A stretch of 53,784 nucleotides of DNA from Oscillospiraceae bacterium. Its GTDB lineage: Bacteria > Bacillota > Clostridia > UMGS1810. The position numbers and the translations under genes are program-made. The notes beneath the pieces are model-generated. The model was not told the DNA's origin. It saw only the letters and a list, made by a program, of their open reading frames with translations, and made no database searches. The stretch is from assembly GCA_015068985.1 (NCBI GenBank), contig SVJL01000005.1, forward strand, positions 1 to 53,784, read 5' to 3'. Position 1 is the first letter of the stretch. Every line of letters starts with the position of its first letter. This document shows positions 1 through 53,784 of the stretch, one piece after another.

Positions 1-1741
1 CAGTTCTTCCGAGAATTGTTTGCGCTCCGCTCACAGAAACCTCATACTCGGTTGACGGTTCTAAGTCTTTAAGTCTGACTCCCAGAGAGCCTTTTTTGGA
101 ATCCAGAGTGTAGGTGGCCTCTGCCGACTTACCGTCTGCCGTTACCATTACGGTAACATTTGCCAGACTCTCGGAGCTTATGGGCTCGTTGTAGTCAAAA
201 ACAACATATTCATCAAGACTTGCGTCGTCATAAAGCTTGCTTTCGATAGACGTTTTTGCATCCTCTGAGTCGGTTGATTCACGATATACATACCACACAT
301 AATCGTCTATATACATTGTTGACGCCGCACCCGAGGTTGTGGAGTTCTGAATGATAAATCTTTCAAGGTCAGAATCCAGTGTAAGCGACTTTGTGTGCAC
401 CTCTCCTGCGGTGTCGGTTACAGAATAGATAGCTTTTCTTGTTTTGGTGTTGTAATATATATCACACTGATACAAATGCTTCGGATTGTAGTTTTCGCCG
501 AGATTTTCAACATTTACCCAGGATGTGCCATCTTTTATTTGCACAATTCCGTTATATATTCTCACAATTGCCACCATATTGGCAGAACCGCTTGTGGGAC
601 GCAGATATATCTGCTTTGCTGCACCATCCTTGCTTCCGCCGATTTTAAGGCTGAACCGATGATTGGTGATAGCTTCGAACAGTGCTGCATTAACATATTT
701 CTGAACACATTGACCGGTTTTAGTGCTGCCGGTGTTTTTTGTGAGTGCCAACACATTGTTGCCGTCTATGGTTTCGATGCTATAGGAAGTGTTTGAATCT
801 CCGGAGCCGTTTTCTAAAAGAAAATAGCTTTTTGAATCAGAAAGATTTGCCGTAGACACCTCTGTGCCCGGGTATTGATGGCTTTTGTGAATGCTCATAG
901 CATGGTCACTGAGTGTTGTACTGCTTTCAAAATTCTGGGTGTAGCATGTCATTTCTCCGGTGAGAGCGTCACTAAAGGTGTTTTGCTTTATGTTTGTGAT
1001 ATACACATTCTGCTCAGCAGTTCTGCTGGCTCCTACAAACATATAGCAGATTTTTGCTGCTTTCGAAAGAGTTATGGTGCAACTGTCACTTCCAGGCTTA
1101 GGAAGAAGCGAAAAAGGAACATTGTAGTATGTGCATTCGTTATCTGTCTCGCCTTTAATGCCTATGCTTCCCATACGGGCATCAAAATCTATGAGCATCT
1201 TAATGTCGTACCATTTATCCGCAGAATAGGTAGTCACATCATATCCGAGAAAACGAATATAGCCCTCAGACCTGAGTTGCATAACCTCTGCCTGCTGTTC
1301 TGACGATTCTGTAACTGTGTAATCTCTCAAAAACACACCAAAGTCGGAATAGGCAGGAGTAGTGCGTTTTATTTTGAAATCCAGACTAAGCTTTGTAAAA
1401 TAATTGCCCTTGTCATAATAGGTTGCCGCATTCACGTTTTTGGCATTCGTGACCGTGGTGTCTGTCGGGATTGAGCTATAGCCTTTTGCAATATATGCGT
1501 GCAATGCCTTTTCGCCGTCGACTTCGCTGATTTTAAAATTGTTAAGTTCGTCGTAGTTGTTCAGGGTTGTGCCGATATAGTTTTCCATATTGCAGTTGTC
1601 TACATCGACACCGGAAAAATTCCAGATGGTTGTGCCGAGCACATTGTAGCAACCGGAGGATGCACAGATTGTAAGAGCAGGAACACACATTATTGAAACA
1701 AGGAGCAGTGCAAGGGTTTTGTTTATGTATTTTCTCATCAT
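1..1741 (-). CDS. Secreted LamG-like beta-sandwich protein (3' end outside window)
   Basis: The frame is open from the ATG pair at 1741/1738 to the window edge (580 codons, no stop), so the C-terminus is missing. A GGAGG lies just upstream; the second ATG has the better spacing. The first ~27 residues are a signal peptide (KR-type start, LALLLVSIM core, cut near CAS), so the product is exported. The body is rich in beta-strand-like Gly/Asp/Thr sequence resembling two concanavalin/LamG-type sandwiches (about 30-290 and 300-480), followed near 505-575 by an Ig-like strand pattern ending in EPSTEYEVSVSG. No catalytic motif was recognised. It begins 12 nt after the heparinase-family gene and is probably co-transcribed with it, so a glycan-binding or accessory role in polysaccharide breakdown is inferred. 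Confidence 0.75.
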   Translation of the reverse strand, partial: MMRKYINKTLALLLVSIMCVPALTICASSGCYNVLGTTIWNFSGVDVDNCNMENYIGTTLNNYDELNNFKISEVDGEKALHAYIAKGYSSIPTDTTVTNAKNVNAATYYDKGNYFTKLSLDFKIKRTTPAYSDFGVFLRDYTVTESSEQQAEVMQLRSEGYIRFLGYDVTTYSADKWYDIKMLIDFDARMGSIGIKGETDNECTYYNVPFSLLPKPGSDSCTITLSKAAKICYMFVGASRTAEQNVYITNIKQNTFSDALTGEMTCYTQNFESSTTLSDHAMSIHKSHQYPGTEVSTANLSDSKSYFLLENGSGDSNTSYSIETIDGNNVLALTKNTGSTKTGQCVQKYVNAALFEAITNHRFSLKIGGSKDGAAKQIYLRPTSGSANMVAIVRIYNGIVQIKDGTSWVNVENLGENYNPKHLYQCDIYYNTKTRKAIYSVTDTAGEVHTKSLTLDSDLERFIIQNSTTSGAASTMYIDDYVWYVYRESTDSEDAKTSIESKLYDDASLDEYVVFDYNEPISSESLANVTVMVTADGKSAEATYTLDSKKGSLGVRLKDLEPSTEYEVSVSGAQTILGRT

Positions 1742-1753
1742 ATATCCTCCGTT

Positions 1754-4700
1754 TTATTTTGTGAATGTTCTGACATCAAGGATTGAATTCCACGCTCTTT
1801 CGTCATTGTTCCAACCTTTGCAGGTGAGCCTTATATATCTTGCCGACCTTCCTGAAATCTTGGAATATTCATAACCCTCACCTGATTCGATATAGGTGGA
1901 GTCGCCGTCGAAAGTTTCAATATAGTTTTCGCCGTCTTCACTAACAGAAACCGAATATTGTGCAGTTCTCTGGTCGGGCCATCTGAAGGCTATGGCAATA
2001 CCATCAACCGGCATTACTGCGCCAAGGTCATATTCAATCCAGCAGATTCCATCGCATGACCAACGAGTTTCAAGATCGCCATCAAGAGTATTTTCGGGTG
2101 AATTTTCAAGCTGCGGAACAGCACTCGCCCTTACGCCCACAGGTTTGATTTCTTTAGCGTTTGTAGGCAAGCCGACAGTGTTGAGCGGTTTGAACAGCAC
2201 TATGTAGGTTCTTGACTGAATATCACCTTTTCTCTTAAGCTTAATGGTCACTTCTCCGGTGGGTGTATCAATCTGATTTATCTCATATTCAAAATCAGCA
2301 TCTACAGATACAATAGGAACAGTTTCGTCGCCTGTTGGCACCATAACTCTATAGAATGTTGTTTTGGGATCGAAGCCGTTTATAGATACTCCATTCACCT
2401 TTATGTCGTTTGCGTGAGCATAGGTGAACTCAGTATATTCACCGTCTTCTATTGTCCACTGGCTGAGTGGAACAAAATCTTTTGAATAGCTTTCAGAATC
2501 ATAGCCGGCATCCATGGGATTGAAAACTACAGTAAGATTAAGCTTCTTCGTGTTTTCAACATGAATTGTGAGCTTTCTTATGCCGATATTTGAATTCTGA
2601 CCCTCAACAACAGGCGATGACGGGAGCGGAACGGCATCCATAACACTGAACACTGCCCCATCGCCAGAGGTGATTTCGGCAAGGAGCCTTTTGCCGTTTT
2701 TGTCAATCACAGCGGATTTGCCATCATCACTTACTGTGATTTTTCCCTCAGTATGAGCAAACCAGTAGATTTCGCCGGGTTCTTTCATAACGACCTCGTC
2801 CTGAACGGTTACGGTTCGGCGGTAATTGTCGAGTTTGACGCCTCTCCAGGCACTTTCAACATCTGCCTCATAAACCTCTGAGAGATTTGTGATGGCATAG
2901 CTGCCTCTCGGCTTTGACACATATTTATCTATGGTGGCATCTGCACCGAATTTTACATCGTGGAACTGCTCATATTTATTGGGGTTGCCTTTATAATCAG
3001 GATTTATGAGAAGCATATTATGCCCCTCGGCACGGGTTCTGTAAGTCAACTTCTGGTAATTTGGAAGGTTGTAGTTATCCATACCCAAATCGAAGAAGAA
3101 TTCTTCTCCCATTGCACTCAGCACAAAGGTTCCAGCATCGTCGTGGTCGTGAGAAGGACCGGCATATGTCTGGTCGGAATGCATTGCAACCCACAAATCA
3201 TCATTGCCAAAACCACTTCGTGCTGAATACACACCAACTGTTTTGAGCATTGTATCATAGTTTGGTGTGCTTGCGGTTGCCGCCTGCAAAAGCACCGGAT
3301 CATATGACCACAGATCCTTGTAGGTTGACCCACCCATGGTGATGATGTCGTTTATTCTTTTCTGAGCTTCATCATAGTGATTGAATTTTTTTGCAAAAAT
3401 CATAATTGGAGCATACGCAACATCTGCCGAGCTTCGGCTGGCATCGTGATATGCAAAGGTAGAAACCGGACCCGTCATTGCAGAAAGAAACGAGTTGGCA
3501 TATTCCAAACCGGGAGAGTCGTAATAGCCATAATCTGAGCCGGTGGAGGTTTCCAGTGAGCTTACATACTGAGTGTAGTATCTGCAAGAATATTCCCAAT
3601 AGCCCATACCCTCTTCATAACCGCCATCGGGGGCAAAGAGGCTTATTGCCGGACGAATGTCGAGCAGCGACTGTGTTATTGTGCGGTCTGCCATTGCAAG
3701 CTCTTTTGCATCGGTAAGCTCAGTTATAACTGCCAAAGCACCTGTGCCTACGCCGCCGCCTGCAATAAATCTCCAGTTACAAATCGGGTTGCTGTAGTTC
3801 CAGAACCATGTTCTGGTGAGAAGATTGCTCTGATCATTTCCTGTTATGGTGAGGTGGTCATAGTCGTTTTGAATCTGAACAACTGCTTTTTGTATAATAG
3901 CATTTCTGATGAGGGCGCGGTCTGCCTCATTAAGATAGTTATAGAGCCAGTCGTAGGCTATGCCCATACTGGAGGCAAGCACGCCACAGTCGAGCATATG
4001 GTAGGGGTGCCAGTCTTTGAATGCACAGGCTGCTATCATTTCCTGCCTTGCCCTTATGGCATATTTTTCGTCAAGGGTGAGGTTATATGTCATGGCGCAG
4101 GTAAGAATAATCTCTTCAATACTGTGAGAAATTCTTAAAAGCCTTATGCCGTCATAAATATCATAATAGTTCACGCTTGTGCCGAGCATTGCATCAGCCT
4201 GTGCTTTAACAGATTCAAACATTGCCCTGTACACGGGGTCTCCAGCCTCGCCTTTTGCAAGCTCTGCCCTAATATGAGCAAATTTTTCTTCGGTCATAAG
4301 CATACGTGGGTGAGAATTATTTCCGTATTTTGCATTTATGGCAGCTTTTACTTCAAGACCAGTAACATCATCATATATAAAGCTTTCCGTTATTCTTCTC
4401 AAGGGTTCCAGATTGCTCTCCCAACTCAAATTGAGATTGTCAGGGCTATAGATGAGCAGGTTAAAGTCAAAAAACAGATACAAATCTAACCCCTCACACA
4501 GTTCATACACCGGAGCATAGAGGTCACTTCCTATATATTGAGGACAAACTGCAACGCCAACTTCAGCACCATTTGCATTTATGGTCTGTTTTCCAGCAGT
4601 GAGAGTAACATATGAGCCCTCTCTCGAAATGGTAACGCTTGAATCGTCGTTATGGGTGATGCTCATTGAAAGAGTAGATGCAAAGAAATTCACGGGAACC

Positions 4701-5590
4701 ATTGCAGTTTCACCAACATAAACAGGTTTTATTTGCCTGTCGGGTGAAATGTATGTTTTAACGCCACACACCAGAGCATGAGGCTTATTAACATAGAGTG
4801 CAACGGCATTTTTCATTTTATGATTTAATGTATCAACACTCATTGATACATCCTGCAAAACCTCATTGTCTACACTTGGCGAGGACGGTTTTTTGAGTTC
4901 AAACTCAGCATCAGTTAAAGGTTTGTCAGAAGAATAAAGCTTCAGATTGTCAATTGTCATGTTGCCAAACTCCTTTGGGTTTCTCATATGTATGCGGAAC
5001 ATAGAGATGTTAGAAACACTGTTCTTATCTTGCATCGGATGATCAATTATCCTTTTTTTGTTGTTAAAATAAACGTCATAGGTTTTTGTGTCAAAATCAA
5101 TGCCGAAGGAGATACGATAGGATTTGCCCTCAACAAAACCGCCAGCAACAGTGCCGTCGCAAAGAACAAGAGTGTTGCCAATAAAGCGGCAAAGTTCAAG
5201 ATCCACTTTGTTCGAATCTCTTATCTGAAAAACATGCTCTAAATTTGCGTACTTACCGATTGTGACATCTGCTTCAATAATAACACGACCATCTATGGGA
5301 GAAGTGAAATTTTTGTCCAGATGCATATCACTTTGGGTGTTTATTTCCATATATAATGCTTTTGACTTTTGCGTCTTGATTATCTTCCAGATATTGCCCT
5401 TGTTTGCTCCGCTATATCCTGAGAAAGATGTTGCACCCTCATTGAAGGATTCGAAATCATCCGCGTGGTGCACAACAAAAGACTGAGGACTTGCACTTTC
5501 AGTCAAATTTTGCGCAAAGACAACGCCAAAAGAGGAACAAATCATTGAAAGAATAATACAAAAACACAATATGGTTTTTCTTTTAAGCAT
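1754..5590 (-). CDS. Secreted heparinase II/III-family polysaccharide lyase, multidomain
   Basis: 1278 residues with a signal peptide (about 1-26, ending VVFA) and AGGAG ten bases before the ATG. Domains in order: LamG-like sandwich (~40-220); a copper-amine-oxidase N-terminal-like domain (~257-383; in Clostridia often a wall/glycan adhesion module); an alpha/alpha-toroid of alginate-lyase/heparinase type (~420-770); the heparinase II/III beta-sheet domain with a His-rich SHDHDDAGTF motif near 813; a C-terminal F5/8 type C (discoidin, CBM32-like) domain (~1140-1278). Family members cleave uronic-acid polysaccharides by beta-elimination; the actual substrate (heparinoid, alginate, pectic or other) cannot be read from sequence. 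It is divergent from a ROK repressor gene, and downstream genes for galacturonide use make an acidic plant or host glycan plausible. Confidence 0.85.
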   Translation of the reverse strand: MLKRKTILCFCIILSMICSSFGVVFAQNLTESASPQSFVVHHADDFESFNEGATSFSGYSGANKGNIWKIIKTQKSKALYMEINTQSDMHLDKNFTSPIDGRVIIEADVTIGKYANLEHVFQIRDSNKVDLELCRFIGNTLVLCDGTVAGGFVEGKSYRISFGIDFDTKTYDVYFNNKKRIIDHPMQDKNSVSNISMFRIHMRNPKEFGNMTIDNLKLYSSDKPLTDAEFELKKPSSPSVDNEVLQDVSMSVDTLNHKMKNAVALYVNKPHALVCGVKTYISPDRQIKPVYVGETAMVPVNFFASTLSMSITHNDDSSVTISREGSYVTLTAGKQTINANGAEVGVAVCPQYIGSDLYAPVYELCEGLDLYLFFDFNLLIYSPDNLNLSWESNLEPLRRITESFIYDDVTGLEVKAAINAKYGNNSHPRMLMTEEKFAHIRAELAKGEAGDPVYRAMFESVKAQADAMLGTSVNYYDIYDGIRLLRISHSIEEIILTCAMTYNLTLDEKYAIRARQEMIAACAFKDWHPYHMLDCGVLASSMGIAYDWLYNYLNEADRALIRNAIIQKAVVQIQNDYDHLTITGNDQSNLLTRTWFWNYSNPICNWRFIAGGGVGTGALAVITELTDAKELAMADRTITQSLLDIRPAISLFAPDGGYEEGMGYWEYSCRYYTQYVSSLETSTGSDYGYYDSPGLEYANSFLSAMTGPVSTFAYHDASRSSADVAYAPIMIFAKKFNHYDEAQKRINDIITMGGSTYKDLWSYDPVLLQAATASTPNYDTMLKTVGVYSARSGFGNDDLWVAMHSDQTYAGPSHDHDDAGTFVLSAMGEEFFFDLGMDNYNLPNYQKLTYRTRAEGHNMLLINPDYKGNPNKYEQFHDVKFGADATIDKYVSKPRGSYAITNLSEVYEADVESAWRGVKLDNYRRTVTVQDEVVMKEPGEIYWFAHTEGKITVSDDGKSAVIDKNGKRLLAEITSGDGAVFSVMDAVPLPSSPVVEGQNSNIGIRKLTIHVENTKKLNLTVVFNPMDAGYDSESYSKDFVPLSQWTIEDGEYTEFTYAHANDIKVNGVSINGFDPKTTFYRVMVPTGDETVPIVSVDADFEYEINQIDTPTGEVTIKLKRKGDIQSRTYIVLFKPLNTVGLPTNAKEIKPVGVRASAVPQLENSPENTLDGDLETRWSCDGICWIEYDLGAVMPVDGIAIAFRWPDQRTAQYSVSVSEDGENYIETFDGDSTYIESGEGYEYSKISGRSARYIRLTCKGWNNDERAWNSILDVRTFTK

Positions 5591-5622
5591 GCTTTCATCA
5601 CTCCTGTTAAATTTTATAAAAC

Positions 5623-5651
5623 TTGACTTTTTTTGGAAAAATTAATATAAT
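5623..5651 (+). promoter_or_regulatory. Sigma-A promoter of the ROK regulator gene
   Basis: TTGACT (5623-5628), a 17-bp spacer and TATAAT (5646-5651) sit about 50 bp before the ROK start. The same 97-bp intergenic interval must also hold the divergent heparinase promoter, so the ROK protein may control both; no clear operator dyad was seen. Confidence 0.75.
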
Positions 5652-5699
5652 TATAAAAACATTCAGTTTTTGATGTTAAATCTTTAGGTGGTGATTTAT

Positions 5700-6782
5700 A
5701 TGAATGCGTCCTTTCTGTCACATGCAGATGCTGCAATCAGAAACCGCAATACTATTCTTCATTATATTAAGCAAAACTCTCCTGTGTCACGCACGGGAAT
5801 TTGGGAAAACATAAACATAAGCAGGGCTTCTGTTACTCAAATCATAAACCGCCTCCAGAATTCCGGTCTTATCTCTGAGGTTGGTCACGGAGCATCAACT
5901 GGCGGAAGAAAGCCTCTTTATTTAACCTTTAATGGAGATAAAATTAAATTTATTTCTTTTGACTGGATTTTGAAAACCATAACGGTTATGACTCTCGGTG
6001 AGAAAGTTCTCTATGAAAAAAAGCTTGACTTAAAGCCTCAGATTTCTCCCGAAGAGTTTGCTGATACAATAATTGCTTCAATTAATGAAATAACTCGGAA
6101 ATCAGGCTGCAAAAAAGATGAACTTGCAAACCTTATTCTGTCGCTTCCGGGGACTATAGATTCCGTTCAGAAAAAAGTGATATATTCTGTTGAGCTAAGC
6201 TGGCAGAACATTCATATTCCAAGCCTTTTTTCAGGCAAGTTCGACGGCGACATATTTATTGAACGCACCTCAAACATTCTGGCACTTTGCGGAGCAGAAA
6301 ACCCGAAGCTCAGCCCATATTCTCACTTTCAGCTTTTCATTCTGGGAGAATCGGGAATCGGTGTGTCGACAGTAATTCACGGTGGCATTCAGCATGGGGC
6401 GCAATGTATGCATGGGGAACTTGGTCACATTAAGCTTAACAACAAAACAAAATGTTCCTGTGGTCAAAAGGGGTGTCTTGAAGCTATAGTAAATGAGCTT
6501 TTTGAAAAAAGTAATCATCAGCTTACTGATGAAATTTTAGATTATCTTGCCATCGGCATATCAACATCTATAAACATTTTTGACACAGATATTCTACTGA
6601 TGGGATCATATATTGATATGATGAACTCAAAACAAAAAGAATATCTCATAGAAGCTATAAAACAAAGAGTTACAGCAAGCGAAATGCGCACACTCAAAAT
6701 CAAATTTTCCGACGACCGAAGCCGTCTTTCTCAAAGAGGAATGTGTGCATTTATGTTTGACAAGCTGTTTCCGATAGATTAA
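5700..6782 (+). CDS. ROK-family transcriptional repressor (NagC/XylR type)
   Basis: 360 residues from the ATG at 5700, chosen because AGGTGGTG (5686-5693) is a ribosome site for it; GTG codons at 5688/5691 lie inside that site. The N-terminal ~75 residues form a winged helix-turn-helix (SPVSRTGIWENINISRASV, then a GGRKPLYL wing). The rest is a ROK domain: the ExGH motif (HGELGHIKL) and zinc motif CSCGQKGCLEA near residue 250 are present, but the ATP-binding DxGGT loop is replaced by FDWI, so it should be a sugar-sensing repressor and not a kinase. It is divergent from the heparinase gene, whose operon it probably regulates (inference). Confidence 0.85.
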   Translation: MNASFLSHADAAIRNRNTILHYIKQNSPVSRTGIWENINISRASVTQIINRLQNSGLISEVGHGASTGGRKPLYLTFNGDKIKFISFDWILKTITVMTLGEKVLYEKKLDLKPQISPEEFADTIIASINEITRKSGCKKDELANLILSLPGTIDSVQKKVIYSVELSWQNIHIPSLFSGKFDGDIFIERTSNILALCGAENPKLSPYSHFQLFILGESGIGVSTVIHGGIQHGAQCMHGELGHIKLNNKTKCSCGQKGCLEAIVNELFEKSNHQLTDEILDYLAIGISTSINIFDTDILLMGSYIDMMNSKQKEYLIEAIKQRVTASEMRTLKIKFSDDRSRLSQRGMCAFMFDKLFPID

Positions 6783-6787
6783 ATTTC

Positions 6788-6825
6788 ATATCACATCCGG
6801 CTTTGCCGGATGTGATATTCTTTTA
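6788..6825 (+). terminator. Intrinsic terminator after the ROK gene
   Basis: A perfect 14-bp stem (6788-6801 with 6805-6818) with a 3-nt loop, followed by TCTTTT. The transketolase gene converges from the other side, so it may also serve that strand, although the T-tract there is weak. Confidence 0.85.
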
Positions 6826-6836
6826 TGTAAAAAGTC

Positions 6837-7760
6837 TTATTTCCCAAGACTTGCCTTAACTCTTTCGGCAATTTTCTCGGCAGAAAGAGAATACTGGTCT
6901 CTTATCCATTCCTGATGACCGATAAGGCTGACATTAACATCAGGGAGTGCATAGCGTTCAAACACCTTGGGCATTACCATTTCGTCGCAAAGCACTTCAG
7001 AAACGGCACTACCAAGACCTCCGGAGAGATTATGTTCTTCAATTGTTATTATACCACCGGTGTTTTTTGCTGCATCGACGATGGCTTCTTTGTCAATGGG
7101 TTTTATGGTGTGCATACTCACAACTCTTGCATTTATGCCCTGAGCCTTAAGTATTTCAGCACTTTTTAAAACATTGATGCCGATTGGGCCCGCAAACATA
7201 AGCGTAACATCGGAGCCTTCGCAAACTGTGAGGGCTTTGCCGATTTTGAAATCAACGGGGCCGGAGTGAATATCTTTTTCGCCTTTGTAGCCGCATCTGT
7301 AGTAAACAGGGCCATCATAGGCAATCATAGCTCTCGTTGCAGCTTCGGCTTCGTAGTTATCGCAAGGCACAACAACAACCATGTTTGGTAGTGCTCTCAT
7401 TATTGCAATATCCTCGGTGGAGTGATGACTCATGCCGAGAGGCCCATATGAAACACCGCCGCCGATTATCACAATTTTGACATTAGCATTGTGATAACAA
7501 ACATCATTCCTGACCTGCTCAAGGCATCTGAGCGTAGGGAAATTGGCGATTGAATATGTTATTGCAATATTGCCCTCCATTGCAATGCCGCAGGCAACAC
7601 CTGTCATATTCTGCTCGGCAACGCCGACATTATAATATCTTTCGGGGAATGTGTCACGGAAGGGTTCAATTTCGCCGTAGCCAATGTCGGCGAGAACCAT
7701 ATGAATTCTTTTATCTTCTTTAGCCAATTCACAAAGTGTTTTATTAAATAATGCTCTCAT
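6837..7760 (-). CDS. Transketolase, C-terminal subunit
   Basis: 307 residues: the pyrimidine-binding and C-terminal domains of a split transketolase, beginning MRALFNKTLCELA with AAGGAG eight bases upstream. The PERYYNVGVAEQNMTGVACG segment holds the glutamate that activates thiamine diphosphate; HHSTEDIAIMRALPNM is typical of the family. It works as a heteromer with the N-terminal subunit encoded 21 bp upstream, moving two-carbon ketol units between sugar phosphates. Split transketolases are common in Clostridia and archaea and often have pathway-specific roles. Together with the upstream SDR dehydrogenase it probably belongs to a dedicated sugar-catabolic operon and need not be the only transketolase of the cell. 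Confidence 0.93.
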   Translation of the reverse strand: MRALFNKTLCELAKEDKRIHMVLADIGYGEIEPFRDTFPERYYNVGVAEQNMTGVACGIAMEGNIAITYSIANFPTLRCLEQVRNDVCYHNANVKIVIIGGGVSYGPLGMSHHSTEDIAIMRALPNMVVVVPCDNYEAEAATRAMIAYDGPVYYRCGYKGEKDIHSGPVDFKIGKALTVCEGSDVTLMFAGPIGINVLKSAEILKAQGINARVVSMHTIKPIDKEAIVDAAKNTGGIITIEEHNLSGGLGSAVSEVLCDEMVMPKVFERYALPDVNVSLIGHQEWIRDQYSLSAEKIAERVKASLGK

Positions 7761-7781
7761 TTTTGTTCTCCTTTAGCATAA

Positions 7782-8588
7782 TCAGGCGTTTTTCAAAGTT
7801 TCAATCACGCTGTCGAGTTCTTCGTCGGCAACATATTTATAGTGGGAACGAACTGTGTCTTCCATATCCTTTATTCCTTTGCACTTTATTGTGTGAGCAA
7901 TAATTGCCGAAGGCCTTTTACTGTCAAAAGGAAGCTTGGTAAGTGCGCCGTATATTTCCTCACAGCTGTGACCATCAACCTCTGCCACACTCCAGCCAAA
8001 GTTTTCAAGCTTTGTCCTGAGGTCGGAAAGGTCGATAACATCTTCACTGTGACCGAGAGCCTGCACCTTGTTATAGTCAATGATAAGAGTAAGATTGGAA
8101 AGCTTCTCCTGACTTGCAAACATAATTGCCTCCCAGGTGGAGCCTTCGTTCATGTCACCGTCGCTGGACATACAGATGATTTTTCTGTCAGATTTTGCAT
8201 ATCTGGCGGCAATTGCCATACCTGTTGCAACAGGTAGCCCGTGACCGAGAGAGCCTGTAGAAAACTCAACGCCGGGCAGCTTGTGGCTTATATGACCCAT
8301 AAGCTTTCCGTCGTCACAATAATAACGGTCGAGCCATTCAACAGGAATAAATCCCTTGTGTGCCAGAGCAGAATATACTGCCGCTGCAGCATGACCCTTG
8401 CTGAGGACAAAGCGGTCTCTGTCTGGCATGTCGGGGTTTTTGGGGTCAACATTTAAAAACTTTTCATATAAAACAGCTATAAGCTCTGCCATAGAAAGCA
8501 TACTTCCAACATGGCCACTTCTGGCTGCGTTTGTCATTCTGACAGAATCTATGCGAATCTGTTTTGCCAACTGTTTGCACTTTTCCAT
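7782..8588 (-). CDS. Transketolase, N-terminal subunit
   Basis: 268 residues: the thiamine-diphosphate-binding half of a two-subunit transketolase. Visible are the GHVGSMLSMAEL region, KGHAAAAVYSAL, GSLGHGLPVATGMAIA, and the cofactor/Mg motif SSDGDMNEGSTWEA followed by YNKVQALG. AAGGGTG precedes the ATG. The stop lies 21 bp before the C-terminal subunit gene and the start 25 bp after the SDR gene, so the three form one operon read from the promoter near 9480. The genes are cytoplasmic pentose-phosphate-type enzymes, probably specialised for the sugar handled by the neighbouring regulon. Confidence 0.93.
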   Translation of the reverse strand: MEKCKQLAKQIRIDSVRMTNAARSGHVGSMLSMAELIAVLYEKFLNVDPKNPDMPDRDRFVLSKGHAAAAVYSALAHKGFIPVEWLDRYYCDDGKLMGHISHKLPGVEFSTGSLGHGLPVATGMAIAARYAKSDRKIICMSSDGDMNEGSTWEAIMFASQEKLSNLTLIIDYNKVQALGHSEDVIDLSDLRTKLENFGWSVAEVDGHSCEEIYGALTKLPFDSKRPSAIIAHTIKCKGIKDMEDTVRSHYKYVADEELDSVIETLKNA

Positions 8589-8613
8589 TGTTTGTTCACC
8601 CTTCTTTTACGAA

Positions 8614-9405
8614 TTAATATTTTTCTTTATTAACATTACCATTGATTGTGATGCCTCCATCACAAGGGATGATGACACCGTTTATGTAGGCTGCTTCATC
8701 TGAAGCAAGAAAAGCTGCAAGATGAGCTATTTCATCGGGCTTACCCCATCTTCTGAGCGGGGTTATCTGATGCTTGAAGAATTCATTGTCGAAATCAGGG
8801 TCATTCAGATTGCTTTCCTTTACCATATGTGTTTCGATAGCAGCAGGAGCTATGCAGTTTGTGCGGATGTTGTATTTACCGTAGTCTACTGCCATTGATC
8901 TGGTGAGCGTTACAGTTGCACCCTTGGTGGCAGTGTAGGCTGCACAACCAGGAATGCCAACAACACCTGCCGAGGACGCAGTGTTGATAACGCTGCCGCC
9001 CCCCGACCTTTTCATAATGGGCAAGCATTGCTTACACATATAGAACATGCCATTTAGATTGATTGAAAGAACCTTATCCCAGATGTCGAGGTCAACATCG
9101 GAAATAACCGTATCTTTGCCGCCGAGGAATACAGAGGCGTTATTGTAGAGTACATCGATTCTGCCAAACAATTTTTCAACTGCCGACACAGATGCTTCAA
9201 CACTTTCGTAGCTTGAAATGTCTGTTTTGAAAAACACGACCTTTTGGCCATTGGAACTGAGTTCTTTTTCCAGATTTTTTCCGGCGGTTTCGTTAACATC
9301 AAAAATACAGACTGTCGCCCCTTCAGAAGCAAACACCCTTGTACCAGATTCACCGATGCCACTGGCACCGCCTGTGATTATTGCAATTTTATCTTTTAAT
9401 TTCAT
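8614..9405 (-). CDS. SDR-family NAD(P)-dependent oxidoreductase
   Basis: 263 residues from MKLKDKIAIITGG; the reading frame is open a further 22 codons upstream, but this ATG follows a GCAGG-like site and aligns with the usual SDR start. The Rossmann glycine motif is TGGASGIGES, NAG is NNAS, the active-site serine lies in NTASSAG and the catalytic pair in YTATK; PCDGGITING near the C-terminus is typical of glucose/3-oxoacyl-reductase-type classical SDRs. Substrate unknown; as first gene of an operon with a split transketolase it probably oxidises or reduces a sugar or sugar acid. It is transcribed from a strong promoter with an operator shared with the solute-binding protein gene. Confidence 0.88.
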   Translation of the reverse strand: MKLKDKIAIITGGASGIGESGTRVFASEGATVCIFDVNETAGKNLEKELSSNGQKVVFFKTDISSYESVEASVSAVEKLFGRIDVLYNNASVFLGGKDTVISDVDLDIWDKVLSINLNGMFYMCKQCLPIMKRSGGGSVINTASSAGVVGIPGCAAYTATKGATVTLTRSMAVDYGKYNIRTNCIAPAAIETHMVKESNLNDPDFDNEFFKHQITPLRRWGKPDEIAHLAAFLASDEAAYINGVIIPCDGGITINGNVNKEKY

Positions 9406-9444
9406 TATATTGCCTGCTTTCCTTAACAAAAAATTCCAACTTAA

Positions 9445-9502
9445 TTTATTCAGTAAATAAACTCCTGACAATATTATACAGTAAATAACATATGTTTGTC
9501 AA
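9445..9502 (-). promoter_or_regulatory. Promoter and operator of the SDR-transketolase operon
   Basis: On the minus strand TTGACA (9497-9502), an 18-bp spacer and TATAAT (9473-9478) form a near-perfect sigma-A promoter. Fifteen bases past the -10 lies a dyad, TTTATT-C-AGTAAA (9445-9457), placed at about +9 to +21 where a bound repressor would block transcription. The same arrangement, base for base in spacing, stands before the solute-binding protein gene at 11252-11309. Confidence 0.8.
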
Positions 9503-9531
9503 GTATTTTACGAAGAAAAATTTCAGCAATT

Positions 9532-9570
9532 AAAAAGCGAAAGCTATCTCGCCTGTTAGGGCAAGATAGC
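9532..9570 (-). terminator. Intrinsic terminator after the solute-binding protein gene
   Basis: On the minus strand an 11-bp stem (9560-9570 with 9543-9553, one G-U pair) is followed by TTTCGCTTTTT. It ends the 9588-11204 transcript before the SDR promoter. Confidence 0.8.
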
Positions 9571-9587
9571 CTCGCCTTGTTAATCAT

Positions 9588-11204
9588 TTATTTGTTTGCT
9601 TTAGCCAAGAATCTGTCGTAGGCAGTCTGCTGAATTTCCAGCCATCTATCATATCCGTTTGCCTTGGCTTTTTCGATTATGTTGTCGTACTCATCAATAG
9701 ACTTTCTTCCAACAATGATGTCGCAAAGACCTGCTTCAAGCTCTGCATATGCAATTTCGCTGATGTCAGTGATTTCACGGCTTTCATCAACTGTGAATCC
9801 AAGTGATGGGAGCTTATGCTTCATTGCCTTCTCGGCTGAAATGTTCCATGTTATGAGAGCCTCAGTCTGGCGTTCGTACTGATAGTAGCCATTGAGATAG
9901 TCTGTGTGCTGATTGTAGCCGGGGTGGTTACAGGGAAGCATGTAGTGATATAGCGCATCGGTCACTGAGTTGAAGCCATTCGCTTCAAGGTCGGTGATTT
10001 TTTCGGTATAGACATAGTGAATACCATCTTCTCTTTCTTCTATTGTGAAGGTGTCACCCTCAATACCGAAGAGCTGAAGAACAACACCCTCGTCGCTATA
10101 CACATAGTCGCACCACTGGATTGCTTTTTCGTAGTTGCCACAGGTTGTTGAAATACCGATAGCTGTTGGTTTTGCAGCAACATCGACCTCCTGAAATTCG
10201 GCAATCTGTCCTTTTTTAGCCACTGGATATGGGCAAGCTACAAGGTCATAGGTAGAATCTATAGCCTGAGCCGCAGGAAGAATTTTTCCGATACCGCCGC
10301 CAGTGTAGCCGTGAGTTGTCATAGATATACCATTTGTCATATTACTCTCAATTTTAGCTGAGTCGTTGGTAATAAAATTGGAATCTATGTATCCAAGGCT
10401 TGACCAGTCAGCAAGCTGAGCTATATATTCCTTGTATCCGGGCTGAAACGGAGCAAACACAACCTTGTCGCCCTCGAGATAGAAGTTTTTGCCAACGCCA
10501 TAGGCTGTGTTGAAGGTGTGAGAGTTGGCATTGCCAAATGAAAGTGAGTGAACAGATGAGGTGAAAGGTCTTGAGAAGCCTTCTGCTTTTGCTTTAGCAA
10601 AAACGGCAGTCCAATCGTCGATGGTTTCGGGAATCTCCATGCCCCATTTTTCCAGAAGGTCGGCTCTGGTGTATATGCCCATAAACCCTTTGGTTTCGCC
10701 TATGCTCAGAACATTAAACCCATAATATCTGCCATCGTCAGTGGTAGCTTCGAGCATATAGCGATAGCCTTCTGCTTTACCTTTTTCGCCTTCCATATAG
10801 TCATAGTAGTTGGGGGCGTATTCTTCAAGATAATCATTAAGAGCAACAATTACATCATCATCAAGAGCTTGCTGAGGACCACCTGTATAGCCGGACCAGT
10901 TATACTCTATCATATCAGGAATTTCAACACCCGAAAGCATTGCAATGAAAGCTTCCTGACCGGTAGAGCCCTGAATGGGATGAATAAAATCAATATGAAC
11001 ACCAGTTCTCTTTTCCAGCTCCTGATAATACATCATATCTCCATAGCTTTCAAGAGTTTTTGATGAGCTGGCGTCCATAACTGTCCAATAAGTAAAAGAT
11101 TTTCCGTCTGTTGTGGCAGATGGTTTCTTCTCACCGACGCATCCGACAACACTTGCACAAAGCATAGCCGCAGCAGCCAAAGCAGCAACAATTTTTCTTT
11201 TCAT
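9588..11204 (-). CDS. ABC transporter sugar-binding lipoprotein, LplA-like
   Basis: 538 residues starting MKRKIVAALAAAAMLCASVV with a lipobox (VVGC, Cys about 22), so it is a membrane-anchored extracellular lipoprotein. The body fits the large cluster-1 sugar-binding proteins (LplA/YtcQ-like, 500-560 residues): an N-lobe with KRTGVHIDFIHP, MIEYNWSGYTGG and LNDYLEEYAPNYYDYM, and a hinge region near GISTTCGNYEKAIQWCDYVY. Family members deliver oligosaccharides such as oligogalacturonides to CUT1 permeases. No permease genes lie in this window, so the membrane components must be encoded elsewhere. It has its own promoter with the shared operator and its own terminator; the LplD-like gene at 12309 suggests a uronic-acid oligosaccharide as ligand. 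Confidence 0.88.
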   Translation of the reverse strand: MKRKIVAALAAAAMLCASVVGCVGEKKPSATTDGKSFTYWTVMDASSSKTLESYGDMMYYQELEKRTGVHIDFIHPIQGSTGQEAFIAMLSGVEIPDMIEYNWSGYTGGPQQALDDDVIVALNDYLEEYAPNYYDYMEGEKGKAEGYRYMLEATTDDGRYYGFNVLSIGETKGFMGIYTRADLLEKWGMEIPETIDDWTAVFAKAKAEGFSRPFTSSVHSLSFGNANSHTFNTAYGVGKNFYLEGDKVVFAPFQPGYKEYIAQLADWSSLGYIDSNFITNDSAKIESNMTNGISMTTHGYTGGGIGKILPAAQAIDSTYDLVACPYPVAKKGQIAEFQEVDVAAKPTAIGISTTCGNYEKAIQWCDYVYSDEGVVLQLFGIEGDTFTIEEREDGIHYVYTEKITDLEANGFNSVTDALYHYMLPCNHPGYNQHTDYLNGYYQYERQTEALITWNISAEKAMKHKLPSLGFTVDESREITDISEIAYAELEAGLCDIIVGRKSIDEYDNIIEKAKANGYDRWLEIQQTAYDRFLAKANK

Positions 11205-11251
11205 TTCTAACCATTCCTTTCCAATTTTTATTTCGGTAATTTAGCACTTTG

Positions 11252-11309
11252 TTTACTCAGTAAATAAACTTCCAACAGTATTATAACGCAAACAATATAT
11301 GTTTGTCAA
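11252..11309 (-). promoter_or_regulatory. Promoter and operator of the solute-binding protein gene
   Basis: Minus strand: TTGACA (11304-11309), 18-bp spacer, TATAAT (11280-11285), and 15 bases further the perfect dyad TTTACT-C-AGTAAA (11252-11264). Sequence between -35 and operator is largely conserved with the promoter at 9445-9502, showing co-regulation of transport and SDR/transketolase genes. Confidence 0.8.
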
Positions 11310-11329
11310 CCATGTTTCTGCAAATTATT

Positions 11330-12148
11330 TCAGCTTTTCACCGAAATCATGGAAAATTTTTTAGGTGTGACGCCTTTTAGCCTTTTAAACACTGCGGCAA
11401 AGTAGTTACTGTCATTAAAGCCGCATTCTGTTGCTACGGTTGTTATTGGCAGATTGGAGTTTGTGAGCATCTCCTCAGCTGCAGAAATGCGGGCAATGTT
11501 GATGTATTCATTAAGCCCTACTCCCGTTATTCTTTTGAACTGCTTTGAAAAATGCCCCGGACTCATTGCATACTTATCGGCAAGAGTTTGCAGTGTCAGA
11601 TTGGAAGCATAGTTGCTGCTTATATATTTTGCCGCTTCCTGAATTATGCGGTGAGTGGGCTTTAAGGTTATGGGAAGGTCTTTTATGCGGTAACGGGAAA
11701 TCAGAATGAGAAGCTCTGTGAGATACAAGCGTTCAAGCTCGTAATAATCGGTCTGGCGTTTGCTGTCTTCGCTTTCTATTTTGCGGAATATTTCTTTAAA
11801 CTTATGAAGCGTTTCCTGATTGACTCTTACGAATTTATCTTTTTTCAGCTCTTCAATGTATTTCTGAGCTTCAGGGCCCAAAAATTCGTCGGCAAAAACA
11901 AGAAGCAATCGCTCAACACCGCTTCCGCCGTCTTCGGAGTCTGTTTTGTGAAAGGTACCTTTGGGAACAAATATGATGTCGCCCGATTCCAGAGAGAAAA
12001 TCTCGTTATCAATAAAATATTTGGCTCTGCCCTTTTCGAGATAGTAAAGCTCATGGCGGCCGTGAAAATGCATCTTGGGCATTTTTATGGGGCGTGTATA
12101 TACAATTCGTTCAACAAAGTTAAGTTTTGGCTTATCCATTTCTTCCAT
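11330..12148 (-). CDS. AraC-family transcriptional regulator
   Basis: About 272 residues from the ATG at 12148, chosen because GGTGGTG lies six bases upstream; ATGs at 12151 and 12196 are also in frame. The N-terminal half is a cupin sensor (PKMHFHGRHELYYLEKG, SGDIIFVPKGTFHKTDS), the C-terminal ~100 residues carry two helix-turn-helices with the signature FNDSNYFAAVFKRLKGVTPKKF. Such proteins usually activate sugar genes on binding a ligand. It is divergent from the GH4 gene and upstream of the solute-binding protein gene, so either could be its target. The intergenic interval 12149-12308 shows TATAAT at about 12261 without a good -35, as expected of an activator-dependent promoter. Confidence 0.87.
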   Translation of the reverse strand: MEEMDKPKLNFVERIVYTRPIKMPKMHFHGRHELYYLEKGRAKYFIDNEIFSLESGDIIFVPKGTFHKTDSEDGGSGVERLLLVFADEFLGPEAQKYIEELKKDKFVRVNQETLHKFKEIFRKIESEDSKRQTDYYELERLYLTELLILISRYRIKDLPITLKPTHRIIQEAAKYISSNYASNLTLQTLADKYAMSPGHFSKQFKRITGVGLNEYINIARISAAEEMLTNSNLPITTVATECGFNDSNYFAAVFKRLKGVTPKKFSMISVKS

Positions 12149-12308
12149 CATTATCACCACCAATGACATTATATCTCTTTTTTTTAAAATAATCAACCAT
12201 TTTTTCGTGTTTTACTTATTAAGCCCAATAATTTAAAGGAAATATTAATCAAAGCGACGTATAATAAATTTATCAATTGACACAAGAAAATTTTTAGGAG
12301 GCATAAAA

Positions 12309-13709
12309 ATGAATTTTAACGGCAACAAAGCAGAAAATGTTAAAATAGCCTATGTTGGTGGCGGCTCAAGAGGCTGGGCATGGGGCCTTATGAGCGATCT
12401 GGCGTCGTGTGACGATATGTCGGGTGATGTGTATCTCTACGACATAGACTATGAAGCTGCAAAAAACAACGAGATTATCGGCAACAAATATAACGAACTG
12501 GAAGATGCAAAATCGGTGTGGCACTATCATGCATCAAAAACAGCCGAAGAAGCACTCACAGGTGCAGATTTTGTTATCATTTCCATTCTTCCGGGCACCT
12601 TTGACGAAATGGAGTCAGACGTGCACACTCCCGAAAAATATGGCATTTATCAGTCGGTTGGCGACACCTCCGGACCGGGCGGAATTGTGAGAGCAATGAG
12701 ATGCGTGCCTATGTTTGAAGAAATTGGCACATACATCAAAAACTACTGTCCCGAAGCATGGGTTATTAACTACACAAACCCCATGACACTCTGCGTTAAA
12801 ACTCTCTACAGAGTGTTCCCCGAAATAAAAGCCTTTGGTTGCTGTCACGAGGTGTTTGGCACACAGAAGGTTCTTTCTCAGGCGTTGGATACAATCTGCG
12901 GAATAAAAGATGTTGAAAGGGATGACATCAAGGTTAACCCCGTTGCTGTGAATCACTTCACCTGGATTACGGAAGCTACCTATAAAAACATGGATTTGTT
13001 CCCCATCTACAAAGAATTTGCCGACAAATACTGGGAAGAAGGCTTTATTGAAAACGTTGAAACAAACTGGATGAACAATATGTTTGCCAGCGCACAAAGA
13101 GTAAAGCTTGACCTTTTTAGAAAATACGGATACATTGCTGCTGCAGGCGACAGACATCTTGCAGAATTCTGTGAAGGAAAATGGTATCTTAAAGATCCCG
13201 AAACTGCTCACAGTTGGAAATTTGGACTCACAACCGTGGAATGGAGAAAGAACAATCTGAAAACCAGACTTCAGAAAAGTGAGGACCTGAGATCGGGCAA
13301 GGAAGAGATTAAAATTGACTGCACAGGCGAGGAAGGAGTAGCTCAGATGAGGGCAATTCTTGGTCTTTCCGAGCTTGTGACAAACGTTAATATGCCAAAC
13401 CTTGGTCAGATTCCAAACCTGCCATATGGTGCAGTTGTTGAAACAAATGCAGTGTTCCGTTCGGGAACAGTTAAACCGATTTTTGCAGGAAATATTCCCG
13501 AAGAAATTTATGCACTCATTTCGAGGGTGTGCATTCAACAGGAGGCTCTCAACACTGCTATTGCAGAAAGAAACATTGACAAAATTTTTAACGTGTTTAC
13601 AAATGATCCACTTGTGACCTGCTCTCTTGATGAAGCAAAAGAGTTGTTTAAGGAAATGGTACTGAACACAAAAGAGTATTTAACATCATATGATCTGACT
13701 AACCTTTAA
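12309..13709 (+). CDS. lplD: GH4 NAD-dependent glycosidase, alpha-galacturonidase LplD-like
   Basis: 466 residues with AGGAGG before the ATG. The Rossmann start KIAYVGGGSRGWAWGLM, the IISILPG and YQSVGDTSGPGGI motifs and the Mn2+ ligands Cys178/179-His180 (GCCHEVFG) and His216 (NHFTWI) define glycoside hydrolase family 4, which cleaves by NAD+/Mn2+-dependent oxidation-elimination. The closest remembered relative is Bacillus LplD (alpha-galacturonidase), with matching segments such as VTNVNMPN and GDRHLAEF. It acts in the cytoplasm on imported galacturonides. A gene for a beta-lactamase-fold hydrolase follows after 14 bp, forming a two-gene operon divergent from an AraC gene. Exact sugar specificity remains an inference. 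Confidence 0.88.
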   Translation: MNFNGNKAENVKIAYVGGGSRGWAWGLMSDLASCDDMSGDVYLYDIDYEAAKNNEIIGNKYNELEDAKSVWHYHASKTAEEALTGADFVIISILPGTFDEMESDVHTPEKYGIYQSVGDTSGPGGIVRAMRCVPMFEEIGTYIKNYCPEAWVINYTNPMTLCVKTLYRVFPEIKAFGCCHEVFGTQKVLSQALDTICGIKDVERDDIKVNPVAVNHFTWITEATYKNMDLFPIYKEFADKYWEEGFIENVETNWMNNMFASAQRVKLDLFRKYGYIAAAGDRHLAEFCEGKWYLKDPETAHSWKFGLTTVEWRKNNLKTRLQKSEDLRSGKEEIKIDCTGEEGVAQMRAILGLSELVTNVNMPNLGQIPNLPYGAVVETNAVFRSGTVKPIFAGNIPEEIYALISRVCIQQEALNTAIAERNIDKIFNVFTNDPLVTCSLDEAKELFKEMVLNTKEYLTSYDLTNL

Positions 13710-13723
13710 GAGGGGGACATAAT

Positions 13724-15202
13724 ATGTATTTCAAAAATGTAAGTCCTGAAAGTGCGGGTATATCGTCAAAACATGTGCTTGACTTTGTTAAAACTCTCGA
13801 TAGTTATTCTTTTTGCACTCACAGCATTATTATGGCAAGAGGCGACAAAATTTTTGCCGAGATTTATTACAAACCCTTTCACAAGGATTTTAAACACAGA
13901 ATGTACTCGGTGAGCAAAAGCTTTGTTGCGGTTGCCCTGGGTATGGCTGCAGACGATGGGCTCCTCTCGCTTGACGACAAGATGATTAAATATTTTCCTG
14001 AACACAGCCAAAAGATTAATTCGTCGCTCATAAAGGATGCAACCATTAAAGACCTTTTGACAATGCAGACCGCCATTGAGAACGGTATTGCCTGGTTTTC
14101 GCTAAACACCGATGACCGAACAGAGGTTTATTTCAGAAAAGACGGTGAAAAAATTCCGGGAACAATTTTCAGCTATGACAGCCCCGGCTCATATATGCTG
14201 TGTGCAATTGTTGAAAGAGTGACCGGAAAGCCGTTTTTAGAATATATGAAAGAAAAGGCTCTTTCAGAAATTGGTTTTTCGGATGATACATATTGCATCA
14301 AAACTCCGGGTGGACACTCCTTTGGCGACTCAGGGGTAATGTGTAGTTCACGCGACCTTCTCACCTTTGCACGCTTTGTTATGAACAAGGGCGAATGGAA
14401 CGGAAAGCAATATATGAGCAGGGAATTTTTGGAGGATGCAACAAAGAAACAGGTTTCTAACGCCAACACAACCGAGGTTACCTACGGCACATATGGCTAC
14501 GGCTATCAGATATGGAAAGCACCCCGAGACGGATTTGCATTTGTGGGAATGGGTGACCAGTTTGCGATATGTGACCCCGAAACCGATTTTATATTCATTA
14601 TCACTTCCGACAATCAGGGCTCGTCGCCGTCTACAAGAGCAATTTTGTATCATGAATTATACAAAACAATTGTGGCAAACCTTGGTGAAGCCATAACGGA
14701 AAACAAGGAAGCACACAGTGCACTTTTAAAGTATTCAGAAAATGCCGAACTGTTTTCACTCAGGCAGGAAGAACCCAATCCTTTTGAAGCACAAATAAGC
14801 GGCAAAACATACAAGCTTGATAGCAATCCGATGAAAATTGAGCACATAAAGCTTTGCTTTGACGGCAAAAAAGGAACCCTGTGCTACAAAAATGCACAGG
14901 GCGAAAAAGAACTGAAGTTTGGCTTGGGATACAACGAATTTGGCAAATTCCCACAGGAGGGATATTCGGACATGGTGGCAGGGAAGAGTGCCCCCGGCAA
15001 CTACTATGACTGTGCCTGCTCTGCCGACTGGATTGAAGACAAAAAGCTCCGCATTAAGGTGCAAATAATTGACACTTATTTTGGCAACGCTTGCTTTGTT
15101 TTCAGCTTCAAAGACAATGGTGTTAGCCTTCTGATGAGCAAAACTGCAGAATATTTCCTTGGTGAATATGAGGGAATTGCATACGGATATTGTCAGGATT
15201 GA
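13724..15202 (+). CDS. Cytoplasmic serine hydrolase, class C beta-lactamase fold
   Basis: 492 residues; GGGGG precedes the ATG. The nucleophile motif SxxK is S62-V-S-K65 (YSVSKSFVAVALGM), the second motif is Y151-D-S, and SFGDSGVMCSSRDLLTFARF is typical of the beta-lactamase/EstB-like family (PF00144). The C-terminal ~130 residues form a separate, probably beta-rich domain. No signal peptide or membrane segment, so it acts in the cytoplasm, unlike penicillin-binding relatives. In the same operon as the GH4 enzyme, it may remove ester groups (for example acetyl or methyl) from imported oligosaccharides; this is inference from context. Antibiotic resistance is unlikely. Confidence 0.83.
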   Translation: MYFKNVSPESAGISSKHVLDFVKTLDSYSFCTHSIIMARGDKIFAEIYYKPFHKDFKHRMYSVSKSFVAVALGMAADDGLLSLDDKMIKYFPEHSQKINSSLIKDATIKDLLTMQTAIENGIAWFSLNTDDRTEVYFRKDGEKIPGTIFSYDSPGSYMLCAIVERVTGKPFLEYMKEKALSEIGFSDDTYCIKTPGGHSFGDSGVMCSSRDLLTFARFVMNKGEWNGKQYMSREFLEDATKKQVSNANTTEVTYGTYGYGYQIWKAPRDGFAFVGMGDQFAICDPETDFIFIITSDNQGSSPSTRAILYHELYKTIVANLGEAITENKEAHSALLKYSENAELFSLRQEEPNPFEAQISGKTYKLDSNPMKIEHIKLCFDGKKGTLCYKNAQGEKELKFGLGYNEFGKFPQEGYSDMVAGKSAPGNYYDCACSADWIEDKKLRIKVQIIDTYFGNACFVFSFKDNGVSLLMSKTAEYFLGEYEGIAYGYCQD

Positions 15203-15230
15203 TTTTATATTGATTTTTACCCGATAACTA

Positions 15231-15275
15231 AATACGCACCAAATCAGTTGATTAGCTGATTGGTGCGTATTTTAT
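15231..15275 (+). terminator. Terminator after the GH4-hydrolase operon
   Basis: A 15-bp stem (15231-15246 with 15256-15270, one bulged base) with TTTTAT following. It separates the convergent serine hydrolase and GerMN lipoprotein genes. Confidence 0.8.
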
Positions 15276-15317
15276 ATGTTATCTCACAAGTTAATATAAA
15301 TCTATTGTTTTATTGTT

Positions 15318-16277
15318 TTAAGAAATATTCGCTTCATTTATTATTTTCTGATTGCGTTCAAGAGGTGCGGCAAAAAGCTGACTTTTGTCGGTTTCGGGTT
15401 TTTTACCGTCTATGAGAATCTGAACCTTTTCAACACCGGGGATTCTTGTGAGAGCATTGACCACAGAGTAAACTGCGAGCTTTTCGTCAAAGCTGCCGCT
15501 TTCTGTGCCCGAAACAAAATCTGCCGAGAGGTTAACAAAGCAAACCTCTTCGGTTGTTTCGATGCTGATTATTTTTGTGCTTTGGGGCACTGTTCGCACA
15601 TATTCCTCGGTTACGGGACCTCGTATGAGCTCTGTTACAATTGTCTTTTCAAGGCTGTTGTCGGTCATGGTTGCCTTTCGTGTTTCAGGGAAAAGCTTTT
15701 TTGCTTTGTCGTTGGTAAAATACAAGGTAACAAACTTTTCGGTTTGTGTTTCAACACTGGAGGGCGAATTCATTAAAATGCCATCTTCGCTAATCGGCTG
15801 AACAACCTCGCCTTTTCCACCAAGAGCTCTGAGACTTTCGCCGTTGATGTAGAATTTTACCCATTGTATTTTGGGGTGTTGGCAAAGGGTGCAGGCTATG
15901 GTGTAACGTACGAGAAGCTCGTCGGATGCAAACGACGATTTTGAAAGCTTTTCGTAGTAGCTTCCGCCAAGGTCTATGTTAACAACCCCTCTGCCCTCAA
16001 AAGACACTCCTCTAAGGCTTACTCCGTCAGGAATCACCGCCGACAGTTCCGGCGAAGACGGACCTGAAAGAAGCTTTTTCACAATAAGCTTCACAAAAGC
16101 TCTGGTGCTTGAATAGTCTTTTTGGGGAATGTGAGATTGTTCACTTACCATTTCTGTGTGAAGCTTGTTTGAAAAATACAAATCCACAGCCACCTGACCC
16201 TTTGGCACTGACGGACTGCAAGCACTCAACAAAAGAATGAGTGCAACAGAGAAGAATAATGCAAAAAACTTTTTCAT
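15318..16277 (-). CDS. GerMN-domain lipoprotein
   Basis: 319 residues with a lipobox (LLLSAC, Cys about 20). Two GerMN (sporulation/germination) repeats are visible: ~60-155 (VKKLLSGPSSPELSAVIP, VVNIDLGG) and ~175-300 (VTELIRGPVTEEYVRTVP, FVNLSADF, VEKVQILIDG). B. subtilis GerM is needed for sporulation and germination; in Clostridia and Actinobacteria similar proteins are encoded beside a histidine kinase and may tune its sensing. Here the start codon overlaps the kinase stop (ATGA), indicating translational coupling and a shared function. It is the last gene of the long minus-strand operon. Confidence 0.85.
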   Translation of the reverse strand: MKKFFALFFSVALILLLSACSPSVPKGQVAVDLYFSNKLHTEMVSEQSHIPQKDYSSTRAFVKLIVKKLLSGPSSPELSAVIPDGVSLRGVSFEGRGVVNIDLGGSYYEKLSKSSFASDELLVRYTIACTLCQHPKIQWVKFYINGESLRALGGKGEVVQPISEDGILMNSPSSVETQTEKFVTLYFTNDKAKKLFPETRKATMTDNSLEKTIVTELIRGPVTEEYVRTVPQSTKIISIETTEEVCFVNLSADFVSGTESGSFDEKLAVYSVVNALTRIPGVEKVQILIDGKKPETDKSQLFAAPLERNQKIINEANIS

Positions 16278-17764
16278 TGCTCTACCTCCTCATTGGGTGC
16301 CAAAGTGGTGTCGGGAATAATGATTTTAAAATTAGAACCCTGACCAAGCTCACTGGTAACATCAATTCTGCCGCCGTGAAACTGAATGGCGGCAATGGCG
16401 ATTGAAAGTCCGAGACCGGTGCCACCGGTTTCGCGGGAGCGTGCTTTATCCACCCGATAAAAACGGTCAAAAATTTTGGAAATGTCTTCCGATGCTATTC
16501 CAACGCCGGAGTCGCGCACTTCTATGACAACCTCACCGTCAACCTTATCCATAGCAACAAGAACATAACCCTCAGGATCGCTGTATTTTATGGCATTATC
16601 AACTATGTTGTAGATTCCTTGCCACAAAACGTCTTTGTTGGCTGTTAAAAATATTGTGCCGGGTGTGCTGAAAATCAAGGATATGTCTTTTTTATCGGCA
16701 ATTGGCTTGAGGTTTCGTTCAATGCCTGCCATCACATCATTGAGGCACAAAAGCTCCATACGCTTGTCGTCATCATTGGCGTGAGCATCCATTCTGGTAA
16801 TATACAAAAGCTTATTCACAATGCGATTGAGGCGGTCAACCTCGGTGTTCATATCTTCAAGAAATTCTCTCACATAATCCATACCTATGTCGGGATTTTG
16901 CAAAATCGAATCTGCCATAAGCTTTATTGAGCTCAATGGGGTTTTAAGTTCGTGGGAAGCATCCGACACAAACTGAACGCGGTGCTGCTCCAGGGTAACC
17001 ACCTTTTCACTCATAATATTGAAAGCCTCACCAAGTCGTGAAATTTCATCGTTGCCCGAAATGTCGAGTTTTTCGTCGAGGATACCATCATCACTCATGG
17101 AGGTTATTTTTGATGTAAAATCTACAATTCGTTTAGACACAAGATTTGCAATAACAAAAATAATTATGCCCACAAACACACAGATAACCACTATGAGAAA
17201 AATTGTTTCGGTAAAGATTGTGTTAACAAATCTTCCGGTTGTTTCGGGCACATACACAACGTTAACAACGCCAACTATGTTGCCATCGGAGTTTTTGATG
17301 GGAGCAGAGGCGTCGAGAGTTATCATTCCGTCGTCGTTGGTGTATTGCATATAACCGTCGGTACCGTTTATTGCCGTAAGCACAGAGGGTCTTACCTGAG
17401 CAGTTCCTATGAGATTGCGGTTGTTTTGAGAGTCATACATAACGGTTGCATCAAGGCCAAGAACCATAACTCTCATCTGGGAATCCACCCCTACCTCATT
17501 AACAAAGCGTTCAAATCCGTCTTCGTCGAGCAGACCTGTTTCGGGGTCCATATAGTCAACAGCAAAACTAGCCACAACATTGGACATTGTGGCTACGTTT
17601 AGTTTTTCATCATCATATAGATATACCCTGATGGTTGTCAGGATATAATAGCTGAAAAGGAAAAGGGTTATCAGCATTATTAAAAAATATGTAAATACAA
17701 GTCGGGTTGTTATGCTGCTAAAGCTTCCGAATTTTGGTTTGATTTTCATTGGCTTAATTTTCAT
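16274..17764 (-). CDS. Membrane sensor histidine kinase
   Basis: 496 residues: TM1 (~21-43), an extracytoplasmic sensor domain (~45-185) of PAS/Cache-like size, TM2 (~188-212), HAMP, HisKA with the phosphoacceptor His in SDASHELKTPLSS (about 270), and HATPase_c with N box (NIVDNAIKYSD), G1 (DSGVGI), F box (FDRFYRVD) and G2 (GGTGLGLSI). The start overlaps the regulator's stop by 11 bp. The first ten residues are a tandem duplication of MKIKP (a 15-bp repeat), so translation could also begin at 17749. It pairs with the adjacent response regulator and, by coupling, the GerMN lipoprotein. The general layout resembles WalK/PhoR-type kinases; its signal is unknown. Confidence 0.93.
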   Translation of the reverse strand: MKIKPMKIKPKFGSFSSITTRLVFTYFLIMLITLFLFSYYILTTIRVYLYDDEKLNVATMSNVVASFAVDYMDPETGLLDEDGFERFVNEVGVDSQMRVMVLGLDATVMYDSQNNRNLIGTAQVRPSVLTAINGTDGYMQYTNDDGMITLDASAPIKNSDGNIVGVVNVVYVPETTGRFVNTIFTETIFLIVVICVFVGIIIFVIANLVSKRIVDFTSKITSMSDDGILDEKLDISGNDEISRLGEAFNIMSEKVVTLEQHRVQFVSDASHELKTPLSSIKLMADSILQNPDIGMDYVREFLEDMNTEVDRLNRIVNKLLYITRMDAHANDDDKRMELLCLNDVMAGIERNLKPIADKKDISLIFSTPGTIFLTANKDVLWQGIYNIVDNAIKYSDPEGYVLVAMDKVDGEVVIEVRDSGVGIASEDISKIFDRFYRVDKARSRETGGTGLGLSIAIAAIQFHGGRIDVTSELGQGSNFKIIIPDTTLAPNEEVEQ

Positions 17765-18437
17765 TAAAATAATAACCAGCTCCCCACTTTGTTAGCAAAT
17801 ATCTGGGTTCGGCTGCATTTGGCTCAATTTTTTCGCGAAGACGTCTTATGTGAACATCAACTGTTCGTGCATCACCGGGGTAATCGTAGCCCCAGATAAG
17901 GTCGAGCAAATCGTCACGACTATACACCCTGCCGGGATTTGTTACCAAAAGATCCATAAGGTCAAATTCTTTTGATGTGAGGTCGGTTGTGACGTCCTCA
18001 ATGGTTACCTTTCGCTGATTGTAATCCAGAGTAACAGAACCCATACTGATTTTTGTGCGGTCGCCCTTTGTTGCGGGAGAAGATACTCTTCGCATAATTG
18101 CCTTAACACGAGCCTTCAGCTCAAGGATGTTGAATGGTTTTGTGATATAGTCGTCGGCACCATATTCCAGACCGAGAATTTTGTCCATATCTTCTGCCTT
18201 TGCCGTGAGCATTATAATCGGAATATTTGAAAACTCTCTTATTTTCTGGCAAACCGAGAGTCCGTCTATTTTGGGAAGCATAAGATCAAGGATAATCAGG
18301 TCGAGATTTTTGTCTCTTGCCTGACGGAGAGCCTCCTCACCGTCGTAGGCCGTTTCAACCTGATAGCCTTCTTGTTCAAAGTTGAATTTCATCCCTTTTA
18401 CAAGGGGCTTTTCATCGTCTACGATTAATACTTTCAT
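17754..18437 (-). CDS. OmpR/PhoB-family response regulator
   Basis: 227 residues. Receiver domain 1-120 with the acidic pair DDE near residue 7, the phosphorylated Asp in LIILDLMLPKIDG (about 52), Thr in IMLTAKAE and Lys in YITKPF. The C-terminal winged helix (~130-225) has the family features SKEFDLMDLLVTNPGRVYSR and GDARTVDVHIRRLREKIE. It binds DNA under control of the kinase encoded downstream. The gene follows comEA by 3 bp, placing the two-component system in the rpoD operon. Confidence 0.95.
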   Translation of the reverse strand: MKVLIVDDEKPLVKGMKFNFEQEGYQVETAYDGEEALRQARDKNLDLIILDLMLPKIDGLSVCQKIREFSNIPIIMLTAKAEDMDKILGLEYGADDYITKPFNILELKARVKAIMRRVSSPATKGDRTKISMGSVTLDYNQRKVTIEDVTTDLTSKEFDLMDLLVTNPGRVYSRDDLLDLIWGYDYPGDARTVDVHIRRLREKIEPNAAEPRYLLTKWGAGYYFNEN

Positions 18438-18440
18438 TAA

Positions 18441-19007
18441 TTAATTACCTCCAACCGTTATAAAATCCCTGATCAATTCAAATTTCTTCTGTCCAATTCC
18501 TTTCACTTTCTTCAGGTCTTCCAAAGTTGTGAATTTGCCGTTAATTTCACGGTAATTTATTATGCGTTGGGCAATTGTTTCCCCAATTCCGTCTAAGGCT
18601 TCAAGCTCCGAAATAGAAGCGGTATTGATGTTGCATTTTCCATCGGTGCGAATTGCTTCAGATTCGACGAAGTTCTCCGATGCATCGCCGGCTTTTCCAA
18701 CAACAATGGTGCAGGAATCTGCCAATATGCGGTCAAGGTCGACCGAGGCTGAATCTGCCTTTTTGGAAAATCCACCCGCCATATATATTACATCATGGAG
18801 CCTTGTGCCTCTTTCAACACTGTAGGAACCGGCGTTTTTTACTTCGCCTCCGAGCTCAACAATTATTTTATCGTCAGATGTGTATTCTATATTAGTTATC
18901 TTCACTGCATCAGTACTGTCGTGGGCAGAAAAGAGCCATCCCACAAACACAAGCAAGCTAAAGGCTATAGTGAAAAATAAAATTTTTGTTATATAATCTT
19001 TTTTCAT
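18441..19007 (-). CDS. comEA: ComEA-like helix-hairpin-helix DNA-binding protein
   Basis: 188 residues: an N-terminal membrane anchor (~9-28), an SLBB domain (~45-110, VELGGEVKNAGSYSVERG and VIYMAGGF) and a C-terminal (HhH)2 region starting CNINTASISELEALDGIGE with a second hairpin KVKGIGQKKFELI. ComEA homologues bind incoming double-stranded DNA at the cell surface during natural transformation; many Clostridia keep the gene without proof of competence. It lies 4 bp after rpoD in the housekeeping operon. No comEC is in this window. Confidence 0.9.
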   Translation of the reverse strand: MKKDYITKILFFTIAFSLLVFVGWLFSAHDSTDAVKITNIEYTSDDKIIVELGGEVKNAGSYSVERGTRLHDVIYMAGGFSKKADSASVDLDRILADSCTIVVGKAGDASENFVESEAIRTDGKCNINTASISELEALDGIGETIAQRIINYREINGKFTTLEDLKKVKGIGQKKFELIRDFITVGGN

Positions 19008-19011
19008 AAAC

Positions 19012-20112
19012 TTATTCGAGGAAATCTTTGAGCTTTTTGCTTCTGCTTGGATGGCGAAGCTTACGTAAAGCTTTGGCTTCTATCTGACGGATTCTTTCAC
19101 GTGTTACTTTAAACTCACGGCCAACCTCTTCAAGAGTTCTTGCTCTTCCGTCATCAAGACCAAAGCGCAAACGAAGAACCTTTGCCTCACGGGGGGTAAG
19201 GGTGTCGAGAACATTCATAAGCTGCTCTTTAAGAAGCATAAATGCTGCCATTTCCGACGGAGCAGGAGCGTCGGAATCGGGAATAAAATCGCCGAGGATG
19301 CTGTCTTCTTCTTCACCGATAGGTGTTTCGAGAGAAACCGGCTCCTGAGCTATTTTCATTATCTCACGGACTCTGTCTTCGTTCATGTTCATTTCACGGG
19401 CAATCTCATCAACGTGAGGTTCACGTCCATGCTCCTGAAGAAGCTGTCGAGACACTCTAATGAGTTTGTTGATGGTTTCTACCATATGAACGGGAATACG
19501 GATTGTACGTGCCTGATCGGCTATGGCACGGGTGATGGCTTGTCTTATCCACCAGGTTGCATAGGTACTGAATTTGTAGCCCTTGGTGTAGTCAAATTTT
19601 TCTACAGCCTTAATAAGACCAAGATTGCCCTCCTGAATAAGGTCAAGGAAAAGCATACCTCTGCCAACATAACGCTTAGCAATGCTTACAACAAGACGGA
19701 GGTTTGCCTCAGCAAGACGCTTTTTGGCTCTCTCGTCGCCCGATTGCATTCTTTCGGCAAGGTCGATTTCTTCCTGAGCAGAAAGAAGAGGAACCTTTCC
19801 TATTTCTTTAAGGTACATACGAACAGGATCGTCAAGACCAATTCCTTCAGGAACAGAAATGTCGATTTCTTCCTCTTCTTCGGTTGACTGAATCTCTTCG
19901 AGCTCTTTGTCGAAATCTTCAACAAGCTCAATTCCCTTGGCTTCGATTGTTTCATACACCTTTTCGATTTGCTTTACATTAAGGTCGATTTCTTCCAGGG
20001 CGTCCATAATTTCTTTATATGACAACACGCCCTTTTGCTTACCTGATTCAATTAATTTTTTTATGATAAGGTTTTTTTCTTCTATAGTCAATTCCGGTTT
20101 GTTTGTACTCAT
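19012..20112 (-). CDS. rpoD: Primary RNA polymerase sigma factor RpoD/SigA
   Basis: 366 residues, the normal size for Firmicute SigA. Region 1.1 (~10-60), an acidic linker, region 1.2 ([17 protein letters not shown]), region 2 ([28 protein letters not shown] and [15 protein letters not shown]), region 3 ([13 protein letters not shown]) and region 4 ([37 protein letters not shown]) are all readable. It directs transcription of vegetative genes; the TTGACA/TATAAT promoters noted here are its expected targets. Gene order dgt-dnaG-rpoD is a conserved macromolecular-synthesis cluster. AAAGGGG precedes the start. Confidence 0.97.
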
Positions 20113-20127
20113 ATAGCTACCCCTTTC

Positions 20128-21882
20128 TTATCCTTTGTTATTAATCATAGCATTAAATTCTTCAAGAGAGATTGCTCCCTCCTGCAAAAGACGAAGTGCC
20201 TTTTCGGTGCCTCCCTTTTGCTTTATCTGATTTATATAATCACTCACAGCTCTGTCGGTATCGTCTGACTGAACGTCGAGTGCTAATATTCCTGACACTG
20301 TATTAATGTCTTCTTTGATTTCAAACTTGGAAATCAATGAGGTCTGAGACGGATTCTCCCCTTTTTCAAAGCATTCTTTTATATAACCATACATCAGAAT
20401 GTGAATTGGATTTTCAAACATTTTTTCATTTATTGCCGAAGCATATTTGCCATAGAGCTTGCGGTCATAAAAAAGAGTGCTGAGAAGAAGAGCTCTTGTT
20501 TTTTCGAGGTATTCTCTGTCGTCCGAGACTGCGGTTCCCTTTCCGACCACGTTGATAATGTCGGAATTGCCTCCGGGAGAAGAGGAATTGCCCGCTCGTT
20601 TTACTCCAACCTGAGCAATAACCGACGACGGCTGAACACCGGTTTTTTCGGCAATTATTCCTGCATACACATCGAGCTCAACCGATGACGGAATCAGCCT
20701 TAAATAATTGGAAAGCTCTGATATGTAGCTCACAATTTCTGTAGATTTTTTCAGATTGTATTGTTCCCCAAAGTATTCTATTAAATACTCCATATCGGAC
20801 TGTCTTTTTGCAAGCAGTGCATCAAAACGTGCTTTTCCGTAGGTTTTTATATATTCATCAGGGTCTTTTTTGCCTTTAAGGTCAAGAACAGATATTTTCA
20901 GCTTTGGCTGACTGCGCAAAACCGAAATTGCACGATTGGTTGCATTTCTTCCGGCAGAGTCACTGTCGTAACAAATAACAACCTCTTCAAAATAACGGGA
21001 GATAGTTTTTGCCTGATGCTCACCAATTGCCGTGCCAAGAGTGGCAACTGTGTTTTCGTGACCCGCTGTGATAATGCTGATTGCATCCATATAGCCCTCG
21101 CACAATATGCAAAAACTCTTTTTGCTGTGACGGGCAATATTTAGCGAATACAGATTCTTTCCTTTGCTGAATATGGTTGAATCCGGCGAGTTCAGATATT
21201 TGGGCTTGCTGTCGTCCAAAACCCTGCCGCCAAAGCCGATAATGTTGGAATTGGCGTCGAAAATGGTGAACATAACTCTGTTGCGGAAATAATCGTAGTA
21301 TCTGCCCGACTCGTGCCGCCTGATAAGGCCGGCGTCGTATATATCGCTTTCGGTATAGCCTTTTTCTTTAAGATAATCAAAAAGTGCTGTCCACGATTCG
21401 GGTGCATAACCAAGCCAGAAATATTTGACCAATCTGCCGTCGAGCTGGCGTTTTTTAAAATAGTCGATAGCCGATTGAGAGGTTTTGACGTTGTTATAAA
21501 AAAACTCTGCTGCGTCTTTATTGATGGCATACAAAAGCTCCGATTTTTCTTTGCGTTTGCGGTCACGGTCAACCTCTTCTTTTTTGATTTCAGGAAGCTG
21601 AATACCGGCATTTGACGCAAGCTTGGCAACTGCATCATAAAACGAAAGATTTTCGTTTTTCATAACAAAACCGATAACGTCGCCGCCCTCACCGCAACCA
21701 AAGCACTTGAAAATGCCTCTTCGGGGGGAAACGGAAAACGACGGGGTCTTTTCGTTGTGAAAGGGACAGAGGCCAATGTAGGAGCTTCCGGTTTTTTTGA
21801 GCGACACACTGCGTGACACAACATCGTATATATCGTTTTTTTCGGCAACCTCACGGATGAGGTATTCCGGAAACATGGGCAT
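20128..21882 (-). CDS. dnaG: DNA primase DnaG
   Basis: 584 residues. The N-terminal CHC2 zinc domain has CPFHNEKTPSFSV and KCFGCGEGGDVIGFV; the catalytic core has the EGYMD TOPRIM glutamate and the DSDSAGRNA metal site near 310; a C-terminal helicase-binding region follows (~450-584). It makes RNA primers for replication with DnaB. GGAGGG lies seven bases before the ATG. The start is 255 bp from the dgt stop, and a 131-bp repeat element lies in that gap. Confidence 0.97.
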   Translation of the reverse strand: MPMFPEYLIREVAEKNDIYDVVSRSVSLKKTGSSYIGLCPFHNEKTPSFSVSPRRGIFKCFGCGEGGDVIGFVMKNENLSFYDAVAKLASNAGIQLPEIKKEEVDRDRKRKEKSELLYAINKDAAEFFYNNVKTSQSAIDYFKKRQLDGRLVKYFWLGYAPESWTALFDYLKEKGYTESDIYDAGLIRRHESGRYYDYFRNRVMFTIFDANSNIIGFGGRVLDDSKPKYLNSPDSTIFSKGKNLYSLNIARHSKKSFCILCEGYMDAISIITAGHENTVATLGTAIGEHQAKTISRYFEEVVICYDSDSAGRNATNRAISVLRSQPKLKISVLDLKGKKDPDEYIKTYGKARFDALLAKRQSDMEYLIEYFGEQYNLKKSTEIVSYISELSNYLRLIPSSVELDVYAGIIAEKTGVQPSSVIAQVGVKRAGNSSSPGGNSDIINVVGKGTAVSDDREYLEKTRALLLSTLFYDRKLYGKYASAINEKMFENPIHILMYGYIKECFEKGENPSQTSLISKFEIKEDINTVSGILALDVQSDDTDRAVSDYINQIKQKGGTEKALRLLQEGAISLEEFNAMINNKG

Positions 21883-22012
21883 CTGCCAACCCTCCTTTCA
21901 TCTATAACATAAAATTTCGACACAAAGCGACCAAACCCTTTTTTGGTTTTGTTTTTCTATTGTTTGCAAAACAAAAGCTATATTTTTTAGTGTTTATTTG
22001 TGCATTATTTTA

Positions 22013-22143
22013 CCCTGACAGTGGTTATCCTAACCCGCCTGAAAACCAGTGTTTTCGGAATCTTTTTCCTTGTCATCCTCGAAAGGCGACAGCCTTCCTT
22101 CGTCTTCCGCATTAAAATTAAGTTCGAATGACTACCGTTAGGC
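22013..22143. mobile_element. 131-bp MITE-like element at the dgt 3' end
   Basis: Inverted ends CCTGACAGTGGTTATCC (22014 on) and, on the other strand, CCTAACGGTAGTCATTCG (from 22142), flanked by TA on both sides (22011-22012, 22144-22145). The first ~95 bp match the inverse complement of the right end of the 272-bp element at 53083-53354 with few differences, so it is an internally deleted relative. It has no coding capacity. It supplies the last sense codon and the stop codon of dgt. Confidence 0.75.
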
Positions 22144-23124
22144 TATGGGCATAAAAAGCTCATTAAACAAACTCACCGAGTAGTTATCGGTCATGCCGGC
22201 AATATAGTCACAAACAACTACCGACGGCTCCCAGTCTTCAAGAAGTAGCTTATATTCTTCGGGCAGGCGGTGAGTGTGGGTTAAAAAGTAGTGATAGAGC
22301 TTTTCTATGACCATATATGACTGAGTGTCTCTGAGAGACAAAGCATTATAAACATTTTCAAACATAAAAGAACGAAGAGCCAGCATATTTTTTTCGGTTT
22401 GAGGCGACATTGATATTTTTTGATTCTCGAGACTTGTGAATACAATGTCGCTTATGAGATTGTCTATTCTTTCAGAATGGCTCGAACCAAGGGCAGAAAT
22501 AAGCTCTGTGGGGAGGTCGCCCGATTTTATGACTCCTGCCCTGACCGCATCGTCAATGTCGTGGTTTATGTAGGCAAAGCGATCGGCAAATTTTACAATC
22601 TGACCCTCGGGTGTGGCAGCAAGGCTGTCGCCTGTGTGACACACAATCCCGTTTCGCACCTCAAAGGTGAGGTTCATTCCCGCGCCGCCTTTTTCCAGCA
22701 CATCCACAACCCTGAGGCTCTGAACATTGTGCCTGAATCCGCCGGGCGTCAAAGAATCCAGTGCCCTCTCGCCTGAGTGGCCAAAGGGAGTGTGACCCAA
22801 ATCGTGACCAAGGGAGATGGCTTCAACAAGATCTTCATTAAGGCACAGCGACCGTGCTATTGTGCGTGCAATCTGAGACACCTCCAAAGTGTGAGTCAGA
22901 CGGGTTCTGAAATGGTCGTTGTCGAGAGATATAAAAACCTGAGTTTTGTGCTTGAGACGTCTGAAAGCCTTGGAGTGAATTATCCGGTCGCGGTCACGGG
23001 CAAAGTCGGTGCGAAGAACACATTTTTCTTCATAGGCTTCTCTCCCACGTGAGTTTTCCGCCAAGGTTGCCATTGGAGAGAGAGTTGATCTTTCGAGCTG
23101 TTCACGTTGTTCTCTTATGTTCAA
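22138..23124 (-). CDS. dgt: Deoxyguanosinetriphosphate triphosphohydrolase-like protein
   Basis: About 328 residues. A TTG at 23124 is preferred as start because GGGGAAG lies eight bases upstream; an in-frame GTG at 23133 is too close to that site. The HD-domain metal ligands are seen in LTHTLEVSQIARTIA and AISLGHDLGHTPFGHSGE; DFARDRDRIIHSKAFRRL is typical of the family. It hydrolyses dNTPs to nucleoside and triphosphate, here next to primase as in many Firmicutes. The reading frame ends in the terminal repeat of a small mobile element, so the final Ala and the stop are element-derived and the native C-terminus may be slightly shortened. Confidence 0.93.
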   Translation of the reverse strand: MNIREQREQLERSTLSPMATLAENSRGREAYEEKCVLRTDFARDRDRIIHSKAFRRLKHKTQVFISLDNDHFRTRLTHTLEVSQIARTIARSLCLNEDLVEAISLGHDLGHTPFGHSGERALDSLTPGGFRHNVQSLRVVDVLEKGGAGMNLTFEVRNGIVCHTGDSLAATPEGQIVKFADRFAYINHDIDDAVRAGVIKSGDLPTELISALGSSHSERIDNLISDIVFTSLENQKISMSPQTEKNMLALRSFMFENVYNALSLRDTQSYMVIEKLYHYFLTHTHRLPEEYKLLLEDWEPSVVVCDYIAGMTDNYSVSLFNELFMPIA

Positions 23125-23143
23125 GTGTATCACTTCCCCAAGT

Positions 23144-23716
23144 TTATTTTGTTAATTCTTCATATAATCTGTCGGCAGCAGAATGAGCTCTGGAAATGGC
23201 AAATTCATCCTCCGATGCATTCATCTGGGCACACACTCCCATATGTCCGGCACAACCCGATGACGAGGGACCAACAATCGTCATACCGTCAACGAGCATA
23301 CAGTCGTGAATTGCATCAACGGTTTTTTCCTGACCGCCATATTTGGAAGCTCCGCAGGCAACTGCTATGCCAAGCTTGCCTAAAAGAGCATTGTTGGCTC
23401 TGATGTCACGAGTTTTATCGAAAAGGCATTTAAGCTCGCCGCTCATTGTGCCAAAATATACGGGACTTGCAAAAACAACAGCGTCTGCTGCTTTCATTTC
23501 TTCAAAAAGCTTTGTCAGCTTTGGACCATAGCAGGATTTGTTGCAAGGAGATGAGCAGGAAATACAAAACGGCTGCTTGCAATCTACAATTGCTTCATAG
23601 GCACTGAAGATTTCTGTCTGACAGCCTTTTTGTTCGAGGTCACCTAAAATTGTGTTGAGAAGGAAAGCACAGTTACCATTTGAATTGTAACTTCCGTTTA
23701 TACCGATAACTTTCAT
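23144..23716 (-). CDS. Flavodoxin-fold NAD(P)H-dependent oxidoreductase
   Basis: 190 residues from MKVIGINGSYNSNGN; the open frame reaches 25 codons further, but AAGGAG stands upstream of this ATG and GINGS is the normal N-terminal FMN-phosphate loop. SPVYFGTMSGELKCLFDKT is the second FMN contact typical of the NADPH-dependent FMN reductase/iron-sulfur flavoprotein group. A Cys cluster (CKQPFCISCSSPCNKSCYG, ~55-75) resembles the iron-sulfur flavoprotein motif and may bind an Fe-S cluster. Cytoplasmic redox role, substrate unknown. It lies 19 bp upstream of dgt. Confidence 0.87.
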   Translation of the reverse strand: MKVIGINGSYNSNGNCAFLLNTILGDLEQKGCQTEIFSAYEAIVDCKQPFCISCSSPCNKSCYGPKLTKLFEEMKAADAVVFASPVYFGTMSGELKCLFDKTRDIRANNALLGKLGIAVACGASKYGGQEKTVDAIHDCMLVDGMTIVGPSSSGCAGHMGVCAQMNASEDEFAISRAHSAADRLYEELTK

Positions 23717-23763
23717 TGATATGTAACTCCTTTTAATATATTTACTATTTATTATTATACTAC

Positions 23764-23788
23764 AAAAAAAAGGAAATTCCTTTTTTTG
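23764..23788. repeat. A/T-rich perfect palindrome
   Basis: AAAAAAAGGAA and its complement TTCCTTTTTTT meet head to head upstream of the flavodoxin-fold gene. It could terminate transcription in either direction or act as an operator; nothing more can be said from sequence. Confidence 0.4.
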
Positions 23789-23800
23789 CAAAATTTTTGA

Positions 23801-23835
23801 AAAAACAAAAAGGAGCGATGCTTACATCGTCTCCT
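23801..23835 (-). terminator. Terminator after the M20 amidohydrolase gene
   Basis: Minus-strand stem AGGAGACGATG / CATCGCTCCT (23811-23835, one bulge, short loop) followed by TTTTTGTTTTTTC. Confidence 0.8.
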
Positions 23836-23896
23836 ATATATTTGATTGACTGCAAAATGTATATTTATTTGATATCTAATAACTAATTTTTGTAAG

Positions 23897-25063
23897 TCAA
23901 TTATTAAAATATTTTAATGTGTAACCTGCAAAAAGTCTGGCACATATTTCTATAACGTCTTCATCAGCCACAAATTCCGCCGAGTGAAGTGCCCCTTTCT
24001 TGCCTTGGGGAGCACAACCTGCCCACACAAAAGCAGATGGTTTTGAAAGAGCAAAATACGAAAAATCCTCGCCTGTCATAAGAGGTTTTTCAAATTCTTT
24101 TATTTTCTCTTTGCCAAACTCTGAGATGGCAAATTGTTTCACATCCCCGCAAACCTCGGCATCATTTATGAGGGGCGGATAGAGATAGTTATATGTCAGC
24201 TCTGATTCTGCACCATATTTTTTGCAAACTGATTTTGCGTAATCTTTCATAATCTCTTCTGCAGTTTTTCGGTCGTTGGTCGAAAAACTGCGGAATGTGC
24301 CCTCAATCACTGCGGTATCGGGTATGATGTTGTTGGCTGTGCCCGAGTTGAACGAGCATATAGTGAACACATTATGGGTAAAATCAATTTTTTCGCAAAG
24401 CTTTTGTTTTATGCCAACACTAAACTCTGCTGCAGCGTCTATGGGGTTTATGCCGTTTTGAGGCTCGGCACCGTGGGCACTTTTTCCGGTGAACACAATG
24501 CGGAAATCGTCGGGAGATGCCATTAGAGCACCCGAGCGAAAGTACAGCTCACCCGTTGGATATTCGGGCGTTACGTGTGCGCCGATGCATATTTGCGGTT
24601 CGGGATTTAAAAGAACTCCCTCATCAATCATTGGCTTTGCTCCGCCGGTTGTTTCCTCACCCGGCTGAAACACAATTTTTACGCAACCGTCAAGTTCGGA
24701 TTCGTGCTTTTTTAAAATATAGCAAGCGGCAAGTGCTGATGCAATGTGAAGGTCGTGACCACAGGCGTGCATAACGCCCTTATTGACAGACGCAAAATCA
24801 AGGCCTGTGTGCTCCTCATAAGGCAGAGCGTCCATATCGGCTCTTATGAGAATACACTTGTCGGCACGGGGATTACCAACAATGGCACAAATGCCCGTTT
24901 TGGCAATTTCTGATGTGTAGGAAATGTTATGTTCATCAAGAAAAGCACAAATCTCTTTTGCCGTTTCGTATTCTCCAAAGCTAAGCTCCGGATGCATATG
25001 TATTTTTCGGCGAATTTCTATTATTTTATTTTTTATTTCGTTGTAGTCACAAACAATATTCAT
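23897..25063 (-). CDS. M20-family amidohydrolase/peptidase
   Basis: About 388 residues. Start taken at MNIVCDYNEIK because GGTGAG precedes it closely; an ATG at 25078 has no ribosome site. The M20D pattern is clear: IRRKIHMHPELSFGEYET, the metal ligands in MHACGHDLHIA, GEETTGGAKPMIDEGVL and IGAHVTPEYPTG, and TGEDFSYFA near the C-terminus, with a dimerisation domain between ~180 and 290. Family members remove acyl groups from amino acids or peptides (hippurate, N-acetyl-diaminopimelate, indole-acetyl conjugates), using two divalent metal ions in the cytoplasm. Substrate cannot be assigned. It is a single gene with its own terminator. Confidence 0.92.
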   Translation of the reverse strand: MNIVCDYNEIKNKIIEIRRKIHMHPELSFGEYETAKEICAFLDEHNISYTSEIAKTGICAIVGNPRADKCILIRADMDALPYEEHTGLDFASVNKGVMHACGHDLHIASALAACYILKKHESELDGCVKIVFQPGEETTGGAKPMIDEGVLLNPEPQICIGAHVTPEYPTGELYFRSGALMASPDDFRIVFTGKSAHGAEPQNGINPIDAAAEFSVGIKQKLCEKIDFTHNVFTICSFNSGTANNIIPDTAVIEGTFRSFSTNDRKTAEEIMKDYAKSVCKKYGAESELTYNYLYPPLINDAEVCGDVKQFAISEFGKEKIKEFEKPLMTGEDFSYFALSKPSAFVWAGCAPQGKKGALHSAEFVADEDVIEICARLFAGYTLKYFNN

Positions 25064-25264
25064 TTTCTCACCATACAAACTTGTATCAATTTTATTTTTA
25101 TATTCATTATATAATACGATTATGATGATGTCAATGTTACAAATATCAAAATGTTATCAAGTTATCAATTTTTAATATTGAAAAATACGAAATCATATGA
25201 TAGTATATTTATATGAATACAGTTTTAGATTTTCACAATCATATAATATACGGAGGAACACAAA

Positions 25265-26950
25265 GTGGCATACAAATATAATGTAAATGCTATATCCTAT
25301 GTTGGAGATGCACACAATCGAATATATAACTGTTTTTTTGTTGACGGTGTAACACCTGTTGCTGATGGAGTGTGCAATGGTGCAGACATAGAAACAAAAT
25401 GCAAAGGAAAAAAACATTTGTTTTCTGTTTTCTCGGGTAAGTCAGAAATTGACCGTGTGTGTAATCGTCTTGATGATATGTTAACAAAAAAAAGCAGTAA
25501 AAAAATTCGTTCTAAAGTTCAGTTTGAACTAAAAAACGTAATGGAAGAGATTTCCCAAACCTTTTGCAAAAATGATAATGATTCAACAATGTCAACAATA
25601 TACATTGATGGCAACAACGTGTACGCATCGGGACACGGAGATATGAACATTTATAAATTCAGCAAAAAAAGTAACCGTGCAAAAAAAATTGAATTCCCAT
25701 TATATACCCCCCTAAACTACGAAGCAGAATCAAATGTTGCCGTAAAGCTTCGTCAACCCGCACGTGCAAAATGCATCGGTAAAGTTTCATCAGGCGACGA
25801 GTTCCTTTTGGCAGATTCAAATTTGGTTAGTATACTGGGCGATGACATAATTATGAGCACTTTAAAAGAATATGGAAAAAATGCCCCTGCAAAGCTTATT
25901 GAGCTTGCCTCTAATTCTATTAGTGCATATAATCTTACTGCAGTTCACATATGTGCAAAAAGGAGAATGTCGCCGTTGTACTTTATTCTTCCTCTAATCT
26001 TAATTGCAGCATTAGGAACATATTATGCACTTGTGCATATTACACCCCAAAATTTCAAAACAGATTTTTTGAATGGCGAACCAGAAACTACTTCCGTACA
26101 AGCACCAAACACTGCCAACAGCAACAACAATCCAGAGACTTCCCCTCCCAAAGAGGAAAAGCTCGAGACCGACATCCTGCCTGTTCTTGCTCCGCTTTCT
26201 GCAAAACTCGACATTATTGGGAGTGAAGTGACCGGCGAAAAAAGCATAGTTTCTTATTACATTAAAGACCTCTCCACCGGTGAAGTTCTTGAAAACAACA
26301 ACTCATCAATGTCGTCGGCAAGTTTAATAAAACTTTACATTATGGCAGAAATATATCGCCAGATAGATGCACAAGAGATTGATATGACAGAAGAGATTAA
26401 AAAACTTTTGCACGAAATGATAACCAAAAGTGATAATGACGCCAGCAATGAGCTTGCCAAAATTGCCGGCGGAGGAGATATGAAGCTTGGCTTCAAAAAA
26501 ATAACAAATAATGCGAAATCTCTTGGTTGCGTAGACACCATTCAGGAAAATGACCTTCAGGCGGTGAGAACTGAACCTGTGAAAGGTAAAAACACTACAT
26601 CTGTGCGTGATTGCGGATTGCTGCTCGAAATGATATATAACAAAACCTTGGTCAGCGAAGAATATAGCAGCGAAATGCTTGAACTGCTAAAGCAACAAAC
26701 CAGACTCGAAAAGATTCCAAAATACATACGCAACGATGTTGTGGTTGCAAACAAAACCGGCGAAACGACCATTGCTCAAAATGATGTTGGCATTGTTTTT
26801 GTAAAAGACAGACCATACATAATTTGCATTATGATTAATAATTACGAAAATCAGATGGATGAAGCCATGGAAATTATTGCCAAAATGTCGAAAGCAACAT
26901 ATGATTTCTTTATAAATCTGAAGGAGCCGCAAATTTTAAGTGTTCCATAA
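25265..26950 (+). CDS. PP2C-like domain / TM / class A beta-lactamase-fold fusion protein
   Basis: 561 residues from a GTG preceded by GGAGG. Residues 1-230 resemble a PP2C Ser/Thr phosphatase (VADGVCNG, YASGHGDMNIY, FLLADSN), but the last metal site normally DN-x-T reads YNLT, so activity may be lost. A transmembrane helix follows (~236-256), then a Ser/Asn/Pro linker and an extracellular class A beta-lactamase-type domain with S353-L-I-K356, S389-D-N391 and K497-T-G499. No clear omega-loop Glu was found, so a D,D-peptidase-like or sensory role is more likely than drug resistance. The layout suggests a transmembrane link between cell-wall or beta-lactam sensing and cytoplasmic phospho-signalling (inference). 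Monocistronic, with its own terminator. Confidence 0.82.
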   Translation: MAYKYNVNAISYVGDAHNRIYNCFFVDGVTPVADGVCNGADIETKCKGKKHLFSVFSGKSEIDRVCNRLDDMLTKKSSKKIRSKVQFELKNVMEEISQTFCKNDNDSTMSTIYIDGNNVYASGHGDMNIYKFSKKSNRAKKIEFPLYTPLNYEAESNVAVKLRQPARAKCIGKVSSGDEFLLADSNLVSILGDDIIMSTLKEYGKNAPAKLIELASNSISAYNLTAVHICAKRRMSPLYFILPLILIAALGTYYALVHITPQNFKTDFLNGEPETTSVQAPNTANSNNNPETSPPKEEKLETDILPVLAPLSAKLDIIGSEVTGEKSIVSYYIKDLSTGEVLENNNSSMSSASLIKLYIMAEIYRQIDAQEIDMTEEIKKLLHEMITKSDNDASNELAKIAGGGDMKLGFKKITNNAKSLGCVDTIQENDLQAVRTEPVKGKNTTSVRDCGLLLEMIYNKTLVSEEYSSEMLELLKQQTRLEKIPKYIRNDVVVANKTGETTIAQNDVGIVFVKDRPYIICIMINNYENQMDEAMEIIAKMSKATYDFFINLKEPQILSVP

Positions 26951-26956
26951 ACCAAA

Positions 26957-26989
26957 ACCCGGTATACCATAAAGGTTACCGGGTTTTTA
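26957..26989 (+). terminator. Terminator after the PP2C/beta-lactamase fusion gene
   Basis: Stem CCCGGTATACC / GGTTACCGGG (one bulge) followed by TTTTTAT. Confidence 0.85.
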
Positions 26990-27005
26990 TGTTGCAAAAT
27001 AGCTT

Positions 27006-27314
27006 TTAGCCGCAGCAGCAGTCGTTTCTTGTTGGTTCAATATTATCGAAATGACATTTTTCGGGTGGGAAAAACTCATCAATAGGGAAGCTTAATCTGT
27101 CGAAAAGCTCGCAAGGGTTATTGTCGGCAGACTGGATGCAGTCGTTATCGGGAATGCAGAAATCTATTACCGGAATACGAAGCTCAACCTTACGGGTAAG
27201 GCGAACAATTGTGAAAAGACCAATGGTTACATAAAGCTTTTTGCCATCGATTGTGTCAACCAATATGTCGTCAAATACACGGCATATGTCTTCCGGAACA
27301 GAGCTGACATCCAT
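27006..27314 (-). CDS. C-terminal fragment of a split cysteine-rich protein (element-interrupted gene)
   Basis: The first ATG gives 102 residues, but coding sequence clearly continues upstream in frame to 27392, where no start codon exists: 26 further codons read EVVDPICLATKIVDATDNN, then a run of five Cys. There is no ribosome site at the ATG. This is the 3' part of the gene whose 5' part lies at 39402-39854; joining codon 151 there to the GAA at 27392-27390 gives a 279-residue protein. The fragment ends in a Cys-rich tail (NDCCCG) and contains an all-beta stretch (KKLYVTIGLFTIVRL, VELRIPVIDFCIPD). I recall similar uncharacterised proteins in spore-forming Clostridia but cannot verify it. 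A spore coat or late-sporulation product is suspected from the skin-like arrangement. Confidence 0.75.
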   Translation of the reverse strand: MDVSSVPEDICRVFDDILVDTIDGKKLYVTIGLFTIVRLTRKVELRIPVIDFCIPDNDCIQSADNNPCELFDRLSFPIDEFFPPEKCHFDNIEPTRNDCCCG

Positions 27315-27378
27315 CTCGCCACAGCAGCAACAGCAATTGTTATCTGTTGCGTCAACAATCTTTGTGGCAAGGCAAATG

Positions 27379-27404
27379 GGGTCTACAACTTCTGTTTGTG
27401 ACAG
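27379..27404. other. Attachment-site junction, left end of the 12-kb element
   Basis: The 10-bp core TCTGTTTGTG (27391-27400) is repeated directly at 39400-39409. Bases left of the TC dinucleotide (27391-27392) belong to the split gene; bases to the right belong to the element and to the 3' end of the recombinase gene, whose last two codons and stop are taken from the host-gene side. Confidence 0.75.
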
Positions 27405-28243
27405 CTTTTTTCAGATTTTAGCTTTAATATTTGCTGAGTTTGGTTAAACATTCGCTTTGATATTATGGCAAGCTCCGGCCGGATATGAATCATATTCTCC
27501 TTTTCGGGCAGGGTGCGTCTTGTGGCTTCCATAAAATCGAGAGTTTCTGTTTTGTTGTTAACAAGGATACCGCAATACACAGAATTTGAAAGAATACGTC
27601 TCACGGTTTTTGCCTGCCACAACTTTCCGTGTTTTGTGGGAACATTTTTGCAGTTAAGATAGTCTGCAATTTTTCTTATTCCCATATTTTTTGAACTATA
27701 CATTGAAAATATTTTTTTTACAATTTTGCTTTCTGCTTCATTAATTATAAGCTCATATGTTCCTGATTTGTCATAACCGTAAATTGACGGAGGAGTTCTG
27801 CCCTTACCTGCCGAAACCTTTTTGCCAAACATTATTCTTTTTGACAAATTATACGACTCCTCCTGTGCAATTGCCGCAAACATGGTCAGGGCAAATTCGG
27901 ATTCGCCGAGAGTGTCCATATTGCACGACAAAAACCTGACATCTATTCCCCGTGATTTGAGAATACGTATTCCGCTTAAAAAATCAAGAGTGTTTCGGGC
28001 AAAGCGGCTGATGTCTTTGCATATGAGCATATCAAATATTTTGCTTTTACTATCGGTGAGCATATTCAAAAACTCTGTTCGTTTTTTCAGTGCTTTTCCG
28101 CTGATGCCACGGTCTGCATACAATCTGACCAGATTATACCCATGTTTTTTAGCGTATTCTTCAAAAAATGCTTTTTGATTTTCCAAAGAAGAAAGCTGCT
28201 CTTCACTTCCTGTTGAAACTCTGCAATAGGCAGCAATGTTCAT
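27383..28243 (-). CDS. Serine site-specific recombinase of the 12-kb intervening element
   Basis: 286 residues. Resolvase/invertase domain 1-~150 with the catalytic Ser in YCRVSTGSEEQ, the GISGKALKKRTEF loop and DISRFARNTLD; a PF07508-type recombinase domain follows (~165-265; PPSIYGYDKSG, KTVRRILSNSVYCGIL). The zinc ribbon and long coiled coil of 500-residue relatives such as SpoIVCA are absent, so this is a compact form. The gene abuts the left att core and its stop lies in host sequence; after excision the frame would instead end MFVSPS. It should catalyse excision of the element and rejoining of the split gene. Its ribosome site AGGAGG lies inside the 3' arm of a terminator-like hairpin (28249-28284), suggesting tight control. 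Confidence 0.88.
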   Translation of the reverse strand: MNIAAYCRVSTGSEEQLSSLENQKAFFEEYAKKHGYNLVRLYADRGISGKALKKRTEFLNMLTDSKSKIFDMLICKDISRFARNTLDFLSGIRILKSRGIDVRFLSCNMDTLGESEFALTMFAAIAQEESYNLSKRIMFGKKVSAGKGRTPPSIYGYDKSGTYELIINEAESKIVKKIFSMYSSKNMGIRKIADYLNCKNVPTKHGKLWQAKTVRRILSNSVYCGILVNNKTETLDFMEATRRTLPEKENMIHIRPELAIISKRMFNQTQQILKLKSEKSCHKQKL

Positions 28244-28248
28244 ATAAC

Positions 28249-28284
28249 AAAACCTCCTCGCTTCAATATATGCGGGGAGGTTTT
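28249..28284 (-). terminator. Terminator-like hairpin that overlaps the recombinase ribosome site
   Basis: A 13-bp stem (28272-28284 with 28249-28261, one mismatch) then TTTTGTTAT, just after the SLH gene stop. The descending arm contains GCGAGGAGG, the ribosome site of the recombinase gene nine bases before its ATG. Transcripts from the S-layer operon would mostly end here, and those reading through would have the site paired. Confidence 0.75.
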
Positions 28285-28294
28285 AGTTTAGTTA

Positions 28295-29869
28295 TTATAT
28301 GGGAAGCAGTGCGGTTGGATCATCTATGCCAAACATAATTTTGAGAAGTTCATCAACAAGATATGACGGAACCTCTGTTGCCAATTTGGAATAAAATGCA
28401 GATTGTTGCTCTTTTGTCAGCTTGTTATACAGAGCTTTTGCACTTGCAACGTCGGAAGAATATGTTACTGAAACATAATCTTCAACATAAATCGCCTTTC
28501 CTGCATCGGCATCGGCAAGGGTTTTGTTGATTGTGTCAACAGCTATTGTCATTATAGGACGTTCGTTTTCGTCCAATCTGAGTCTGGGTCTTCCGGTTTC
28601 GTCAACGGCATTAACATATTCAACAATTTTTTTTAGCTTCGCCACAACTTCATTTTGAAGTTCCTGATCGAAAGCATCGTCCGGTTCCTGAGTGTCAGAA
28701 CCAGTGTTATCGTCGGGATTAACAACGGGAGTGTCGTCTATCTCGCCAAGCACTGCCTCAAAGTTATATTCTCTGCTTACTGTTACAACAGTTTTTGCTT
28801 TATAGGTTCTGCCTTTAACAGTGTCTTTCCAATAAAGGAAATTAGGGTATTCAGCTTTATCGGGTTCGGGAAGAGTAAATCTGCTTCCGTAGGATATTGT
28901 CTGACTTATATTTACACCTGCGCCTTTCACGGTTATGGTGTATTCCTTGAGTATTGTGTCTTCGGAACCTGTGTTGTCGCCTGAACCTGTGTTGCCACCT
29001 GAACCGGTGTTGTCGCCCGAGCCTGTGTTGCCGCCCGAACCGGTGTTGTCGCCCGAGCCTGTGTTGTCGCCTGAGCCTGTGTTGTCGCCCGAGCCTGTGT
29101 TGTCACCCGAGCCTGTGTTGTCACCCGAGCCTGTGTTGTCACCTGAACCGGAACTACCGCCGGAGCCCGAACCACCACCGGGTCTGCTACCGCCGGAGCT
29201 ACCACCGGGTCTACTGCCGCCGGAACCCGAACCTCCAACCGATACATTACCGCCAACTGACGGTGTGACAGTTGTTTGAACAAAGTTGGCAAGGAGCATA
29301 GAAAGCTCGCCTCTCTTCATAGGCTCTGTGGCTCTGAATGTGTTGCCGTTTTCAAGACTTATAAGCATATTGCCAACAACCAATTTAACGTATCCCTCTG
29401 CCCAAGGAGAAACGCTATCTGCTATTGTTACGGGCACGCCAAGGTCATAAAGACCCGCCACCCTTGCAACTATTGCACACGCCTGCTCACGGGTTACGGG
29501 AGAATCTCCACGGAACGTGCCATCTTCAAATCCGTTGATATAGCCGGCTTTTTTTGCAATTTTCACGTGAGAATAATACCATTTATCTGCAGTGACATCA
29601 CTGAAAGCCGTTTCATCCTCAAGGGTATATTTATATATGTTGTTAACCATCTTACAAAGCTCAGCCCTTGTTACACCACGATTGGGAGCAAAGGTACCGT
29701 CGCCGTTGCCGTTTATGATGCCTGCTGTAGCAAGCTTATAGATTGCCTGCCCCTGAGCGGTTGTTGCATCAACATCTGTGAACTTAAGGTTTTCTTCTGC
29801 CATTACGGGAACAACAGAATATGCAACGGTTACCATTATGGCAAGAAGCATTGCTATTATTTTTTTCAT
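28295..29869 (-). CDS. SLH-domain surface protein with GSGDNT repeats
   Basis: 524 residues from MKKIIAMLLAIMVTVAYS (signal peptide to about VMAE); an in-frame ATG at 29962 would put 31 residues before the signal and is rejected. Three SLH domains (~25-210: FTDVDATTAQGQAIYKLA, FSDVTADKWYYSHVKIA, VSPWAEGYVKLVVGNML) anchor it to cell-wall polymers. Then comes a Gly/Ser/Arg/Pro linker and about ten GSGDNT/GSGGNT hexapeptide repeats, an InlB B-repeat-like beta domain (~365-430, TITVKGAGVNISQTISYGS, FLYWKDTVKGRTY), and an acidic helical C-terminal domain. It is located within the recombinase element, 82 bp after the giant SLH gene. Confidence 0.87.
   Translation of the reverse strand: MKKIIAMLLAIMVTVAYSVVPVMAEENLKFTDVDATTAQGQAIYKLATAGIINGNGDGTFAPNRGVTRAELCKMVNNIYKYTLEDETAFSDVTADKWYYSHVKIAKKAGYINGFEDGTFRGDSPVTREQACAIVARVAGLYDLGVPVTIADSVSPWAEGYVKLVVGNMLISLENGNTFRATEPMKRGELSMLLANFVQTTVTPSVGGNVSVGGSGSGGSRPGGSSGGSRPGGGSGSGGSSGSGDNTGSGDNTGSGDNTGSGDNTGSGDNTGSGDNTGSGGNTGSGDNTGSGGNTGSGDNTGSEDTILKEYTITVKGAGVNISQTISYGSRFTLPEPDKAEYPNFLYWKDTVKGRTYKAKTVVTVSREYNFEAVLGEIDDTPVVNPDDNTGSDTQEPDDAFDQELQNEVVAKLKKIVEYVNAVDETGRPRLRLDENERPIMTIAVDTINKTLADADAGKAIYVEDYVSVTYSSDVASAKALYNKLTKEQQSAFYSKLATEVPSYLVDELLKIMFGIDDPTALLPI
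28961..29155. repeat. 18-bp tandem repeats encoding GSGDNT
   Basis: About ten and a half near-identical 18-bp units within the SLH gene, differing mainly at third codon positions and a D/G switch. The repeat keeps all six frames open, which explains long spurious open frames on both strands. Copy number is likely to vary by slippage. Confidence 0.9.
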
Positions 29870-29905
29870 TCTGTCACCATACCTTTCTTTGAATTGTTCA
29901 TTTGC

Positions 29906-29939
29906 AAGAATAGGCAGAATTTTATTTCTGCCTATTCTT
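29906..29939. repeat. Perfect 14-bp hairpin between the two SLH genes
   Basis: AAGAATAGGCAGAA (29906-29919) pairs exactly with 29926-29939 around a 6-nt loop. It lies in the 82-bp gap of the SLH operon and lacks a T-run on the minus strand, so it looks more like an mRNA processing or stability element than a terminator. Confidence 0.65.
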
Positions 29940-29951
29940 CTGGATCTTAAA

Positions 29952-32900
29952 TTATTCAGCATTTATTGAACGTTTGATTTCAACAAGATTGCCGTCAAAA
30001 GCAATTTCAAAGCAATTACCGTCATCATAACGTTTAACAGATGCAGTCTTACCTTCAATAATCACATGATAAGTATTGTCGTCAATTCTCTTAACACGCA
30101 ATGTCTTACCCTTGAATGAAATCTCATATGTGTTTTCATCAATTTGTGTAATCTTGTCGGTTATGTCACCAACCTCATCAAACTTACCGGAGGCTATCTC
30201 ATATGCTTTGTTAAACAAATCGAAAGCTTCATCTGTTGTGATATTAATTTTGGTAAATGCCTTATTAACTACTTTGCGAAGTTTTGCATAATCCTCTGAA
30301 CCGTACTCTTTATAGAACGGACTTGTTTTATACCAGTCGAGGAGCTTATCTATCTGAGAACCGAATTTTTCATAAAGCTTTTTCTCTATGGTAAGAGTTA
30401 CTTTATTATTGAATCTGTCAGGTATCTCTCCTGTTTCGGCATATTCATAAAGCATTTCAGCAAGAAGGTTTGCATATTTAACTGCAAGATCTTCATAGTT
30501 TAATACAAGCTCATCAAGTTCTTCTTCAGTAAGCTCTTCGGTGTACCAAACAAGTGCATCGTCACCTATGATTGCAAGCTTAAGCATAAGATCATAGTAG
30601 TATCTGTAGTCTCTTATTGCATATCCACTGCCCACACCGGTGTCGGGAACAAAAAGATTGTCTGCTTCGGTGAGTTTGATGAGTTCCTGCAAATAGGGGT
30701 TCTCGCTATAGTAGAAATTCTGCTGTGCTCTATTGTCTACAAGCTCTACAAAGCGGTCACGGAGAGGAACATAAACATCATCAACAGGATTTACAACAAA
30801 GTTGATTCCGCAAGGCACAAGTGCCGTCTGACCATTTGCAATATCGCTGCGTGCAAAATCAATCTTACGAAGAATTTCGTTGTATGCCGAAGCATAAATT
30901 GCTTCAAGTTTTTCACGAGGATAAATCTTGAACACCTGCTCGGGCACTTTTTCAATGAGGGTTTCAAAGCTATATTCTTTAACCTTCATTTCAAATGCTG
31001 TGAGAATGAATTCTGTTAAAGGTTCAACCTCAAACTCTTCATCATTGATAAGTTGATCAACCATTTTGTCTAGAGTATCCTGATAGATTGTTTTGATAAC
31101 ATCATCTATTGTGGGATCAAGCTGACCAATCTCATCCAGATGGTCAATCACATAATCTTCGTACTCTTCACACTTATGGAAATCATTGTTATCAATTATC
31201 CTATTAACAGATTCTTCAATAATAGCATTGCGATTTGCCTTGTTGGTTTCAAAATCACTGTAGTCGGCATCGGTAATTATTTGTTGACACAATTGCTTGA
31301 TGTGAACCATAGATCCTGAATCAACATCTACCGCACCAACAAATGCATTTGTGAAAAGCTCTTTTACCTCTTCTTTTTCTGCTTTGCTGTTGTTTGCTTT
31401 GGTTTCATAATAATCGAGAATAGAATCCTTGAGTTCTTCATTGTTGCCAAGTGATTCTTTGGCATTATCTACAATGTAGTCTTCAAGCTCAGCTTCTCCT
31501 ATTATCTGAGAGAAACGAAGGAGAACTTCCAGATTCAAAATGTTATTATTTTCATCTATTCCTTCTTTTTCTCTGATTTTATCAAGACCTTTGTCACCAA
31601 TTTTCTCTATCTGCTCCTGCAAGTTGGTCTGAAGTAGCGTTTCGCTGTCGGAGAATGCATCCCACAAGAGGTTTTTGATAGTGTCGGCTGCTCTTGTGCC
31701 TGTTGTTACGGTGTTGCCTGAACCGTCTGTAATTTTAACTGTGGGTTCATAATATCTCTCAAATGTAAATCCAAGACCTATCTTGTCAACATAGGTATAG
31801 ATGCTAAGCTTAGGTGATCTTTCCTCTACAGTCAGCACTCCGTTTTCGTCAACGATTTCGGATGTAACCTTTACTTCGTGAGTAAACTTCTCCCATTTTT
31901 GGGTTGTGGGATTATAGAACCAACCAAATTTTACTTTATGGGTGAATACATTTTCATTTGAATACAATGTTGGAGATATTCTTTCGTTCTTCACATATCC
32001 GTCAACAGTGCCCGAACCCGGAATCTTATCTTCGGGAACAGATGTTCCTGCGGGAACCTGCTCGGAATGTATTAAATGTCCTGCACTGCGGAATTCAACA
32101 TTATAGACAATGGTTGTTTCCCAAACAGCAGTGAATATCCATCCATTTTCGGGGTCGAAGCCTTCAATAACAACTTCCTGACCGGGATTGTAGGTGTTGC
32201 CGTTAAAGCTCCACTCCTTGAGAATGTCGAACTCATTTTCAACATCTTCGGCAGAGGGAAGGGTTATTGCTGCACCATACACGACGGATGTTACCGGCGA
32301 ATATTCTTCGCTGAAGCCACCGCCATTTGTGAAGTCGTAGGAAATTGCTATGGTGTTGCGGTCGTAATAAACTTTGAGTTCTAAGGTTTCATCGGCATAA
32401 ACCACACCGGTGAGAGTGCTCGCGGTGCTGTTATGAGTAAAACCGGTGATAATGGGAACGTTTGTGACATTAACCGTTTTACCGTCGATGGCATATTTGG
32501 TTTCGGTAAGGTCTTCGTCTGCCTCATATCCGCTCCGGTCAACCGTTTGCATATAATACTTGATATAATATGCATAGAGCTTAGACCATACAGGTTCAAC
32601 CACAATATCATCTTCGGTTTCGATGGTTATTTTTTCACCAAATGATTTTTCTACGCCATCAACAAGCCAGCCGGTGAGCTCATAATCGTCTTTGGTGAGG
32701 GAACCATATCCGGGAAGTTCAAACGTGTCGCCAAACTCTTTTATGCCGTCGTCAAGCTCAACACCCGGAGTAAGACTGGAGCCTACAATATCGAATTTAA
32801 CATTAACCTTAACACGGTCATAATAGAGCTTAAGCACAAGGCTTCCATCTTCTTCAACAGTGCCCGAAGCTTCACTCATCATATCTTGGTTATGAACAAA

Positions 32901-35900
32901 GCCATAATAATCTTCAGGCTCTGCAGTGACCTCTTTGCCCGGAAGAACGTCTGTTTCAACGGTATCTTCTTTAAACAAATAATCGGACACATTGCCGGAT
33001 GTTCCGCCAACCTTGAGCTGATAGTGCTTGATTGTGTAGCTTGTTTTGCCTTTTTCGTTCCAGATTGCAACGATGGAAATGTCGGAAACTTCTGTGATTT
33101 CCACTATATCACCGGGGTCGTGTGCAGTGTTGCCAATCTGCCAACCGGCAAGGGTGTAGCCTTCACGTTTAACATCCGATATTTTCGGAAGCCTGATTTC
33201 TTCGCCAAACTGGAATTCACCGTCTCGTGGTGCGGTTACAAATGATGCATCGGTAACACCGGTGCCAAAGGAATAGGTCACGTTTATTACTTCACGATAG
33301 TAATATACTTTAAGAACCAGTGACTTTCCGCTTACGGCAGTACCGCTCATTTCGGTTTTGAACTCTTCATCCTCATTCCATATGAAACCTTTAATCTGTT
33401 TTACCTTTGCATTAACCACAGTGTCGGCTTCTACAGTAAACTCTTCGGTTTCATCATCGAGACGAGAATAGCTCAGCTTGTTGTCTTTATTCTTGTTGTC
33501 GTTAACTGCCCAGTGTTCTACGGTGTAGGTCACATCGGGGAGTTTTTCCCACACAGGCTCAATTGACGCACCGTCTGTGCCAAGCACAAACTTTTCGCCG
33601 GGTTTATATTCTTTTTCGTTTGCAGTGCCCTTGTTTACAACCCAGCCGATGAGTTTGTGAGATTTTTTGGTTACCTGCTGATCTGTGGGAAGGGTAATTT
33701 CGGTTTCAAAATGAATTGCTTCTCCCTGAATAGGTGTAAAGCCATCAGCAAAGCTTTCGTCTGCAGCGAGCTTGTATGCAACGCTATATGAGTTACGGTC
33801 ATAGTAGAGCTTGAGCTCAATTGTCTCGTTAGCAACAATTGTGCCCTTCGGGTTACTGATGTCCTCATTTGGAGTGAAGCCCTCGTAGGTTTTGAAATCT
33901 ACAGAAACTTCTTTGCCGGCATTCTCACTGGTTCCCGAACCTGCTTCAACTGATTCACCATAGTGTGCAACATTTCCGGGTGTTCCGCCAATTTTCAGCT
34001 TATAGTGAGCGTAGGTATAGTTACCTTTGCCTTGTTCAAGCCAGATTGGAATTACCTCAACCACTTGATCAACATAAAAATCAATTATAACAGTTGCACC
34101 CGGCTCGTAGTTTTTGCCGTTTACAGTCCAGCCGGTAAGAGTGTTATTCTCTTTAACAACGTTGTCTGCACCGGGGAGAGTGATTTCATCACCAAAATAT
34201 TTTTCGCCAAAATCATCTATATAGTTATCTGCAAAGCTCCAACCATCAGTAATGGTTGTAAATTCGAGCATTTTACGGTTATAGTACACCTTGAGCACAA
34301 GAGAACCGTCGGCTGCAACCTTACCGGTCTCATCTCCAGCCTGTGTTGCATCACGTTCAAAACCGGTATAGTCTTTAGGCTCTGCACTTACCCAAGTGTC
34401 GGGAATTGCCGTTTTTTCTTCGGTCTCTGCTTTTGCATATGTTCTGTCAACTGTACCTGTATACTTATCAAGCTTTTCGTGATAACGCTCTATGGTATAT
34501 TTTACAGGTTCAAGTTCTTCCCACACAGCGGTGATGGTAACAGTGCCTTCTGCAACAATTTCGTATTTTGCTCCGGGAGCATATTCGGTGCCGTCTATTT
34601 TCCAGGCTTTAAGCTTGTTGGAGTCTTTGCGGACTGCATCTGCAGTGGGCAGGGTAAGTGTGTAGCCAAAGAGTTTATCCGCTTTATCTATCGGACTTAC
34701 CTCTGTGCCGCCGTCAAGCTCATAGCTTAAGGAAACAGATTTACGGTCATAATAAACCTCTAAAACAAGGCCGCCGTTTCCTGTGTTACCCTTTAACTTA
34801 CTCTTTCCATCGTTGAAAGAGAAACCATATATCTTATCTTCAAAATCTTCCACTTTCAACTCAACATCGGTATTAACAAACACGTTGTTAATAATGTCAC
34901 TGTCGGTTTCTTTGTAGGTTACTCCGTCAAGCTCTAATTGATATGTTTTTATGGTATAGGAGGTTTTTCCAACCTCTGTCCAGATAGCTTCGATTTCATA
35001 TGTTACATCTTCGGTAATTGTAACTTTTTCACCGGGAGCATATGATTTCTCGTTTTCTGTGCCTTTGTTGACAATCCATCCGGATAGAGTGTAATGCTCT
35101 TTGGTAACATCAGACTCGCCGGGAAGTTTGATTTCGGCTCCAAACTGTTTTGTGCCCTGGTCTAATGTGTAACCATCAGAAAGAATACCACCGTCAATGT
35201 TGATAGCCACATTAACATTGTTACGGGTGTAGTATACTTCAAGCACAAGCTTGCCGTCTTTGGTTACAATGCCTTTTTCACGGTCGGCAAATGCGCCATT
35301 ATGAGTAAAGCCAGTGTAGGTTTTGATGTCGGCTTGTACTTCCGAGTCAACCTCGCCTTTTTTGATATCGGTTTCTTTTACTTCATAGCTATTGGTATCG
35401 TCGAGGTTGGTTGCATTGAGCTTGGCAACATAATACTTAACCGTATAATCTACAGGATCATATTTTTTCCATACAGGAACAATGTTCACGTCGGCTTCAG
35501 TGCTGATTGTGTAGCTTGAACCCGGTTCACATTCAACACCATTCACTTTCCATTTGTCGAGGTAGTGTCCGGCTTTATGAACCTGACCATCTGTTGGCAA
35601 ATAAATTGATGAGCCAAAACGCATTGCTTCACCCTGCGGAAGCGAAACCTTATCATCAGTTATAGCACCGCCATCCATGTTGTGAGTTACAGTGACGGTT
35701 TTGCGGTCATAATACAATTTCAGGATAAGATTGCCGTCTGCAGTGATTGTGCCTGAAAGATTACTGTCTGATTCATTTAAATCAAAGCCTATGATAGTCT
35801 CGGGAGTTACTTTTGCCTCTTTTCCAATCTCATCTGTGTAGAAATCACCGGATTCCAATTTGTAATCGTCATTTTCTACATTTTGATGATATATTTCTAC

Positions 35901-38117
35901 TTTATATTTTGCAGTGCCTGCTGATTTTGGCAACCATCTTGCAACAATTGTGTAACTTTCAGGCGTTGTGTCGCCATCCTTTGCACCAATTGTTATTGTG
36001 TATCCAATATCTTTCGGAGCGCCGTTAACCAACCATCCGGCAAGTGTATAGTTTTCTTTTGTTACTTTATCTTCACCGGGAAGAGTGATTGTTGCACCGT
36101 ATTGCATATCGCAATCATCAAAGCCTGTTCCGGTGCCTCCGTCGAGGTCATAGTCTACTGCAAGGGTTTTTAATGCATAATACAGCTTAATAACAAGAGA
36201 GCCATCAGCTTTAATTTCACCGGTTGTGGGTTCGCCCAATTCGTCATTGTACACCTCATAGCCTTCCTTAAGCTTCGATGTAACCGTTGGACGACCTCCA
36301 ATCTCTCCCTTGTCTGTTACAGTTGCAACTTCGTCTTTTACATAATCCTCTCTATTTTCACGGTTACCGCCAAGAGGGAGGTAATAATATTCAACGGTGT
36401 AGTCTGCATATTCGGTGTCTGACCAAACTGCTTCAACTTCAATATTGCCGGTTATTTCTGTTGATTCATCAAAGGGTTTGGTTTTGTCGTCAGAATATAC
36501 CCATCCCTTAAAGCTGAAATCACCGTCGCCTTTCCACACCGGGTCAGGGGGCATATTGTCGCCAAGAGTCCAGCCTTTAACTATTTTTATCTCTTCTTTA
36601 TCACTCGTACCATTTTTGAGAACAAATGTAACTTTCCAGTATTCGCTGGCAATAATTTCCATTGGTCCGGTTACGACAGTTGCCTCTGTTACAATTTTGT
36701 TGGTGGATTTATCATAGAAAACCTTATCAGGATAAAGGTCCATATCAAATCCGCCAAGCTCACCGCTACCGATTTTTTCATTCCAATAGTATTTTTTGGT
36801 TATGGTCTGCGTGTCGCTGATTTTAAAGGTAACAACATATGGATCAATAGTATAATATAAGTTGAAGGTTGTGCCGCTCGCAGTTATTCTTTTATCTTCG
36901 AGCTCACTCATGCTTTCGTTTAGAGTGTAGCCATCAATTGATATTTTTTCGGGTGCTACCCATGTACCCTCTTTGTATTTCTTTTTTGAAACCACGGTTT
37001 CATAGGGCTTATCTTCATATCCGCTTCTGTCTTTCTTCTGGCGGTAGTGATATGTTTTAAAGGAATATTCTTTGGTGGTGGAGCCTCCTCCGCCACCGCC
37101 ACCACCGCCTCCGCCGCCTCCGCCACCACCGGAGGGAGGTGTTACAGGCTGAACGGGAGTTACAGATTCGCCGATGAATGTTGCTTTTGTGATTTCACGG
37201 ATGCCCTTAAAAGGTTCTTCTGAGCGATAGTTATCGAAGTGGACAATTCCGTTAACGTCTTTAACAACAACAATTTCGCCAACGGTTGTGTTGGTGAGCT
37301 TTACAGATTGTTCACCGCCTCGGGCAAGAAGTCTGCCTTTGATTGTGACATTATTAAGCACAACTGTGCCATTGCCAACACCGTCACCGATGATGAGGTC
37401 ACCGTTTATTGTAACGTCACTGAGCGTCACCCCGCTTGTGCGGATAAGGCTTGAAGCGGAACCTGAATGGCTGAAGGTTGATGCTGTGGTGTAGTAGGTT
37501 TTGATAATGTTGTGCATTATCTGAGCAAACTCTTCACGTGTGATATTTGCTTTGGGGTTGAGGTTGCCGTTCTGATCACCGTTTATGTATTTTTTTTGCG
37601 AAAGGATTGCCGCATAGGGTTTTGCCCAATCGGCAACAGTGTTGCCGTCGGGGTGATTACCCAGAGCAGAAAAATCCTGAGTTTCTAAAACCAGAGATCT
37701 TGCAACAACCGCAAAAACCTCTTCACGGGAAATGTAGGCATTGGGTCTCATGGTACCGCCGCCATCACCCTGAAATGTTTGCATATTAACCGCTTTGGCA
37801 ATTTCGGTATAGAACCAGTCTGACGATGAAACGTCATAGAAAGCCGATATGTCGGCTGTTTTGGTTGCACCAAATGCTCTGTTTATTATTGTTGCCATTT
37901 CGGCACGGGTAAGATTGCCTTGCGGAGCAATTGTATTCTCTGTTCGACCGTTTAAAAGGCCGTTGTCAACTGCTGCAGTCATCGCTTCTTTTGACCAGCC
38001 GGTTGGAAAGTCAACAAAATTCGATGTGTCCGCCGCAAAGATGCCCGGAACCATCGACAGAATCATTGTTACACAAACTAATAATGCTGTCGCGCTTCTC
38101 CATAATTTTCTTTTCAT
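29952..38117 (-). CDS. Giant SLH surface protein with tandem MucBP-like/InlB B-repeat modules
   Basis: About 2721 residues from MKRKLWRSATALLVC, with GGGAGG nine bases upstream; signal peptide ends near FAAD. Three SLH domains (~27-215) are followed by a beta-rich stretch, a 13-Gly run near 340, then two InlB-type beta repeats (~375-565). Nine two-part modules of ~160 residues follow (~565-2000): a MucBP-like half (YTVEYYYLPLGG, KGEIGGR, DGSLVIKLYY) and an InlB B half (DYDLDGG, GATITLPGEDKV, LAGWLVNG). A long acidic helical region (~2090-2650) and a short repeat-like tail (KRIDDNTYHVIIEGKTASV) end it. No LPxTG; anchoring is by SLH. A surface adhesin or S-layer scaffold is likely. It is cargo of the intervening element. 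Confidence 0.88.
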   Translation of the reverse strand: MKRKLWRSATALLVCVTMILSMVPGIFAADTSNFVDFPTGWSKEAMTAAVDNGLLNGRTENTIAPQGNLTRAEMATIINRAFGATKTADISAFYDVSSSDWFYTEIAKAVNMQTFQGDGGGTMRPNAYISREEVFAVVARSLVLETQDFSALGNHPDGNTVADWAKPYAAILSQKKYINGDQNGNLNPKANITREEFAQIMHNIIKTYYTTASTFSHSGSASSLIRTSGVTLSDVTINGDLIIGDGVGNGTVVLNNVTIKGRLLARGGEQSVKLTNTTVGEIVVVKDVNGIVHFDNYRSEEPFKGIREITKATFIGESVTPVQPVTPPSGGGGGGGGGGGGGGGGSTTKEYSFKTYHYRQKKDRSGYEDKPYETVVSKKKYKEGTWVAPEKISIDGYTLNESMSELEDKRITASGTTFNLYYTIDPYVVTFKISDTQTITKKYYWNEKIGSGELGGFDMDLYPDKVFYDKSTNKIVTEATVVTGPMEIIASEYWKVTFVLKNGTSDKEEIKIVKGWTLGDNMPPDPVWKGDGDFSFKGWVYSDDKTKPFDESTEITGNIEVEAVWSDTEYADYTVEYYYLPLGGNRENREDYVKDEVATVTDKGEIGGRPTVTSKLKEGYEVYNDELGEPTTGEIKADGSLVIKLYYALKTLAVDYDLDGGTGTGFDDCDMQYGATITLPGEDKVTKENYTLAGWLVNGAPKDIGYTITIGAKDGDTTPESYTIVARWLPKSAGTAKYKVEIYHQNVENDDYKLESGDFYTDEIGKEAKVTPETIIGFDLNESDSNLSGTITADGNLILKLYYDRKTVTVTHNMDGGAITDDKVSLPQGEAMRFGSSIYLPTDGQVHKAGHYLDKWKVNGVECEPGSSYTISTEADVNIVPVWKKYDPVDYTVKYYVAKLNATNLDDTNSYEVKETDIKKGEVDSEVQADIKTYTGFTHNGAFADREKGIVTKDGKLVLEVYYTRNNVNVAINIDGGILSDGYTLDQGTKQFGAEIKLPGESDVTKEHYTLSGWIVNKGTENEKSYAPGEKVTITEDVTYEIEAIWTEVGKTSYTIKTYQLELDGVTYKETDSDIINNVFVNTDVELKVEDFEDKIYGFSFNDGKSKLKGNTGNGGLVLEVYYDRKSVSLSYELDGGTEVSPIDKADKLFGYTLTLPTADAVRKDSNKLKAWKIDGTEYAPGAKYEIVAEGTVTITAVWEELEPVKYTIERYHEKLDKYTGTVDRTYAKAETEEKTAIPDTWVSAEPKDYTGFERDATQAGDETGKVAADGSLVLKVYYNRKMLEFTTITDGWSFADNYIDDFGEKYFGDEITLPGADNVVKENNTLTGWTVNGKNYEPGATVIIDFYVDQVVEVIPIWLEQGKGNYTYAHYKLKIGGTPGNVAHYGESVEAGSGTSENAGKEVSVDFKTYEGFTPNEDISNPKGTIVANETIELKLYYDRNSYSVAYKLAADESFADGFTPIQGEAIHFETEITLPTDQQVTKKSHKLIGWVVNKGTANEKEYKPGEKFVLGTDGASIEPVWEKLPDVTYTVEHWAVNDNKNKDNKLSYSRLDDETEEFTVEADTVVNAKVKQIKGFIWNEDEEFKTEMSGTAVSGKSLVLKVYYYREVINVTYSFGTGVTDASFVTAPRDGEFQFGEEIRLPKISDVKREGYTLAGWQIGNTAHDPGDIVEITEVSDISIVAIWNEKGKTSYTIKHYQLKVGGTSGNVSDYLFKEDTVETDVLPGKEVTAEPEDYYGFVHNQDMMSEASGTVEEDGSLVLKLYYDRVKVNVKFDIVGSSLTPGVELDDGIKEFGDTFELPGYGSLTKDDYELTGWLVDGVEKSFGEKITIETEDDIVVEPVWSKLYAYYIKYYMQTVDRSGYEADEDLTETKYAIDGKTVNVTNVPIITGFTHNSTASTLTGVVYADETLELKVYYDRNTIAISYDFTNGGGFSEEYSPVTSVVYGAAITLPSAEDVENEFDILKEWSFNGNTYNPGQEVVIEGFDPENGWIFTAVWETTIVYNVEFRSAGHLIHSEQVPAGTSVPEDKIPGSGTVDGYVKNERISPTLYSNENVFTHKVKFGWFYNPTTQKWEKFTHEVKVTSEIVDENGVLTVEERSPKLSIYTYVDKIGLGFTFERYYEPTVKITDGSGNTVTTGTRAADTIKNLLWDAFSDSETLLQTNLQEQIEKIGDKGLDKIREKEGIDENNNILNLEVLLRFSQIIGEAELEDYIVDNAKESLGNNEELKDSILDYYETKANNSKAEKEEVKELFTNAFVGAVDVDSGSMVHIKQLCQQIITDADYSDFETNKANRNAIIEESVNRIIDNNDFHKCEEYEDYVIDHLDEIGQLDPTIDDVIKTIYQDTLDKMVDQLINDEEFEVEPLTEFILTAFEMKVKEYSFETLIEKVPEQVFKIYPREKLEAIYASAYNEILRKIDFARSDIANGQTALVPCGINFVVNPVDDVYVPLRDRFVELVDNRAQQNFYYSENPYLQELIKLTEADNLFVPDTGVGSGYAIRDYRYYYDLMLKLAIIGDDALVWYTEELTEEELDELVLNYEDLAVKYANLLAEMLYEYAETGEIPDRFNNKVTLTIEKKLYEKFGSQIDKLLDWYKTSPFYKEYGSEDYAKLRKVVNKAFTKINITTDEAFDLFNKAYEIASGKFDEVGDITDKITQIDENTYEISFKGKTLRVKRIDDNTYHVIIEGKTASVKRYDDGNCFEIAFDGNLVEIKRSINAE
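32110..36425. repeat. Nine tandem ~480-bp coding modules (MucBP-like + InlB B-repeat)
   Basis: Each module encodes a half ending in LKLYYDR or similar and a half ending in a GW-x-VNG plus AVW/PVW motif. Protein-level similarity is obvious while the DNA has diverged, so the array is old and not recently amplified. Confidence 0.8.
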
Positions 38118-38136
38118 TGTTGTTTTCCTCCCTGCA

Positions 38137-39222
38137 TTAACCAAGGTTTAAGTACTGAGCTTTTTGCAAACTCTTTTCATTACGATAAGCACTATCTATT
38201 TTATCAACCAGACTGGTATCACCGCCTGAAGCTGAAAGCTGCGAACGAAGATCAGACAAGATTTGCGCCATCTGTGCATCACACTGTGCTTCCAAAGCAG
38301 TCGCCCGAGGATACAAACTGGAAATTATATCCTTTATACCTGACGCCCTCTGGTCTTCAGGCAACGCATAATAGGCAGACACCGCCTGATTATATAAAGC
38401 ATCCAACTGAGCAAGCATGCTTGATTTGAGTACATACACCCGGGCAATACTTGCTGAAACATCTGATGAACTTGAAGAATTTGGTTTATCCTGCGGAGTT
38501 GAATTTCCTGAATTGGCAACCGTTCCGTTTGAAGCGCTGTTATCAACTGTAGGGGTATTGCTGGCTATGCTTGAGCCTATGCTAGACCCAATACTTGATC
38601 CGACATCAGAGGCAGAACCGTTTGACTGAGACCTATTGGCTTCTGATTTGGTTTCGGTTTTTTCTTTAGCAGGTGTTGGTTTTTTTGTGCTCGATTTTTC
38701 TGCACTTGATTCTTTGGCACTTGATTCTTTGGCACCTGATTCTTTAGCACTTGATTCTTTAGCACTTGATTCTTTAGCACTTGTTTCTTTAGCGCTTGAT
38801 TCTTTTTTGACAGCTTCTTTTCTTTCTTCCTTTAACTGTTCAGCTTTTTCTATACTGATTTTTTCACCGGTTTCTGAGTCTACCAGTGCACCATCATCGG
38901 AAAGATCAAGCTTTTTGCCAAACATATCATCAACAGTTATTTGTTCGGTAAGCATAGACATAAGCTCTTCATCATCTATAATACCTTCCTGATATAACTT
39001 TTCTTCCAGTGGTGTTGTTGCATGAACAGAATATTCAGGATTATCATTAAGGAATTTGTTTAGTTCCTCATTGTTTTTTTCTGTCATTTGCTCTATGTCT
39101 GACTCTGAATACTTCCACCAATAATACACTGCTTTTATATTATCAAACTGCCACCATACTACAATAGCGGCGACGAATATGACAACTGCCAAAACAATTA
39201 AAATGATTCTTGATTTTTTCAT
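38137..39222 (-). CDS. Membrane-anchored Ser/Lys-rich protein with KESSA repeats
   Basis: 361 residues, not recognised as a family. An N-terminal uncleaved-type helix (~5-24, IILIVLAVVIFVAAIVVWW) anchors it with the bulk outside. Residues 40-135 are acidic and helical; ~140-180 are nine KESSA-like pentapeptides; ~180-265 are Ser/Asn/Thr/Gly low-complexity including GSSIGSSIGSSI; the C-terminal ~95 residues (VLKSSMLAQLDALYNQAVSA) form a helical, possibly coiled-coil domain. It is the first gene of the element's operon, 19 bp upstream of the giant SLH gene, behind a strong sigma-A promoter. A wall-spanning spacer or an S-layer assembly partner is a reasonable guess. Confidence 0.75.
   Translation of the reverse strand: MKKSRIILIVLAVVIFVAAIVVWWQFDNIKAVYYWWKYSESDIEQMTEKNNEELNKFLNDNPEYSVHATTPLEEKLYQEGIIDDEELMSMLTEQITVDDMFGKKLDLSDDGALVDSETGEKISIEKAEQLKEERKEAVKKESSAKETSAKESSAKESSAKESGAKESSAKESSAEKSSTKKPTPAKEKTETKSEANRSQSNGSASDVGSSIGSSIGSSIASNTPTVDNSASNGTVANSGNSTPQDKPNSSSSSDVSASIARVYVLKSSMLAQLDALYNQAVSAYYALPEDQRASGIKDIISSLYPRATALEAQCDAQMAQILSDLRSQLSASGGDTSLVDKIDSAYRNEKSLQKAQYLNLG
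38695..38806. repeat. 15-bp tandem repeats encoding KESSA
   Basis: About seven to eight 15-bp units (TCTTTAGCACTTGAT on the plus strand) with few changes, a substrate for slippage that would lengthen or shorten the exposed spacer by five residues per step. Confidence 0.85.
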
Positions 39223-39306
39223 AATATGTAATCACCACTCATCAAAAATTTTCGTTAAATCATTCAAATGGACAGACTAACCCATAATTAAGATTATACA
39301 TACTAT

Positions 39307-39335
39307 ATTGTATACTTTATCTTTGAAAATGTCAA
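39307..39335 (-). promoter_or_regulatory. Sigma-A promoter of the S-layer cargo operon
   Basis: Minus strand TTGACA (39330-39335), 17-bp spacer, TACAAT (39307-39312), 85 bp before the first cargo gene and inside the element. It makes cargo expression independent of the split gene. Confidence 0.8.
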
Positions 39336-39350
39336 GTAAATATATCATAT

Positions 39351-39854
39351 TTACATAAATTGTAATCTTAACGCATTGCTTAACTTGGTGACACAAACAT
39401 CTGTTTGTGCCACAGGAAGATTATTCTTTTGCCAAAGCTGAATGTCGGCACTTTCTTCTTTAAATTTTGAACTGAATGTTTTTGCGTTTCCTTCCGAGCC
39501 GAAAAGAATAACTTTTTTGTCGTAGGTTGCAATACCTTCAACCTGTGCAGGTCTTCCAAGGCCTGTGAAAACATCGAGCGTTATGCGGAAGAAGAATTTG
39601 AGGTCTACCGAATAGTAACCACGGTTAAATGCAACCGGTTCAACATCGGAGTATATCCAGATAATTTCTGCCTTGCGGCATCTTATGCTTGTGGCTCTGT
39701 CCACCAGATTCTGACCGCACTCTGTGAGATATACTCTTAAGTTTTCGATACATTCCTTATCACGGCACGAGTCATACACTTTTTTTGTCTGAATGCACAC
39801 CTGTTCAGAGCAAATGTTACTGTTGTTATTGCAGCAATTTACTCTATCACTCAT
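39351..39854 (-). CDS. N-terminal part of the split cysteine-rich protein
   Basis: As it stands 167 residues; GGAGG lies eight bases before the ATG. Codons 1-151 (39854-39402) are true gene sequence; the last 16 codons (DVCVTKLSNALRLQFM) are read from the element end and are artificial. The N-terminus is Cys-rich (CCNNNSNICSEQVCIQTKK), followed by KVYDSCRDKECIENLRVYLT, a Cys/Arg helix and a beta-rich segment (SVDLKFFFRITLDVFTGLG, KKVILFGSEGNAKTF). The 3' continuation is at 27392-27006. A sigma-K-like promoter candidate precedes it. The joined 279-residue protein has over 20 cysteines in clusters at both ends, as in coat or cross-linked proteins. Confidence 0.8.
   Translation of the reverse strand: MSDRVNCCNNNSNICSEQVCIQTKKVYDSCRDKECIENLRVYLTECGQNLVDRATSIRCRKAEIIWIYSDVEPVAFNRGYYSVDLKFFFRITLDVFTGLGRPAQVEGIATYDKKVILFGSEGNAKTFSSKFKEESADIQLWQKNNLPVAQTDVCVTKLSNALRLQFM
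39388..39413. other. Attachment-site junction, right end of the 12-kb element
   Basis: A 12-bp inverted repeat with one mismatch, GTGACACAAACA and TGTTTGTGCCAC, surrounds the TC dinucleotide at 39400-39401, as expected of a serine recombinase site with a two-base crossover. Bases right of TC are host gene, bases left are element. It contains the direct-repeat core TCTGTTTGTG. Confidence 0.75.
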
Positions 39855-39906
39855 AATATAACCTCCAAACTTAGATTAGGAATAGCCTCTGCAGCTAACC
39901 CTTTTG

Positions 39907-39935
39907 TATAATATGTTTGAAAATCTGTTTTGGTG
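39907..39935 (-). promoter_or_regulatory. Sigma-K-like promoter candidate of the split gene
   Basis: Minus strand CACC (39932-39935), 16 bp, then CATATTATA (39907-39915), fitting the mother-cell sigma-K pattern AC-N16-CATAnnnTA known from B. subtilis. The expected start site would leave a leader of about 45 nt. No sigma-A promoter was seen in the same place. The motif is short, so chance matches are possible. Confidence 0.4.
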
Positions 39936-39963
39936 AATAGAAGAAATTTAAAGAAATATTTTA

Positions 39964-39993
39964 TTGACAGAACATTTGAGGGTAATATATTAT
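39964..39993 (+). promoter_or_regulatory. Sigma-A promoter of the thioesterase gene
   Basis: TTGACA (39964-39969), 18-bp spacer, TATTAT (39988-39993), 37 bp before the ATG. Confidence 0.7.
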
Positions 39994-40030
39994 ATAGAAA
40001 GAAATATATTGGAAAGGTGACACAGTTAAT

Positions 40031-40504
40031 ATGAAAAATGCAAAAAGAGTGAATGATTCTCTCACCCATCATGTTCAGATTTTATCTCAGGGCACTCTCA
40101 ACGGCTACAAGAGATTGTTTGGCGGAAGACTTATGGAATGGATAGACATTGTTGCGGCAGTAGTGGCAAGAAGACATTGTAATATGAACGTTACTACAGC
40201 TGCGGTTGACAGTCTGGTGTTTAAAAAACCTGCATTTGCAAACAATACCGTTGTGATTGACGGTTACATTACCTATGCAGGAAAAACTTCTATGGAAATA
40301 TGCGTAGAAACTTTTGTGGAAAATCTTGACGGGAGCAAAGAAGCCATAAACACCGCCTATGTTGTGATGGTTGCAATTGACGAAGATGGAAAACCCGCAA
40401 AGGTACCTGAACTCATAATTGAGAGCGAACAGGAAAAAATCAACTATGAAGCTGCACTTAAAAGAAAAGAATACCGCAAGCTCCGTGCAGATGAAAATTT
40501 CTGA
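40031..40504 (+). CDS. Hotdog-fold acyl-CoA thioesterase
   Basis: 157 residues; AAAGGTG precedes the start. The hotdog helix region GYKRLFGGRLMEWIDIVAAVVARRH and the strand VTTAAVDSLVFKKPAFANNTVVIDGYITYAGKTSMEI are characteristic of the YkhA/BFIT-type acyl-CoA hydrolases. It cleaves acyl-CoA thioesters in the cytoplasm, chain length unknown. It is a single gene divergent from the split cysteine-rich gene and convergent with the subtilisin gene. Confidence 0.88.
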   Translation: MKNAKRVNDSLTHHVQILSQGTLNGYKRLFGGRLMEWIDIVAAVVARRHCNMNVTTAAVDSLVFKKPAFANNTVVIDGYITYAGKTSMEICVETFVENLDGSKEAINTAYVVMVAIDEDGKPAKVPELIIESEQEKINYEAALKRKEYRKLRADENF

Positions 40505-40561
40505 TTTGTGCAGCAAACAAATAATAAGATGGATATATATTTCATCTCACTTTAGCAGTGT

Positions 40562-41569
40562 TCAGCAAAGCAGCATTGCCACAACAAGATCTGCCATTTT
40601 TGACGATACCGAAAAGCGGGACTCAATTTTTTCTTTGGTGCGTCGAATGTCAACATAGTCGCTGCCCGATATTCTGCCAAAGCTGAAAAGTCCGTAACCA
40701 TAGCGGTCGTCTCTGCCGTATCCGCTCAGATCTTCGGTATATATGTTGAGAAGGAGCCGGATTTCGTCGGGAGTCAGACTGCGGTTATAACGCATCATGC
40801 CCTTTGCCTGCAAAATTGCCACAGCTCCGGTTATTATCGGGGTTGCCATAGATGTGCCGCTGAGTAGTGCATAGCCGTCATCAAGGTAAGTGGAATATAT
40901 GTTTATTCCGGCGGCAGATATTTCGGCGGCACTTCCCTTAGAACTGAAATCGGCAATTGTTTTGTTGATATCCACAGCCGACACTGCGATTGTTTCATCA
41001 AAGTTGGCAGGGTAGCCAATGGTGTTGTTACCGTTTTTGCCCTCGTTTCCTACAGCACATATGAGCGTTATGCCCTTATGATGCAAATATCTTATGAGAT
41101 TGGCGTATCTTTTTGAGGTGAATGATGACGAAAACGACATATTAATAACATTAACACCGCAATCAGCAAGCCACAGAGCACTTTTTTCGATGGCATTATA
41201 ATTTGTCTTTCCGCTTTTGTCGAAAGCTCTTGCAATGTATAGCTTTGCTTTTGGAGCAACTCCAACAACTCCCTTACCGTTGCGTTCTGCGGCAACTATT
41301 CCGGCAACATGGGTGCCGTGACCGTTGGCATCTTCAATGTCGGACAGATGTCCGCCCGAAAAATTAATGCCCTCTTCTATACGGGATGCAAGGTCGGGAT
41401 GAGAGGTGCAGATGCCTGTGTCGATTATGCCAACTTTTACTCCCTCGCCCATGGTTTCGTTCCATTCAAGCGGAGCACCAACCATTTTTACACCATAATC
41501 TATGATTTCGCTATCTTGATTGCTTGTTACGCTGATTAGCGTATAGTCACTGATTTTAAAATTATTCAT
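40562..41569 (-). CDS. S8 subtilisin-family serine peptidase, probably intracellular
   Basis: 335 residues from MNNFKISDY, with GGAGTG upstream; a longer frame from 41611 lacks a ribosome site. The catalytic triad is Asp in VGIIDTGICTSHPDL, His in NGHGTHVAGIVAA and Ser in GTSMATPIITGAVAIL; the oxyanion Asn lies in CAVGNEG. There is no signal peptide, only a short ~30-residue N-terminal extension, as in Bacillus intracellular serine proteases. Expected role is cytoplasmic protein turnover in stationary phase or sporulation. A strong bidirectional hairpin lies upstream at 41620-41658. Confidence 0.9.
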   Translation of the reverse strand: MNNFKISDYTLISVTSNQDSEIIDYGVKMVGAPLEWNETMGEGVKVGIIDTGICTSHPDLASRIEEGINFSGGHLSDIEDANGHGTHVAGIVAAERNGKGVVGVAPKAKLYIARAFDKSGKTNYNAIEKSALWLADCGVNVINMSFSSSFTSKRYANLIRYLHHKGITLICAVGNEGKNGNNTIGYPANFDETIAVSAVDINKTIADFSSKGSAAEISAAGINIYSTYLDDGYALLSGTSMATPIITGAVAILQAKGMMRYNRSLTPDEIRLLLNIYTEDLSGYGRDDRYGYGLFSFGRISGSDYVDIRRTKEKIESRFSVSSKMADLVVAMLLC

Positions 41570-41612
41570 AACAGATATCACTCCGTGTGGTTTTTGATAA
41601 ATTATATACATT

Positions 41613-41661
41613 ATATGAAAAAAGAGCGAATCCGGTGCAATACCGTATTCGCTCTTTTATC
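41613..41661. terminator. Intrinsic terminator upstream of the subtilisin gene
   Basis: Perfect 12-bp stem AAAAGAGCGAAT / ATTCGCTCTTTT (41620-41631 with 41647-41658). The A/T flanks allow it to work in both directions; its main job is probably to end the minus-strand esterase-isomerase transcript. Confidence 0.8.
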
Positions 41662-41779
41662 TCCTAAAAAGGCTAATATAACACTTATATTAAAAACCGC
41701 AACATTTTTTGCATAAAATACAATATCTATGCTTCAACTAAAGCTCAAAAGCAGAATATGCTCTGAACATATGTCTAAA

Positions 41780-42658
41780 CTAAATTGTTCGATACGCCTC
41801 TATTTTATCAACCAGGTACTTTGCTGTTTTATACATAAAGCTCAGTGCTTCGGGAACAAAATTATCATCATATTTGATAAGATAGCAAACCGCTTCCAGC
41901 GTAAAATCGCCGCTATATTCAATATCTGCCATTGCCTTGCATATTTCATCCCAGTTCATTTTCATTGTGCAAGGAAGCTGATGGCTATCGCTGACAAAGT
42001 CGTTGTCGTGAATATGGGTGGTTGTTATATAATCCGGTCCCATAGCTCTCAGCATATCCTGCGGTTCTCTGCCGCTTAAGGCACTGTGACCAAAATCAAG
42101 ACAGCCGGTTACGTGCTTGCTGCCAACAGAATCGATGTATCTTTTAAATTCCACCGGGTCTGCACACACACCGTCACGCTTGTGTATGCCGTCAAGATCT
42201 GCCATAACCATATTTTCAATTGCAATTTTCACATCATAGTTTTCGGCACACACTGCAAGCTTTGAAAAAAAGTTCATATTTTTTTCAAACACTCTCTCCG
42301 GCTCAGTGGCAAATTTGGGATCCTGAATGGGATGAACAACAACATTTTTTGAACCGATAATGTGTGAAAATTCTATTGAACGGCAAATTCTGTCGATAGC
42401 GAACTGCAAATCGCCATTATAATAAGCCAGAACACTGCCGGTGATGGGAGCATGAGTCTGGCGAATTTCCACTCCGAAGCTCTCTGCCACATTGCGAAGA
42501 TGCTTGGCGTAATCCTTATAGGAGCTTTGCCACACCTCTGTTTCAACGGGGATATCGTCAAAGTCAACGCCGTCAAAGCCTGCCTTTGCAATCATTTCTA
42601 TTGATTTCTCTACCGAAAATCTTCGGTTGAGCCAGTGATTGGTTGTTACAATTTTCAT
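41780..42658 (-). CDS. Sugar phosphate isomerase/epimerase-like TIM-barrel protein
   Basis: 292 residues from MKIVTTNHWLNRRF with GGAGG upstream; the long frame starting at 42808 overlaps the esterase gene and is rejected. The AP-endonuclease-2-type TIM barrel is visible: GFDGVDFDDIPVE, VVVHPIQDPK, KIAIENMV, GCLDFGHSAL (metal-binding His/Asp) and TTHIHDNDFVSDSHQLP (metal His). Members are xylose isomerase-like enzymes such as tagatose/inosose epimerases. The substrate is unknown. It lies 37 bp downstream of the SLH-esterase gene in the same operon, suggesting use of a sugar released by that esterase's substrate. Confidence 0.87.
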   Translation of the reverse strand: MKIVTTNHWLNRRFSVEKSIEMIAKAGFDGVDFDDIPVETEVWQSSYKDYAKHLRNVAESFGVEIRQTHAPITGSVLAYYNGDLQFAIDRICRSIEFSHIIGSKNVVVHPIQDPKFATEPERVFEKNMNFFSKLAVCAENYDVKIAIENMVMADLDGIHKRDGVCADPVEFKRYIDSVGSKHVTGCLDFGHSALSGREPQDMLRAMGPDYITTTHIHDNDFVSDSHQLPCTMKMNWDEICKAMADIEYSGDFTLEAVCYLIKYDDNFVPEALSFMYKTAKYLVDKIEAYRTI

Positions 42659-42695
42659 ATTTACCTCCGCGGTGTGAATTGAATTTTTTTGTGCT

Positions 42696-44108
42696 TTAAA
42701 TCTCTTTGCCGTAAACCTGAGCTGAGCAATAGGTTCTGTATACGAGAAGTGTTGCCTGTTCACGGGTTGTATTTTGTTTTGGCATAATATTACCTTCATC
42801 GTCGCCAAGCATAATGCCTGATTCGCTCATAAAATCAACTGCTTCAACTGCCCATTCAGAAATCAAATCTTTATCGGGATGGTCAACTGAAAGTGTGGGC
42901 ATAGCTTCGGGTGCAATGAGCTTGTAGGCACGATAGAGCATTGTTGCCATTTCTTCTCGGGTGGCTTTGGCAGAGGGAGCAAATTCTGTGTTGGACACAC
43001 CGTTTACAACACCAACGGAATATGCATATTCAACGGCGTTGTTTTCGCAATCTGCAAATTCTGCCGTTCTTGATGCTTCAAGACTTTGCGGAAGAATGTT
43101 GACAACCATTTCGCAGAATTCCTCTCTTGTGATGTCTGCCTGATAGCTATCTGCAATTTGTTTGGGCATGATTCCTGATGCGTACGCAAGAGCCACTTCG
43201 CCCTTTGCCCAGTCACTTGCACCATCGGTTATGGGGTTGGTTTGAACAGCTTCTTCATTTTTATCTTCTTTGGTGTGACTGTAGAGCCACTGCAAAAGCT
43301 CGGGTTCAGCGTAGCCTTTTGTCCATGCATTGTGGATAGGGTCAAAATATGGTGTAAATTTTACTTCAGCACCAACTTCTGTGAGTGCCTTTACCATTGC
43401 AACTGTACCTGCCGATGAAACTGTGGGATCATGGAGCTGGTGGAAGGTCCACACAGGGATATTTTTGATAACATCTGCCTTTGATGTGTCGCCGGCACCG
43501 CCCATGGGAATTGCTGCAGCAAAGAGATCGGGATAACGCATAAGAAGATCCCAAGTGCCAAAACCGCCCATGGAAAGACCTGTTATGTACATTCTTGAGG
43601 AGTTAAGATTATATTTTTCCTGCATTTGTCCAATGAGCTCAACTACTGCTGTCATATACTGACTCTGAGGAATTTCGTCGAGCTTATAGGATGGGTCGGG
43701 CTTTACAGACCATGGTGTGTCTACCCATTGATATTCTTTCTGACACTGAGGAGCAACGATTATGAACTCCTTGCTTGAGTCTATAACCTCGCCATCATAT
43801 GTGACGGTTTCGCCGGTGATAATGCGGTTGATAAGCCCCGTGTTGGCAGACACCTGACTCTCATTTGTGTCGCCACGGTTGCCTGCACCATGGAGGAACA
43901 AAAGAAAAGAGTACTCTTTTTCGGCATTATAATCTGCCGGCACATAAAGCCTGTAGGGCAAAGCGGTGTTGACGCTTGAAACAAAGGTCTCTTTTGTCAT
44001 AACCTCTGCTGCCGGATTTTCGGTTTCCTCAGCACACACAACCAACATAGAAAGTGCCATACTTAACACTACAATTAAACTGAGCAAACTTAAAAATCTC
44101 TTTTTCAT
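42696..44108 (-). CDS. Secreted SLH-anchored alpha/beta-hydrolase (esterase)
   Basis: 470 residues. Signal peptide to about VVCAEE. Alpha/beta-hydrolase domain ~45-280 with the oxyanion HG in LLFLHGAGNRGD, the nucleophile in ITGLSMGGFGTWDL (about Ser184) and the His in DPIHNAWTKGY; this matches the poly-/acetylxylan-, feruloyl-esterase-like group. Three SLH domains (~300-465: SDWAKGEVALAYASGIM, AVEYAYSVGVVNG, ISEWAVEAVDFMSESGIM) hold it on the cell surface. It probably deacylates plant or host polysaccharide at the envelope. First gene of an operon with the isomerase, behind a TTGCAA-17-TAAAAT promoter and an AraC gene. Confidence 0.9.
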   Translation of the reverse strand: MKKRFLSLLSLIVVLSMALSMLVVCAEETENPAAEVMTKETFVSSVNTALPYRLYVPADYNAEKEYSFLLFLHGAGNRGDTNESQVSANTGLINRIITGETVTYDGEVIDSSKEFIIVAPQCQKEYQWVDTPWSVKPDPSYKLDEIPQSQYMTAVVELIGQMQEKYNLNSSRMYITGLSMGGFGTWDLLMRYPDLFAAAIPMGGAGDTSKADVIKNIPVWTFHQLHDPTVSSAGTVAMVKALTEVGAEVKFTPYFDPIHNAWTKGYAEPELLQWLYSHTKEDKNEEAVQTNPITDGASDWAKGEVALAYASGIMPKQIADSYQADITREEFCEMVVNILPQSLEASRTAEFADCENNAVEYAYSVGVVNGVSNTEFAPSAKATREEMATMLYRAYKLIAPEAMPTLSVDHPDKDLISEWAVEAVDFMSESGIMLGDDEGNIMPKQNTTREQATLLVYRTYCSAQVYGKEI

Positions 44109-44139
44109 TTTATTTCCTCCTCAAACTACTGTTTTAGAT

Positions 44140-44168
44140 ATTTTACATCATTATCATTTCTATTGCAA
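44140..44168 (-). promoter_or_regulatory. Promoter of the esterase-isomerase operon
   Basis: Minus strand TTGCAA (44163-44168), 17-bp spacer, TAAAAT (44140-44145). The spacer contains AATGATAAT, which also occurs in the dyad upstream of the AraC gene (45089-45108), so the adjacent AraC protein may bind here. Confidence 0.6.
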
Positions 44169-44187
44169 GAAGTTTTGACTTTCGCCT

Positions 44188-45012
44188 TTACTTTTTTATG
44201 TTTTTGCGAAAATCGGTCGGACTCATACCCATAACCCTTTTAAAGAACGTGCTGAAATAGTTCTGGTCGTTAAAGCCAAGAAGGAGTGCAGTTTCTTTAA
44301 CGCTTCTGCCATTATCAAGATATCCGCAGGCGATTCGGGCTCGAAGGCGGCTATAGTATTGCATAACGCTACAGCCTGTATACTTCACAAAAATCTTTTT
44401 AAGATATGCCGGACTTATAGAACACATTGCAGCAATATCGTCGATGCAATATCCGGCATCGGGAGAGTCCTCCATAATTTTAACTGCAGACGCAAAAATT
44501 TCTGCACTTCTGACACCTTTTCTTGCTGTTGTTTCCTGTTTATGAACAAGCGATAAGATTAGCAATTCAAGCTGCAAACGAATAAATTCAGCATCAATTT
44601 TGCCATTGGGCTTTACAGAAGAAACTTTTATCCCCTCTCTTTCAAAGCACTTGAAAGACATTTCGTAAACCTCTTCAAGTTTTTTGTGCGAAGAAGAGTC
44701 GAAATGGAAAACCCGTCCGTCAAGCTTTGGGAAAACCGAAGCATCAAAGCTGAGGACTATAACTGTGGGGTTAGTGTCAAATTCTGACCAGATTTTATGA
44801 AATTCATCCGGCTTGTGAATAACAGCCTGACCGCTTCCAAGCACAAAAATCTCATCTTCAGCCGTTATGCCCACTGTGCCGTCGGTAACAAAGACTATTT
44901 CCCAAAAGTTATGCTTTTCGCCTTTGAAAACATAATTCTTTTTAAAATCACTTTTAAAAAACGTGTGCAGGCTGTCTATACTTATTATTTTGCCCAAAGA
45001 GCATCCGTTCAT
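44188..45012 (-). CDS. AraC-family transcriptional regulator
   Basis: 274 residues from MNGCSLGKIISID, chosen because GAGGTG lies six bases upstream; the frame itself opens at 45078. The N-terminal cupin-like sensor (HNFWEIVFVTDGTVGI, SGQAVIHKPDEFHKIWS) is followed by two helix-turn-helices (YCIDDIAAMCSISPAYLKKIF and LGFNDQNYFSTFFKRVMGMSP). It is positioned before the esterase-isomerase operon on the same strand and divergent from the nucleotidyltransferase-kinase pair; control of the former is more likely. The upstream interval contains a 20-bp ATGATAA dyad. Confidence 0.88.
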   Translation of the reverse strand: MNGCSLGKIISIDSLHTFFKSDFKKNYVFKGEKHNFWEIVFVTDGTVGITAEDEIFVLGSGQAVIHKPDEFHKIWSEFDTNPTVIVLSFDASVFPKLDGRVFHFDSSSHKKLEEVYEMSFKCFEREGIKVSSVKPNGKIDAEFIRLQLELLILSLVHKQETTARKGVRSAEIFASAVKIMEDSPDAGYCIDDIAAMCSISPAYLKKIFVKYTGCSVMQYYSRLRARIACGYLDNGRSVKETALLLGFNDQNYFSTFFKRVMGMSPTDFRKNIKK

Positions 45013-45088
45013 CGCATACACCTCAGTATCTAAATTGAAAGATTTTGTATCTGATTTTATATATACTTTATATGTCAATTATAATATA

Positions 45089-45108
45089 ATGATAATATAT
45101 TTTATCAT
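45089..45108. promoter_or_regulatory. ATGATAA dyad, possible operator
   Basis: ATGATAA and TTATCAT separated by 6 bp, in the divergent interval between the AraC gene and the nucleotidyltransferase gene. AATGATAAT recurs in the esterase promoter. Function is inferred only from position and recurrence. Confidence 0.4.
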
Positions 45109-45172
45109 CGGTGTCAACTGAACACACAGTTTTTACAAGAAAATATCAAAAAATTTTACAGGAGATGCAATT

Positions 45173-46018
45173 ATGGATACAACATTATTGGTTATGGCAG
45201 CCGGTATGGGTTCACGCTTTGGCGGTCTTAAACAGATTGAGCCTATGGGCAAAAACGGAGAAATAATTCTTGATTTTTCGGTGTATGACGCAATTAAAGC
45301 CGGATTCAACAAAGCAGTGTTTATAATCAAAAAAGAAATTGAACACGATTTCAGAGAAGCTGCCGGAAAACGAATTGAAAAAATGATTGACACAGAATAT
45401 GTTTTTCAGCAAATAGACAGTATGCTTCCAAACGGTTTTGAAGTGCCCGATTGCCGTGTTAAACCATGGGGAACAGGTCACGCAGTGCTTTGTGCTAAAG
45501 ACGCTGTTAAAACCCCCTTTGCCGCAATAAATGCCGACGACTTCTACGGCAGAAAATCATTTGAGCTTATTCACGATGCTCTTGTATCAGGCAGTGAAAT
45601 TTGCATGGCCGGTTTCCGCCTTGGCAACACACTCACCGAAAACGGCACAGTTAGCCGCGGAATTTGCGAAATAGAAAATAACACCTTAAAATCTGTTACA
45701 GAACACACCGCTCTCGACAGAAACTGCGGCTTCCCTATGGACACTGTTGTGTCGATGAATATGTGGGGATTCAATCCCAAGTTTTTTGCTGAGCTTGAAT
45801 CCAGATTTTCAGGATTCCTTTCAAATCTTTCAAACCCCGAAAAAGAAGAGTTCTTCCTTCCTTTTGTTGTTGATGACCTCATAAAGAACAACGGTCAGAA
45901 GGTTGATGCATACATATCGGACGATAAGTGGTATGGTGTGACATATAAAGAAGACACCCCCACTGTTAAGGCAGCACTTCAAAAACTTATGGAAGAAGGT
46001 TACTATGATGGAATATAA
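45173..46018 (+). CDS. Sugar nucleotidyltransferase
   Basis: 281 residues; AGGAG precedes the ATG. The nucleotide-binding signature is LVMAAGMGSRFGGLKQIEPMG, with KPWGTGHAVLCA and the metal/sugar motif INADDFYG downstream, all typical of the NDP-sugar pyrophosphorylase family. Its stop overlaps the start of the HexNAc-kinase-like gene by 14 bp, so the two enzymes probably act in sequence: kinase forms hexosamine-1-phosphate, transferase activates it to an NDP sugar. The nucleotide and sugar preference cannot be read from sequence. Confidence 0.88.
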   Translation: MDTTLLVMAAGMGSRFGGLKQIEPMGKNGEIILDFSVYDAIKAGFNKAVFIIKKEIEHDFREAAGKRIEKMIDTEYVFQQIDSMLPNGFEVPDCRVKPWGTGHAVLCAKDAVKTPFAAINADDFYGRKSFELIHDALVSGSEICMAGFRLGNTLTENGTVSRGICEIENNTLKSVTEHTALDRNCGFPMDTVVSMNMWGFNPKFFAELESRFSGFLSNLSNPEKEEFFLPFVVDDLIKNNGQKVDAYISDDKWYGVTYKEDTPTVKAALQKLMEEGYYDGI

Positions 46019-47090
46019 AGTTAATCCTATGGACGAGGTAATGAATGCATTTGAAATTGAATTTACTGTTGACCCCTACGGTGACGGTCACATAAACGAC
46101 ACCTACATTGCCGACTCCCGTCCAAAATATATTCTTCAGAGAATTAACACCTCAATTTTTACCAATCCCCAAAAGCTTATGGAGAACATTGAAGGTGTAA
46201 CAAAGCATCTTGGAAAAATTATTAAGGAAAATGGCGGCAACCCCGACAGAGAAACCCTCACCGTTATTAAAACCAAAGATGGAAAGCTATTTTATAAAGC
46301 ATCTGACGGCAGCTGCTACAGAATGTACAAATTCATTGACCACACAATTTCTCTTAATCTGCCTGAGAACCCCCATCAGTTTGAATCTTCGGCAAAAGCA
46401 TTCGGACGTTTTCAGAATATGCTTGCAGATTTTGACGCCAACTCTCTTTACGAAACAATTCCTGATTTTCACAACACTCCCAAAAGAACCGATGCTTTGA
46501 AAAAAGCTATGGCCGACAATGTTGCAGGAAGAAAAGATGAAGTCCAGGACATCTACAACAAATATCTTGAATACGAAAATGACTGTGCAACAATAACCCT
46601 TGATCTTGAATCGGGTGCTATTCCTAAAAGAGTTACTCACAATGACACAAAGCTCAACAACGTGCTTTTTGATGCAACAACCAAAGAGGGTATTTGTGTT
46701 ATTGACCTCGACACCGTAATGCCGGGCTCACTTCTCTTTGACTACGGCGATTCGCTTCGTTTTGGTGCTTCAACCGCTGCAGAGGATGAGGCAGACCTCG
46801 ACAAGGTGTGGTTTGATCTTGAATATTTTGAAAGCTACACAAGAGGTTTTCTTTCGGAGCTCAAAGACAAAATAACAGCAAGAGAGGTTGAGCTTCTTCC
46901 CGTGTCTGCACTCACTATGACCTACGAGTGCGGCATTCGCTTCCTCACAGATTATCTCAACGGCGACACATACTTCAAGATTCACTATCCTGACCAGAAC
47001 CTTGTGAGAGCTAAAAACCACCTTAAGCTTTGCCAGGACATTGCATCGAAGCTTGAAGAAATGAAAAAAATTGTTGCAAAATATGTGTGA
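46005..47090 (+). CDS. nahK: N-acetylhexosamine 1-kinase-like phosphotransferase
   Basis: 361 residues, the length of Bifidobacterium NahK (LnpB), and close to it along its whole length as I recall it: PYGDGHINDTYI, YILQRINTSIF, YRMYKFIDHTIS, the catalytic loop RVTHNDTKLNNVL, the metal motif IDLDTVMPGSLLFDYGD, and RFGASTAAEDEADL. Fold is aminoglycoside-phosphotransferase-like. NahK phosphorylates GlcNAc/GalNAc at C1 using ATP. In bifidobacteria it serves the lacto-N-biose/galacto-N-biose pathway; no GNB/LNB phosphorylase is encoded here, so the substrate source is unknown. Translationally coupled to the nucleotidyltransferase gene (ATG pair within its stop). Confidence 0.85.
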   Translation: MMEYKVNPMDEVMNAFEIEFTVDPYGDGHINDTYIADSRPKYILQRINTSIFTNPQKLMENIEGVTKHLGKIIKENGGNPDRETLTVIKTKDGKLFYKASDGSCYRMYKFIDHTISLNLPENPHQFESSAKAFGRFQNMLADFDANSLYETIPDFHNTPKRTDALKKAMADNVAGRKDEVQDIYNKYLEYENDCATITLDLESGAIPKRVTHNDTKLNNVLFDATTKEGICVIDLDTVMPGSLLFDYGDSLRFGASTAAEDEADLDKVWFDLEYFESYTRGFLSELKDKITAREVELLPVSALTMTYECGIRFLTDYLNGDTYFKIHYPDQNLVRAKNHLKLCQDIASKLEEMKKIVAKYV

Positions 47091-47133
47091 TTTTAAGCTC
47101 AACGAAATCTTATTTTTTCAACATCTTATGACA

Positions 47134-47163
47134 GTATAGAAAAACAAACCTTCGGGAAAGATT
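47134..47163 (+). promoter_or_regulatory. Possible sigma-F/G-type promoter of sigG
   Basis: GTATA (47134-47138), 15 bp, then GGGAAAGATT (47154-47163), partly matching the forespore pattern GYATA-N15-GGnnAnAnT. Two positions of the -10 deviate. An 8-bp hairpin (AAGATTTT / AAAATCTT, 47158-47183) follows before the ribosome site GGGGG. Confidence 0.35.
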
Positions 47164-47199
47164 TTATTATAAAACAAAATCTTACTCGGGGGTTTTTTT

Positions 47200-47970
47200 A
47201 TGATAAACAAGGTAGAAATTTGCGGAGTAAACACATCTAAACTTCCGGTGCTTTCAAACGATGAAAAGCTTGCACTGTTTGACCGTATAAAAAAAGGGGA
47301 TAAAGAAGCAAGAAGCGAATTTATAAACGGAAATTTAAGACTTGTGCTGTCTGTTATACAAAAGTTTTCGGGCAGAGGTGAGAATGCAGACGACCTTTTT
47401 CAGGTGGGCTGCATCGGACTTATGAAATCGGTCGACAATTTTGATCTTAGTCAGAACGTGAAATTTTCGACCTATGCAGTGCCTATGATAATTGGTGAAA
47501 TAAGAAGATACCTGAGAGACAACAACTCCATAAGAGTGAGCCGCTCACTCCGTGACACAGCCTACAAAGCCCTTGGTGCAAAAGAGAGACTTATGGCAAA
47601 AAACGAGAGTGAACCAACCATTGATGAAATTGCAAAAGAGCTTGGCATGGAAAAGGAAGATGTTGTTTTTGCTCTGGATGCAATTCAGGAGCCTGTGTCG
47701 CTTTTTGAGCCGGTATATAACGACGGTACCGATGCAATTTTTGTTATGGATCAGCTAAGCGACGAAAAAAGCATTGACGAGAACTGGCTTGAAGAAATAT
47801 CGCTTAAAGAGGCAATGAGAAAGCTTTCGGGCAGAGAAAAACACATTATTAATCTGCGATTCTACAAAGGCAGAACTCAGATGGAAGTGGCAAAAGAGCT
47901 GGGCATTAGTCAGGCACAGGTGTCGCGATTAGAAAAAAGTGCACTTGGTCATATGAAAAAGAATATGTGA
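47200..47970 (+). CDS. sigG: Forespore RNA polymerase sigma factor SigG
   Basis: 256 residues, normal length. The N-terminal motif VEICGVNTSKLPVLSNDEK is diagnostic of SigG and sets it apart from SigF. Region 2 (NGNLRLVLSVIQKFSGRGE, DDLFQVGCIGLMKSVDNFDL, KFSTYAVPMIIGEIRRYLR), region 3 (IRVSRSLRDTAYKALGAKE) and region 4 (RTQMEVAKELGISQAQVSRLEK) are complete. It drives late forespore transcription after engulfment and shows that the organism forms endospores. In B. subtilis the gene follows spoIIGA-sigE; here it stands alone after the HexNAc kinase gene. GGGGG is seven bases before the start. Confidence 0.95.
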   Translation: MINKVEICGVNTSKLPVLSNDEKLALFDRIKKGDKEARSEFINGNLRLVLSVIQKFSGRGENADDLFQVGCIGLMKSVDNFDLSQNVKFSTYAVPMIIGEIRRYLRDNNSIRVSRSLRDTAYKALGAKERLMAKNESEPTIDEIAKELGMEKEDVVFALDAIQEPVSLFEPVYNDGTDAIFVMDQLSDEKSIDENWLEEISLKEAMRKLSGREKHIINLRFYKGRTQMEVAKELGISQAQVSRLEKSALGHMKKNM

Positions 47971-48016
47971 TAGCTTTGTCTTTATATTCAATAAATTGCA
48001 TGGCAGAAAAACACTA

Positions 48017-48574
48017 TAATGGATGCTGTGAAGGAATAATTTAATATCATTTTGCAAGCAATCCGCCAAACATATGCATTTCTTCGCTCATTTGTGCTTA
48101 TTTTGCCTTCGGCATTTTAAAAATCTGCACTTTTTGCCGACCAAAAATTAAACTCCGGCTGTCAGCCGTCGAACAGAATTTTCTAAATCAATGCAGTGAA
48201 GCGGGATTTAATTCTGCATTGATTTTCGGCAAAAAATTTGCTTTTTAAAACCGATAAGCAATGCCGCTTCGAAAAGCATATTTTGGCTGATTAGTGCACA
48301 AATTAAAGTTTTGCACAAACCTAAAGGTCGTTTAGGTTCTCGAAGCAACCTATGAGTACGGTTTAAAAATCACATTTTTCCAATATGCACCTTGCAACAT
48401 CAAATACCGCTGCCGGTTGCAAGGTGCAAGCCGCACTTCATTTGAGTAATGAGTGTGCGGCGGTATTGAAAGAAAAATGTAATTTTTAAACAGGAAGTAC
48501 TCATCCAGTTGCGTAGAGAATCTAAACGAACTTTGAATGATAAATATCAAATTCTACCTTCATATCATTCATCA
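48017..48574. mobile_element. 558-bp foldback-rich element, left copy
   Basis: Terminal repeat GGATGCTGTGAAGGAA (48021 on); its other end (to 48574) is degenerate. TA flanks both sides (48015-48016, 48575-48576). There is no convincing open frame. The interior is a chain of inverted repeats: a diverged arm pair at ~48070-48140/48222-48295 enclosing a perfect 12-bp stem (48185-48196 with 48214-48225), and a second arm pair at ~48324-48385/48462-48532 enclosing a perfect 13-bp stem (48386-48398 with 48416-48428) and a CCGCAC/GTGCGG stem (48430-48461). It is an inverted copy of 52657-53483. With ~40 bp either side it fills the 750-bp gap between sigG and the PurF-like gene. Confidence 0.8.
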
Positions 48575-48651
48575 TAGTATAAATTTGTTACACATATAAA
48601 GCTTTGCAAAACAAATTTAACCGACAAATCGACAGTATTGCACAAGGAATA

Positions 48652-48680
48652 TTGACTAATATTTCATTACGTGATATACT
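48652..48680 (+). promoter_or_regulatory. Sigma-A promoter of the PurF-like gene
   Basis: TTGACT (48652-48657), 17-bp spacer, TATACT (48675-48680), 41 bp before the start. Confidence 0.75.
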
Positions 48681-48721
48681 AAATTCGTGCATTTAATCAA
48701 CTATGTTGGAGGTATTATACT

Positions 48722-50146
48722 ATGGGCGGATTTTTTGGAGTTGTGTGTAAACACGATGCAGTGTCGGACGTGTTTTTCGGAACCGACTATCACTCACATC
48801 TGGGCACAAGACGAGGCGGTATGGCGGCCTATGATGAACAATTGGGTCTGCAAAGAGAAATTCATAATATACAAAACTCGCCTTTCAGAACAAAATTTGA
48901 CGATGTGTCGGAAAATATGCAAGGTCATGCGGCAATTGGTTGCATAAGTGACTATGACCCACAACCGCTTATGATACGCTCAAGCCTTGGTACATATGCA
49001 ATTTGCGTCATTGGCAAAATCAACAATGCCGGCACAATTATAGACCAATATCTTTCATTCACCCATGGTCACTTCAACACTATGAACGGAGGTCTTATTA
49101 ATTCTACCGAAATTGTTGCAGCTCTTATGGGTCAGAAAAGTACAATTGAAGATGGTATTCGATTTGCTCAAGAAACTATTGACGGTACAGCGTCTATTCT
49201 CATTTTAAAGGATGACGGTTCAATTATTGCCGCCCGCGACCGCTTAGGCAGACTTCCTGTGCTCATTGGAAAATGCGAAGACGGATACTGCGTAACCTTT
49301 GAATCATTTGCTGCCCATAAGCTTGGATATGATATTGAAAAAGAACTTGGACCGGGCGAAATTGTTCGTCTGACATCAGACAAAATGGAGCAACTGGCAA
49401 AACCTCTTAAAGACATGAGAATTTGTGCATTTTTGTGGTCATATTACGGTTATCCAACCTCCACATACGAAGGCATAAACGTTGAAGTTATGAGAAATCG
49501 CAACGGCGGGATTATGGCCGAATCGGATATGGAAAACAAAAATGCTGAAGACATTGACTATGTTGGAGGCGTTCCGGATTCAGGCACACCTCACGCAATT
49601 GGTTATGCAAACAAATGCCACATTCCATTTGCACGTCCGTTTATAAAATACACTCCAACCTGGGCAAGAAGCTTCACCCCTACTCATCAAAACGAAAGAA
49701 ACAAAATTGCTAAAATGAAGCAAATTGCCGTGCACGACCTGATTCAAGACAAAAACCTTCTTTTTGTTGACGACTCTATTGTGAGAGGAACTCAGCTTAA
49801 AGAGACAGTTGATTTTCTGTATGATAATGGTGCAAAATCAGTTCATATGCGTTCAGCATGCCCACCAATAATGTATAGCTGCAAGTATCTCAACTTTTCA
49901 AGAGGCACAAGCGAAATGGAACTCATAACCCGAAAAACTATTATGGAGCTCGAGGGCGAAGAAGGCTTTAAGCACATTGAAGAATATAGCGACGGCACAA
50001 CCGAAAGAGGTAAGAACTTAAGAAAAGCTATTTGCGAAAAGCTTCACTTCAAATCTCTTGAATTTCAGTCTATTGATGGTATTGTTAAGGCTATTGGCAT
50101 CGACAAATGCAAGCTTTGCACATACTGCTGGGATGGTAGAGAATAA
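48722..50146 (+). CDS. PurF-like amidophosphoribosyltransferase homologue lacking the N-terminal cysteine
   Basis: 474 residues, GGAGG nine bases before the ATG. The N-terminal half has the Ntn-glutaminase fold of PurF (HLGTRRGGMAAYDE, INSTEIVAALM, DGTASILILKDDG, RDRLGRLPVLIG); the C-terminal half has the PRPP site LLFVDDSIVRGTQLKETV (~347-365) and the Cys-rich end KLCTYCWDG. In PurF the residue after Met is the catalytic Cys of MCG; here it reads MGGFFG, so glutamine hydrolysis by the usual mechanism is not possible. It may use free ammonia, another amine, or have a regulatory role. It is followed 24 bp later by a small membrane protein gene, not by purine genes. Confidence 0.82.
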   Translation: MGGFFGVVCKHDAVSDVFFGTDYHSHLGTRRGGMAAYDEQLGLQREIHNIQNSPFRTKFDDVSENMQGHAAIGCISDYDPQPLMIRSSLGTYAICVIGKINNAGTIIDQYLSFTHGHFNTMNGGLINSTEIVAALMGQKSTIEDGIRFAQETIDGTASILILKDDGSIIAARDRLGRLPVLIGKCEDGYCVTFESFAAHKLGYDIEKELGPGEIVRLTSDKMEQLAKPLKDMRICAFLWSYYGYPTSTYEGINVEVMRNRNGGIMAESDMENKNAEDIDYVGGVPDSGTPHAIGYANKCHIPFARPFIKYTPTWARSFTPTHQNERNKIAKMKQIAVHDLIQDKNLLFVDDSIVRGTQLKETVDFLYDNGAKSVHMRSACPPIMYSCKYLNFSRGTSEMELITRKTIMELEGEEGFKHIEEYSDGTTERGKNLRKAICEKLHFKSLEFQSIDGIVKAIGIDKCKLCTYCWDGRE

Positions 50147-50170
50147 TATAACACAAAGGAGAAGATAAAA

Positions 50171-50470
50171 ATGGCAGAAATTTTAGAAACAATAATGATT
50201 GTGAGCTTTGGTCTTTCATGGCCGATGAATGTTATGAAATCGTATAAGGCAAGAACAACAAAAGGAAAAAGCCTTGCGTTTTTGTGCCTCATACTTTTTG
50301 GCTACATAGCAGGTATTACTTCAAAATTCATAAACCCAGTGTATATGGAAAATATTGGTGAAAACTGGTATGTTGTGTTTTTCTATATTCTCAATTTTAT
50401 TATGGTAGGCATCGATCTTATTCTCTACATCCGCAACTACAAGCTTGACAAGAAAAACGGACTTTTATAA
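50171..50470 (+). CDS. Small membrane protein, SemiSWEET/PQ-loop-like
   Basis: 99 residues with AGGAG before the start and three predicted helices (~5-20, ~36-54, ~66-87). The loop SWPMNVMKSYKARTTKGKS resembles the conserved proline loop of the SemiSWEET/PQ-loop group, which form dimers that carry sugars passively. Length and three-helix layout fit a SemiSWEET; the substrate, if any, is unknown. Second gene of an operon with the PurF-like gene. Confidence 0.65.
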   Translation: MAEILETIMIVSFGLSWPMNVMKSYKARTTKGKSLAFLCLILFGYIAGITSKFINPVYMENIGENWYVVFFYILNFIMVGIDLILYIRNYKLDKKNGLL

Positions 50471-50478
50471 TAAACGCA

Positions 50479-50519
50479 AAACACCTGATGAATCAAATGT
50501 TTTCATCAGGTGTTTTTTT
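50479..50519. terminator. Terminator shared with the end of an AraC gene
   Basis: A perfect 14-bp stem (50479-50492 with 50502-50515) followed by T7 on the plus strand ends the PurF-like operon. Its 3' arm is also the last codons (KTPDENI) of the convergent AraC gene, whose stop codon lies in the loop. Confidence 0.9.
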
Positions 50520-51380
50520 GTTTATATTCTTCCTGTATTCACTTGGAGTCAGATTTGTACATTTTTTAAATGCACGGTTAAAATTGGCTATGTTTGAATA
50601 GCCACATTCATACACAATGTCTGTAACAGACATATCTTTATCTTTTAAAAGATTTTGAGCAAGCTCTATTTTCTTTGAGGTTATATATTCCCACGGAGTG
50701 ATGCCATTTAGTTCCTTAAACACAGCACCAAAATGATTGGGGCTCATATTGGCAATTCTTGCGAGTTCACTAAGAGTAAAATTTTTCTTTACTGATTCCT
50801 GAATATACTCAAGAACATTGTCGATTGCCTCCACTCTCGGATTGTTAGAAATACCAACATTGCCGATTGTGCATTCAAACTCTCTTACAAGCAGCATCGT
50901 CAGCTCCATAAGTTTGACTTTGACCATTTCAACATAGCCGGTTCTCTTATGACGTATTTCGGAATAGAGCTCAAGAACAACTCGTTTTATTGCTTCATAG
51001 GCCGGATGAGTACAACCAAAATATATTCGTTCGTCAACTTTTATTCTGGCAAATATATCATTAAAGGAAAGTGTTCCCTTTCCCATATCCAGATTCAAGC
51101 TATCGGGCACAAACCAAATATTAATATGATCTGAGGGATCATTTCTGTGGGTTATGGTGTGAGATGCACCGGGAGGAATAAAAAATATGTCGCCGGATTT
51201 AAAATCAAACGTACAACCGTCTATCATATATTTGCCGCTGCCACCAAGGAAAAAGTTGATTTCGGGCGGGGTGTGGCTGCTGAGTTCACTCACTTGATTA
51301 ACAGGTGTGATATATCGGTTGAACTTAACAACATAATTTCTTCCCTTTTTTATACGAAAGCTGTCTTTGGAAATTGCCAT
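50493..51380 (-). CDS. AraC-family transcriptional regulator
   Basis: 295 residues from MAISKDSFRIKKGR with GGCGGTGA upstream; an ATG at 51410 opens the frame but has no ribosome site. The cupin sensor (HTPPEINFFLGGSGKYMI, SGDIFFIPPGASHTITHRN) is followed by two helix-turn-helices (FTLSELARIANMSPNHFGAVF and CGYSNIANFNRAFKKCTNLTPSEYR). Divergent from the Gfo/Idh/MocA oxidoreductase gene, its probable target. Its last codons form one arm of the neighbouring terminator. Promoter TTGAAA-17-TATCAT at 51401-51429. Confidence 0.88.
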   Translation of the reverse strand: MAISKDSFRIKKGRNYVVKFNRYITPVNQVSELSSHTPPEINFFLGGSGKYMIDGCTFDFKSGDIFFIPPGASHTITHRNDPSDHINIWFVPDSLNLDMGKGTLSFNDIFARIKVDERIYFGCTHPAYEAIKRVVLELYSEIRHKRTGYVEMVKVKLMELTMLLVREFECTIGNVGISNNPRVEAIDNVLEYIQESVKKNFTLSELARIANMSPNHFGAVFKELNGITPWEYITSKKIELAQNLLKDKDMSVTDIVYECGYSNIANFNRAFKKCTNLTPSEYRKNINKKTPDENI

Positions 51381-51400
51381 AAAATCACCGCCTTTTGCCA

Positions 51401-51429
51401 ATGATAGCATAGTTATACTATTTTTTCAA
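51401..51429 (-). promoter_or_regulatory. Promoter of the AraC gene
   Basis: Minus strand TTGAAA (51424-51429), 17-bp spacer, TATCAT (51401-51406). Confidence 0.55.
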
Positions 51430-51490
51430 TAGCAAACATATATAATATCACGACATTTTTATAAAATATACGGATTATTTTTGAAATATA

Positions 51491-51519
51491 TTGTTTTTAT
51501 TATGATTAAATGCTAATAT
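51491..51519 (+). promoter_or_regulatory. Promoter of the Gfo/Idh/MocA gene
   Basis: TTGTTT (51491-51496), 17-bp spacer, TAATAT (51514-51519), 36 bp before the start. The weak -35 would suit activation by the divergent AraC protein. Confidence 0.45.
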
Positions 51520-51555
51520 TATTTAAAGTTAACCTGAAGAAATGGAGAAGAAAAA

Positions 51556-52572
51556 ATGGATAAAATAATAAACGTTGCCGTTGTAGGCGTTAATGGTTTT
51601 GGCAGATCACACCTCAGAGCATTTGATGCAAACAAAAATTCAAATCTTGTTGCAGTGTGTGACATTAATGAAGAATATGCAAAAGAGCTTGGTGAAAAAT
51701 ATAATGTGGCATATACAACAAGCTATGACGACATTATCAACAACAAAGAAATTGATGCCATAAGCATTGCCCTCCCCGACCAGATTCACTGCGAATATGT
51801 TGTTAAAGCATTGAAAGCAGGAAAAGACGTGCTTTGCGAAAAGCCTTTGGCTCTGAATCTTGACCATTGCAAAGAGATGATAAAGGTGGCAAAAGAAACC
51901 GGAAGATATTTGATGGTTGGTCAGATTTGCCGTTTTACACCGGGATTTGTTATGGCAAAAAAAATTATTGATGACGGTGCAATTGGCGATCTTTTCTTTG
52001 TTGAGTCTGAATACGCTCACGACTATTCAAAAATGGAATGTGAATGGAGAAAGAACGATCCCGAAAGAGATGGATTTCTTGGCGGTGCATGCCACGCTGT
52101 TGACCTGCTTCGCTGGATTGCCGGCAATCCCTCTGAAGTGTTTGCCTATGCAAATCATAAGGCACTTAAAGACTGGCCATCAAACGACTGCACAATTGCA
52201 ATTATGAAATTCCCCAACGATGTTATCGGCAAGGTGTTGGGTTCAACAGGATGCAAGCGTGACTACACAATGAGAACTGTGCTCTACGGAACAAACGGCA
52301 CAATCATAGTTGACAACACAAACCCCAAGCTTATTCTCTTTAAAGAAGATTCGTATATGAAAGAGGGTTGTCATAACACACCTATTGAAATTCCCGTTGA
52401 GGTCAGCAATCACAACATCATTGACGAAATCAATGAATTTGTAAGCTGCATAATTGAGCAAAGAACTCCTATTCTGAGTCCTGTTGAAGGTGCCGCAACG
52501 GTTTCTATCTGCCTTGCAGCAATACAAAGTGCAAAAGAACACAAACCGGTTGAAGTTGATTATAATTTCTGA
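51556..52572 (+). CDS. Gfo/Idh/MocA-family NAD(P)-dependent oxidoreductase
   Basis: 338 residues; GGAGAAG precedes the ATG. The N-terminal Rossmann domain has VAVVGVNGFGRSH and CDINEEYAKELGEKY, then VLCEKPLALNL with the family's EKP lysine, and the catalytic His motif GGACHAVDLLRW in the C-terminal alpha/beta domain. Members oxidise or reduce sugars, inositols or sugar acids. The divergent AraC gene suggests induction by a carbohydrate. Monocistronic, ended by the hairpin at 52590-52632; the right copy of the foldback element starts 84 bp after the stop. Confidence 0.92.
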   Translation: MDKIINVAVVGVNGFGRSHLRAFDANKNSNLVAVCDINEEYAKELGEKYNVAYTTSYDDIINNKEIDAISIALPDQIHCEYVVKALKAGKDVLCEKPLALNLDHCKEMIKVAKETGRYLMVGQICRFTPGFVMAKKIIDDGAIGDLFFVESEYAHDYSKMECEWRKNDPERDGFLGGACHAVDLLRWIAGNPSEVFAYANHKALKDWPSNDCTIAIMKFPNDVIGKVLGSTGCKRDYTMRTVLYGTNGTIIVDNTNPKLILFKEDSYMKEGCHNTPIEIPVEVSNHNIIDEINEFVSCIIEQRTPILSPVEGAATVSICLAAIQSAKEHKPVEVDYNF

Positions 52573-52589
52573 TTTTAAAACAAAAATTG

Positions 52590-52632
52590 AAAAATCACAA
52601 ATCTGCAGATTATCAGGTTTGTGATTTTTTAT
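52590..52632 (+). terminator. Terminator after the Gfo/Idh/MocA gene
   Basis: Stem AAATCACAAA-CTG / CAG-TTTGTGATTT followed by T6. Confidence 0.8.
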
Positions 52633-52656
52633 TATAATCAATATAAAATTATCTTA

Positions 52657-53483
52657 AGATGGATGCTGTGAAGGAAGTATTTGATTTTTATCATCCACAG
52701 TTCGTTTAGATTCTCTACGCAACTGGATGAGTACTTCTTGTTTAAAAATTACATTTTTCTTCCAATACCGCCGCACACTCATTACTCAAATGAAGTGCGG
52801 CTTGCACCTTGCAACCGGCAGAGGTAATTGATGTTGCAAGGTGCATATTGGAAAAATGTAATTTTTAAACCGTACTCATAGGTTGCTTCGAGACCCTAAA
52901 CGAACTTTAGGTTTGTGCAAAACTTTAATTTGTGCACTAATCAGCCAAAATATGCTTTTCGGAGCGGCATTGCTTATCGGTTTTAAAAATCAAATTTTTT
53001 GCCGAAAATCAATGCAGAATCAAATCCTGCTTCACTGCATTGATTTAGAAAATTCTGTTCGACGGCTGACAGCCGGAGTTGAGCCTGACAGTAGTTATCC
53101 GAACCCGATTTTGTAACGGAAGATTTTTGCTTGAACTTCGTTAAAATGCTCGTAAATCCATAAAGGATTCACTGTGCTTTTACCTTGTTCAAACAAAAAT
53201 CTTCACATTCAAAATTCTTCGACCTGAAAAACTTGTGTTTTTGAGGAGATTTTGGTACGGAAGACGAAGGAAGGCTGACGCCTTTCGAGGATGACAAGGC
53301 AAAAGATTCCGAAAACACTGTTTTTCAGGCGGATTCGGATAGCTACTGTCAGGCTGTTTTTGGTCGGCAAAAAGTGCAAATTTTTAAAATGCCGAAGGCA
53401 AGATAAGCACAAATGAGCGAAGAAATGCATATGTTTGGCAGATTAGCGGAAAATATTGAGTTATTCCTTCACAGCATCCGTCT
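52657..53483. mobile_element. Foldback-rich element, right copy (interrupted)
   Basis: 827 bp with terminal inverted repeats of ~20 bp (AGATGGATGCTGTGAAGGAA at 52657-52676 against 53464-53483, one mismatch) and TA on each side (52655-52656, 53484-53485). Removing the 272-bp insert at 53083-53354 leaves 555 bp, matching the 558-bp left copy along its length in opposite orientation. The same arm pairs and stems recur. No credible open frame. It fills most of the gap between the oxidoreductase gene and dnaJ. Confidence 0.82.
53083..53354. mobile_element. 272-bp nested MITE-like element
   Basis: Perfect ends GCCTGACAGTAG.. / ..CTACTGTCAGGC with the repeat extending imperfectly to about 24 bp, inserted into the right foldback element; the left copy shows the uninterrupted site (AGTTTAATTTTTGG). 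No coding capacity. Its right end is shared with the 131-bp element at 22013-22143. Confidence 0.8.
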
Positions 53484-53502
53484 TATCATAACTTTCCTGC
53501 AT

Positions 53503-53534
53503 AACAAAACCCGGCTTGAAAGCCGGGTTTTGTT
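53503..53534 (-). terminator. Terminator of dnaJ
   Basis: Perfect stem AACAAAACCCGGCTT / AAGCCGGGTTTTGTT with a 2-nt loop directly after the dnaJ stop; works in either direction. Confidence 0.85.
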
Positions 53535-53537
53535 GTG

Positions 53538-53784
53538 TTATTTTTTATCAAAAAAATCTTTCATTTTGTCCATAAAGGATTTGCGCATTTTGTAGTCATT
53601 TTCGCCACAGGTGTGAGCAAAGTTCTCGAGAGCTTCTTTTTGCTCGGAAGAAAGATTCTTGGGTACCTCAACAGTGAACTTTATAAGCATATCACCACGG
53701 GCAGAACTGTTAACTCGGGGGATGCCCTTACCTTTGAGACGGACAACTGTGCCGGGCTGAGTGCCCTCGGACACTGTGTAGGTC
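53538..53784 (-). CDS. dnaJ: Chaperone DnaJ, C-terminal end (5' part outside window)
   Basis: The frame runs from the window edge to the stop at 53538 (82 codons). TYTVSEGTQPGTVVRLKGKGIPRVNS followed by GDMLIKFTVEVPKNLSSEQKEAL is the end of the DnaJ C-terminal substrate-binding domain, including the conserved G-x-P segment and the dimerisation tail. J domain and zinc repeats lie beyond the window. DnaJ stimulates the DnaK ATPase and hands over unfolded clients. A GTG at 53774 is internal, not a start. Confidence 0.93.
   Translation of the reverse strand, partial: TYTVSEGTQPGTVVRLKGKGIPRVNSSARGDMLIKFTVEVPKNLSSEQKEALENFAHTCGENDYKMRKSFMDKMKDFFDKK

Follow-up and report, generated by a model that had tools for sequence, protein, structure and literature searches.

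Two pieces of a cysteine-rich (Cys-rich) gene lie on one strand of the analysed window, by which we mean the whole stretch of DNA of 53,784 nucleotides from a spore-forming gut bacterium. The question is whether they are the remains of a dead gene, the sources of two separate polypeptides, or one gene that is rebuilt by removal of the DNA between them. We consider it very likely that the intervening DNA is a skin-type element residing in a conserved clostridial gene, which would be excised by its own recombinase with fusion of the halves, most probably at a late stage of sporulation in the mother cell. This reading is based on splits at the same codon in relatives, the GA crossover dinucleotide, the co-varying palindrome at the element ends, selection, a sigma-K-like promoter, and the presence of sigG and sigK.

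The two halves and their homologues

The initial annotation had proposed two half-ORFs on the same strand, separated by 12,009 bp. Their coordinates were confirmed, the distance being exactly as given:

39402..39854, minus strand: 5' half (codons 1–151) of the interrupted Cys-rich gene; ORF, purifying selection, homologues
27006..27392, minus strand: 3' half of the gene, 128 codons plus stop; ORF, purifying selection
27393..39401, minus strand: intervening element, 12,009 bp; junction alignment

The interrupted frame of the 5' half continues to a stop at 39351, and the 3' half is a start-less continuation with the earliest ATG at its 27th codon. A conserved Glu codon supplies the GA at which the halves are fused, giving a stop-free ORF of 279 residues, 22 of them Cys, and the predicted in-frame join was reproduced (..NNLPVAQT before the junction, EVVDPICLATK.. 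after it). The joined ORF aligns over its full length with uninterrupted homologues from many Clostridia, including the same genus. In 20 aligned genomes a single ORF spans the join; the same-genus homologue is 68% identical, and the intact gene of a member of the genus (G005) carries no scar at the join. Hence full-length, insertion-free homologues, which the initial annotation had suggested seeking in relatives, are common, and relatives are not confined to the short forms. The split, the in-frame join, the conservation of the site, the end palindromes and the selection on both halves described below can be read directly from the sequences.

A relative of the gene is encoded at about 500 loci in named genomes, and no homologue was found in plasmid records. 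The family also includes Cys-poor members. A divergent partner gene was observed beside homologues. No family model in Pfam or NCBIfam matched the product. The PDB sequence matches, limited to marginal ones (retinol-binding protein 2, best E 0.007), extend over no more than a portion of the first half and were taken as chance. The AlphaFold model (60 sequences) has a mean pLDDT of 67.6 and no PDB fold match with E ≤ 0.001; therefore, function was not read from structure. The product is probably a spore-surface protein. In size, Cys content and divergent partner gene, the features compared, it resembles the CsxA exosporium protein from Clostridium sporogenes (299 residues and 25 Cys vs 279 and 22 here); for CsxA, the conserved divergent partner has been described (PMC4942563, PMC7333573).

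The halves might in principle be translated as two polypeptides assembling without DNA joining, given that the 5' half retains a promoter and a start and the 3' half in the window has the ATG at codon 27. However, most 3' halves have none: ATG is absent from 10 of the 18 split loci, and in one genome (G150) ATG, GTG and TTG are all missing, so that the 3' half there could be made only as a fusion. Moreover, in the f51 group changes in codons 1–12 of the 3' half are mostly synonymous (101 vs 26). We regard separate polypeptides as hardly credible.

The element, its ends and its recombinase

The following features of the element were identified:

39400..39409, minus strand: A-side core CACAAACAGA, crossover dinucleotide GA at 39401-39400, then element arm TGTTTGTGTCAC
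27391..27400, minus strand: B-side core CACAAACAGA, crossover dinucleotide GA at 27392-27391; element arm CTGTCACAAACA before the core
27383..28243, minus strand: serine recombinase, 286 aa, Resolvase and Recombinase domains; ORF, domains, purifying selection
28246..28288, minus strand: RNA hairpin, −18.4 kcal/mol, z −5.25, with the recombinase Shine-Dalgarno in its 3' arm
28295..29962, minus strand: cargo, SLH-domain protein, 555 aa; ORF, domain search
29952..38144, minus strand: cargo, 2,730-aa SLH protein with List_Bact_rpt repeats; ORF, domain search
38137..39222, minus strand: cargo, 361-aa protein with an N-terminal membrane segment and an Ala/Lys/Glu/Ser-rich repeat; ORF, domain search
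39307..39335, minus strand: sigma-A-like promoter TTGACA-N17-TACAAT, located just within the element and upstream of the cargo; sequence read directly

An identical short core is present at both ends, as had been claimed: the 10-mer TCTGTTTGTG has exactly two copies in the window (27391-27400 and 39400-39409). Two matches also arose in 3 of 100 shuffles, and the 10-mer on its own is thus weak evidence. The crossover dinucleotide is GA on both sides in all 17 loci compared. At loci split at the same codon, the two element ends form a palindrome with co-varying arms; the arms match at 12.2 of 18 positions vs 8.7 with shuffled partners, and 0 of 50,000 shuffles scored as high.

The recombinase gene had been described as abutting a junction, and its reading frame indeed runs across the B-side junction and attachment site. 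The assignment to the SpoIVCA type held in part. The Resolvase (PF00239, E 1.4e-30) and Recombinase (PF07508, E 8.5e-24) domains are present, and the active-site Ser10 is invariant in 16 sequences, but the protein ends before the zinc ribbon and is not a normal member of this type. The zinc ribbon and coiled coil are absent from it and from other short forms in relatives, whereas the recombinases of G013, G048, G049 and G129 retain the C-terminal region with Cys pairs, and the frames in G062 and G290 are likewise long. LI integrase with the coiled coil deleted carries out attL x attR excision without a directionality factor and cannot integrate (PMC3783163). From the missing zinc ribbon and coiled coil we infer that the window recombinase is an excision-only enzyme, probably independent of a directionality factor; none was recognised in the window. 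In the same study, DNA binding became about 25-fold weaker when the zinc-ribbon domain was deleted (PMC3783163), and the natural truncation might therefore cripple the enzyme; against that stands strong purifying selection on the recombinase (dN/dS 0.035–0.14 where computable).

The same evidence bears on another reading, in which the element has lost the ability to leave and the gene it disrupts is a dead pseudogene. The truncated recombinase and the absence of the excised form from the assembly would agree with this. However, dN/dS of both halves ranges from 0 to about 0.2 where computable, with dS saturated in several within-genus pairs, which indicates strong purifying selection on the halves as well as on the recombinase. 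The reading frames in split genomes remain open, and the end palindromes co-vary within genomes. A pseudogene is already disfavoured by the dN/dS values and is highly improbable.

No phage genes were recognised in the 12,009-bp element. Its MEM/BIG cargo (361-aa protein plus large SLH protein) was dropped as a defining feature, given that homologues adjoin the uninterrupted gene in G012 and G008 and that elements at the same site elsewhere carry different genes. Motifs similar to the sigma-A-like promoter also occur at L037 and L039.

Splits in related genomes

The gene is demonstrably in pieces in 19 of the 134 well-covered genomes with a strong homologue. At least 20 genomes, spread over five families, are split at the window's codon; in them a related recombinase gene usually abuts the join, beside the second half. 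The skin-like reading of the initial annotation gains support here, since intact homologues span the join and split relatives break at the same codon. Across 60 relatives and the own genome, close homologues of the recombinase (E ≤ 1e-88) were confined to split genomes, 9 of the 10 split at the window's codon, and every intact genome lacked them. Seven of the nine other genomes with close recombinase relatives were checked for adjacency; in none does the relative abut the Cys-rich gene. Distances between host genes and between recombinases are correlated (Mantel r 0.82; 0/5,000 permutations). Elements shrink to 1.4 kb, being 1.4–2.4 kb in some relatives; in G085, the 1.4-kb element has just two genes, for a GAF-domain protein and for the recombinase.

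The target was not returned by literature searches as a known host of intervening elements, in line with the initial annotation, but it is not a one-off: different recombinase elements, prophages included, interrupt it at six codons in all. In some genomes it apparently lies in three pieces. On balance we favour, with some reserve, the view that this spore-surface gene serves as a hub for programmed rearrangement, with six codons colonised independently by prophages or recombinase elements and with two excisions per protein in the three-piece genomes. One lineage would have given rise to miniature, vertically inherited, excision-only elements that carry ordinary host genes, with the recombinase zinc ribbon and coiled coil lost more than once.

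Expression, excision and comparison with known systems

The gene is preceded by a putative promoter:

39908..39934, minus strand: sigma-K-like promoter AC-N17-CATATTAT of the interrupted gene

In C. difficile, promoters read by sigma-K show AC at −35 and a −10 of the CATA type (PMC3789822). A motif of this kind was found upstream of the Cys-rich gene at 16 of 18 loci vs 0.47 expected. sigG is present in the window, and sigK is present in the genome with a score over the cut-off. The own assembly, which is 83% complete, yielded no spoIVA; the gene is present in the congeners G002 and G003. Mother-cell expression of the Cys-rich gene would fit this promoter and these sigma-factor genes, and the late-sporulation role proposed for it initially agrees with them. 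A sigma-K-type promoter was also sought for the recombinases and was not consistently found, nor was any sporulation promoter common to them recognised across loci.

In the proposed mechanism, the B-side recombinase would recombine both attachment sites at the GA dinucleotide, the element would leave as a circle, and the halves would fuse to encode the 279-residue protein. Since the gene is cut in pieces, the protein would require prior DNA rearrangement. The most likely setting for excision would be the mother cell at a late stage of sporulation: loss of the element is terminal there and so costs the lineage nothing. Vegetative cells would retain the element, with the surface-protein cargo expressible from the sigma-A-like promoter. 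Control would lie in recombinase expression rather than in a directionality factor. Points against this mechanism are that no split assembly showed an excised junction, that spoIVA was missing from the own assembly, and that the recombinases share no recognised sporulation promoter.

Alternatively, excision could be real but reversible, a switch in growing cells (active lysogeny) with re-entry and with no tie to terminal differentiation. Intact genes in the close relatives G005 and G008 point to precise loss in heritable lineages, and the yin element of C. botulinum is excised in part of the culture at all time points (PMC10747680). However, the assemblies are uniformly split; a recombinase lacking the coiled coil should not reintegrate (PMC3783163); and the sigma-K-like promoter suggests that the gene is useful only late in the mother cell. 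A reversible switch is therefore unlikely.

The proposed terminal excision has several counterparts. The skin elements in sigK of Bacillus subtilis and Clostridioides difficile (PMC5025042) share a serine-recombinase element in a sporulation ORF and precise excision restoring the frame. The present case differs in its target, an uncharacterised Cys-rich family, with six split codons in one gene, and in a recombinase that is truncated before the zinc ribbon here and shortened in several relatives; in addition, here neither phage genes nor a directionality factor were identified. gin in gerE of Bacillus cereus is likewise a non-phage intervening element with a serine recombinase and a short common core, but it is 28.6 kb long with three recombinases and the extra factor GirX, vs 12 kb and one recombinase here (PMC5595907). 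SPbeta in spsM (PMC4191935) and vfbin in spoVFB, vrin in spoVR and yin in yabG (PMC10747680) are phages or phage-derived elements that interrupt mother-cell genes and leave during sporulation; these were reported as one element per gene, in contrast to six split sites here and apparently two elements at once in some genomes. Cyanobacterial elements in nifD, hupL and other genes also bear recombinases and are removed on terminal differentiation, and nifD, like the present gene, may hold several, up to four (PMC4874684); they reside in heterocyst genes of another phylum rather than in spore genes.

With this locus, the few sporulation genes known to be rebuilt by DNA excision would be joined by a new target that is widespread. 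Lacking a Pfam or NCBIfam model and being in pieces in 19 of those 134 genomes, the gene will be reported by gene callers as fragments or a pseudogene. A natural series begins with a prophage at one site, continues with elements whose recombinase is full-length and ends with 1.4-kb elements whose recombinase is truncated, so that the domestication of a phage integration system to a dedicated excision device can be tested directly. The short recombinases would be natural excision-only serine recombinases.

The interrupted gene and its uninterrupted homologues

The initial annotation proposed that a 12-kb element divides a cysteine-rich gene, and the coordinates that it gave for both half-ORFs were borne out on the minus strand.

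Features of the window
39854-39402, minus: A half (codons 1-151), terminal residues ..NNLPVAQT
27392-27006, minus: B half, initial residues EVVDPICLATK
27393-39401, minus: candidate element, 12,009 bp
27383-28243, minus: 286-aa serine recombinase, its frame crossing the B-side junction
28246-28288: recombinase hairpin (same place in loci L043, L153, L154, L155 and L161)
29952-38144: 2,730-aa SLH protein of the element, with List_Bact_rpt repeats
47200-47967: SigG

The predicted common core CACAAACAGA (plus strand TCTGTTTGTG) was found at each junction and has exactly two copies in the window. Joining the halves, which lie 12,009 bp apart, yields the expected 279-codon ORF, with crossover at a GA dinucleotide that forms bases 1-2 of a Glu codon. 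Two matches to the 10-mer arose in 3 of 100 shuffles; since it alone may recur by chance, the case rests on comparative evidence instead.

The insertion-free homologues suggested as a check do exist. The gene product has matches in 39 of 60 relatives, 20 of which align end to end with the joined protein, and 530 loci in named genomes encode a relative, the best matches among them being mostly from gut Clostridia MAGs. In G005, of the same genus, a one-ORF homologue runs across the join with 68% identity; at the DNA level it reads GTGGCACAAATTGAAGTTATAGACCCC, scarless and, point changes aside, the predicted join of the split congeners G001 and G004. No excised junction was seen in any split assembly. 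Comparative sequence evidence argues strongly for a skin-type element.

Beside the 3' half, at 25265-26950, an N-terminal domain and a membrane segment are fused to a class A beta-lactamase-like domain, whose match is under the curated cut-off.

Recurrence, recombinases and ends of the element

The gene is split at the same codon (S4) in 20 genomes of five families, including the window's. These are the relatives G001, G004, G007, G009, G013, G048 and G049, together with G002 (B side only) and G003 (A side only, contig end), and, in the class-wide sample, G062, G085, G086, G129, G150, G185, G202, G252, G281 and G290. The elements measure 1,381 bp in G085, 12,009 bp in the window and about 20 kb in G290, and the G062 element, its halves on two contigs, is probably larger than ~20 kb. 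A search of the 60 relatives and the window's own genome found close recombinase homologues (E <= 1e-88) in every S4-split genome except G003, an incomplete assembly, and in no other genome. The recombinase is reversed in G009 and G013 (L040, L042), placing its 5' end next to the B half.

Recombinase distances correlate with host-gene distances (Mantel r 0.82), and the split and intact states require 10 changes on the tree, with well-supported branches alone calling for at least 7. The best fit is long-term vertical descent in which the element was lost precisely and repeatedly; repeated gain may instead have produced this pattern.

A GA dinucleotide stands on both sides in the 17 loci compared. 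Within genomes the left arm and the reverse complement of the right arm are alike at 12.2 of 18 positions, against 8.7 of 18 with shuffled partners, a value reached in none of 50,000 shuffles and likewise never in a set thinned to 12. Thus both ends of each element, kilobases apart, co-vary, the behaviour expected of the two half-sites of a single attP. Reconstructed sites are GCTGTCACAAACA-GA-TGTTTGTGACAGC in G001 and GCTGTCACACACA-GA-AGTGTGTGACAGC in G007.

The window recombinase ends after the Resolvase and Recombinase domains; its S4 relatives in G013, G048, G049 and G129 are longer, having Cys pairs and a zinc-ribbon/coiled-coil-type C-terminal region. The short form requires at least two changes on the recombinase tree and so may have arisen more than once. 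LI integrase lacking the coiled coil needs no directionality factor to excise attL x attR and cannot integrate, and removal of its zinc-ribbon domain weakens binding ~25-fold (PMC3783163). By analogy, the short recombinases would be excision-only enzymes, consistent with the sparse content of the 1,381-bp G085 element, which codes only for a GAF-domain protein and the recombinase. A strong RNA hairpin (z -2.65 to -7.1) lies just upstream of the recombinase in 7 of 10 folded elements; six of these, the window's among them, have the Shine-Dalgarno sequence on the 3' arm, and the G007 hairpin is farther upstream. The hairpin may block recombinase translation from read-through transcripts.

Cargo and further split points

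The cargo of the window element includes SLH-domain surface proteins downstream of a sigma-A-like promoter, that of the G048 element a nitrite/sulphite-reductase-type protein and FecCD transport, and that of the elements in genome group f51 a GAF protein (Pfam) and HMA-like and HAD-like proteins (read from the sequences). As S4 elements elsewhere hold different ordinary genes, we rejected cargo as a defining feature. G012 and G008 have homologues of the 361-aa and SLH cargo beside their unsplit gene (L047, L049), so the cargo may consist of host genes that the element picked up, or be a relic. The halves in G001 and G004 lie on separate contigs, the A-side one bearing repetitive SLH cargo.

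Inspection of incomplete matches revealed five extra split points, in frame wherever both sides could be read.

Extra split points in the same gene
S1, YDSCR/DKDCLEN: G282, G237; G025 and G109 (right side only); ten IMG/VR contigs
S2, WVFSDV/EPVPFN: G089, G253, G237
S3, TLAV/FTGVGRP: G086
S5, KECVGST/DDSPC: G282
S6, near codon 178: five IMG/VR contigs (left side only)
Loci: L204, L205/L162, L206/L163, L207/L208, L209/L210/L160, L224-L241

These breaks adjoin other recombinases, some in apparent prophages; at S1 a recombinase lies immediately upstream of the break in 8 of the 10 IMG/VR contigs. Prophages are indicated by phage replication genes (DnaB-like helicase) next to an S1 junction and by tape-measure/endolysin matches on one S6 contig. 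Of the class-sample genomes, 134 contain a strong homologue (E <= 1e-40); 15 of these are split at S4 and four more, G089, G237, G253 and G282, elsewhere. Two split sites appear to fall in one gene in G282 (S1 and S5), G237 (S1 and S2), G086 (S3 and S4) and IMG/VR contig L240 (S1 and S4). Such three-piece genes are likely, short of proof because the pieces are often on different contigs and G237 holds a second partial copy.

Host context and predicted expression of the gene

The gene has the motif AC-N16/17-CATAnnnT upstream at 16 of the 18 loci, where 0.47 would be expected and no more than 4 were reached in 2,000 shuffles; sigma-K promoters of C. difficile show AC at -35 and a -10 of the CATA type (PMC3789822). 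A sigK match over the cut-off is present elsewhere in the window's genome (G000:C57:2907-3530); its incomplete end and internal TAG may stem from the contig or the assembly, or mark a further interruption. SpoIVA is present in the congeners G002 and G003 and was not found in the window's own incomplete assembly.

The product matches no Pfam or NCBIfam family, and a fold search yielded no confident match. The make-up of the product (279 residues, 22 Cys), compared by size and Cys content only, is similar to that of CsxA (299 residues, 25 Cys), a protein of the exosporium lattice (PMC4942563). In four genomes (L242, L243, L246, L247) the homologue has a divergent gene of 456-478 aa upstream; csxA likewise has a conserved divergent partner (PMC7333573).

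In split genomes dN/dS is 0 to ~0.2 for the A half, the B half and the recombinase, with dS saturated in several within-genus pairs. Ten of the 18 split loci lack an ATG in the B half, and the 129-codon B half of G150 has no ATG, GTG or TTG. Judged from its sequence, a B half that is constrained yet has no start codon of its own can be made only as part of a fusion.
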